The position numbers and the translations under genes were made by a program. Below are positions 1 to 37,132 of a stretch of DNA of 37,132 bases, one piece after another; the stretch's first letter is position 1, and the number at the start of each line of letters is the position of its first letter. The stretch is from the NCBI GenBank assembly GCA_021781455.1, contig JAJXWV010000023.1:1-37132 (forward strand), given 5' to 3'. Under the pieces are notes generated by a model. The model was not told the origin of the DNA. It worked only from the letters and a program-made list of their open reading frames with translations, and made no database searches. This stretch comes from Acidobacteriota bacterium. GTDB taxonomy: Bacteria; Acidobacteriota; Thermoanaerobaculia; Gp7-AA8.

Positions 1-330
1 ATACCGCTCCTCGGGGGTGATCTGGTGATATCGCAAGGACGATCCCTTCTTGCCGGAAGTGCTCGTCAGTGTCCCAGATCGCCCCTTTTCGCGCTCGCCT
101 CGTTGCACTTACTTGTTGAATTCGGGCACGATAACTACGTCGACCCACGGACGCTCATTAGATATCGCGATACGGTCACATACAACGTGAGCTTCCTGAA
201 CAACTTTCGCCAATCGTGGCCATATGCGGATTTCTATGACTTCTATAACGATTACACAACGCGTGCTCTCTGGTCGAATCCGGCAGCGGCCGATAGCCTT
301 CGGTACGTCAACAATGTCACCGCGCCATAA
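1..330 (+). CDS. C-terminal part of an unrecognised protein (5' end outside window)
   Basis: The frame is open from the first base of the window to a TAA at 328-330, so this is probably the 3' end of a gene that starts upstream. The last 70 residues look like real protein: aromatic-rich, with YADFYDFYNDYTTRALW and few of the Arg/Ser runs that mark shadow frames here. I do not recognise a family. A GTG at 25 could start a 101-residue protein, but no ribosome binding site is evident, so a truncated C-terminus is more likely. The stop overlaps the start of the next gene by a few codons, which suggests co-transcription. Confidence 0.35.
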   Translation: MPLLGGDLVISQGRSLLAGSARQCPRSPLFALASLHLLVEFGHDNYVDPRTLIRYRDTVTYNVSFLNNFRQSWPYADFYDFYNDYTTRALWSNPAAADSLRYVNNVTAP

Positions 331-1369
331 GGTGGCGCGCGGAGCCTGCGTGCGCAGGCTCCGCGCTTTGGTCGTCATGCTCGCAGTCGCGGCGCCGTTG
401 CGAGCAGATTGGACGCTCACGTATCCGTGGAAAGGGCAACCGTACAGCGGCAGCGTCGTCGCTGCGGGCGATGCTCGAGTGTATGCGTGCTCGGGCCTCG
501 AAGCGTGGCTCGTCGCGAGCGATGATGGTGGCAGAACGTGGTCGAAGACATCGCCGCTCACCACGTCGTCATCAGTGGTCCCAGTGGACATCGTCTCTCA
601 GCCGCACAGTCCGGACACCGTTGTGATCGACGCAGAGGGGCTGGAAGCCGCAATCTTCCGAACGGCGGATGCCGGCGCAACATGGCAACGCGTAGGCGCC
701 TATGTGCACGTCGCGGTCGATCCCGTCGATCCGAATGTGATGTATGCGTCACGGGGGTATCCGTCATTTGGTGGCATTGTTAAGACCGTCGATGGAGGAA
801 TCACTTGGAGCGATACTGCACGAAAGAATAGTCTCGACCGAGCCATCGTGGTCGATGTTCTCGACCACCAGACGGTGTACGCGATCGGAATCGACGTCCC
901 CGAACAGAAGACGGCCGGTCTGTATCGTACGCGCGACGGTGGTGCAACATGGCCCTCGATATACCCAGGGTACAACACGATTTTGTCGCTCACCGTCGAC
1001 GTTCTCGATCGTTTGTATGCCATTGTAGAGAGCGAGTTCGCGCTTCTCCTGCTGCGCAGCACCAACCAAGGCGACTCGTGGTCGCGCCTCCGGATCACGG
1101 TGCCACCCGTCGGAGGATATCCCGACGTTCGAGCCAGGGCGGTCGCAATCGATCCGCGTATGCCGCAGCGCCTATACGTTGGCACGCTGGAACAAGGGGT
1201 CGTTGCATCATTCGATGACGGCGTCACGTGGGAAGTCCTCGGGAACCTCCCTAGTCATTTTGTGAACGCAATTACCGTCACAGGCGACGGAGCAGTACTT
1301 GCCGCCACCCCCGACGGTATTTATCGTTACATGCCTACGCCGCCGCGTCGCCGCGCCATAGGCAAGTAA
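314..1369 (+). CDS. Secreted Asp-box (BNR/sialidase-like) beta-propeller protein
   Basis: Predicted 351-residue exported protein. The ATG at 314 gives a basic N-terminus followed by a hydrophobic stretch (LRALVVMLAVAAPLRA) and a likely signal-peptidase site before DWTL. At least six Asp-box motifs of the S/T-x-D-x-G-x-T-W type recur through the chain: SDDGGRTW, TADAGATW, TVDGGITW, TRDGGATW, STNQGDSW and SFDDGVTW. This spacing is typical of sialidase-like or VPS10/BNR beta-propellers. No sialidase catalytic Arg/Tyr set can be assigned by eye, so the function is left open: periplasmic or extracellular binding, or glycan processing. The in-frame start at 224 is rejected because it would place 30 charged residues before the signal peptide. 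A GTG at 332 is a possible shorter start. Confidence 0.75.
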   Translation: MSPRHKVARGACVRRLRALVVMLAVAAPLRADWTLTYPWKGQPYSGSVVAAGDARVYACSGLEAWLVASDDGGRTWSKTSPLTTSSSVVPVDIVSQPHSPDTVVIDAEGLEAAIFRTADAGATWQRVGAYVHVAVDPVDPNVMYASRGYPSFGGIVKTVDGGITWSDTARKNSLDRAIVVDVLDHQTVYAIGIDVPEQKTAGLYRTRDGGATWPSIYPGYNTILSLTVDVLDRLYAIVESEFALLLLRSTNQGDSWSRLRITVPPVGGYPDVRARAVAIDPRMPQRLYVGTLEQGVVASFDDGVTWEVLGNLPSHFVNAITVTGDGAVLAATPDGIYRYMPTPPRRRAIGK

Positions 1370-1902
1370 TTTCCCGGGGCGGTTTTCGACCGATGGGGCA
1401 GAATCGTTGCCGAGCACCGCGACCTGTGTCGTGGCGGTGCGTCGGACGAAAGAGGTTCAACAGAAACGCCGTAGATTCCTTGACTCTGCCAAGGTTGCGG
1501 CACGGCCGATACATGCGGCCGCGAAGCGGGAGAATTGCCGGGCATCTCGTCAGGCGCAGAAGCCGTTGAGGGCTGCGGGATGAGTCTCCGTCGCCTGTGC
1601 CCGCACCGATGTTCGCGGCGTGACGCGGCGGCAGGATTGCCAGCCAAACTGGTCGTGGTTGAGCATCAGCGCTTCCATGCCGCGACGTCGCCGGCTAATA
1701 GCGGACTTTTCCTGAGGCGTGCGAATTCCGCGTCGGGGGCGTGCGACGGTCGATGCCACCACGCCCGCGAGCAGTTCCTCTGGCCGGATTCTCAGATCTT
1801 CCGCAAGCACGAGTTCTGTGCGTACCGAGGGTGCTCCAGTGACCACTTGTGGTCAGCCGTGCACCCTACTGACGCTCAGCCGTCCTTCATAAGCTGAGCT
1901 TC
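1370..1902 (+). other. Gene-poor stretch of 533 bases
   Basis: No convincing gene. A minus-strand frame between 1550 and 1846 contains RTELVLAEDLRIRPEELLAG, which resembles the last helix of XRE-type repressors (LAxxLxxxPEELL). It lacks the helix-turn-helix itself and runs into Arg-rich nonsense, so at most it is a remnant. I see no clear promoter or terminator. Confidence 0.4.
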
Positions 1903-2881
1903 ATGTTCAAACCCATACTCACCGAACGTGATACGGCGAAGCTGTATCACCGGATGCTGCCGCCCGACATCCGGCAGTACCTCAACGGCCGCGGGATCCC
2001 CGACACGATCATCGACCGTCAGCTCCTCGGCTGGAACGGGAAGAGCATCACGATTCCGGTTTTCGGCCACGATGGTCACGAGGTCCTCACGTTCCGGCTC
2101 GCGAAATCGCCGAAGGACACAAGCGACAGTCCGAAGATACTCTCGGAACCGGGCACCTGGGCGGAGCTCTACGGATGGGAAACGCTCGCACGAGAACCTC
2201 ACCGCGTGGTGATCTGCGAGGGCGAGTTCGACCGGCTCGTTCTCGAGGCGAACGGGATTCCGGCCGTCACCTCGACCGCAGGAGCACACGTCTTCCTGCC
2301 TCATTGGGCGAAGCACTTCGAGCGCATCCCGCGCGTCTACATCTGCTTCGATCGCGATCCGGCCGGCCACGACGGTATGGAGAAGGTCCGGCGCATCCTG
2401 CCGCAGGCCACGATCGTCGAGCTGCCTGCCGAGAGACAAGGGAGACATCACCGATTACTTCGTCCGTCTCGGAAAGAACACCGTCGACTTCGACTTGCTG
2501 ATCGCAGCGGCTGAAAGGAAGAAGGAGGCGGCTCAGGATGACACGGAGCCTCCGAACTTTCGCCTTCCTAAACCGCAACATAAATCAGGCGCGCGTCGAG
2601 CGCAGCGACTCAGAGAGCAGATACCAATCCAGAAGGTCATCGAGATGTTCGTGGATCTCGACCCGTCCGGAACCCACTTCGTTGGTTTCTGTCCCTTCCA
2701 CGAAGAAAAGACGCCATCCTTCACGGTTTACCCGGAGACCGGCACCTACTTCTGCTTCGGGTGCGAAGCGCATGGTGACGTGATCGCCTTCCTGATGCAC
2801 AAAGAGTCGATGACCTACGGACAGGTGTGCGAAGCGCTGGAGTCCTACCTATTCACCAATGACCTCTTCCCAACCTCCTGA
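1903..2881 (+). pseudogene. Toprim plus CHC2 zinc-finger primase-like protein, split by a +1 frameshift
   Basis: The first frame (from ATG 1903) encodes a Toprim fold: acidic CEGEFDRLVLEANG motif near residue 108, then STAGAH and YICFDRDPAGHDG, the metal-binding acidic pair typical of DnaG-type primases and topoisomerases. Homologous-looking sequence moves into the next frame at about 2434 (one extra base in GCCGAGAGACAAG). It continues as DKGDITDYFVRLGKNTVDFD, then a charged linker and a CHC2-type zinc finger: CPFHEEKTPSFTV, then YFCFGCEAHGDVIAF, ending at 2881. Restoring the frame gives about 325 residues. In DnaG the CHC2 finger precedes Toprim; here the order is reversed and the RNA-polymerase core between them is absent. 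Likely from a phage or integrative element. If the shift is a sequencing error the gene is intact; otherwise it is two separate ORFs. Confidence 0.7.
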
Positions 2882-3416
2882 AGAGAAGAAGGTCCAGACC
2901 ATCCCCACCGCCTCCGCGAGGCTGCCGCAAGGCGATCTTCTGGAGATGGTGTATGACCCCGACGAGGGCACGACGCGTTTCATCGTGGGGAATGGCGAGG
3001 CATGGACATACGAAACGAGCCTCTCTCTTTCTCCTACTGAGCGCCTCGTGCCGTACTCCCCGTCGAACAACCTCGTCAAACACGGAGTCGTGCTCTTCCC
3101 CTCGGAACCGGAGGAGTACGGCACCGAGGCGGATTTGCTCTCCCGCATCCGTGCGTTTCTGCATCGCTACGTGGACATGGAGGAGGACTTCGAGGAGATC
3201 GCTGCGTACTACGCGCTCTTCACCTGGATCTACGATGCCTTCCACGAAGTCCCCTATGTCCGTGTTCGCGGCGGATACGGCACCGGCAATCGCGCTTGCG
3301 CAATTTCTGCACAGGCTCTCAGGATGACGCCTGTAGGGGTGCCGCCGGCAGCGAGGAGGACAACAACAGCGGACCGCGTACTGCCTATACTTGCTCGATG
3401 CCGCAGATCGAGTTGA
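2859..3416 (+). pseudogene. Truncated phage/ICE-type ATPase, broken at the Walker A motif
   Basis: The ATG at 2859 overlaps the end of the primase-like frame, so the two belonged to one replication module. The first ~140 residues read as an orderly acidic domain with EDFEEIAAYYALFTWIYDAF followed by EVPYVRVRGGYGTG. The last piece is the start of a P-loop (G-x-x-G-x-G-K-S/T), but the frame reads GTGNRACA where GTGKSR would be expected. Losing one A at about 3286 would explain this. Downstream sequence in any frame does not resume an ATPase: no Walker B or sensor is visible before cardiolipin synthase begins at 3484. I therefore call it a 3'-truncated gene. The family resembles DNA-dependent ATPases/helicases of mobile elements that carry a YxRxxGxxGTGK signature. 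Confidence 0.55.
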
Positions 3417-3483
3417 CGATCTGGCTCGGAACCGAGGGCGTGCCCATCGGCGCAGAACGCGTCTCGAACTTCGCGGCCGGCAA

Positions 3484-4899
3484 ATGAGCGCGATCGCCGC
3501 TGTCGTAGCGCTCATCCATCTCCTCGGCGCGCTCAGCGCGATTCGGGCGGTGATGGATACACGGACGCCGCAGGGCGCGATCGCGTGGGTGGTCGCACTG
3601 ATCGGCTTCCCTTACCTCGCGCTGCCGATGTTCTGGATTTTCGGAGGCCGAAGGTTCGTCGGATATGTCATCGAGCGCCGCAGCGCGCTGTCGGAAGCGA
3701 ACCCCATTGCCAGAGGTGCGCATCAGGCGCTGGCGGACAGCGGTCTGCTCGTCACGACGGAAGCGAATTGGGAGCTGCCGTTCGGGCGCCTGTCGAAACT
3801 TCCGTTCACCACGGGAAACGATGTCGAGCTTCTCATCGACGGCGACGCGACGTTCGCCTCGCTCCTGGCGGGCATCGCTCGAGCGCGTGAGTACGTCCTC
3901 GTGCAGTTCTTCATCTTTCGCAACGATCGGATCGGACGTCAGATGCAGGACGTACTTCTGGAGCGCGCCCGCGCCGGCGTGCGGGTGTACGTCTTGTACG
4001 ACAGGGTGGGGTGCTACGACCTGCCGCGGAGGTACATGCAGCGTCTGCGGGATGGCGGCGTCGAGGTGCGCGCGTTTCGCACCGTCGGCGCGTATCGATT
4101 CCAGGTCAATTTTCGCAATCACCGGAAGATCGTCGTCGTCGACGGCCGCGAAGGCTGGGTCGGTGGCCTCAACGTCGGCGACGAATACCTCGGCCGCGAT
4201 CCGAAGGCCGGCTTCTGGCGCGATACGGACGTGCGCGTGGACGGACCGGTCGTGCAGGCCGTGCAAGTCGCATTTCTCGAGGACTGGCACTGGGCGTCAG
4301 GCCATTTGCTGTCGCTCGACTGGACCCCGCGGCCGTCGCCGGGCGGCGCCCGCCGCGCCGTGCTCGCGCTGCCGAGCGGACCCGCCGACGACCTGGAAAC
4401 GTGCACGCTGTTCTTCATCGACGCGATCAACGCAGCGCGATCGCGTTTGTGGATCGCAACACCGTACTTCGTTCCCGATGAACAGTTCATCACGGCCGTG
4501 CAGCTCGCTGCGCTTCGCGGAGTGGCCGTGCGCATCCTGGTCCCGAAGACCAACAACCACATCCTCGTCGGATTATCGATCTGGTCCTATCTCGACGAGC
4601 TCGAAGCGGTGGGCGTCGAGTTCTGGCAATACGCGCGCGGCTTCATGCATCAGAAGGTGACGCTGATCGACGATGCCGCGTGCACGATCGGAACGGCGAA
4701 CTTCGACAACCGATCCTTCCGGCTGAACTTCGAGATTACGATGGCGATCGCCGATCGCGAGTTCACGTCGCGTGTGCGCGCGATGCTGGAGGCGGATTTT
4801 GCGGCATCGGAGCGCATCACCGCGGCCGATCTTCGCGCGCGATCGTTCGCCTTCCGGTTCGCAGTCCGCGCTGCACGGCTCGCCTCTCCGGTGCAGTGA
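3484..4899 (+). CDS. cls: Cardiolipin synthase (phospholipase D superfamily)
   Basis: Predicted 471-residue membrane enzyme that condenses two phosphatidylglycerols into cardiolipin and glycerol. Two N-terminal transmembrane segments (residues ~2-20 and ~33-53) precede two phospholipase D catalytic HKD motifs: HRKIVVVD at His213 with downstream GGLN, and HQKVTLID at His389 with GTANFDNRSF. Length and layout match the bacterial ClsA family. The ATG at 3484 starts directly on the first membrane helix; the open frame extends upstream to 3391, but those residues are charged and lack a start with a good ribosome site. It sits downstream of the broken mobile-element genes and is convergent with the HATPase gene at 5144. 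Confidence 0.95.
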   Translation: MSAIAAVVALIHLLGALSAIRAVMDTRTPQGAIAWVVALIGFPYLALPMFWIFGGRRFVGYVIERRSALSEANPIARGAHQALADSGLLVTTEANWELPFGRLSKLPFTTGNDVELLIDGDATFASLLAGIARAREYVLVQFFIFRNDRIGRQMQDVLLERARAGVRVYVLYDRVGCYDLPRRYMQRLRDGGVEVRAFRTVGAYRFQVNFRNHRKIVVVDGREGWVGGLNVGDEYLGRDPKAGFWRDTDVRVDGPVVQAVQVAFLEDWHWASGHLLSLDWTPRPSPGGARRAVLALPSGPADDLETCTLFFIDAINAARSRLWIATPYFVPDEQFITAVQLAALRGVAVRILVPKTNNHILVGLSIWSYLDELEAVGVEFWQYARGFMHQKVTLIDDAACTIGTANFDNRSFRLNFEITMAIADREFTSRVRAMLEADFAASERITAADLRARSFAFRFAVRAARLASPVQ

Positions 4900-4961
4900 A
4901 CGGGTCGCTCTTCACCTCTTCGATGCAGCCGTACGTCACCGCGCTCGCGTCGTCCAAGCTA

Positions 4962-5152
4962 CCCAATGAGACAAAAATCGGGTGCAGGACGCTTGTCATT
5001 CCGAGCGTTTAGCTAGGAATCTGGGCGGGCGGGTGGCGCGCGATCGGTACGGCAACTGCCTGTGGCTGGATCGGTGCGCCGCCCATTCCCCCAGATTCCT
5101 GGCTAAACGCTCGGAATGACAAGATCGCTCTTCGATTTTTGTCTCATTGGGG
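4962..5152. repeat. Long imperfect palindrome between convergent genes
   Basis: Left arm 4962-5025 and right arm 5090-5152 are inverted copies. The outer block is CCCAATGAGACAAAAATCG (4962-4980) against its reverse complement (5133-5151). The inner block is CTTGTCATTCCGAGCGTTTA (from 4992) continuing to AGGAATCTGGG, against 5090-5123. About 64 bases separate the arms. The inner block resembles the TCATTCCGAGCG...AGGAATCT dispersed palindromes seen in several environmental bacteria (from memory). The outer block supplies the TGA stop of the minus-strand gene. It may act as a bidirectional terminator and/or be a MITE/REP-like unit. Confidence 0.85.
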
Positions 5153-6793
5153 CTGGCTCGCTTCCGCGGATAGCGTCTGGCGCGCCAGTAGTTCAAGCGG
5201 GAAGGTCCCGTGCAGCTCCGCAGGAGAGGCGAAGAAGCGGGGCGCGCCGGACAGAAAGGCCGGGATCTGCGGGTCGAGCCCCGTCGTGATGAGCTTGCGC
5301 GCGATTCGAATCCCCTCGTCTCGGACCATGCGCGTGAAACGCTCGAGGTTACGGTCGGCCTCAGCCGTCTCCTTGAAGTCAAAGTACTCCTGGATGCTCT
5401 GCGGCGGCTTCAGGATCACAATGGGGCGCTTCAGCTCGTCCTCCTCCACGCGCCCGCGATAGGTCGCCTGGTAGTACATGGGCGAAAGGTCCTCGTGCGA
5501 GATGTTCCAATCGCTCTCGTAGGGCTTATGCGTGAACATGTCGATCCGGTTCTCCTCGGTGACGGCCATGGCAAAGATGCACCCGGGGAACTGCGCCCTG
5601 GACTTCTGATAAGCCTCGAAAAGGAGCCTGCCGCAGGCGCGCTCTTTGTCGTTGTCCCTGCTGGCCGGCGCCTCCTGCGCTGGGGCTGGGGCTGGCGCTG
5701 GCGCTGCCGCCGCACTCACGGTTGCAGTTCGCGACGTGTCAGGCTCCGGCGGGACGGACCGGTAATTCTCCGGCAGGCGATACTTCTCCCGGTACGACGG
5801 ATCCGGCTGCAAGATCTTGCCCTTCAGGTAAGGCAAGCGCAGCGTCATGGTCGTGCCCTTTCCCATCGTGCTCTCGATTGCCAACTCGCCGCCGAACTCG
5901 GCGACCGTCTGGCGGACAAACACGAAACCGAGCGAATGGATCTCGCCATCCAGCGTCTGGCGGTCAGCGAGAAGCTGCGCGATCTTCGCCGGGGACATGC
6001 CCGCGCCGTCGTCGCTCAAGCGCAGCACCACGCGGTCGCCTTCGACGACCGTGCTCACGTGGACCTCACCCGCCTTGCGCCCGCCCATGGCGTCGACGGC
6101 ATTCATGACCAGGTTGAAGTACATACGGCGGAAACGCTGGCGTCTGCCGGCAATGACCGCCGGGTCCATCCGTTCGAGATGCAGCTCCACGCGGGCCTCG
6201 GACTTCTCGACTACATACCCGCGCACGACATCCTGCGTGAAATCGCGGATGTCCTCGGCAATGTCGAACTCCTCCTGGACGCCGGCGTCATTCGCCTCCT
6301 CGCGAAAGGCCACGATGCGCTGGTGCACGCCGTAAAGCCAGCTGGTGCAGTTACGGTAGTGGCGCCGCGAGCGGACGGAGCGCGCCTCCTGGGGCAGGAA
6401 GGACAGCACCTGATCCGACCGCCCCCACAGCGGGTTGAGAATGAGATGGCAGGTCTTGTCGATGGCGTCGACGTAGCGGCGGCCGAGGAGCAGCACTGTT
6501 GGGTCCGGCGAGAAACTCTTCACCGCGTTCGAATAGTCCTGGAACGCCCTGCGCGCGGTGCCGAGCTTGGACTTCAGTTCCTGCACATCCGCCTCGTGCA
6601 GAACCTGCGCCTGCTCGATGTTGTAGATCTCGAGGTCCGTGTTCAGGGTGACGTGGTAATGAAGGATCTCGTTGAAAAAGCCCTCGACACGAAGGTCGTG
6701 GATGAGGAACTTGATCTCGGCGACTTCCTTCTTGATCCCTTCCCGGTAGTCGGGCATGGCCTGGGAGGAATCGCCCGTTTGTCCCGTCGTCAC
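5144..6793 (-). CDS. Orphan histidine-kinase-like HATPase protein
   Basis: Predicted 549-residue cytosolic protein with a GHKL ATPase domain. The N-box is NLVMNAVDAM (~residues 225-240), the G1 box LSDDGAGM (~260), and a G2-like segment TMGKGTTMTLRLP (~310). Residues 1-210 are predicted helical and contain no canonical H-box of the HExxxP kind; IHDLR near residue 33 is the only nearby His-Asp motif. An Ala/Pro linker (~365-382) leads to a C-terminal ~165-residue domain I do not recognise. No membrane segment or receiver domain is visible and no response-regulator gene is adjacent. The start is GTG at 6793; ATG at 6757 (MPDYREG) is an alternative. The stop codon lies inside the palindrome at 4962-5152. 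It could be a kinase of an atypical HisKA class or a non-kinase ATPase. Confidence 0.7.
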   Translation of the reverse strand: MTTGQTGDSSQAMPDYREGIKKEVAEIKFLIHDLRVEGFFNEILHYHVTLNTDLEIYNIEQAQVLHEADVQELKSKLGTARRAFQDYSNAVKSFSPDPTVLLLGRRYVDAIDKTCHLILNPLWGRSDQVLSFLPQEARSVRSRRHYRNCTSWLYGVHQRIVAFREEANDAGVQEEFDIAEDIRDFTQDVVRGYVVEKSEARVELHLERMDPAVIAGRRQRFRRMYFNLVMNAVDAMGGRKAGEVHVSTVVEGDRVVLRLSDDGAGMSPAKIAQLLADRQTLDGEIHSLGFVFVRQTVAEFGGELAIESTMGKGTTMTLRLPYLKGKILQPDPSYREKYRLPENYRSVPPEPDTSRTATVSAAAAPAPAPAPAQEAPASRDNDKERACGRLLFEAYQKSRAQFPGCIFAMAVTEENRIDMFTHKPYESDWNISHEDLSPMYYQATYRGRVEEDELKRPIVILKPPQSIQEYFDFKETAEADRNLERFTRMVRDEGIRIARKLITTGLDPQIPAFLSGAPRFFASPAELHGTFPLELLARQTLSAEASQPQ

Positions 6794-7336
6794 CGTTCAG
6801 CCCCCATCATCAACGTCGAACCCTCTGATTCGGCAAAACGCCGCGGACAGACGCCCCCTTCTTTCCGCTCTTCCAGACGAGACATGGGACCCAGCGGCCA
6901 TGGGCGGGGCCGCGCGTTCGAAATCAGGTTACCGAGTGCGGCCTGCTACGACAGCTGCAGGTTACCACTGGCTCGACGGCGAGGATGTTGGGCCGGTGAC
7001 TTTGCGATTCGGCCGGGAGGTCATCGCGAACCACCGTGGATGGACGCCGCCAAATGCCTGCAACGAGATGCGAAGTGCGAGAAAGAAGTCATAGCCGAGA
7101 ATGCGAGAAGTCGGCAAAGCGGAAGATTCCGCTGTCGCAACATAGCTGGCAAACGATGTCCGGCGTGCTATCTGTCCGGCAGGAGAATTCGGCAGAGTCA
7201 TCGAGACTCGCCGCCTGAGCTCCCCCGAATTCTTGTGTGTGTGTCATCTCCTTAACGCAAATGAGGGGTTGATGTGGGCGACTCGAGCGGGATTCGGATC
7301 CGTATTGGCCCCCAACATTCAGCAGCCACAAGAAGG
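6794..7336. other. Gene-poor stretch upstream of the repeat-bounded segment
   Basis: No supported gene from 6794 to the first repeat at 7337, nor from there to the Rhs remnant at 7611. Open frames here are short, mutually overlapping and Arg/Ser-rich, as expected of non-coding high-GC sequence. The promoter of the minus-strand HATPase gene must lie at its right-hand end (after 6793), but I see no clear -10/-35 pair. Confidence 0.5.
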
Positions 7337-7423
7337 AGGAAGGAGAGGGTCAGGAAGGAGAGGGTCACCCATTAGCAGGCATTGTCAAGATGGGCGGGCG
7401 AATCCCTGCCGCGTTTAGCGGCT
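7337..7423 (+). repeat. Left inverted-repeat arm with 15-bp tandem units
   Basis: Two tandem copies of AGGAAGGAGAGGGTC occur at 7337-7351 and 7352-7366, with a third at 7489-7503. They are followed by ACCCATTAGCAGGC, TTGTCAAGATGGGCGGGCGA and ATCCCTGCCGCG, ending in a small hairpin (GCCGC-GTTTA-GCGGC). The same block is present inverted at 8878-8949 with only a few changes. Confidence 0.85.
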
Positions 7424-7610
7424 GCTATCAGTGGCTGACTTCTGCGTCTGCCGTGCTGATTCAGCAGTCCCGGTGTCTCGGTCGGGTCAGGAAGGAGAGG
7501 GTCAGATCTTCTTTGTTCGGCATCGATTCTATCGGTTGCGGGCCAAGTGTTTGATGCATTGGTGCTTGTCGCGCTTTGCGACTCGGCGTCGCCGCGAACC
7601 GCAGACGTGA

Positions 7611-8507
7611 CCCCATTCACCCACATTCACCCTCCATCGGACGGTCGGCTTCCAGTACGACAACGCGGACCGCGTGATCGGCCAGACCCTTCCCGACCAG
7701 CGGGTGATCGGGTTCGGATACGACGGGAACGGGAATCTGACCTCGGTCACGCCGCCGAGCCGGCCGCAGCATGGATTCACCTTCACGCCGGTCGACCTCG
7801 AGGCGTCCTATACGCCTCCGGCCGTGACCCCGGGAGGAGCAACGCAGTACAGCTACAACAAGGACCGCCGGCTGACCCAGGTGACGCGGCCCGACGGGAA
7901 GACGATCCAGATCGCATATGACACGGCAGGGCGGTCGAGCGGGGTCACGATCGGCCGAGGATCGTATGGCTTCACGTACGATCCGACGACGGGCATGCCG
8001 GCCACCGAGGCGGCGCCGAACGGGGAGGCGATCGCGAACAGCTTCGACGGACCGCTGCTGACTGAGCAGGCCTGGAGCGGGACGGTCACCGGAGCGGGTG
8101 AAAAGGCACGCTTGCGCAAGGAGTGGGAGCTGCTGCTGACGGTGTGGGGCATCGGCAAGATCCTCGGCCTGACAATCATGTACGAAGCCGGCGATGTGGG
8201 CCGCTTCCCCGGCGCCGGTCACTTCGCCTCGTACTGCCGGTGCGTCGACGCCCAGCGCCTCTCGAATGGCAAGAAGAAGGCGAACAACAACGCCAAGAAC
8301 GGCAACAAGTACCTGGCCTGGGCCTTCGTCGAGGCGGCGCACTACGCCGTCCGCTTCTACCCCGAGGCCAAACGCTTCTACGACAGGAAAACAGCGAAGA
8401 CCAACGGCGTGGTGGCGATCAAGGCGATCGCTCACAAGCTGGCCCGCGCCGCTTTTCATGTTCTGCGCGACCAGCAGCCCTTCGATCCGAAACGAGTCTT
8501 TGTTTGA
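7611..8507 (+). pseudogene. Chimeric ORF: Rhs/YD-repeat fragment fused to IS110 transposase C-terminus
   Basis: Open frame after a TGA at 7608. Residues up to about base 8095 are YD-repeat sequence of Rhs/RHS-core type: FQYDNADRVIGQTL, FGYDGNGNLTSVTPPS, YSYNKDRRLTQVTRPDGK, IQIAYDTAGRSSGVTIG and FTYDPTTGMP. From about 8096 the frame becomes the C-terminal Transposase_20 domain of the IS110/IS116 family: LLTVWGIGKILGLTIMYEAG, GDVGRFPGAGHFASYC, NGNKYLAWAFVEAAHYAVRF, ending DPKRVFV. Neither half is complete. The Rhs part lacks its start, most of the repeats and its toxin end; the transposase lacks the N-terminal DEDD catalytic domain. The join is in frame and without a stop. An ATA/ATG start near 7674 would allow translation, but I regard it as debris. 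Confidence 0.75.
8096..8507 (+). mobile_element. IS110-family insertion sequence remnant (3' part of transposase)
   Basis: This is the Transposase_20 half of an IS110/IS1111-type enzyme, recognisable from the G-x-G-x-x-x-A/G-L-T hairpin region, the R-F-x-x-A/G-x-x-F/L-A-S-Y stretch and the K-N-G-N-K-Y-L-x-W-A-F-V-E-A-A motif. The upstream catalytic part is absent and replaced by Rhs sequence. Downstream (8508-8660) is GC-rich non-coding sequence containing GGCCACCGGCCGGC, which may be the rest of the element. Confidence 0.7.
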
Positions 8508-9118
8508 AAGCTTGGTCGGTGCGGTCAGCCATCCAATGGGGTTGGCTTACAACCACGAGACCTGATTGGAGCCCGCACCGGCCAGGACGAGCCGACGTAT
8601 GATTCTGCGGCGAGCGCGTGAGCCACACGGGGTTGGACGCCGGCCACCGGCCGGCGAGCCACAGAGTTCTGTGCTCCTTCCAATTGGACACGCGCTCGCT
8701 CGACCGAAGCGTTTCTGGGACGCCGTGCGCGTCAGGGGCCTGGGCCGATCTCGATCGACCCTTCCGCCTTGGTCCTGATGGGTGACTGGTGCGGATCATC
8801 GATCCGACACCGCTCGATCGAAACGCCGGGACTGCCGTTTCACCGTCGCTCGTTGGACCAACGACCCATTCTTTGACAGCCGCTAATCGCGGCAGGGGAT
8901 TCGCCCGCCCATCTTGACAACGCCTGCTAATGGGCGACCCTCTCCTTCCCCTGTTGGGTCCTCTGGTGCGATTGCACTCCACCGCGGTCGGCTTCGTTGT
9001 CACTGACATCGAGACGAGTTTAGTGGTAACTAATTATCTCTCGGCAGGTCTGCATGGTCGTTGCGCGATGCGTCGGCAACGTTGCTGTGTCTCCTGAGTA
9101 ACTGACGAGGAGTCGCCG
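8508..9118. other. Non-coding stretch containing the right repeat arm
   Basis: Apart from the inverted-repeat arm at 8878-8952 I see no gene. The last bases form the leader of the next gene, with a GACGAGGAG ribosome binding site at about 9104-9112 ahead of the ATG at 9119. Confidence 0.5.
8878..8952 (-). repeat. Right inverted-repeat arm
   Basis: This is the reverse complement of the arm at 7342-7423: AGCCGCTAATCGCGGCAGG, GATTCGCCCGCCCATCTTGA, then CCTGCTAATGGGCGACCC and TCTCCTTCC. Differences are single-base (for example ATT for TTT in the hairpin loop, one extra G). Together the arms bound about 1.6 kb. Confidence 0.85.
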
Positions 9119-11530
9119 ATGGATCTCGCTTCAGTCCTTTGTCCGAAGTGCTGCGCCAAGATCCCAGCTACAAAACTCTTGACTGAGCAGATTCACGGGC
9201 GGCTAAAGGCGGCGTACCAAGAGCAACTAGCGGCGCCTCAATGCGGTCGAACCCCCAACGACGTTCGGAGGTCGAAATGCCGGGCTCATGTTTTTCGACG
9301 AGGAGGTGACGGAGTTCGGTCATACGCAGGCCGACTGCTTCGGCCCGTCGCGCGGACGGTAGAGATTTGCGGGGTCTTAGTAATTGCGGCTATCGGCTTT
9401 GCAAGCTCGCAGGCATGGGCCGGAAACCTCGTCGTTAACGGTACATTCGACCATGACTTGAGCGGCTGGACTCTGTATACCGGCGGCGCTCGATGGGACG
9501 CTGCTGACGCCCACGGGAAGAGCAGCAGTGGTTCCATGCAGATCGGTGGGCCTGGACTAACCTTCGCGTCACAATGCATACAAGCAGCGCCTACGAGCAC
9601 GTATTACTTCAGCGCTTCTGGCAGGGGAAACAACCTTCAGATATACGCAAAGCCGTCGCCGTATCCGTGCGATATCTCGGACGGTAGTGTCGCGGGTGGC
9701 TATCCCATCAGTTTTGCTGACACGCTGTGGGCTGGCAGCGGAACAATGAACATTTCCCCACAGCCGCTTGCTGCATGGTTGGTCGTGATCGAGACTTTCG
9801 GCGGCGGTAGTGGTAGCGCGGATGACATTTACTTCGGTACAGAACCTCCGCCCGTTGAGAATTTCAGGCTCCTTGTTTCGAGGACGGGGACCGGCACTGG
9901 AACGGTGACCAGCGCAGGAGGGACGATCTCTTGCGGTACCACGTGTAGCGGCATATATCCCTTTGGCACGCTCGGAACTCTCACGGCGAAAGCCTCATTG
10001 GGCTCTGTTTTCAGCGGCTGGGCGGGAGACTGCTCTGGGGTATCGCCGGACTGCCACTTGACCATGACTCAAGACCGCAGCGTGTCCGCGAGGTTCGATA
10101 CTGCATCCTGCACGCTCTCCTGTACCGCAACCGCGCCAATCACGGGAACGACGCGCACACCGATCACGTTCAGCGCAAATGCATCAGGCTGCAATGACAC
10201 AACCTACTCTTGGGACTTCGGCGATCACACAACGTCACCAGCGCAAAACCCAACGCATACGTACAACACTTCGGGCACCTACATCTGGACCCTCACGGCC
10301 ACTGCGAACGGTCAAACGTGCACAAAATCATCTCCGATCAGCATCACATCTGTGACACCACCAGTCAGCACTACAACACCCACCATCTTCATCGGCGGCT
10401 ATTGCAGCGATGCATCAACATGGACGGCGATGATCAAGAACCTCCAAGCAACCGGCAGGTACGGCCCACGTGTCGACGTCGCGCCCGGCAACCCAGTTCA
10501 GGAATGTAGCACCACAGGCAGCCTTCGGCGCAGCAGCATCTACGTCATGAGCTTCTCACCACCGTCAGACTGTTTCGACACGATGACGGCGAAGGACATC
10601 GCTATCGAAGCACTCGCTGGACAGCTCGCCGAGATCATCCCAGCTGTACTCGCCGCGAACAACGCGAAGCAAGTCGACCTCGTCGCGCACAGCATGGGCG
10701 GCCTCGTCGCGCGTGCACTCGTCGAAGGGCTCGCGAGCGGCAACAGTACTACCGGAGCGGACGCCGTCCGGCGAATCATCACCATCGACACACCACACGG
10801 GGGCGCGGCGATGGCGTCATGGCTGAAATACAGCGGTGTCTGCGTGACCTCAAGCAACGTCCAACGCTCCGAAATGGACCCGAACAACACGGACTATGAC
10901 TTCCTCAAGCGGCTGAACAACCTACCCATTCCGCCCAACACGCAGCTCACGGCCATAGCATCGACAGCGATTTGCGGCGTGGCGTCGTCGCCGTGCATAC
11001 CACCAGGTGCGCCATCCCCCTTTGGCGACGGTGTTGTGACCTACGCATCGCAGAACATCACCAGCCAAGACCTCTACCGGTGCCAAGACAACATCAGACT
11101 GATCTGGAACCCGGTCTTTCTCGACCACAGCGCCGTCCACGATGCCCCAGAGGTCGCCACGAGGGTCGATCAACTGCTAAGGGCACAAACAAGCACGGTC
11201 ACGTGCCGGAACACCGCCGTAGGCACAGCTCTCACCGTCGCATCACCGGCAACGAGCGGCGCGAACCTCGTCGGGTTTACAGCGACATTTACACCAGCTC
11301 TCAACAAAGCAGCAGATCTCGCGACCTGCTCTGCAACCGTCACCATCGTGAGCGCAACCGGCAACGTGCTGGCCACTGCAACTGTTCCCGCTACCGATAC
11401 GCAGACCGTGACACTCGGTGTCATACCAGGCGGGAACTGGCACGCAGAAATCCAGCCATCTTGCGCAACAACGATCACCGCGAACATCGACGTTTGGCCC
11501 ATCGCACGGCAGCGCGCTGTAGCACACTAA
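9119..11530 (+). CDS. Large secreted multidomain lipase/esterase-like protein
   Basis: 803-residue frame. A hydrophobic segment (~84-101, GVLVIAAIGFASSQAWA) looks like a signal peptide. After it come a jelly-roll-like domain beginning NLVVNGTFDHDLSGWTL (~103-245), and an InlB/bacterial-repeat domain with GTGTVTSAGGTISCG and FSGWAGDCSG (~255-333). A PKD domain follows with YSWDFGDHTT at Trp365 (~336-418), then an alpha/beta hydrolase related to PGAP1/lipase folds: VAHSMGGLVARALVEG with nucleophile Ser525, IDTPHGG (~558), a probable catalytic His in DHSAVH (~671). A ~100-residue C-terminal beta-domain closes it. Likely hydrolyses lipids or esters outside the cell. Oddity: about 80 residues precede the signal, starting with a zinc-ribbon-like LCPKCCAKIP; no ATG lies between, so the true start is uncertain. 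Its lower GC than the neighbours suggests transfer. Confidence 0.75.
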   Translation: MDLASVLCPKCCAKIPATKLLTEQIHGRLKAAYQEQLAAPQCGRTPNDVRRSKCRAHVFRRGGDGVRSYAGRLLRPVARTVEICGVLVIAAIGFASSQAWAGNLVVNGTFDHDLSGWTLYTGGARWDAADAHGKSSSGSMQIGGPGLTFASQCIQAAPTSTYYFSASGRGNNLQIYAKPSPYPCDISDGSVAGGYPISFADTLWAGSGTMNISPQPLAAWLVVIETFGGGSGSADDIYFGTEPPPVENFRLLVSRTGTGTGTVTSAGGTISCGTTCSGIYPFGTLGTLTAKASLGSVFSGWAGDCSGVSPDCHLTMTQDRSVSARFDTASCTLSCTATAPITGTTRTPITFSANASGCNDTTYSWDFGDHTTSPAQNPTHTYNTSGTYIWTLTATANGQTCTKSSPISITSVTPPVSTTTPTIFIGGYCSDASTWTAMIKNLQATGRYGPRVDVAPGNPVQECSTTGSLRRSSIYVMSFSPPSDCFDTMTAKDIAIEALAGQLAEIIPAVLAANNAKQVDLVAHSMGGLVARALVEGLASGNSTTGADAVRRIITIDTPHGGAAMASWLKYSGVCVTSSNVQRSEMDPNNTDYDFLKRLNNLPIPPNTQLTAIASTAICGVASSPCIPPGAPSPFGDGVVTYASQNITSQDLYRCQDNIRLIWNPVFLDHSAVHDAPEVATRVDQLLRAQTSTVTCRNTAVGTALTVASPATSGANLVGFTATFTPALNKAADLATCSATVTIVSATGNVLATATVPATDTQTVTLGVIPGGNWHAEIQPSCATTITANIDVWPIARQRAVAH

Positions 11531-11826
11531 TCGCTCGCGAAAACATCAAACACGGCACACCAAGTAAGATCCGCCCGAGTGAGCCGAAGGCCTTCGTAGC
11601 CTCGGCAAACGAGGCCAAGAATCGGGACGTAATAGGGTCAAAGCTTCTGTCGTTGGGATGGATTGACGGCGGATTTACGTGACGAAGGGGTGGGAAGCGG
11701 AACCGGGCACTCGGGAGTGAGAATCCGCGCGAGATCGGGGTGAGCAAACGGCCTCGATCGAGCGAGGGCGTGTCAAGACCGAGTTGCAGAGGGCCTGGTC
11801 AGGCACACCTCCGGCGCAAGGTTGGC
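11531..11826. other. Intergenic region 3' of the RAYT gene
   Basis: No gene. It contains a short hairpin GCCTCG-GCAAA-CGAGGC near 11599-11615, which may help terminate the lipase transcript, and a REP-like copy at 11635-11657 described separately. Confidence 0.5.
11635..11657 (-). repeat. Inverted copy of the RAYT-associated repeat
   Basis: GGGTCAAAGCTTCTG followed by TCGTTGGG is the reverse complement of the CAGAAGCTTTGACCC...CCCAACGA unit that recurs three times at 12984-13104. It lies 3' of the transposase gene, while the direct copies lie 5', so the gene is bracketed by inverted copies. Confidence 0.75.
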
Positions 11827-12837
11827 CTAACGCAGCACGGCCGGAGAGACGGTGAGGGTGGTGATCGGCGGAGGCGGGAGAGCCCGGAGCCGCTCGCAGC
11901 AGCGATCGATCTTCTTCTGCAGCCACTCGTCGTGATCGAGCTCGCGATCGCAGATCGAAATCAGATCGGAGGCGCGTCCCGAGCTGTCGAGACGCAGCCC
12001 CGCAGCGATGGCGCGCCGCGACAGGATTCCTTCGTAGCAGCCTAACCACGCGGCCGCACGCCGGGCCGGATTCGCGCCGCGCTTCTGCACCTGCGCCACG
12101 CTCGTCCCGAAGGTCTCGGCCACGACCTTCACGATCGTGGGCATCAGCGGCCTGCCGACGTAGCGCTGGGCGCGCGGATGATCATCAGGCCGGGGCTTCG
12201 ACTCGACGAGCGCCCGCATCTGCTGGATCCAGCGCTCGCCGCCGAGGAAGATCTGCCCGACGATGCGCGGTCGGATGTCGTGATCGTTCCCGATGCCTTC
12301 GGCGATGAACGTGCGATAGAGGTTCTGTGCGACGGCTGGATCGGGAGCAAGCCGGACGAGCAGCTCTTTGCTAGCCAGCCACTTCGGCACCTCTTCGTGT
12401 CCGGCATGGGCGCGATAACTGCCCCAGCGGTAGTCCTCCGGCCGCTCCACGATGCCGGCGTCGACGGCGTTGAGAGCGATGTAGCGGCAGACGTTGAGCA
12501 GCTCGGTTTCCTTCTCGACGGCTTCGCCCCCGAACCGGCCCTGGAACAGATGCCCCGAACGCCCGTGCCGGCGATTGAACCACTGGGCGTACTTGCCGTT
12601 GAGCCACTGCATGCCGCGAGAGAGCGTCGGCTCGGGCGTGTCGAGGGCGAAGTGGTAGTGGTTCGTCATGAGCTCGTACGCGTACACGATCCACTTGTAG
12701 CGCTCGGTGGCGTCGCCGAGAAGCTCGAGGAAGCGGAGCCGGTCGGTGTCGTCGAGGAAGATGGGCTGGTGGTTGTTGCCACGACTGAACACGTGCCAGG
12801 TGGCGCCGGCGAAGTCGAGTCGAAGAGCGCGTGCCAT
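11827..12837 (-). CDS. REP-associated tyrosine transposase (RAYT, Y1 HUH family)
   Basis: Predicted 336-residue single-strand DNA transposase of the Y1/IS200-related family (Transposase_17). Typical features in order: MARALRLDFAGATWHVFSRG at the N-terminus, the HUH metal site in YELMTNHYHFALDTPEP, RHGRSGHLFQGRF, and the catalytic-tyrosine helix LNVCRYIALNAVDAG (~residues 122-136) followed by PEDYRWGSYRAH. The C-terminal third (~200-336) is a helical extension with a helix-turn-helix-like ETFGTSVAQVQKRG, as in the longer RAYTs. Such proteins mobilise or maintain short palindromic REP elements rather than their own ends. Candidate substrates sit on both sides of the gene (11635-11657, 12842-12890 and 12984-13104). 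It appears intact. Confidence 0.92.
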   Translation of the reverse strand: MARALRLDFAGATWHVFSRGNNHQPIFLDDTDRLRFLELLGDATERYKWIVYAYELMTNHYHFALDTPEPTLSRGMQWLNGKYAQWFNRRHGRSGHLFQGRFGGEAVEKETELLNVCRYIALNAVDAGIVERPEDYRWGSYRAHAGHEEVPKWLASKELLVRLAPDPAVAQNLYRTFIAEGIGNDHDIRPRIVGQIFLGGERWIQQMRALVESKPRPDDHPRAQRYVGRPLMPTIVKVVAETFGTSVAQVQKRGANPARRAAAWLGCYEGILSRRAIAAGLRLDSSGRASDLISICDRELDHDEWLQKKIDRCCERLRALPPPPITTLTVSPAVLR

Positions 12838-12841
12838 CGAT

Positions 12842-12890
12842 CCGAGGCTACCTCGGTCGATGCGGATTACCGAGGAAGTGCCTCGAAGGT
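12842..12890. repeat. Short palindromes immediately 5' of the RAYT gene
   Basis: CCGAGG-CTA-CCTCGG forms a perfect 6-bp stem at 12842-12856, followed within 20 bases by CGAGG-AAGTG-CCTCG. They are close to the transposase start, as REP hairpins often are. They might also be an operator for the transposase gene. Confidence 0.55.
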
Positions 12891-12983
12891 GCGCCGCTCG
12901 GTTTCAGAACCTCCTCGGAAGGGAAACTATCGGCCAGTATGCTCTACGATGCGTAGAGCCCGAGTGAGTGAACCCGGCGACCG

Positions 12984-13104
12984 AAGCTTTGACCCCAACG
13001 ACCCCACTCTCCCAACGACCTCGCAGAAGCTTTGACCCCAACGACCCCAACTCCCAACGACCTCGCAGAAGCTTTGACCCCAACGACCTCCCACCAACGA
13101 CCTC
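12984..13104 (+). repeat. Three direct repeats (period 42-43 bp) of a REP-like unit
   Basis: The core AAGCTTTGACCCCAACGACC begins at 12984, 13027 and 13069. Between cores lie further CCCAACGACC half-copies and CTCGCAG. The spacing is 43 then 42 bases. An inverted single copy lies beyond the other end of the transposase gene at 11635. No other gene lies between 12838 and 13140. Confidence 0.85.
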
Positions 13105-13140
13105 CCACTTGCGCCGGCCGGCGCGCAGTCGAGGGGGGAA

Positions 13141-13548
13141 TCACCGCTTCGCCGCGTCGCGATCCCCAAGCGACAGCACATAGGCGACGAGATCCCATGA
13201 CTCTGCCTCGTCGAGGCTCTTCCACGCCGGCATCGGGGTGTCACGCACGCCTTCCCGGATGGCGAAGTAGACGTGGCGAGGCGAGGTCTCGGAGCGCCAG
13301 GAGGGGTCTGTAAAGTCCCGCGGACGCGTTGACAAGGCCTCGCTGCGGATGCCGTGACCGTCGCCGAGAACGCCGTGACAGAGGCTGCAGTGCTGGCGGA
13401 ACAGTGCCGCTCCGCGGGCGCGAGCTTCTTTCGAGGTCATGAGCCCTGGCGGGACCGCGACGTCGCGATAGGCCGGCGGAAGATCGCGATCGACGGAAGG
13501 GCCGCAAGACAGCACGATCGCCAAAAGCACGGCGCCTCCGGCTCGCAT
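13141..13548 (-). CDS. Monohaem cytochrome c lipoprotein at the end of the hydrogenase operon
   Basis: Predicted 135-residue lipoprotein. MRAGGAVLLAIVLSC gives a lipobox with Cys15. The c-type haem site CSLCH has Cys54, Cys57 and His58, and TPMPAW near residue 103 can supply the axial Met. The fold is class I cytochrome c (SHxxCxxCHG, then a C-terminal helix with WDLVAYVLSL). It is the last gene of the minus-strand hydrogenase cluster and may carry electrons from the hydrogenase/cytochrome b to a periplasmic acceptor, or serve a separate oxidase. The frame stays open upstream; ATG at 13605 (MLSHFAAG) is an alternative start that adds 19 residues. The shorter start is chosen because it gives a standard lipoprotein signal. 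Confidence 0.8.
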   Translation of the reverse strand: MRAGGAVLLAIVLSCGPSVDRDLPPAYRDVAVPPGLMTSKEARARGAALFRQHCSLCHGVLGDGHGIRSEALSTRPRDFTDPSWRSETSPRHVYFAIREGVRDTPMPAWKSLDEAESWDLVAYVLSLGDRDAAKR

Positions 13549-13672
13549 ACTCGCGGCAGGCGTCGCGAATCGAACAAGCGCGCCTGCTGCGAAGTGGCTC
13601 AACATGGCAGTCCGTTCGATTCGGCGGTGGCCCTGGGCCGCTGCAAGCCCACCTCCGCTCAGCGGCTCTGGG

Positions 13673-14197
13673 TCAGGACAGCGCAAGTTCGGCGCCAGCA
13701 CGTGCCGTCCGTCGGCGAGTCAAGTCGAACCCGAGCATTCGTACGTGATCGACGATTGCAGCAACCAGCCGGGGAAGCGCCTGGCTGACCGGTGGAGAGA
13801 GCTCCCAGCCTAGATCAATCGTGGCCGGTACGATCCCGAACAGCGTGAGCGCCGCAGGCAACGTGCCGCGCATCCTTGCAGCATCCAGGAGGTCGGCGAC
13901 TCCCACCTGGTGCACGGACAGGCGCAGGCGAACGGCGGGCAGTACATCGTCACCCTGGAGGAAGACGAGTGCTCCGGGCGGCGCGTCCATCCGGATCGCA
14001 TCGACGATCAGAACCCGATCCGAGTCTTCGATGATCGGCAACAAAGACAGTCCAAGCGTCCCGCCGTCGAGCATCGCCACCCCGTCGGGAGCAGAGTAGT
14101 CCCGCGACAGTCTCTCGACCGCCGCGGGGCCGACACCGTCGTCCATGCAGAGGACGTTACCGACTCCCAGAATTGCCAGCCTGTTGCGACAGGGCAT
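13673..14197 (-). CDS. hyaD: [NiFe]-hydrogenase maturation endopeptidase (HyaD/HybD family)
   Basis: Predicted 174-residue nickel-dependent protease that removes the C-terminal tail of the hydrogenase large subunit after Ni insertion. The family signature GVGNVLCMDDGVGP is near residues 11-24; the second acidic Ni ligand is in IVDAIRMDAPPG and the His ligand in SVHQVGVADLL. It overlaps the 3' end of the cytochrome b gene by 41 bases, indicating translational coupling. Its substrate is very likely the large subunit encoded three genes upstream, whose tail after DPCLACGVH is 15 residues. The frame is clean and of normal family length, with a C-terminal Arg/Ala-rich end. Confidence 0.92.
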   Translation of the reverse strand: MPCRNRLAILGVGNVLCMDDGVGPAAVERLSRDYSAPDGVAMLDGGTLGLSLLPIIEDSDRVLIVDAIRMDAPPGALVFLQGDDVLPAVRLRLSVHQVGVADLLDAARMRGTLPAALTLFGIVPATIDLGWELSPPVSQALPRLVAAIVDHVRMLGFDLTRRRTARAGAELALS

Positions 14198-14933
14198 GCA
14201 TTTCCCTCCGCTCCTTGAACAAGTAGCCCGAATACACCAGATCCTCCGGCGGGACGAACTTGTATCCGGAGAACATCGACTCCACCGTGCCGTTGGCCTC
14301 GACGGTCGACATCAGAACGGATGAATAGACGTGGTGGCCCACAAAGCCGAGGAGCAGCCACATGACCACGTGATGGCTCCACTTGGCGGTCTGCAGGCCG
14401 CCGAACAAGGAAGCCAGAAAGCCGAGGTGATGGAACGGCGAATGGATGTTGGCCATCGCCGAGTAGAGCGCGAAGCCGGACAGCATCTGCAGGATGTAAA
14501 GGACGAAGATGGCGGTGTAGGCGAGTCCCGCGAGCGGATTGTGCCCGACGAAGCCGGGAGGCTTCCGCAGGGCGAACAGATAAAAGCGAAGGGTGGGACC
14601 GAGTCCGGCCCAGCGCTTGCGCCGCATCGGAATGAACTTGTCCCAGTGCGAGTAGCGATTGCCCATGAACATCCACGCGATGCGCGCCACGACCGAGATG
14701 CCGAACACCGTCGCGGCGTAGAGGTGGATCGTGCGGACCCAGCCCATCGAGTAGGTGTCGCGGAACGAGGCTGGCAGGATCGCGATCGGATGGGCGATGT
14801 AGAGCCCCGTCGCGGCGAGGACGAACAGCGAAAGAGCGACGCCCCAATGCGCGAGACGAACCGGCAGTTCCCACACGTAGACACGCGTGAGCTCGCATTT
14901 GGGCATCGTGCCGGGAACGCCCAGGACGCTCAT
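14157..14933 (-). CDS. hyaC: Hydrogenase cytochrome b subunit (HyaC-like)
   Basis: Predicted 258-residue inner-membrane dihaem cytochrome b that anchors the hydrogenase dimer and passes electrons to quinone. Four or five membrane helices are visible, with His residues suited to haem ligation in RLAHWGVALSLFV, RTIHLYAATVFG and KWSHHVVMWLLLGFVGHHVY. The N-terminal VYVWELPVRLAHW is typical of the Ni/Fe-hydrogenase b-type subunit family. The ATG at 14933 overlaps the large-subunit stop (ATGA), and the 3' end overlaps the protease gene. A longer open frame to 15257 lies inside the large-subunit gene and is a shadow. Confidence 0.93.
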   Translation of the reverse strand: MSVLGVPGTMPKCELTRVYVWELPVRLAHWGVALSLFVLAATGLYIAHPIAILPASFRDTYSMGWVRTIHLYAATVFGISVVARIAWMFMGNRYSHWDKFIPMRRKRWAGLGPTLRFYLFALRKPPGFVGHNPLAGLAYTAIFVLYILQMLSGFALYSAMANIHSPFHHLGFLASLFGGLQTAKWSHHVVMWLLLGFVGHHVYSSVLMSTVEANGTVESMFSGYKFVPPEDLVYSGYLFKERREMHALSQQAGNSGSR

Positions 14934-16630
14934 TGCACCCTCACTTTCACGATCTCGTTCCCTCGCGGGTCGAGGACGTGGACGCCGCACGCGAGACAGG
15001 GGTCGAACGAGTGGACCGTGCGGAGGATCTCGATCGGCTTCTCCGGGTCGGCCACGGGGTTTCCGACGAGCGCGGCCTCGTAAGGTCCGGGCGCACCCGA
15101 GGCGTCGCGCGGCCCGGCATTCCATGTCGAGGGAACGACGCACTGGTAGTTCGCGATCGCGCCGTCTTTGATGTGTACCCAGTGACCGAGTGCGCCGCGC
15201 GGAGCTTCGTGGAACCCGGCCCCCGTGCATTCCGCCGGCCAGCTCGACGGTTCCCACTTCGAGTTGTCGTGAATGCGCAGCTCCCGCCGCCCCATGTTCG
15301 TGGCCAGCTCATCGAGCCAGTCGCTCATCTTCTCGGCGAGGACCTGCGTTTCGATGCCGCGCGCCGCAACACGACCGAGGGTCGAGAACAACGCTTCCGG
15401 TCCCACGCCGAGCTTGGCGAGGACGGCGTTCACGAGCTCCTTCACCTTTTCGTGGCCCGATCCGTAAGCGACGAGCATGCGAGAGAGCGGACCGACCTCC
15501 ATCGGCAGACCGTCGTAACGAGGCGACTTGAGCCAGCTGTATTTCGCGGTGGTGTCGAGCTTGTCGTAGGGAGGCTTCGGCCCGGTGTACTTCGGGTGCG
15601 TCTCACCGACGGAAGGGTGGAGCCCCTTGTCGTTTCCGCCGTCGTACTCGTACCAGGAGTGCGTGACGAACTCGGTGATCTTCGCCGGGTCGAACTTCTC
15701 GATCTTGCCGATGTTCCGCGCGCGGATGACCCCGGACGGAAGGAAGAGCTGGTCGGAATCCTGAGCGGGATACTCGCCGTACGCGAGGTAGTTGCCGACG
15801 CCGCCGCCATAACCGGCCCATTCCTTGTAGAACGACGCCACAGCCAGGAGGTCCGGAATGTAGACGCGCTTGACGAAGTCGCGCGCCTTGTCCATCAGCG
15901 TCCGGATCTCGGCGATCGTGCCGGCGTTGAGCGAGGCCTGGCGGTCAGGGTCGATCGGCGTCGCCATGCCGCCCACGAGAAAGCTCTGCAAATGGGGGTT
16001 CTTGCCGCCGAGAATCGCGTGAATCCGGATGATCTCGCGCTGCCAGTCCAGGGCCTCGAGGTAGTGCGCCACGGCGAGCAGGTTGGCCTCGGGTGGCAGC
16101 TTGTACGCGGGGTGACCCCAGTACGCATTCGCGAATGGCCCGAGCTGGCCCTGGTCGACAAAGGCCTTCAAACGGTTCTTCACGCCGCTGAAGTACTTCG
16201 CGCTCGACAACGGCCAGTCGGAAATCGATTCAGCCAGCGCCGAGGTCTTGGCCGGGTCGGCCGACAGCGCAGAGACGATGTCGACCCAGTCCAGAGCGTG
16301 CAGGTGGTAGAAGTGAATCACGTGATCCTGCACGCACTGCGAGGCGATGATCAGGTTGCGGAGCAGCTTCGCGTTGGGCGGAGGAACGGCTCCGATCGCG
16401 TTCTCGACCGCGCGGATCGAGGCGATCGCGTGCACCGTCGTGCAGACACCGCAGATGCGCTGCGTGAAAGCCCACGCGTCGCGCGGATCGCGCCCTTTGA
16501 GAATCAGCTCGACACCGCGGAACATCGTCGATGAGGACCAGGCGTTCTTCACCATGCCGCCATCGACTTCGGCTTCGATTCTGAGATGACCTTCGATTCG
16601 GGTGACGGGATCGACGACGATGTTTGTCAT
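14930..16630 (-). CDS. hyaB: Group 1 [NiFe]-hydrogenase large subunit
   Basis: Predicted 566-residue catalytic subunit carrying the Ni-Fe(CN)2CO centre. The N-terminal VDPVTRIEGHLRIEAEV is the family signature. The L1 motif RICGVCTTVHA (~residues 58-68) and L2 motif DPCLACGVH near the C-terminus supply the four cysteine ligands. After the L2 His, 15 residues (VLDPRGNEIVKVRVQ) should be removed by the maturation protease. The enzyme oxidises H2 at the periplasmic face, exported as a complex with the Tat-tagged small subunit. Only one base separates its start from the small-subunit stop. Accessory hyp genes for cofactor assembly are not in this window. I cannot assign the HydDB subgroup by eye. 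Confidence 0.97.
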   Translation of the reverse strand: MTNIVVDPVTRIEGHLRIEAEVDGGMVKNAWSSSTMFRGVELILKGRDPRDAWAFTQRICGVCTTVHAIASIRAVENAIGAVPPPNAKLLRNLIIASQCVQDHVIHFYHLHALDWVDIVSALSADPAKTSALAESISDWPLSSAKYFSGVKNRLKAFVDQGQLGPFANAYWGHPAYKLPPEANLLAVAHYLEALDWQREIIRIHAILGGKNPHLQSFLVGGMATPIDPDRQASLNAGTIAEIRTLMDKARDFVKRVYIPDLLAVASFYKEWAGYGGGVGNYLAYGEYPAQDSDQLFLPSGVIRARNIGKIEKFDPAKITEFVTHSWYEYDGGNDKGLHPSVGETHPKYTGPKPPYDKLDTTAKYSWLKSPRYDGLPMEVGPLSRMLVAYGSGHEKVKELVNAVLAKLGVGPEALFSTLGRVAARGIETQVLAEKMSDWLDELATNMGRRELRIHDNSKWEPSSWPAECTGAGFHEAPRGALGHWVHIKDGAIANYQCVVPSTWNAGPRDASGAPGPYEAALVGNPVADPEKPIEILRTVHSFDPCLACGVHVLDPRGNEIVKVRVQ

Positions 16631-16631
16631 C

Positions 16632-17792
16632 TCACTCTCCTCCGTTTACCTTCTTTGACGCTGCCGGCGGCTTCTGATCCGTCTCGCGGACGTCCTCGAG
16701 CGCTCCCGTTTCCTTGCGCTCCCGGCTCTCTTTCTTGTGGCGGACAAACGACACCGCGCCATGCGCGAGGAATGCGCCCGTGACTCCCGCCGCTGCCGTT
16801 AGGCCGACGAGGTCGAGGTTCGACTGCACATTGAAGCCCGGGACGCCCTCGAGATGCCGGTAGAAGGGCGTCATCTTGTCCCAGAAGTCGGGCTCGGCGC
16901 AGCCGATGCAGGGATGTCCGCAGCCGATCGGCCAGTTCGTTCCTTCGTTCCACCGAACGACCGGGCAGTTCTGATGAGTGACCGGTCCCTTGCAGCCCAT
17001 CCGGTAGAGGCAGTAGCCGGCACGATGTGCTTCGTCGCCCCACTTCTCGACATACTGGCTGTCGTCGAAATGCGCCCGGCGCTCGCAGTTGTCGTGGATC
17101 GTCACGCCATATGCGAACATCGGCCTTCCGTACGCGTCGAGCGGAGGAATCTGGTTGAAGGTCAGGTAGTACACGATCAGCGCCGTGAGGTTCTCGGCGT
17201 TCGCCGGGCACGCGGAAAGGTTGATCAGGTTCTTCACGCCGGGAACCGCATCCGCGACGCCCAGCGCGCCCGTCGGATTGGGCGCGGCTGCAGGCAGGCC
17301 TCCGTAGGCAGCACATGTGCCCATGGCGATGGTCGCGACGGCACCACCGCAGATCTCCCGGGCGATGTCGATCGCGGCCTTCCCTCCGACGGTGCAGTAC
17401 GCACCGTTCTCACCGGTCGGGATCGACCCCTCGACGATGACGATGTACTGGCCTTTGTGATCCGCGGCGCTCTTCGCCAGAGCTTCCTCGGCCTGCTTGC
17501 CGGCCGCGGCCATGATCGTCTCGTGGTAATCGACCGAGAGGACGTCGAGCACGATCGACGCGACCGAAGGACTGCTGGCGCGAAGGAACGACTCCGTGTT
17601 TCCGCAGCAGTCCTGAAACTCGAGCCAGAACAGAACTGGTTTCTGCTTCTTCTGCAGCGCCTGGGCGATCTGGGCTGCCGCAGTCCCTGGCAACGCCATC
17701 GCGGCAGCCATGACCGAGCAGAAGTGCATGAATTGGCGGCGCGATACACCGCGTTGCTTCAGCTCCTGGAGAAACGAGCTTTCATGAGCCAT
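16632..17792 (-). CDS. hyaA: Group 1 [NiFe]-hydrogenase small subunit (Tat-exported)
   Basis: Predicted 386-residue iron-sulfur subunit. ATG at 17792 is preceded by GAAGGGAG; a longer in-frame start (17834) lacks such a site. A Tat motif SRRQFMHFC is followed by a hydrophobic stretch. Ligand regions for the distal cluster (IHDNCERRAHF, CLYRMGCKGP) and medial cluster (NCPVV, WPIGCGHPCIGCAEP) are present. A C-terminal membrane helix (LVGLTAAAGVTGAFLAHGAV) anchors it, followed by a charged tail. The proximal cluster region reads EFQDCCGNTESFLR: the usual C-x-x-C is C-C-G-N, so the second standard Cys position is Asn and an extra Cys follows the first. This is the first gene of the operon; a 16-bp dyad lies 124 bases upstream of the start. 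Confidence 0.95.
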   Translation of the reverse strand: MAHESSFLQELKQRGVSRRQFMHFCSVMAAAMALPGTAAAQIAQALQKKQKPVLFWLEFQDCCGNTESFLRASSPSVASIVLDVLSVDYHETIMAAAGKQAEEALAKSAADHKGQYIVIVEGSIPTGENGAYCTVGGKAAIDIAREICGGAVATIAMGTCAAYGGLPAAAPNPTGALGVADAVPGVKNLINLSACPANAENLTALIVYYLTFNQIPPLDAYGRPMFAYGVTIHDNCERRAHFDDSQYVEKWGDEAHRAGYCLYRMGCKGPVTHQNCPVVRWNEGTNWPIGCGHPCIGCAEPDFWDKMTPFYRHLEGVPGFNVQSNLDLVGLTAAAGVTGAFLAHGAVSFVRHKKESRERKETGALEDVRETDQKPPAASKKVNGGE

Positions 17793-18060
17793 GCGGACTC
17801 CCTTCGAAGGGTTTGGTCGTTGGTGACCTGTCAAAGACCGGTGGCGGCGTTCGTTGCTGGCCGTCAGGATGCAGCACCAGCGTCACTAGGCTACTGTGCG
17901 AAATGACACCTTTCATGATCCATCTGGATCAGACTTGAACAACCGTGCTGCAAGTGCGGGGCGAGGCGCCCGAGAGTGGAGGACCCTGGGCAGACCCACG
18001 GCGGGTCGGCGAGCGGCCACGGGTCTCGAAAGACGGCGCGCGTGGCCGCTGAGGCCGTGG
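17793..18060. other. Leader region of the hydrogenase operon
   Basis: 268 bases between the PAS-LuxR stop and the hydrogenase start. It holds the dyad at 17916-17931 and the ribosome binding site next to 17792. I see no strong sigma-70 box and no sigma-54 -24/-12 match. Confidence 0.5.
17916..17931. promoter_or_regulatory. Candidate LuxR-type operator upstream of hydrogenase genes
   Basis: TGATCCA-TC-TGGATCA is a perfect 7-2-7 inverted repeat. It lies between the gene for the PAS-LuxR regulator and the hydrogenase operon, ~124 bases upstream of the small-subunit start. NarL/LuxR-type dimers commonly bind dyads of this size. The assignment to the adjacent regulator is inference. Confidence 0.45.
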
Positions 18061-18708
18061 TTACACGATGTCGTTCTGGTAGGCGTACGCGACCGCGGCG
18101 AACTTCGTGTGCACGCCGAGCTTCTGCAGCAGGTTGCGCACATGGTTCCGCACGGTAACCTCCGCGATGCAGAGATCCGCAGCGATGGCGCCGGTCGACA
18201 TACCGCGGGCGAGGCAGCTGAGGACCTCTCGCTCGCGCGCGGTGAGATCTTCCATCGTGCGCGGCCAGCCTCCGAACGGGGCAACCGGAGCATCCGCGCT
18301 GAGCCGGTGCAGGCGGTGTTCGAGATCGGAGAAGGTTGCGCCCTCTTCCATGAGAACGTGGACGATCACGCCGAGCGAGGGGTCAGTCGCGTCGAACAGG
18401 AATGCCGACACCGAGAGATTTCTCGGCTGGCCGGTCGCAGTGCGCACGCGCATGGAAAAACGGCGAAGCGGCTCCTGGGGCATCGCGCGGATCTGGTGGA
18501 CGACGGGGCAGTTCTCATAGCAGTGGATGTTGCCGTGGACGTCGCGCCCGCCGAGGACCTCGAAGCAGAATCGCCCCAGGACCGCCGGTGCGCGAAGGCC
18601 CATGAGTCGCTCGCAGGCGCGATTCCAGACGATGATGCGATCAGTGCGGTCGATCGCGAACACCGCGTCGTCGCTGCTGGCAATGCGGTCGAGACTCTCG
18701 CTCTTCAT
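18061..18708 (-). CDS. PAS-domain LuxR-family transcriptional regulator with Cys cluster
   Basis: Predicted 215-residue cytosolic regulator. The N-terminal PAS domain (~residues 8-125) starts DDAVFAIDRTDRIIVWNRAC and contains CFEVLGGRDVHGN followed by IHCYENCPV, placing Cys48, Cys63 and Cys67 close together. This suggests a redox, haem or Fe-S ligand site. The C-terminal LuxR helix-turn-helix (~152-212) reads LTAREREVLSCLARGMSTG then AEVTVRNHVRNLLQKLGVHT. There is no receiver domain, so it is probably a one-component sensor. It lies on the same strand just upstream of the hydrogenase genes and may control them in response to H2, O2 or redox state. ATG at 18708 is chosen; GTG at 18714 is two codons upstream. 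Confidence 0.88.
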   Translation of the reverse strand: MKSESLDRIASSDDAVFAIDRTDRIIVWNRACERLMGLRAPAVLGRFCFEVLGGRDVHGNIHCYENCPVVHQIRAMPQEPLRRFSMRVRTATGQPRNLSVSAFLFDATDPSLGVIVHVLMEEGATFSDLEHRLHRLSADAPVAPFGGWPRTMEDLTAREREVLSCLARGMSTGAIAADLCIAEVTVRNHVRNLLQKLGVHTKFAAVAYAYQNDIV

Positions 18709-19106
18709 GGCCACTCACCGAGGCGCCGGATGTCTGATGCGGATGAATCATGTTCGACTCGCCGCGCCGGTCGCAAGTCATGTGCGGTGCGGCCGGGAGG
18801 TCACGCGGTTCAAGGAAGCTCGAACCTCGATGGCTGGCCCACGGCATCCTTCACCCACTTCGCTGACGTCCTCCGGATCATCGTCCTCTTTATCGCAGGA
18901 TCCGCTGGCGAAACGGATCGTCGCTACGCGGATTTGCAGGCGTGTGCGGCAGTTTAGCTGGTCGATGCGGACGTAGGCATTTCGTGACTGGATGCAACGC
19001 TGGGACGCGCTTCAACGTATACTCTGCCCGTGACGACGATCACCGGTCCGCGCGATCTCCGCCACGCGCGGAATGCTTGCGACCGGCCGATTGTCTTTGC
19101 AGCGTG
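18709..19106. other. Divergent intergenic region between regulator and metal-efflux cluster
   Basis: About 400 bases with promoters expected in both directions. TATACT at 19018-19023 is a good -10 hexamer for the plus-strand cluster, but no matching -35 is evident at 17 bases, so an activator (MerR- or two-component-type) may be needed. I see no gene: the upstream extension of the next frame (from 18942) is not protein-like. Confidence 0.45.
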
Positions 19107-19520
19107 ATGATGCACACCCCCATCAACAGATGCACCGCGTTCCCCGGGTCAGCTCGACTGCTCGGCGGGATCGTGCTGTTCGCGTTCCTGGGTGTGTTCT
19201 TCGTGATGCCGCTCTGGGCGGCGTTCTCGATCTGCACGATGCCGTGCTGCCATCACGACGCTTCAGCAGCGATGCTCATGTCGGCCGATGCCATGGCGTG
19301 CGACAGCAGCGAATGCTTCGTGCGCGCCGACGACGTTAGGCCGACGACTGTCGCCTCCGTCGTGCCGGAAACACGCATCACCCTCGTCGTGCCCACGGTC
19401 GAAGCATCGGAAGTGATCACCACGCCTGTGGTCGCGGCGCGGTCGGCCTCCTTCACCCTCTGCCCGCAGCGTGGTGCCGGCGCACCCGTTCACGTCCTGA
19501 ACTCCACCTTCCGCATCTGA
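19107..19520 (+). CDS. Small Cys-rich exported/membrane protein with C-terminal NSTFRI motif
   Basis: Predicted 137 residues, first gene of the Cus-like cluster. A basic N-terminus and a hydrophobic helix (~18-42) precede a cysteine cluster (SICTMPCCHHD, Cys43, Cys47, Cys48). A Met/Asp segment with ACDSSECF follows, then a Val/Thr-rich middle, and the chain ends GAPVHVLNSTFRI. I do not recognise a named family. The protein encoded at 33376-33777 on the other strand has the same architecture and an almost identical C-terminus (PVHLINSVFRI), so they are paralogues. Location and the Cys/Met/His content suggest a periplasmic or membrane metal-binding or sensing role (inference). Loosely it recalls small leader proteins of copper operons such as CopL, but I cannot establish homology. 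GTG at 19104 is an alternative start. Confidence 0.75.
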   Translation: MMHTPINRCTAFPGSARLLGGIVLFAFLGVFFVMPLWAAFSICTMPCCHHDASAAMLMSADAMACDSSECFVRADDVRPTTVASVVPETRITLVVPTVEASEVITTPVVAARSASFTLCPQRGAGAPVHVLNSTFRI

Positions 19521-19590
19521 TCCGCAGTCTCCTGCCCGCCCGTCCGGGCGCACCGCCTGAGGTGCGTCTGCGCTCAAAGGAGATTGCACA

Positions 19591-20979
19591 GTGTCCATCC
19601 GTATCCATCTTGCCATCGCTGCGTTGGCGTCGATCGTCATCCTGCCGGCGGCTGCTCAGACAACAGCAAGACCCATCGCTCGAGCGACGCTGCCCGATCG
19701 TCAGCTCGATGCGCTCGTTGCCGAGGCACTCGCGAACGCGCCCGAGATGACGTCCGCGCAAGCGAGCGTGGAAGCCGCGCGGCGGCGAATCGTTCCTGCG
19801 CGCACGCTCGCTGATCCGTTCCTCTCCGCGACCTACCAGAACGACGGCCGCGCGTTCTCACTCGGAAGCGCCGAGGGAAGCTTCCTCGGCTTGATGGCGA
19901 GCGAGGCGATCCCGTGGCCGGGCAAACTCCGGCTGGCCGGCGACATCGCTTCGAGCGAAGCGAAGGAAATCGAGCGCGGCACCCTCGGTCGCACGGAGTT
20001 GACGCTCGAAGCGCGAGTCCGCAACGCCTGGTACGACCTGGTGCTGGCGCACGCCATCGATCGGATCATCGAAGACCGTCGCGCGGCAGCCGCACAGATC
20101 GAAGCCTCGGTCCGCGAGCGGTACACCGCCGGGCTCGCCGTCCAGCAGGACGTCCTTCGAGCCCAGGTGGAGCTCGCACGCATCGAAGAGTTGAAGGCGA
20201 CGCAGGCGGCGACGATCGCAAGCCGCGCGGCAGAGCTGAACCGCCTCGTCGGCGCACCGCAAGACCGCGCCATCGACACGCCCAGCCGCTTACCGGAGGA
20301 GGCAGCCGTTCCCCCACTCGCGGATCTCATCGCTGCTTCAGCTGCGCGGAGTCCGGAACTGGCGGCGTCGGCGCAGGCGATCGACACAGGAAGAATCCGA
20401 GTCGATCTCGCGAAAAAGAACTTCCTTCCCGACTTCAGCGTGAATGCGGGATCGATGTACCGCGGCTCGTTCGCGATGGGTCCGATGTGGCAGGTGGGCG
20501 TCGGTGTGTCGCTGCCGATCTGGATCGACCGGCGCCAGCAGAACCAGCTTGCGGAAGCGCAGGCCGTCGTGCGCGGCCGGACTGCGGACAAGGAGACGGT
20601 GGCACTCGAGCTGGAGGTACGGACCCGTGAACGCGTCGCGCAGCTGGACGCGTCATCGCGCATCGCGGCGCTCTACCGCGACAAGGTTCTGCCGCTCGAC
20701 GACCTCTCACTCGAGTCGGCGCTGGCGAGCTATCAGGCTGGCAAGGTCCCGTTCATCACGGTACTCGATGCCCTGAACACGTTGTACAGCGACCGTGCGA
20801 TCTATGCGGGCCGGCTCGCCGAGAGCGCGAAGTGGCGCGTTGCGATCGACGAAGCCAGCCTGCAGCCGACCGCGATGAGCGGAGCTCCGTCGATGGGCAG
20901 CTCCGCCGCGGGCGGCGCCACCACCGCGTCTTCCACTGCAAAAGCGAACAACGGCTCCTCGATGAGCTCGATGAGGTGA
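19591..20979 (+). CDS. cusC: Outer-membrane factor of Cus/Czc-type efflux (TolC family)
   Basis: Predicted 462-residue outer-membrane channel for the tripartite metal exporter. The GTG at 19591 follows a clear AAAGGAGA site and gives a signal peptide (to AAAQ, ~residue 23). The two OEP repeats are visible: a first coiled region from DRQLDALVAEALANAPEM and a second from PPLADLIAASAARSPELAAS, with long amphipathic helices. GAPQDRAID and VPFITVLDALNTLYSD are characteristic of metal-type OMFs. The C-terminal ~35 residues form a Ser/Gly/Ala/Met-rich tail. The stop is five bases before the adaptor gene, so the two are co-transcribed. Symbol by analogy; metal specificity is not proven by this subunit. 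Confidence 0.9.
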   Translation: MSIRIHLAIAALASIVILPAAAQTTARPIARATLPDRQLDALVAEALANAPEMTSAQASVEAARRRIVPARTLADPFLSATYQNDGRAFSLGSAEGSFLGLMASEAIPWPGKLRLAGDIASSEAKEIERGTLGRTELTLEARVRNAWYDLVLAHAIDRIIEDRRAAAAQIEASVRERYTAGLAVQQDVLRAQVELARIEELKATQAATIASRAAELNRLVGAPQDRAIDTPSRLPEEAAVPPLADLIAASAARSPELAASAQAIDTGRIRVDLAKKNFLPDFSVNAGSMYRGSFAMGPMWQVGVGVSLPIWIDRRQQNQLAEAQAVVRGRTADKETVALELEVRTRERVAQLDASSRIAALYRDKVLPLDDLSLESALASYQAGKVPFITVLDALNTLYSDRAIYAGRLAESAKWRVAIDEASLQPTAMSGAPSMGSSAAGGATTASSTAKANNGSSMSSMR

Positions 20980-20984
20980 TCACG

Positions 20985-22367
20985 ATGAAAACGAAACTCC
21001 CCTGGATTCTCACAGCAATCTTCGCGATCGCGCTCGTCGTGGTTCTGATCGCGCGGCCGGCGGCGAAGCCCGCCCCGACCGCTCCGGCGGGTGAAAAGAA
21101 AGTCCTCTACTGGATCGACGCCATGAACCCGACTCACAAGTTCGACAAGCCCGGGAAGGCGCCCGACGGAATGGATCTGGTTCCCGTGTACGCGGAAGGT
21201 GGGAATCCCGCGGCGCCGGTCACCGCGGAGAAGAAGGTCCTCTACTGGGTCGACCCGATGCACCCGGCATACAAGTCGGACAAGCCAGGCATCGCTCCCG
21301 ACTGCGGCATGCAGCTCGTGCCGGTGTACGCAGACGGAAGCGAGCCCGCAGCGACGTCGACCGTCAGCGGCTACGCGAACGTCAAGCTAACCTCCGATCG
21401 CCAGCAACTCATCGGCGTCCAGACTGGCATGACCGAGATGCGCTCGTTGGGACGCTCGGTGCGCACCGTCGGCCGTGTGGCCGTCGACGAGAAGCGCCTG
21501 TACACCATCACGACGAAGTTCGACGGCTACATCGAAAAGCTCTACGTGAACGTCACCGGCCAGCAGATTCACAAAGGGCAGGCACTCTTCTCGGTCTACA
21601 GCCCCGATCTCCTCGCGACGCAGCAGGAATACCTCCTCGCCTTGCGCGCTGCGAAGGTGGCACCGTCGCTCCTGGCGGCGGCCCGGCAGCGCCTGTTGCT
21701 GTGGGACATCAAACCGGCTGAGATCCGTGAGCTCGAGCGAACCGGGGTGGCGCGGAAGTCCGTCACGATCTACTCGCCGGCGAATGGCTACGTTCTGAAC
21801 AAGGTTGCGGTCGAAGGCGCGCGCGTCACGGCCGGAGAACCGCTGTTCCAGATCGCAAACCTCGATCGCGTCTGGATTCAGGCCGACGTTTACGAGTCGG
21901 AGCTGCCGTTCATCCGGCTCGGTGCGCTGGCGACCACGACTCTGTCGTACATCCCGGGTCGCACATGGACGGGCCGGGTCACCTTCATCGCACCGACGGT
22001 CGATCCAGTGACCCGCACAGTGAAGGTGCGCAGCGAATTCGACAACCCTGATGGCGCACTCAAGCCGGACATGTTCGGCGACGTCGTCATCGAGCAGCCC
22101 GCCAGGACGGTCGTCGCCGTACCGGATTCCGCCGTTCTCCAGACCGGCACGCGGTCCATCGTATTCGTCGTCAAAGGCGATGGAACATTCGAGCCGCGGG
22201 AGGTCACTCTCGGAACCGATGCGGACCAGTTCTACGAGGTTCGCAGCGGTCTGACGGCCGGTGAAAAGGTCGTCACACAGGCCAACTTCCTCATCGACTC
22301 CGAGTCGCGCCTGAAAGCAGCGCTTGCGCAGATGAACGGACCTGGAGAGCACCAGCACGGCCAGTAG
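20985..22367 (+). CDS. cusB: Efflux periplasmic adaptor with two heavy-metal-binding domains (CusB-like)
   Basis: Predicted 460-residue membrane-fusion protein linking the RND pump to the outer-membrane channel. One N-terminal helix (~5-24) is followed by two tandem heavy-metal-binding (YHS-like HMBD) domains. The first is VLYWIDAMNPTHKFDKPGK...GMDLVPVY without Cys; the second is VLYWVDPMHPAYKSDKPG...PDCGMQLVPVY with the full Met/His/Cys set. The barrel-sandwich, lipoyl and beta-barrel parts follow (VGRVAVDEKRLYTITTKFDG, SPANGYVLNKVAVEGARV, ESELPFIRLG), ending in a His-containing tail GEHQHGQ. The ATG at 20985 is chosen; the frame is open upstream only within cusC. Probably transfers Cu(I)/Ag(I) to the pump. 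Confidence 0.92.
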   Translation: MKTKLPWILTAIFAIALVVVLIARPAAKPAPTAPAGEKKVLYWIDAMNPTHKFDKPGKAPDGMDLVPVYAEGGNPAAPVTAEKKVLYWVDPMHPAYKSDKPGIAPDCGMQLVPVYADGSEPAATSTVSGYANVKLTSDRQQLIGVQTGMTEMRSLGRSVRTVGRVAVDEKRLYTITTKFDGYIEKLYVNVTGQQIHKGQALFSVYSPDLLATQQEYLLALRAAKVAPSLLAAARQRLLLWDIKPAEIRELERTGVARKSVTIYSPANGYVLNKVAVEGARVTAGEPLFQIANLDRVWIQADVYESELPFIRLGALATTTLSYIPGRTWTGRVTFIAPTVDPVTRTVKVRSEFDNPDGALKPDMFGDVVIEQPARTVVAVPDSAVLQTGTRSIVFVVKGDGTFEPREVTLGTDADQFYEVRSGLTAGEKVVTQANFLIDSESRLKAALAQMNGPGEHQHGQ

Positions 22368-22391
22368 CCGCCACTGCGGGAGAAAGCCATC

Positions 22392-25300
22392 ATGATTGAA
22401 AAACTCATCCGCATCTGCGCCACCAACAAGTTCATGACGCTCACGATCATGGCGGCGCTGGTGTTCGCCGGCCTCTGGTCGATGAACCGCATCGCCGTCG
22501 ACGCGCTGCCTGACCTCTCCGACACGCAGGTCATCATCTATTCGAAGTGGGACCGCAGCCCCGACATCATCGAGGATCAGGTCACCTATCCGATCGTCAC
22601 GTCTCTGCTCGGCGCCCCGAGGGTCAAGAGCATCCGCGGGTTTTCCGATTTCGGCTATTCGTATGTCTACGTGATCTTCGATGAGGGAACCGATCTGTAT
22701 TGGGCGCGCAGCCGCGTGCTCGAGTACCTCTCGAAAGTTCAAGGCTCCCTTCCGCAGGGGGTGAAGACGGAGCTCGGACCCGACGCCACGGGAGTCGGAT
22801 GGGTTTTCCAATACGCACTCGTCGATAAGAGCGGCAGACATTCGCTCGCCGATCTCCGCTCCCTTCAGGACTGGACGATCCGCTACCAGCTGCAGTCCGT
22901 GCCGGGGGTCGCGGAGGTCGCTTCGCTGGGCGGGTTCGTGCGCCAGTACCAGATCACCGTCGATCCGAACAAGCTCGCGGCGTATCACATCCCGCTGATG
23001 GATGTGACGAATGCGGTGCGGGCCTCGAACAACGAGATCGGCGCGCGTCTCGTCGAGTGGAGCGGAGCGGAGTACATGGTTCGCGCCCGCGGCTACATCA
23101 GGAACATCGCCGATCTCGAGGACATTGTGGTGAAGACCGACGAGCGAGGCACGCCGGTGCTCCTGCGGGACGTCGCAAACGTGGAGCTCGGGCCGGAGAT
23201 GCGGCGCGGCATCGCCGAGCTGAACGGGGAGGGCGAGACCGCGGCCGGCATCGTCATCATGCGGCAGAGCGAGAACGCGCTCGACGTGATCAACCGCGTG
23301 AAGGCTCGCCTCGCTGAAATCCAGAAGACCCTGCCTGAGGGCGTGAAAATCGTCACCACCTACGATCGCTCGGAGCTGATCGAGCGCTCCATCCACACGC
23401 TCAAGCACGAGCTGCTCCTGGAGATGATCATCGTCTCGCTGATCATCCTCATCTTCCTCTGGCACATCCCGAGCGCGATCATTCCGATCTTCACGCTTCC
23501 GGCTGCAATCATCATTTCGTTCATCCCGATGAAGATCCTCGGGATCAACGCCAACATCATGTCGTTAGGCGGGATCGCCATTGCCATTGGTGCGCTCGTC
23601 GATGCCGCAGTCGTGGTCGTCGAGAATGCTCACAAGAAGCTCGAGGTATGGCAGGCGGAGGGAGGAAAGGGCGATTACAAGGAAGTCCTGATCAAGGCCA
23701 TTCAGGAAGTAGGCCGGCCGAGCTTCTTCTCTCTGATGGTCATCGCCCTCTCGTTCATGCCCATCTTCACGCTCGAAGCGCAGGAAGGGCGCCTCTTCAA
23801 GCCGCTGGCGTTCACGAAGAACTTCGCCATGGCCATCGCGGCGATCCTCGCGGTGACGCTCGATCCCGCCATCCGGCTGCTCTTCACGCGCATGAAGGAG
23901 TACCGCTTTCAGCGCCGCGAAGGTGAACTGCGAGAGGACGGGACGGTCGTCACGGAGCGCAAGGGAGCGCTGGCTTCGATTGGACGCACCGTCGTCCGTG
24001 GTGCGGAGCGCGTCACGAACGCCGTCCTCGTCGGGAAGATGTACCCCGAAGAGAAGCACCCGATCTCGAAGATCCTCTTCAAGCTCTACACGCGGCCGGC
24101 GAAATTCGTGCTCAGGCATCCACGCCTGGTGATCGGCACGGCGCTTCTCATCGTGCTCGTCACGATTCCCGTCTACGAGAAGCTCGGCCACGAGTTCATG
24201 CCGCCACTGAACGAGGGTTCGATCCTCTACATGCCCACGACCCTGCCCGGAATCTCGGTGGCGCAGGCCGAGGCGCTTCTACAGAGGCAGGACCAGCTCC
24301 TGAAAGAGTTTCCCGAAGTGGAGCGCGTCTTCGGCAAAGCGGGACGCGCAGAGACGTCTACGGATCCGGCGCCGTTCTCGATGATGGAAACCGTCGTCGT
24401 CCTCAAGCCGACTTCGGAGTGGCGTACCAAAACGCGCTGGTATTCGAACTGGCCCGACTTCATCAAGCCTCTGTTCCGGCCGCTCTGGCCGGAGACCATC
24501 TCGTGGGACGAGCTCGTCAACGAGATGAATGCGAGACTCACGCTGCCCGGCCAGACGAACGCGTGGACGATGCCGATCAAGAACCGCATCGACATGCTCA
24601 CGACCGGGATTCGGACGCCGGTTGGAATCAAGATCTTCGGCACAGACCTCAACGAAATCCAAAGGATCGGCCAGCACCTCGAAGGCATTCTGCAAAAGGT
24701 TCCCGGAACGCGAAGCGTGTACGGGGAGCGCGTTGCGGATGGTTACTTCGTCGATTTCGATCTGAATCGCGAGGCCATCGCCCGCTATGGCCTTCGCATC
24801 GGGGACGTGCAGGACGTGATCATGACGGCCATCGGCGGAGAGGATGTGTCGACGACCGTCGAAGGACGCGAGCGTTATCCGATCAACATCCGCTATCCGC
24901 GCGAAATGCGCGATGACGTGGACAAGCTGGCCCGTACGCTCGTCCCCATTCCCAATGGCTCCGGCGCGATGGGTGGCGGCGGACAGGTGCCCCTCGGCCA
25001 GCTCGCCACGGTCAAGCTCGTCAAGGGTCCGTCGATGATCCGCGACGAGGACGGCCGGCTCTCGGGCTACGTCTACGTGGATGTCGATACGGAGAAACGC
25101 GACATCGGCGGCTACGTGGAAGAGGCGAAGAAAGCGGTCGATGCGGAGCTGAAGCTCAAGCCCGGCTACCTGCTCGCCTGGAGCGGCCAGTACGAGGCGA
25201 TGACGCGGGTGAAGGAGAAGATGAAAGTCGTCCTTCCTCTCACGCTCTTCGTCGTCTTCTTCCTCATCTACATGAATACGAAGTCGTTCCCGAAGACGGC

Positions 25301-26231
25301 GATCGTGCTCATGGCCGTGCCGTTCTCGGCGGTTGGCGCGATCTGGCTGCTCTACGCCCTCGGCTACAACATGTCCATCGGCGTTTGGGTGGGGCTCATT
25401 GCCCTGTTAGGGCTCGACGCAGAGACGGGCATCTTCATGCTGCTCTACCTCGATCTTGCTCACGACGAACGTGTCGCCGCCGGAACGCTGAACACGCGCG
25501 AGGACCTGAACGAAGCGATTCTGCACGGCGCCGTACAACGCGTGCGCCCGAAGGTCATGACGGTCGCCTGCGCGTTCTTCGGCCTGGTGCCGATCATGTG
25601 GTCGACGGGGGCGGGCGCGGACGTCATGAAGCGTATCGCCGCGCCGATGATCGGCGGTCTCTTCACCTCGTTCCTCATGGAATTGCTCGTTTACCCTGCA
25701 ATCTACCTTCTCTGGCGCGAGCGAGATCTACGGCATCCGGAACTGGCGGGCGCCGGGCAGCGCAGGCGTCACTGGTGGCAGCGGCCAGCGGTCGTGAGCG
25801 GCCTTACGGGAGTTCTGGTGGCTCTAGCCATCGCCGGCTACATGCTCTTCCCTCGCGCTGAGGCGCGACCGCTGTTCCCACGTTACGAATCCGTGCGCCA
25901 GTCACTGCTGACCGGTTCTCTCGACGGTGCGAAGTCGAGCGCCGCCGCGCTCGTGACTGACGCTCGAGCCTCGAAGCAGGCTCAGATCGAGTCCGGAGCC
26001 GACGCGCTTGCGAAGAGCAACGACCTGGAATCCGCACGCCAGGCGTTCGCCCGTCTCTCGGACGCGATGATCGCGTACCGCAAGACCGCCACCGAATCGC
26101 CGAAGCCGGAGGTCGTGTACTGCTCGATGGCGAAGCACTGGTGGCTGCAGCCGAAGGGTGACGTCAACAACCCGTATTACTCCGACCCCGCCATGCGCAC
26201 GTGTGGCGAGGTCAAGGAAACCGCTGACTGA
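22392..26231 (+). CDS. cusA: Heavy-metal RND efflux pump (CusA-like) with fused C-terminal metal-binding-type domain
   Basis: Predicted 1279 residues; HME-RND pumps are usually ~1030-1070. The pump body is complete: TM1 then DALPDLSDTQVIIY, the TM4 acidic site GALVDAAVVVVENAHKKLE for proton relay, FGKAGRAETSTDPAPFSMMET (Met664/665), NRIDMLTTGI (Met735), and AAPMIGGLFTSFLMELLVYP in the last helix. An ~60-residue insertion follows TM6. Beyond ~residue 1120 come an Arg-rich linker, an extra membrane helix (GLTGVLVALAIAGYMLFP) and a ~125-residue domain ending EVVYCSMAKHWWLQPKGD, NNPYYSDPAMRTCGEV. This last domain is DUF3347-like and a paralogue of the separate protein at 26372. It probably projects into the periplasm and handles metal. 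The full Met triad of CusA needs an alignment, so Cu/Ag over Zn/Co/Cd is likely but unproven. Confidence 0.93.
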   Translation: MIEKLIRICATNKFMTLTIMAALVFAGLWSMNRIAVDALPDLSDTQVIIYSKWDRSPDIIEDQVTYPIVTSLLGAPRVKSIRGFSDFGYSYVYVIFDEGTDLYWARSRVLEYLSKVQGSLPQGVKTELGPDATGVGWVFQYALVDKSGRHSLADLRSLQDWTIRYQLQSVPGVAEVASLGGFVRQYQITVDPNKLAAYHIPLMDVTNAVRASNNEIGARLVEWSGAEYMVRARGYIRNIADLEDIVVKTDERGTPVLLRDVANVELGPEMRRGIAELNGEGETAAGIVIMRQSENALDVINRVKARLAEIQKTLPEGVKIVTTYDRSELIERSIHTLKHELLLEMIIVSLIILIFLWHIPSAIIPIFTLPAAIIISFIPMKILGINANIMSLGGIAIAIGALVDAAVVVVENAHKKLEVWQAEGGKGDYKEVLIKAIQEVGRPSFFSLMVIALSFMPIFTLEAQEGRLFKPLAFTKNFAMAIAAILAVTLDPAIRLLFTRMKEYRFQRREGELREDGTVVTERKGALASIGRTVVRGAERVTNAVLVGKMYPEEKHPISKILFKLYTRPAKFVLRHPRLVIGTALLIVLVTIPVYEKLGHEFMPPLNEGSILYMPTTLPGISVAQAEALLQRQDQLLKEFPEVERVFGKAGRAETSTDPAPFSMMETVVVLKPTSEWRTKTRWYSNWPDFIKPLFRPLWPETISWDELVNEMNARLTLPGQTNAWTMPIKNRIDMLTTGIRTPVGIKIFGTDLNEIQRIGQHLEGILQKVPGTRSVYGERVADGYFVDFDLNREAIARYGLRIGDVQDVIMTAIGGEDVSTTVEGRERYPINIRYPREMRDDVDKLARTLVPIPNGSGAMGGGGQVPLGQLATVKLVKGPSMIRDEDGRLSGYVYVDVDTEKRDIGGYVEEAKKAVDAELKLKPGYLLAWSGQYEAMTRVKEKMKVVLPLTLFVVFFLIYMNTKSFPKTAIVLMAVPFSAVGAIWLLYALGYNMSIGVWVGLIALLGLDAETGIFMLLYLDLAHDERVAAGTLNTREDLNEAILHGAVQRVRPKVMTVACAFFGLVPIMWSTGAGADVMKRIAAPMIGGLFTSFLMELLVYPAIYLLWRERDLRHPELAGAGQRRRHWWQRPAVVSGLTGVLVALAIAGYMLFPRAEARPLFPRYESVRQSLLTGSLDGAKSSAAALVTDARASKQAQIESGADALAKSNDLESARQAFARLSDAMIAYRKTATESPKPEVVYCSMAKHWWLQPKGDVNNPYYSDPAMRTCGEVKETAD

Positions 26232-26245
26232 CACGAGGTGAGTCG

Positions 26246-26320
26246 ATGTTCCACCACGGGGGATGGTTCTGGATCGGAGTCATGGTGGTCATGATGTTTT
26301 TCATGATGTTGTCGTTGTAA
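26246..26320 (+). CDS. 24-residue Met-rich membrane peptide
   Basis: This short frame has an ATG at 26246, a good GAGGTGAG site at 26235-26242 and a TAA at 26318. It encodes an N-terminal MFHHGGWFWIG followed by a hydrophobic run with seven methionines (VMVVMMFFMMLSL at the end), enough for one membrane helix with two His at the periplasmic or cytosolic edge. It lies between the RND pump and the DUF3347-like gene in the same direction. Size, position and composition suggest a small pump-associated subunit, comparable in kind to AcrZ or KdpF (inference). I know no named family for it. Confidence 0.6.
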   Translation: MFHHGGWFWIGVMVVMMFFMMLSL

Positions 26321-26371
26321 CCAACGCTCAGTGCAAATCGCAGATCAACAGAAGAAGGAGAGAACATTCCT

Positions 26372-26875
26372 ATGAAACGCCTTACGGTGCTCTGCGCGAC
26401 GGCGATCGCGCTCGTTCTTCCGCTTGCGGCATACGCCCAGCACGATCACGGCGGCATGAACCACGGCAACATGAATCACGGCAGCATGAACATGGCGATG
26501 GGCAGCGGCGAGCAGAAGGATCACATCTTCATCAGCTATGAGCAGGCCAGGCAGGCCGTGATCAATCAGTCGCTGCCTGACATCAAGACGGCGGCGAGAC
26601 ACGTCGGCCTCTCCGCAAAGGACGCGAATGAGCCGAAGATCGAAGAGCAGGCCGCAAATCTCGAGAAAGCTGCCGACATCAAGGCGGCCCGGGCTGCATT
26701 CGCCGCTCTGTCGGACGAAGTCATCAAATACCGCGACGCAAAGTGCTGCGGCGACAAACCGGTCGTCGTCTATTGCTCGATGGAGAAGAAGTCATGGCTC
26801 CAGCCGAAGGGCGACATCGGCAATCCGTATCTCGACGCCGCGATGCGTAAGTGCGGCACTGTGAAGGAAAACTAA
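26372..26875 (+). CDS. His/Met-rich periplasmic DUF3347-like protein
   Basis: Predicted 167 residues with a signal peptide (to AAYAQ, ~residue 23). A metal-binding-looking segment HDHGGMNHGNMNHGSMNM comes next, then a four-helix-like domain (FISYEQARQAVINQSLPD, EKAADIKAARAAFAALSDEV). The chain ends CCGDKPVVVYCSMEKKSWLQPKGDIGNPYLDAAMRKCG. The YCSM...WLQ...NPY...M..CG pattern matches DUF3347-type domains found in CusB-like proteins and copper operons (family knowledge). The same pattern closes the RND pump upstream. Likely a periplasmic copper/silver chaperone or sponge feeding the exporter. The ribosome site is AAGAAGGAGAG before ATG 26372. Confidence 0.85.
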   Translation: MKRLTVLCATAIALVLPLAAYAQHDHGGMNHGNMNHGSMNMAMGSGEQKDHIFISYEQARQAVINQSLPDIKTAARHVGLSAKDANEPKIEEQAANLEKAADIKAARAAFAALSDEVIKYRDAKCCGDKPVVVYCSMEKKSWLQPKGDIGNPYLDAAMRKCGTVKEN

Positions 26876-26925
26876 TCGATCTGCAGGCGGCGGGATGCCC
26901 ACCCCGTCGCCACACGGAGCATTTC

Positions 26926-27195
26926 GTGACTGGGAACAGGAAATCACTCGTCTGGCCGCTGGTCGCACTCGCTGCGGTTCTGGTGCTGTTCGTCGGTGTC
27001 GCCTACTCGATCGGGAGCAGCCAGAGGGCCGCCGACGAGCGCGAGCAGGCCGCCGCCGCAGCCCGCAAGACGCAAGTGCCACCGCAAGTGAAGTGGACGA
27101 CGTCGGCGGTGGGCGGAGCGTTCAAGTTCGCAAGAGCAAAAGAAAGTCCCGCGGCCGGGCCGCGGGACTTTGCTTCATTGGACGAAAGGGAGTGA
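26926..27195 (+). CDS. Small single-pass membrane protein of unknown function
   Basis: GTG at 26926 (site ACGGAGC upstream) starts an 89-residue frame: a basic N-terminus (VTGNRKS), one strong membrane helix (LVWPLVALAAVLVLFVGVAYSIG), a helical Glu/Ala-rich stretch (RAADEREQAAAAARK), then a loosely structured tail. The last 17 codons run through the perfect hairpin at 27143-27171, which is the terminator of the convergent gene, so the true C-terminus may differ or the transcript may end before the stop codon. I see no known family. Position suggests the last gene of the efflux cluster. Confidence 0.5.
   Translation: MTGNRKSLVWPLVALAAVLVLFVGVAYSIGSSQRAADEREQAAAAARKTQVPPQVKWTTSAVGGAFKFARAKESPAAGPRDFASLDERE
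27143..27171. terminator. Bidirectional intrinsic terminator
   Basis: AAAGTCCCGCGGCC-G-GGCCGCGGGACTTT is a perfect 14-bp inverted repeat. Read on the minus strand it is followed by CTTTTGCTCTT, giving the U-run of an intrinsic terminator for the PQQ-like gene, ~25 bases past that gene's stop. On the plus strand it is followed by TTTGCTTC and would end the efflux cluster. Confidence 0.9.
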
Positions 27196-27891
27196 TTACG
27201 ACAACGACACGCTCCAGAGCACTTTCCCGTCCGTGGAGACAGCGACGAGGGTCCGCGTCATGTTGTTAGGCGTACCCGTCGTTCCGTTCATTCCGCCGTT
27301 CGCACCGTTCATGTTCGAGAAGTCCCCTTTGATGACCGTGACGTACGTTCCGCCCGAGAACGGCTCGAGGGTCGAGGCGAAGCCATCGAGGGCGAGCGTC
27401 CACTGCACGGAGCCCGAGGCGGTCGAGAGCGCAACGAGCTGTGATGTCTCGTGATCGTTCGACGTCGTTCCGTTCTGCATCCCGATGCCTTCGCCGCCGT
27501 TGGCGATCAGGAGCAGATTGCCGGAGAGCTTCACGCGCGTCATGCCACCATCCACATTCGCACTCCAGGCGACCGTGCCGGACGGGCGGATGGCGACGAC
27601 CTCGATCGCTGGTGTGGTCGTGCCGCTCGGAGAGGTCGAGCGCAGCGTGTACGCGACCCCATCGCTGCCGACGGTGAGCGCCTGACCCATGGCGCCGCCC
27701 ATCAGACCGTACGCACCACCCATTCCGCTGCCCGTGCCGTTGTTGCCGTTCATCCCGCCGCCGGTCGAGCCACCGCCCATCATGCCGCCGCTGTTTGTGG
27801 AGTGGTGTCTGCTGCTCGTCGTCTGTGCTGCTGCGAGCTGCGCAACGAGCACCGCTGCTGTTAAGAGAACTACCGTTTTCGTGACCTTCAT
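27196..27891 (-). CDS. Secreted PQQ-like beta-propeller protein with Met/Gly-rich segments
   Basis: Predicted 231 residues. The ATG at 27891 follows a clear AGGAGA site and gives a signal peptide (VVLLTAAVLVAQLAAAQ). A Gly/Met/Asn/Ser-rich stretch (~25-65, with GGMMGGG, GGGMNGNNG, GLMGGAMG) is followed by short beta-propeller-like repeats of the PQQ type: TVGSDGVAYTLRS, ALSTASGSVQWTLALDG, AVSTDGKVLWSVSLS. A second Met/Gly/Asn insert (NMNGANGGMNG) lies between blades. The propeller is too short for a quinoprotein dehydrogenase, so a binding or scaffold role is likelier. The Met-rich inserts suggest Cu(I)/Ag(I) binding (inference). A sigma-54-like site lies upstream, and the adjacent NtrC-type regulator may control it. 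Confidence 0.75.
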   Translation of the reverse strand: MKVTKTVVLLTAAVLVAQLAAAQTTSSRHHSTNSGGMMGGGSTGGGMNGNNGTGSGMGGAYGLMGGAMGQALTVGSDGVAYTLRSTSPSGTTTPAIEVVAIRPSGTVAWSANVDGGMTRVKLSGNLLLIANGGEGIGMQNGTTSNDHETSQLVALSTASGSVQWTLALDGFASTLEPFSGGTYVTVIKGDFSNMNGANGGMNGTTGTPNNMTRTLVAVSTDGKVLWSVSLS

Positions 27892-27947
27892 TGTGATCTC
27901 CTGTCTTCTGATGTCCTTCATGGACCGTTGTGGACAGGCGTGTTCAT

Positions 27948-27964
27948 CTCAAGTGTTGTGCCAC
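27948..27964 (-). promoter_or_regulatory. Sigma-54-like -24/-12 site upstream of the PQQ-like gene
   Basis: On the minus strand TGGCAC-AACAC-TTGA resembles the sigma-54 consensus TGGCAC-N5-TTGC. The -24 half is perfect, the spacing is right, and the -12 half has GA for GC. It would start transcription about 45 bases before the ATG at 27891. An NtrC-type activator is encoded just upstream, which raises the prior. Confidence 0.4.
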
Positions 27965-28056
27965 GCAAAAACAGCGAAATTCGCGATGCCGGGCGTCGAT
28001 TCGCAGCAGCACACGCTCGAAAATGAAGCATGGCAGCGTCGGAATGAAGCTCGCGA

Positions 28057-28746
28057 TCAGTGACCGTGATGACCGCCCATCATCGGAGTGGTCCCGGTCC
28101 CGCGTTGACCTGGCGTCCCGTTCATTCCGGGCGAGCCCCTGTCCATTCCTCCCATGCCGCCTGCGCCGTGCTGCTGCCACATCCCTTCGTTCATTCCCCG
28201 CATGGGCATCACCATCGGCGCGCTGCTCGTCCCGAAATGGCAACCCTCGCCGGCATGAACGAACACCGGTTCCTTCGCGAGCGCCGACTTCACTTCGACG
28301 GTTCCCTCGAAGACCACGAGATCGGCGTCTCCGTTCCGGCCGACTTCCACGCCGTAACGCGTTCCGCGCACGGCCAGGAGTGCGCCCGGCGTTCTGACCA
28401 TTCGTGGCTCATTGCCGGTGATCTTGTCGAACATCGCTTTCAGCCGGCCCCGGTCGAGCGACAGGATCAGACCGGGCGTTCCACCGGCGAGCGTGACCTG
28501 CGATCCGGAAAAGATCTCGAATTCCGCGGCGTAGCGCGGCGCGGCGAGCATCGCGTGGCCGAACCAGCCGGTGCGGACGCGGTCCTCGTCATGAGCGATC
28601 GTGCCTTGCACCGCACGCAGATCGGTGCCGTGAGTGGTGACCACGACCTTGCTGCGGACCTGGTCGAAGCGGTACACAATCGGCTCCTGCGCAATCAGCG
28701 GGAAGGCGACAACGAGGGCGAAGAAGAACAGGCGAATGGATTTCAT
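28057..28746 (-). CDS. FecR-domain secreted protein with Met/Gly/His-rich tail
   Basis: Predicted 229 residues. A signal peptide (IRLFFFALVVAFPLIAQ) precedes a FecR-type domain (~60-155) with GSQVTLAGGTPGLILSLDRG and the signature RTPGALLAVRGTRYGVEV, DADLVVFEGTVEV. The last ~60 residues are low-complexity and metal-ligand-rich: MVMPMRGMNEGM, GAGGMGGMDRG, and the end PMMGGHHGH. FecR-domain proteins without the inner-membrane helix are often periplasmic and occur next to CHASE2 sensors (family knowledge). The start is ten bases after the NtrC stop, so it belongs to the kinase/regulator operon. It may be the ligand-carrying partner of the CHASE2 sensor. Confidence 0.85.
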   Translation of the reverse strand: MKSIRLFFFALVVAFPLIAQEPIVYRFDQVRSKVVVTTHGTDLRAVQGTIAHDEDRVRTGWFGHAMLAAPRYAAEFEIFSGSQVTLAGGTPGLILSLDRGRLKAMFDKITGNEPRMVRTPGALLAVRGTRYGVEVGRNGDADLVVFEGTVEVKSALAKEPVFVHAGEGCHFGTSSAPMVMPMRGMNEGMWQQHGAGGMGGMDRGSPGMNGTPGQRGTGTTPMMGGHHGH

Positions 28747-28755
28747 GACGACTCC

Positions 28756-30117
28756 TCAATCCCGACCGATCGGGATCCCGTATTTCTTGATCTTTCGAGC
28801 AAGAGTGTTGCGCTCGATACCGAGGATGAATGCGGCCTTCTTCTGATTGCCTCCGGTCGCCTGAAGGACCGAGGCGATGTGCTGGCGCTCCGCTTCATCG
28901 AGTGACGTCAGGGGAGCATCGACGGTCTCTTCGACGACCGTTCCGGCCGAAAGCGGCTTCCGATCGCTCAGCGAACCGAGCACCCTCGACGCCGTACCGG
29001 CATCGGCGAGCGATCCACAGTCGATGATGATCCGTCTCACGGCCTGTTCGAGCTCGCGGACGTTCCCGGGCCAGTTGTGCTGCTGAAGCAGCTCGAGAAC
29101 CTCGGTTGTAGGGCCGCCCAACGACGGACGCGCGAGCTCGGCCGCGATCCTGCGCCGGAAAGCATCCACGAGCAGCGGGATGTCGGTCGCGCGCTCGCGC
29201 AGCGGTGGAATGTCGATCTCATAGCCGGCGAGACGGAAAAACAGATCCTCGCGAAAACGTCCTTCGGCGACGAGCGAGCGAATGCTTCGGTGCGTGGCCG
29301 ATATGACGCGCACATCGATCTCGAGCGGCTTCTCCGATCCGAGCGGCGTGATGATGCCGTTCTGAAGAAAGCGGAGGAGCTTTACCTGGAATGACGGCGA
29401 CGTGTCGCCGATCTCGTCGAGGAAGACGGTTCCACCATCGGCTCGGGCCAATGCGCCCCTTCGGTCGTGTCGCGCGTCGGTATAAGCGCCGCGAACCGCA
29501 CCAAAGAGCTCACTCTCGAGGAGTGTGTCGGGAATCGCGCCGCAGTTGATCGGGACGAAGGGGCCCTCCGAGCGGGCGCCGAAGATGTGAATCGCGCGTG
29601 CGACGAGCTCTTTTCCGGTTCCGCTTTCACCGTGAATGAGGACCGGGACGTTGACCGACGCGATCCGGGTGACCGCTTTGTAAATCGCGACCATCGTCGG
29701 ATGCGCACCGACGATCATCGACTCCGGCGCGATCACTTCCACCGCCTCCGCAGTTTCCTTCGGCGCCACGGCGGCGGCGACGCGACCGACCAGATCCGCA
29801 ACGTCGAACGGCTTGGCGAGGTAGTCGAATGCGCCGATCTTGGACGCGATCGTCGCGGTCTCAATCGATCCCCGCGCCGTCATCAGGATGACTGCAGGCG
29901 GATGCTTCCGCGCCGCGATCGATCGCAGGAGCTCGATCCCGTCCTCGCCGGGCATGTAGATGTCGCTCACGACGACATCGACACGCTCTCTGGCGATGAT
30001 TGCTCGCGCTTCCTCCGCGTCCGCGGCACGCCAGACGCGATGTCCTGCCGTTTCGAGCGCAAAAGCCGTCGACTCGCGGATGGCCCGATCATCGTCGACC
30101 ACGAGAATCTTCGACAT
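28756..30117 (-). CDS. NtrC-family sigma-54-dependent response regulator
   Basis: Predicted 453 residues: receiver domain (~1-120) with phospho-acceptor Asp52 in VVVSDIYMPGEDG, AAA+ domain (~135-370) with GESGTGKE, the Walker B GGTVFLDEIGD and the arginine-finger region, and a Fis-type helix-turn-helix at the end (NQKKAAFILGIERNTLARKIKKYG). The sigma-54-contacting loop reads GAYTDA (residues 210-215) where GAFTGA is usual: Phe to Tyr is common, while Gly to Asp is rare. The ATG at 30117 overlaps the kinase stop (TGATG), so the pair is translationally coupled. Probable targets are the FecR and PQQ-like genes and perhaps the efflux cluster. Confidence 0.95.
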   Translation of the reverse strand: MSKILVVDDDRAIRESTAFALETAGHRVWRAADAEEARAIIARERVDVVVSDIYMPGEDGIELLRSIAARKHPPAVILMTARGSIETATIASKIGAFDYLAKPFDVADLVGRVAAAVAPKETAEAVEVIAPESMIVGAHPTMVAIYKAVTRIASVNVPVLIHGESGTGKELVARAIHIFGARSEGPFVPINCGAIPDTLLESELFGAVRGAYTDARHDRRGALARADGGTVFLDEIGDTSPSFQVKLLRFLQNGIITPLGSEKPLEIDVRVISATHRSIRSLVAEGRFREDLFFRLAGYEIDIPPLRERATDIPLLVDAFRRRIAAELARPSLGGPTTEVLELLQQHNWPGNVRELEQAVRRIIIDCGSLADAGTASRVLGSLSDRKPLSAGTVVEETVDAPLTSLDEAERQHIASVLQATGGNQKKAAFILGIERNTLARKIKKYGIPIGRD

Positions 30118-31964
30118 CAGACGGCCTCCGCGATTGTCTGCGGGATCGCCAGCGGAATCCGCACTCGGAAGATCGAGCCTCCGCCGTCGCGGTCGTGAAC
30201 CGTCACTGTCCCGCGGTGCCACCGCACCGCTTCTCCGACCAGCGCGAGACCAAGCCCGAGGCCCTCGGTATCCGCGGCGGTCGAGCCGCGAGTGAAGCGT
30301 CCGAAGATCCGCTCCCGGTCGCTCTTCGGCACACCCGCTCCGCGATCCATTACTTCGACAACCGCGTGGTCTGCCTCCGTCCGAAACGCGACCGACACCG
30401 GCTGCGGGTCGGGAGAGTACTTGATTGCGTTGCCGACAAGATTGTCGATGACGCGCTCGAGGAGCGCGGCGTCGCCGTTGATCCATCCTTCGGAACCATC
30501 AACGGACATCTCGATCACTCTCGAGACACCACGGGCAAGGAGCTCGACACGCCGTGCCAGAACACGAGCGAGATCGACACGCTCGGTCACGTCGTTCTGA
30601 GAACGCAGCGACAGTCGTTCGACTTCGAGCAGGCCGGTCACCATCGCCTCGAGTTTCTCGGTCTCTTCGCCGAGCAGCGTCGCAAGGCGGTTGCGCTCGG
30701 CCGCGGTGAGCTCGAATCCCTTCAGTAATTGAGACAAAGTTCGCATCGAGGCGAGAGGCGTCTTGAGCTCATGGGCAACTACGCGTTTCGCCTCGACGTC
30801 GTCGATGCGGCGGCGAACAATCGCAGCCGCGAGACTCTCGAGTTGAGTGCCGACGTCGGCGGCTCCGTCTATCTCTGCGCCAGCATGCTCCCGCAGAACA
30901 CCTGCAGCAGCTCGGCCGTGGCGCATCATCGTGATTGCGTGCCGCGCCTCACTGGAGATCACGACTAGGGCAAGAATGGCGCAAATCTCCATCGGAGATG
31001 CGATGAGCCCCGCAAACAACAGAAGCGCGCCCGCGGCGATGGGAGCAGTTAGTAGCGCGACTTCCGCGGCCACTCTGCGGATCGGGTGGATGGACGCCCC
31101 GATCGCCACCAGCAACCACGTCAAAACAGCCCCTACGAGCCCGATGACGAATGGCGGAACTTCGCGGAGCGTGTCCCCGGCGAGCAGCGCTTCAACTGCG
31201 GCGGCATGAACCTGCGCTCCCGGGTCGGCTCGCTGTCGCTCTGACCTCGGCGTCAGGACGCGATCGCCGAGGGCGAATGCGGTCAGACCGACAACGACGA
31301 CCTGTCCGCGCAGCCGAGCCAGCGCTGCGGGATTTCCATTGAGAACGTCCGCCGCTGACACCGTCGGCATTTCGGCGGGTGCCGTCCGGAATCCAGGAAT
31401 GATCGGACGGCCCGATGCGACTGCGAATCGTGAGACGCGGCCCGCAAGCGCAAGTGCGAAGGCTGGCAACGAAACGCGCGCGTCCTGCTTGGTGCTCGAG
31501 ATCCGCCGCAGGATGCCGTCGTCATCGAGCTCGAATGCAGCGTGCGCGGGAATCATGGTCGATCCGAGCGACCGCGCAGGCAGGACCCAGGCTCCATGCT
31601 CATCCAGCATCGCTGCCGCGACGCAGCCGATCGGCCGGCAAGCCGCTGCCAGGCGCTGGTCGTCGGCGTGGCTCTCGTTCAGAAGAAGATCGATGCCGAT
31701 GGCCTTCGCGCCACCAGCAGCGATCCGCGAGATGAGGGCGCCGAGTTGCGTTCGCGACCAGGGCCAGGAACCAATCTGCTGAAGCGAAGCTTCGTCGATT
31801 GCGACGACCACAACGCGGTGCGACGGACGCCCGGGGACGAGACGAAGGAACGCGTCTGTGAAATAGGAGTCGACCGGCGCGAGGATCCGAGCGGCCGCGA
31901 TCAGCGTCACGGCCACGCCGGCGACAAGTGCCACTAAGAATCGACGGATCATCGCTGCCGACAT
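30117..31964 (-). CDS. CHASE2-domain membrane sensor histidine kinase
   Basis: Predicted 615 residues. One N-terminal helix (~8-28) is followed by a large periplasmic CHASE2 domain (~30-285) with VVVVAIDEASLQQIGSWPWS and AIGIDLLLNE, then three membrane helices (~287-365). The kinase core has the H-box VVAHELKTPLASMRT with His398, N-box NLVGNAIKYSPDP, G1 DRGAGVP and G2 GLGLGLALV. It phosphorylates the NtrC-type regulator encoded immediately downstream. CHASE2 ligands are generally unknown, and the neighbouring secreted FecR protein is a plausible partner. It is separated by ~180 bases from the cytochrome-porin gene upstream on the same strand. M5 (31952) is an alternative start. Confidence 0.95.
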   Translation of the reverse strand: MSAAMIRRFLVALVAGVAVTLIAAARILAPVDSYFTDAFLRLVPGRPSHRVVVVAIDEASLQQIGSWPWSRTQLGALISRIAAGGAKAIGIDLLLNESHADDQRLAAACRPIGCVAAAMLDEHGAWVLPARSLGSTMIPAHAAFELDDDGILRRISSTKQDARVSLPAFALALAGRVSRFAVASGRPIIPGFRTAPAEMPTVSAADVLNGNPAALARLRGQVVVVGLTAFALGDRVLTPRSERQRADPGAQVHAAAVEALLAGDTLREVPPFVIGLVGAVLTWLLVAIGASIHPIRRVAAEVALLTAPIAAGALLLFAGLIASPMEICAILALVVISSEARHAITMMRHGRAAAGVLREHAGAEIDGAADVGTQLESLAAAIVRRRIDDVEAKRVVAHELKTPLASMRTLSQLLKGFELTAAERNRLATLLGEETEKLEAMVTGLLEVERLSLRSQNDVTERVDLARVLARRVELLARGVSRVIEMSVDGSEGWINGDAALLERVIDNLVGNAIKYSPDPQPVSVAFRTEADHAVVEVMDRGAGVPKSDRERIFGRFTRGSTAADTEGLGLGLALVGEAVRWHRGTVTVHDRDGGGSIFRVRIPLAIPQTIAEAV

Positions 31965-32099
31965 AGCCGGGTCACTGCGCCTCCAGCAACCTATCTCACT
32001 GATTCTGCAACTCGGAACTTATGACGTCACATCGGCTTGTGAGCTTGGTCACTCTGCTCATTCGCGGCGGCGGTTCCTAACTTGCTGTTTGCTTTCGGT

Positions 32100-32131
32100 G
32101 ATGCTGCCGCCGCACGGACGGCGGCAGCATC
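32100..32131. terminator. Strong hairpin 3' of the cytochrome-porin gene
   Basis: GATGCTGCCGCCG-CACGGA-CGGCGGCAGCATC is a perfect 13-bp stem with a 6-base loop, 15 bases past the stop of the minus-strand gene at 32146. A T-run (GGTTTTCATT) follows only on the plus strand; on the minus strand the tail is ACCGAAAG. It may attenuate or stabilise the transcript rather than end it fully, leaving the downstream kinase genes partly co-transcribed. Confidence 0.7.
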
Positions 32132-32145
32132 GGTTTTCATTGAGG

Positions 32146-33270
32146 TCAGAACGCCAGAAGAAGGCCGATCAGCGCCGAGTTGCGGTGGCCACCGCTGTCG
32201 GTCGTCCGCGCTCCTTCGAAGACGATGCGCGCGGCGCTCACGTCGTTCTCGTACGCGCTCACGGCAACGCCAAGCGTCCCTTTCTTCTGGTTGTCGACCT
32301 CGGATCCCGTGTCGGTCCGCGTCGCTTCCCATCGCGCAAACGGAACGAGCTTGCCGCTCGGACGCAGGTCGCCCTGGACGTAGTACCCACGAATCTTCCC
32401 TTGCGGCTGATTCTCGATCGTGTCCTTCCCGACGACGTAAGCGCCGGCGATCCGGAACTTGTCTCGCGTGAAGTTCGCGAACACGGCATTGCGGTTGTAG
32501 CGATCGAACGCATCAACCGACGGATCGGTGATGTCGTAGCCGCCACGATAGGTGTACAGGCCGATGCCGCTGATGCCGTCCGGCAGTGACCATTCGGCCG
32601 AGGCGTAGGTGTCCTTGTGTCGATTCACCGCGACCTGGCCGGGGATGTCATCGCCATTGACGACGCCCGCTTCTGCGAAGAGCGATTTCCAGCCGCCGGC
32701 GGCACTCAGCCCGTAGCTGTCGCGGCCAGGAGTGAATGGGTTCAAGCCGAGGGTCGTGTCGGTGAGAATCATCGGCGTCGAGAAGGAGGCCAGCAGTCCG
32801 TTCCCGTAGTTGCGGATGATGCTTGGCGAGATCTTTCCGGCGCGTCCGGTGACGAAGCCGTCTTTGTTCATGACCTTCGTCGCCTGCAGGTAGAGAGACT
32901 CGACTTCGCCGTCCGGCATCGTGTCGGCGTAGGCGGAAAAGTTCTCCGACAACGCGCCGCCGGCGTGGAAATGAAACTCCGGAGAGCTGAACTGCGTCGG
33001 CGTCCCCTGCGCGATGTCGTATTCGGTCTCGATATGCGCGGAGAGGAGATGAGTGAAGTCCTTGTCGAAGGTGTCCGAATCGAAACGGTGGCCTTTGCGA
33101 AGAAAGTCGAGCCCTGTGGCCGTGAGCTGCAGGCTCGGATACGCGTGACAGGTCGAGCACGGAACGCTGTAGCGGCGGGACCACATCGGAACCGCTCGCG
33201 CAGCCGGCGCGAGTGACACGGCAAATGCGATGAAGAACGAGATGACGAGCAGTCGTCTCGAGGTCGTCAT
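32146..33270 (-). CDS. Cyc2-like fused monohaem cytochrome c / outer-membrane beta-barrel
   Basis: Predicted 374 residues with a perfect AAGGAGG site before the ATG. After a signal peptide (to PAARA, residue 26) the mature N-terminus reads VPMWSRRYSVPCSTCHAYPS: one haem site with Cys38, Cys41 and His42 right at the start, followed by LQLTATGLDFLRKGHRF. The rest is alternating beta-strands with aromatic girdles (EFHFHAGGALSENFSAYAD, GIGLYTYRGGYD, KIRGYYVQGDLR, KGTLGVAVSAYEN) and a C-terminal Phe, as expected of a 14-16-stranded barrel. This layout, a small cytochrome plugged onto a porin, is that of Cyc2-type proteins for electron transfer across the outer membrane (family knowledge). It is shorter than iron-oxidiser Cyc2 (~420-450) and may act on other donors or metals. 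Confidence 0.8.
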   Translation of the reverse strand: MTTSRRLLVISFFIAFAVSLAPAARAVPMWSRRYSVPCSTCHAYPSLQLTATGLDFLRKGHRFDSDTFDKDFTHLLSAHIETEYDIAQGTPTQFSSPEFHFHAGGALSENFSAYADTMPDGEVESLYLQATKVMNKDGFVTGRAGKISPSIIRNYGNGLLASFSTPMILTDTTLGLNPFTPGRDSYGLSAAGGWKSLFAEAGVVNGDDIPGQVAVNRHKDTYASAEWSLPDGISGIGLYTYRGGYDITDPSVDAFDRYNRNAVFANFTRDKFRIAGAYVVGKDTIENQPQGKIRGYYVQGDLRPSGKLVPFARWEATRTDTGSEVDNQKKGTLGVAVSAYENDVSAARIVFEGARTTDSGGHRNSALIGLLLAF

Positions 33271-33346
33271 GGTGCCTCCTTTTTCTCTGGACGGAACGCG
33301 TTCGAGGGACCGAAACCGGAGCGCGTTCAGCGGCGTGAGTTGGGAT

Positions 33347-33365
33347 CCGGCGCAGGGAGCGCCGG
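33347..33365. terminator. Hairpin between the Cys-rich and cytochrome-porin genes
   Basis: CCGGCGC-AGGGA-GCGCCGG is a 7-bp perfect stem just after the minus-strand stop at 33376. No U-run follows, so it may be a processing or attenuation site within the cluster rather than a full terminator. Confidence 0.4.
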
Positions 33366-33375
33366 GGAGGCGGGA

Positions 33376-33777
33376 TCAAATCCGGAAGACGGAGTTGATC
33401 AGGTGGACGGGGCGTTCGTTACGTGACTGAAGGTCCGTGGTCGCGCGCGCCGGTGACTGGCGTTCGAGACAAGCGTCGGCAGGAAGAGACGCTGTTACAG
33501 CATCGGGCGACACGGTCGCGTTGCCCGCGACTACGACCGCGGCGGCATCCTCAGAGTCCTCGGTCATTGAAGCGCCTGGATCCTCGCCGCGACAGCTGCT
33601 CCCGATCGTCCGCGTCTTGAGGGCTGTTGCCACGCGACAGCAGTGCATCGCGCAGAGGCATTGTTTCGTCTCACAGGAGCCGAGGCCGCCGAGATAACTG
33701 GCGTGCAGCACTCCTGCAACGAATGCGAGCACCGTTGCGACAGCGAGGATTCGACCCTGCATGCGAAGTGAAGCCAT
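33376..33777 (-). CDS. Small Cys-rich exported/membrane protein with C-terminal NSVFRI motif
   Basis: Predicted 133 residues: a short basic N-terminus, a hydrophobic helix (ILAVATVLAFVAGVLHASYLG), then a dense cysteine cluster CETKQCLCAMHCC (Cys35, 40, 42, 46, 47). An acidic Ala/Val-rich middle follows (TEDSEDAAAVVVAGNA), a lone Cys near 102, and the end RPVHLINSVFRI. It is a paralogue of the protein at 19107-19520: same length, same order of helix, Cys cluster, variable middle and terminal motif. It is the first gene of the minus-strand cluster, as its paralogue is of the plus-strand one. I know no named family. The role is probably metal or redox binding at the periplasmic face (inference). 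M6 (33762) is an alternative start. Confidence 0.75.
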   Translation of the reverse strand: MASLRMQGRILAVATVLAFVAGVLHASYLGGLGSCETKQCLCAMHCCRVATALKTRTIGSSCRGEDPGASMTEDSEDAAAVVVAGNATVSPDAVTASLPADACLERQSPARATTDLQSRNERPVHLINSVFRI

Positions 33778-34001
33778 GGTCTAACAGAAACTGTAATCGA
33801 GCAGGGCTGGCCCCGCCGTGTGTTGGTTGTCACGGGCCGATATGCGCACATGATTTCGGTCACATTCCGAAGTTCCGGCATGCGCTGGCGAGCAGAGTCA
33901 GTATCAATGTTTGGCTCAGATTCGCGCCGCGGTACGGCTGATGCATCCTGCGGTTGAGGCCCTTCCTTCCCAACAACTCGTTCACTCTCGAAAGGAGATC
34001 A

Positions 34002-34520
34002 ATGATGCGAAACAGCCAACTGCTCATGGTGGCCGCGTTCCTTCTTTTTGTTCCTGCTGCCCTGCTGGCGCAGCAACCGACGACATCGACTCAACCGATG
34101 CCGATGCCGATGCAGCCCGGCCAGTCCATGCAGATGCCGATGCAGCAGGGGCAGGCCCCGTCCGGCCAGATGCCGGCGGACTGTCAGGCGATGATGCAGA
34201 AGATGCGGGCGATGCACGCATCCGCAAAGGCCATGGACGATCGCCTCGAGACGCTCGCCGGCGAGATGAACAAGGCGCGCGGCTCGGCGAAGGTCGACCG
34301 GATGGCAGCAGTGATCAATGAGCTCGTCACCCAGCGGAAGCAGATGCGAACTGACATGGAAGCGATGATGCCGCAGATGATGCAGCACATGATGCAGCAC
34401 ATGCAGAGCGGCATGATGAAGGGCATGATGAACGGCATGCAGTCGATGGCGAACTGCCCGATGATGAGCGGTGCCAGCCAGGCGGCCCAGCAGCCCGCAG
34501 CGCCCGAGCACAAGCACTGA
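34002..34520 (+). CDS. Met-rich periplasmic protein (putative copper/silver sponge)
   Basis: Predicted 172 residues. ATG ATG at 34002 follows AAAGGAG at the right spacing. A signal peptide (LLMVAAFLLFVPAALLAQ) is followed by a Met/Pro/Gln-rich segment (QPMPMPMQPGQSMQMPMQQG), then one or two long amphipathic helices (DCQAMMQKMRAMHASAKAMD, TQRKQMRTDMEAMMPQMMQH) with Met in runs, and a His tail EHKH. Roughly one residue in six is Met, with two Cys. The Met-x-x-Met spacing is typical of Cu(I)/Ag(I)-binding proteins such as PcoE, CopM or SilE types (family knowledge, homology not tested). It is divergent from the Cys-rich gene at 33777, so the 224-base gap holds both promoters. Confidence 0.8.
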   Translation: MMRNSQLLMVAAFLLFVPAALLAQQPTTSTQPMPMPMQPGQSMQMPMQQGQAPSGQMPADCQAMMQKMRAMHASAKAMDDRLETLAGEMNKARGSAKVDRMAAVINELVTQRKQMRTDMEAMMPQMMQHMMQHMQSGMMKGMMNGMQSMANCPMMSGASQAAQQPAAPEHKH

Positions 34521-34603
34521 CGCACGGCGATGATGCGGCCGGCCCGTTCGTGAACGCAGGCAGCCAAACGGCGCGCTCGTTCGCCGCGAAAGGAGTGTCC
34601 GTC

Positions 34604-34717
34604 GTGGATCGAAGGCAGTTCGTCCGCCTCTTGTCCGTCGCTGCCGCGGGAGTGACCGTTGGTTGCTCCCGCGACCGCTTTGGGCTTCCGCAGTCAACAG
34701 ACCGACTGAGCACTTGA
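34604..34717 (+). pseudogene. Orphan Tat-lipoprotein leader of a truncated gene
   Basis: GTG at 34604 after AAAGGAG begins MDRRQFVRLLSVAAAGVTV followed by GCSRD: a twin-arginine motif, a hydrophobic core and a lipobox Cys. The frame stops after 37 codons. Such leaders belong to large cofactor enzymes; beside copper genes a multicopper oxidase is a reasonable guess, but nothing of the enzyme body remains. The 3' end runs into the antisense remnant of a flavoprotein gene (34680-34945), so a rearrangement joined two truncated genes. Confidence 0.6.
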
Positions 34718-34945
34718 CGCCCCTCTGTTGGAGAAAGTCGCGAATGAGCATTGATCCTTCTGCGGGAGCACCGGGGCACTTGTACGGCGTGGCCTCGACC
34801 ACGACGGCCACACGACCGCCGCGGAATTCCCGCAGAGCTGCGTACAGGTGTTCCGCGCCTTCGAGTCGAGCTTGTGGCGCAGGGCATTGGCAAGGACGAT
34901 CCCGCCCGATCCCGCGCCGATGATGACGATCCGTTTTCCCGGCAT
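34680..34945 (-). pseudogene. Sulfide:quinone-reductase-like flavoprotein remnant with internal deletion
   Basis: The ATG at 34945, 12 bases after the DsrE stop, starts MPGKRIVIIGAGSGGIVLAN, the FAD-binding GxGxxG of the SQR/NDH-2 family, to about base 34858. Homology then resumes in another frame: EHLYAALREFRGGRVAVVVE, TPYKCPGAPAEGSMLIRDFL, to about 34680. TPYKCPGAP is a conserved SQR-type block that contains a redox-active Cys and normally lies ~100 residues further on. So ~90 residues are missing with a frame change, and the C-terminal two-thirds is gone. No active enzyme can result. It was the third gene of a sulfur-responsive operon with the two intact genes upstream. Confidence 0.8.
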
Positions 34946-34957
34946 GATTGGCCGCAC

Positions 34958-35308
34958 TCAGAACACCAGCACGCGGTCGGCTTCTGTCGTCCAGGTTGCC
35001 AGCTGCTCCATGTTTCCGCGAGCGGCGCCCTCGGCCAGCTCGGCTTCCGTGATTCCACGCGCGTCGATGCAGGATCCGCAGACGGCGATCTCCGCGTTGC
35101 GAGCGACCAGGCCTTTGATCATCGATTCGAGGTTGTAGTAGCCGGTTGGCGTCTTCTGTCCGCGCTTCGCGCAGGCTGCCCCGTCGCCGATCAGAAAGAT
35201 GCGGACCTTCTCGCCTTCGCGTTTCGCGAGGGCGAAGGCGAGGCGAAGCCCGTTGTAGCTCCGCTCCGTTCCGTAGGGCGGATCGTTCAGGATGAATAAC
35301 GTCATCAT
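34958..35308 (-). CDS. DsrE/DsrF-like sulfur-relay protein
   Basis: Predicted 116-residue cytosolic protein of the DsrE superfamily. FILNDPPYGTERSYNGLRLA and VRIFLIGDGAACAKRGQ form the first half, and the conserved cysteine pair is in IAVCGSCIDARG. Such proteins carry persulfide or take part in sulfur transfer and are common next to rhodanese and SQR genes. The start overlaps the ArsR-rhodanese stop (ATGATGA region), showing coupling. It appears intact although the next gene is broken. Cys36 in GDGAACA and the CGSC pair are the probable sulfur-handling residues. Confidence 0.88.
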   Translation of the reverse strand: MMTLFILNDPPYGTERSYNGLRLAFALAKREGEKVRIFLIGDGAACAKRGQKTPTGYYNLESMIKGLVARNAEIAVCGSCIDARGITEAELAEGAARGNMEQLATWTTEADRVLVF

Positions 35309-36009
35309 GGTCGTTGAGATCCTTTCGCTTTGCGACCCGGAGTCCGGGTCCGTGTTGATTCAGAGTGGTCGACGAGCGGCAGACCCGCGGCGCGCCATTC
35401 GACGACGCCGTCCTCGAGCCGCCGCGCCTTCCGGCCGCGGCGTTGGAGTGCCCTGACCGCTTCTACTGCGAGCATGCAGTAGGGCCCGCGGCAGTACGCC
35501 ACGATCTCGACTTTCTTCGGAAGAGCTGCAATGGCCGATTCGAGCTGCGCCAGGGGAATCGAGATGGCGTTTGGAAGGTGTGCAGCTTCGAACTCCTCAG
35601 CGGGCCGGACGTCGATCAGGACCGCCTCGCCGTCGCGAAGGCGCTGCCGAAGGGTGCGCCGGTCGATTTGCGCCACGTCCGCGCTCTTCGAAGCGATCGC
35701 CTGACGTGCCAGGCGCAGCTCCGCGATCTGACCCTCAGCGAGTTGCCGCAGGACGACGAGGAACGCGGCCACATCGTCAGAGGCGAGACTGTAAGTGACG
35801 CGCAGTCCGTTTCGGACGCCGTCGACGAGCCGCGCTTCCCGGAGGAAGCGAAGGTGCTGCGATGTGTTGGCGACGGATTGTCCGATCGCGGCCGCAAGCT
35901 CGTCGACGCCGCGGGGAGCCTGGGCGAGCGCTTCGAGAATGGCAACGCGTACCGGCGCGGAAACGGCGCGACCGACGCGGGAGAGGAGTTCATGCACGCT
36001 TGCGCCCAT
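35305..36009 (-). CDS. ArsR-type repressor fused to a rhodanese domain
   Basis: Predicted 234 residues. The N-terminal winged helix-turn-helix of ArsR type (~5-95) reads SRVGRAVSAPVRVAILEALA, SVANTSQHLRFLREARLVDG, LRVTYSLA. The C-terminal rhodanese domain (~115-215) has VLIDVRPAEEFEAAHLPNA and the active-site loop VAYCRGPYCMLA with Cys as persulfide carrier. This fusion is known as a persulfide/sulfide-sensing repressor in sulfur-oxidation operons. ATG at 36009 is preferred: the GTG at 36039 would put the operator inside the gene. It controls the coupled DsrE gene and the former flavoprotein gene, and probably itself. Confidence 0.9.
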   Translation of the reverse strand: MGASVHELLSRVGRAVSAPVRVAILEALAQAPRGVDELAAAIGQSVANTSQHLRFLREARLVDGVRNGLRVTYSLASDDVAAFLVVLRQLAEGQIAELRLARQAIASKSADVAQIDRRTLRQRLRDGEAVLIDVRPAEEFEAAHLPNAISIPLAQLESAIAALPKKVEIVAYCRGPYCMLAVEAVRALQRRGRKARRLEDGVVEWRAAGLPLVDHSESTRTRTPGRKAKGSQRP

Positions 36010-36015
36010 GGAGCA

Positions 36016-36036
36016 GTATTCAAGCGAATACTTGAA
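36016..36036. promoter_or_regulatory. Candidate ArsR-family operator (overlapping dyads)
   Basis: Two interlocking inverted repeats, GTATTC-AAGC-GAATAC (36016-36031) and TTCAAG-CGAATA-CTTGAA (36019-36036), lie 7-27 bases upstream of the ArsR-rhodanese ATG. AT-rich dyads of the TTCAA/TTGAA type are typical operators for this family, so autoregulation is likely. Confidence 0.6.
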
Positions 36037-36147
36037 CACTTGTCAATGTCTCATGAGCACCCGCCTGTATCCAATGTGCATCACCGGCATCGGAATTGAG
36101 GATCAGATATGCCCGTGAACGGCGAAACAGAAACGGTGCTCCTGCGA

Positions 36148-36164
36148 GCTGGCTAAACGCCAGC
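36148..36164. terminator. Small hairpin between P-type ATPase remnant and ArsR gene
   Basis: GCTGGC-TAAAC-GCCAGC forms a 6-bp stem 52 bases past the ATPase stop (minus strand). No clear U-run. Weak candidate for the terminator of the ATPase transcript. Confidence 0.3.
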
Positions 36165-36215
36165 TTCAGAGTTGACGGTCCGCTCGCGTCGAGTGGAATG
36201 TTCCGCTTTCGGCGT

Positions 36216-37013
36216 TCAGAGTTCGGCCCCCCGCAGAAGTTGCGCGTTGATCGACACGATCACCGTGCTCGCCGACATGAGGATGGCCCCCACAGCCGGA
36301 TGCAGCACGACGCCCCAGTGGGCGAGGACGCCAGCAGCGAGAGGAATCGCGACGATGTTGTACCCCGCCGCCCACCACAGATTCTGGATCATCTTCCGGT
36401 AGGTCGCCTTGCTCAGAGCGATGATGCGCGGAACGTCGCGCGGATCGCTGCGCACCAGTACGACGTCGCCCGCTTCCACCGCCACGTCGGTGCCGGCTCC
36501 GATTGCGATCCCGACATCTGCCGTGACCAGCGCCGGCGCATCGTTGACGCCGTCGCCCACCATCGCCACGCGCTTGCCCTGAGCCTGGACTTCCTTGATC
36601 TTTGCCGACTTCTGGTCCGGGAGAACTTCGGCGAACACCGTGTCGATCCGCAGGTCGCTGGCGACTGCCTTCGCAACCGCGGTCGCATCGCCGGTCATCA
36701 TGATGACCTCGACGCCCTGCGCGTGCAGCCGGTCAATGGCCTCTCGCGTCATCATCCCGGGCAGGCGGTCCTTCAGCTCTCCCGCGGCGCCGCGAATGAA
36801 GACCCAGCCGCCGTAAGCGAAGACGAGCGTGCCGAAGACCGCGGAGATCCAGCGCGAGGCGGCCGGCCCGCCGGGAGCCGAGTATCCGAACCACTTCTGA
36901 ATCATCGGAGCCCAGATCACGGTCGGGATCGACAGCAGCAGCGTGCCCCAGAACTTCTGCCGGAACATCGCCACGGAGTGACCGGCGTGCTTGTCGTGTC
37001 CGGCGGGTGTCCG
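36216..37013 (-). pseudogene. Copper-type P1B ATPase with ~330-residue in-frame deletion and missing 5' end
   Basis: The frame (ATG 36968, open back to a TGA at ~37015) starts [20 protein letters not shown], a His-rich CopB-type N-terminus, through two membrane helices to [22 protein letters not shown] (~37000-36750). It then jumps to [20 protein letters not shown], continuing normally through [12 protein letters not shown], the last two membrane helices and [15 protein letters not shown]. Absent are the actuator domain, the CPC/CPH metal-site helix, the DKTGT phosphorylation site and the nucleotide-binding domain. The frame is preserved across the junction at ~36745. No transport activity is possible. 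Upstream, 37014-37060 carries insertion-sequence-like repeats that cut off the start. Confidence 0.88.
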
Positions 37014-37060
37014 GCGTCAACTAGAACTGCGGGATCGCGTCAACTAGAAACTGCGGGGTC
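37014..37060. repeat. Two tandem 23-24-bp repeats (insertion-sequence end-like)
   Basis: GCGTCAACTAGAACTGCGGG-ATC (37014-37036) is followed directly by GCGTCAACTAGAAACTGCGG-GGTC (37037-37060). They lie exactly where the P-type ATPase homology ends. Multiple short terminal repeats of this sort are seen at ends of IS21-type elements (family knowledge), so an insertion sequence probably extends beyond the window. Confidence 0.6.
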
Positions 37061-37132
37061 GGTCTCGGGTTTCTGATTGATGGTGGCGGTCGACAGACCG
37101 CCTTCCTTCATGGTTTTGGTTCTCTGCCTCGT
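37040..37132 (-). CDS. Partial 3' end of an ORF running in from the window edge
   Basis: On the minus strand an open frame enters at 37132 and stops at TGA 37040-37042, reading KTMKEGGLSTATINQKPE near the end. It ends inside the tandem repeats, as terminal genes of insertion sequences often do. I cannot identify the family from 30 residues. Confidence 0.3.
   Translation of the reverse strand, partial: TRQRTKTMKEGGLSTATINQKPETDPAVSS

Follow-up and report, generated by a model that had tools for sequence, protein, structure and literature searches.

A CusA-type efflux pump of Acidobacteriota with a thirteenth membrane helix and a DUF3347-type domain, a candidate tethered metal donor

The DNA analyzed here (the window) is a 37,132-nucleotide stretch of an Acidobacteriota genome that encodes a CusA-type RND pump whose chain continues beyond its usual end into an added, thirteenth membrane helix and then a DUF3347-type domain. 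This fusion is genuine and conserved across genera rather than an artifact. We propose, with a probability of about 0.6, that the added domain works like CusF, i.e. as a Cu(I)/Ag(I) donor tethered to the pump, its metal binding being predicted from conserved residues. The features of the cluster are listed in Table 1; the C-termini of the pump and of the secreted protein downstream of it are exactly those given in a first-pass annotation of this DNA.

Table 1. Features of the efflux cluster, in window coordinates.
Feature	Position	Strand	Basis or remark
Small membrane or secreted protein with Cys/His/Met-rich stretch SICTMPCCHHDASAAMLMSADAMACDSSEC	19134..19520	+	Opens the cluster; start approximate; no Pfam match
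CusC-like outer-membrane factor (TolC family)	19591..20979	+	PF02321, 2.2e-35
CusB-like periplasmic adaptor with two HMBD-type motifs near the N-terminus	20982..22367	+	PF16576, 4.9e-81; HMBD PF19335, 9.6e-20
CusA-type RND pump with thirteenth TM helix and DUF3347-type domain, 1279 aa	22392..26231	+	TIGR00914; fusion conserved
Charged linker and thirteenth TM helix, residues ~1108-1152	25713..25847	+	Hydropathy and linker charge in seven fused pumps
Fused DUF3347-type domain; invariant C1244, M1246, W1251, M1268, C1271	25848..26228	+	23-copy alignment; model pLDDT 92.4
Secreted DUF3347-type protein, 167 aa: signal peptide, His/Met-rich arm, domain	26372..26875	+	AYA|Q cleavage site; 47% identity to fused domain

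The pump scores 1147 bits against TIGR00914, the CusA/CzcA heavy-metal RND family model (cut-off 701), and residues 12-1107 form its ACR_tran (Pfam) match (727 bits). Its closest solved relative is CusA of the E. coli CusCFBA system, a member of the same family with the same set of outer-membrane factor and adaptor, rather than ZneA. In alignment with CusA, the methionine-bearing motifs YMPxTLPG, APxxMxET and NRIDMLxTG are conserved in the pump from residues 608, 660 and 731, and we take these motifs to hold the three cleft methionines of CusA. It is through three methionines of the cleft that CusA binds Ag/Cu (PMC6235853). The pump gene shares its operon with the genes for the adaptor (6.6e-70 and 235.6 bits against the NF007303 CusB model, below the cut-off of 390) and the outer-membrane factor, as Cu/Ag-type RND systems do. 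Because its motifs are CusA-type, the substrate of the pump is probably Cu(I)/Ag(I), and the motifs point to an operon for Cu(I)/Ag(I) efflux composed of an outer-membrane factor, CusB and CusA. The small protein that opens the cluster belongs to no known family and has relatives in the same position in loci L034, L038, L158 and L161, unfused operons included; in L034 and L038, where they precede the gene for the outer-membrane factor, they are 38% and 36% identical to it.

E. coli CusA ends after helix 12 and works with a separate chaperone, CusF, whereas the pump in the window continues past ACR_tran for about 172 residues, somewhat less than the 200 that the first-pass annotation had estimated for this extension. 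The tail consists of a charged linker, a hydrophobic helix at residues ~1134-1152 (mean hydropathy 2.09) and a domain that runs from residue ~1161 to the end, so that the annotated extra helix is indeed there. The DUF3347 match lies at residues 1164-1234 of the pump, and matches in the window reach 20.3-24.7 bits (24.7 for the isolated fused domain), below the Pfam gathering cut-off of 25.5; the model matches 20 of the 23 aligned relatives (best 1.6e-15), in line with the earlier description of the tail domain as DUF3347-like. All seven fused pumps (7/7) have the thirteenth helix, with mean hydropathies of 1.9-2.7, 3-6 Lys/Arg in the preceding linker and 7-8 residues between helix and domain. 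In RND pumps, both ends of the chain are cytoplasmic. Since one more helix follows the twelve, the added domain is predicted to be periplasmic, not cytoplasmic, the placement that the first-pass annotation had raised against its own proposal. The count of twelve helices per monomer is that of CusA (PMC6235853).

The secreted protein is a paralog of the fused domain, as had been proposed: the two share 47% identity over 117 aa (E 7e-28), and their alignment scores 255, against 29.9 ± 5.1 (maximum 64) in 500 shuffles. In the secreted copy, a typical signal peptide with its cleavage site after AYA is followed by an arm in which residues 23-52 include 5 His and 5 Met. The fused copies are likewise hydrophobic at the corresponding position ahead of the domain, but have no conserved A-x-A site. 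The window thus holds the pair that the first-pass annotation described, one copy predicted to be tethered by the thirteenth helix and one secreted with a His/Met-rich arm.

An AlphaFold2 model of the domain, built from the 23 aligned copies, has a pLDDT of 92.4 and a pTM of 0.86. It comprises four helices (H9-21, H25-41, H45-55 and H60-80) followed by a small C-terminal unit, in which two strands, a short helix and one final strand succeed each other. Eleven columns are invariant over the 23 fused, secreted and CusB-borne copies, and those on the C-terminal unit are C92, M94, W99, Q101, N108, Y110, M116, C119 and G120 (numbered along the aligned segment, in which position 1 is pump residue 1153). 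Candidate metal ligands among them are, in pump numbering, C1244, M1246, W1251, M1268 and C1271. In CusF, Cu(I) is bound by one His and two Met, with a Trp as the cap (PMC6235853). By analogy, the Cys, Met and Trp set of the domain would resemble Cu(I) sites.

A Foldseek search with the domain model returned nothing below E 0.5, and a fold search returned generic helical bundles only (Z below 9), a comparison that covers the helices and hardly tests the C-terminal unit. We found no solved structure related to the domain by sequence. A model of the whole pump (residues 80-1279, nine sequences) was too poor to place the domain (pLDDT 52.9, pTM 0.37). We also considered whether the C-terminal unit is homologous to the HMBD metal-binding motif of CusB, with which it shares a C-x-M...C-G pattern; an hhalign probability of 4% gave this no support.

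A search for RND pumps with C-terminal DUF3347, as the first-pass annotation had suggested, found the fusion in six of the 149 genomes of the class. The carriers are a few soil and groundwater Acidobacteriota: G000, G004, G011, G013 and G017 belong to the family of the window, and G116 to another family. Five of the six are represented by loci L034, L036, L037, L038 and L040, and a second contig of G013 starts within a fused tail. A soluble DUF3347 copy usually lies downstream of the fused pump. For the pump gene of the window, the nearest relatives that carry a name are in Acidobacteria and Thermoanaerobaculia assemblies. A seventh fusion (L039, CAADGG010000015.1) comes from an assembly that bears the name 'uncultured proteobacterium PRO3' and is placed outside Acidobacteriota; the contig that carries it has 9.9 kb. 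The fused operon of L039 is very close to that of L037, and the fusion is absent from all 59 of the nearest relatives of the PRO3 genome that were examined; L039 therefore reflects either transfer or a mis-binned contig.

No further fusions appeared in a sample of 396 Acidobacteriota genomes, in 282 genomes of the phylum of G498 (the PRO3 contig excepted) or, at a stricter cut-off, in 195 genomes of the phylum of G499. Among 72,556 plasmids, through which alone Bacteroidota were covered, there were 8 matches, and the two loci examined held one solo DUF3347 gene and one CusB fusion. Apparent further pump fusions in G074 (a long frame of 1719 aa), G606, G597, G736, G683, G636, G581 and G647 were rejected, as the domain proved to be in a different frame, on CusB or in a separate gene.

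Phylogenetic analysis of 65 domains united the eight fused ones in a single clade (97/93) that lies in a group (100/100) with most of the neighboring soluble copies, that of the window included. The deeper order within this group is moderately supported (89/74), which makes local tandem duplication followed by one fusion the simplest reading of the tree rather than a proven history. The neighboring soluble genes of L037 and L039 belong to a different DUF3347 branch, so their recruitment was separate. Among the pumps, that of G014, which is unfused, groups within the fused clade of the pump tree (100/100), next to those of the window and L034 (~85-87% identity). This position points to a later loss of the DUF3347 domain; the domain is thus dispensable in G014, which weighs against the donor model. 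Here cusA is followed instead by the gene for a secreted, Met-rich protein of ~140 aa, and such a protein is found after cusA in both G014 (L157:5871-6305 (-)) and G013 (L169:3386-3811 (-)); that of G014 belongs to no Pfam family. The genome of the window has a third DUF3347-like stretch (G000:C45:63612-63788) that is interrupted by two stop codons and resembles a degenerate copy.

Free-standing and CusB-borne forms of DUF3347, both mentioned in the first-pass annotation, were seen among the loci examined. The domain is encoded by a separate gene directly after cusA in L041, L043 and L086, lies at the C-terminus of CusB in L044-L046 and L120, and stands ahead of the CusB part in L122, L125, L165, L166 and L169, some of which could represent a separate upstream gene in the same frame. 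Secreted stand-alone proteins are common, sometimes with several per genome. Because DUF3347 is found after cusA and on either end of CusB, it has repeatedly joined the same Cu/Ag efflux machine. We also observed CusB-type adaptors with two tandem DUF3347 domains (L084, L121 and L098) and, in G004, a TonB-dependent receptor of 830 aa (L083:4206-6698 (-)) with a weak DUF3347-like stretch near its N-terminus (~32-132) that was matched by BLAST and a custom profile and by no Pfam model.

Some close relatives have CusF, and others DUF3347, in the position after cusA. The unfused pumps of G002 and G009 are ~75% identical to that of the window, and the next gene in both encodes a CusF_Ec protein above the Pfam cut-off. 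We regard this exchange as the strongest evidence that the domain does the job of CusF. By sequence and by predicted fold, the domain is not itself a CusF: neither the pump tail nor the soluble copy matched CusF (PF11604) at E 0.1 in searches that detected the true CusF proteins of the neighbors, and the helical domain predicted here is unlike the small beta-barrel (OB-like) fold of CusF. The possibility that DUF3347 has replaced CusF genome-wide was rejected, as CusF_Ec-type matches are present in 9 of the 12 genomes checked. The genome of the window is one of these; it encodes a CusF_Ec-type lipoprotein elsewhere, and DUF3347 is therefore not its sole candidate chaperone.

We envisage the following course of events. 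cusA would have been fused in frame to the neighboring gene for a secreted DUF3347-type protein, the signal peptide of which, when the reading frames joined, probably became the thirteenth, uncleaved membrane helix. On each subunit of the pump trimer, the domain would then project into the periplasm on a tether of seven or eight residues, bind Cu(I)/Ag(I) via its Cys/Met/Trp motif and pass the ion to CusA or CusB, while tethering would keep the local metal concentration high close to the pump. Metal elsewhere in the periplasm would be gathered by the secreted paralog with its His/Met-rich arm. Both the transfer of metal to the pump and the exact position of the domain, which the first-pass annotation put next to the entry cleft, are inferred. 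The metal-donor role put forward in the first-pass annotation gains support from the conservation of the fusion across genera and from CusF in the same position in two close relatives; its metal-binding part is a prediction from sequence. More tentatively, and at slightly less than even odds, DUF3347 may be an unrecognized helical-bundle Cu(I)/Ag(I) chaperone, CusF-like in action and unrelated to CusF, which in its pump-built form would give three tethered donors per CusA trimer.

The main rival to the donor model is a disulfide, structural or redox-active, between the two invariant cysteines, which would make the domain a thiol sensor, a reductant or a disulfide-stabilized docking module. The periplasm is oxidizing, and the NCBIfam model NF047615, which describes the Leptospira proteins LIC13259 and LIC11441, matches all 23 copies (23/23), although the window proteins reach 36-42 bits, far below its curated cut-off of 100. 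Cys 108 and Cys 133 of LIC13259, 25 residues apart, are predicted to form an internal disulfide and take part in thiol-disulfide exchange with a cysteine of complement C8-gamma (PMC13344006), and this conserved pair probably corresponds to C1244/C1271, with a spacing of 27. If so, these cysteines are spatial neighbors, as would fit a metal site and a disulfide alike. However, a disulfide leaves the equally invariant two Met and Trp unexplained, as it does the steady association with Cu/Ag pumps and CusB and the presence of a CusF gene in the same position in relatives. We therefore consider this explanation unlikely.

Alternatively, the domain might be an assembly or gating module that docks CusB or a neighboring subunit to the pump, with metal acting at most as a signal. 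A bridge would be expected to occur, as this domain does, on the adaptor or on the pump depending on the lineage, and in E. coli metal transfer from CusF also activates CusB (PMC6235853). Stand-alone secreted copies, common and at times several per genome, nevertheless suit a carrier better, and docking seems to us less probable still than a disulfide. Least probable of all is that the thirteenth helix is still cleaved as a signal peptide, in which case the fusion would merely couple expression and the domain would be released. The helix does stand where the soluble protein has its signal peptide, and the window sequence has one AEA site after it, but the other six fused pumps have not retained it, whereas most soluble copies keep an A-x-A site.

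If the donor model is correct, a parallel is the SilB adaptor of Cupriavidus metallidurans, which carries a C-terminal CusF-type chaperone domain (PMC4446572). In both cases one component of a Cu/Ag RND efflux system would have a chaperone-type domain attached to it, although that of SilB sits on the adaptor, not the pump, and has a CusF-type beta-barrel fold, not that of a helical bundle. The same domain as in the pump is present in DUF3347 (PF11827) proteins and CusB-DUF3347 fusions, which are associated with CusA-type operons. A literature search, which reached few subscription papers, found no report of DUF3347 or any chaperone domain on a pump, nor a description of this architecture as a standard CusA variant, the objection that the first-pass annotation had allowed for. 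DUF3347 is hardly mentioned in that literature and nowhere together with RND. What appears to be new is thus a chaperone-like domain on the pump itself, as opposed to the known CusF-type domain on an adaptor. Whether periplasmic copper reaches CusA via CusB or straight from the chaperone is still under study, and a natural pump with an attached putative donor offers a simple test system in which donor and pump are inseparable.

The donor model, if true, would also provide a first function for DUF3347 and a link to a Leptospira surface protein studied for another role. LIC13259, a lipoprotein of the cell surface that reportedly binds complement C8, is a remote relative of the DUF3347 proteins in copper operons, and the 2026 paper on it makes no mention of DUF3347, copper or metal. 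LIC13259 may descend from a periplasmic metal-handling family.
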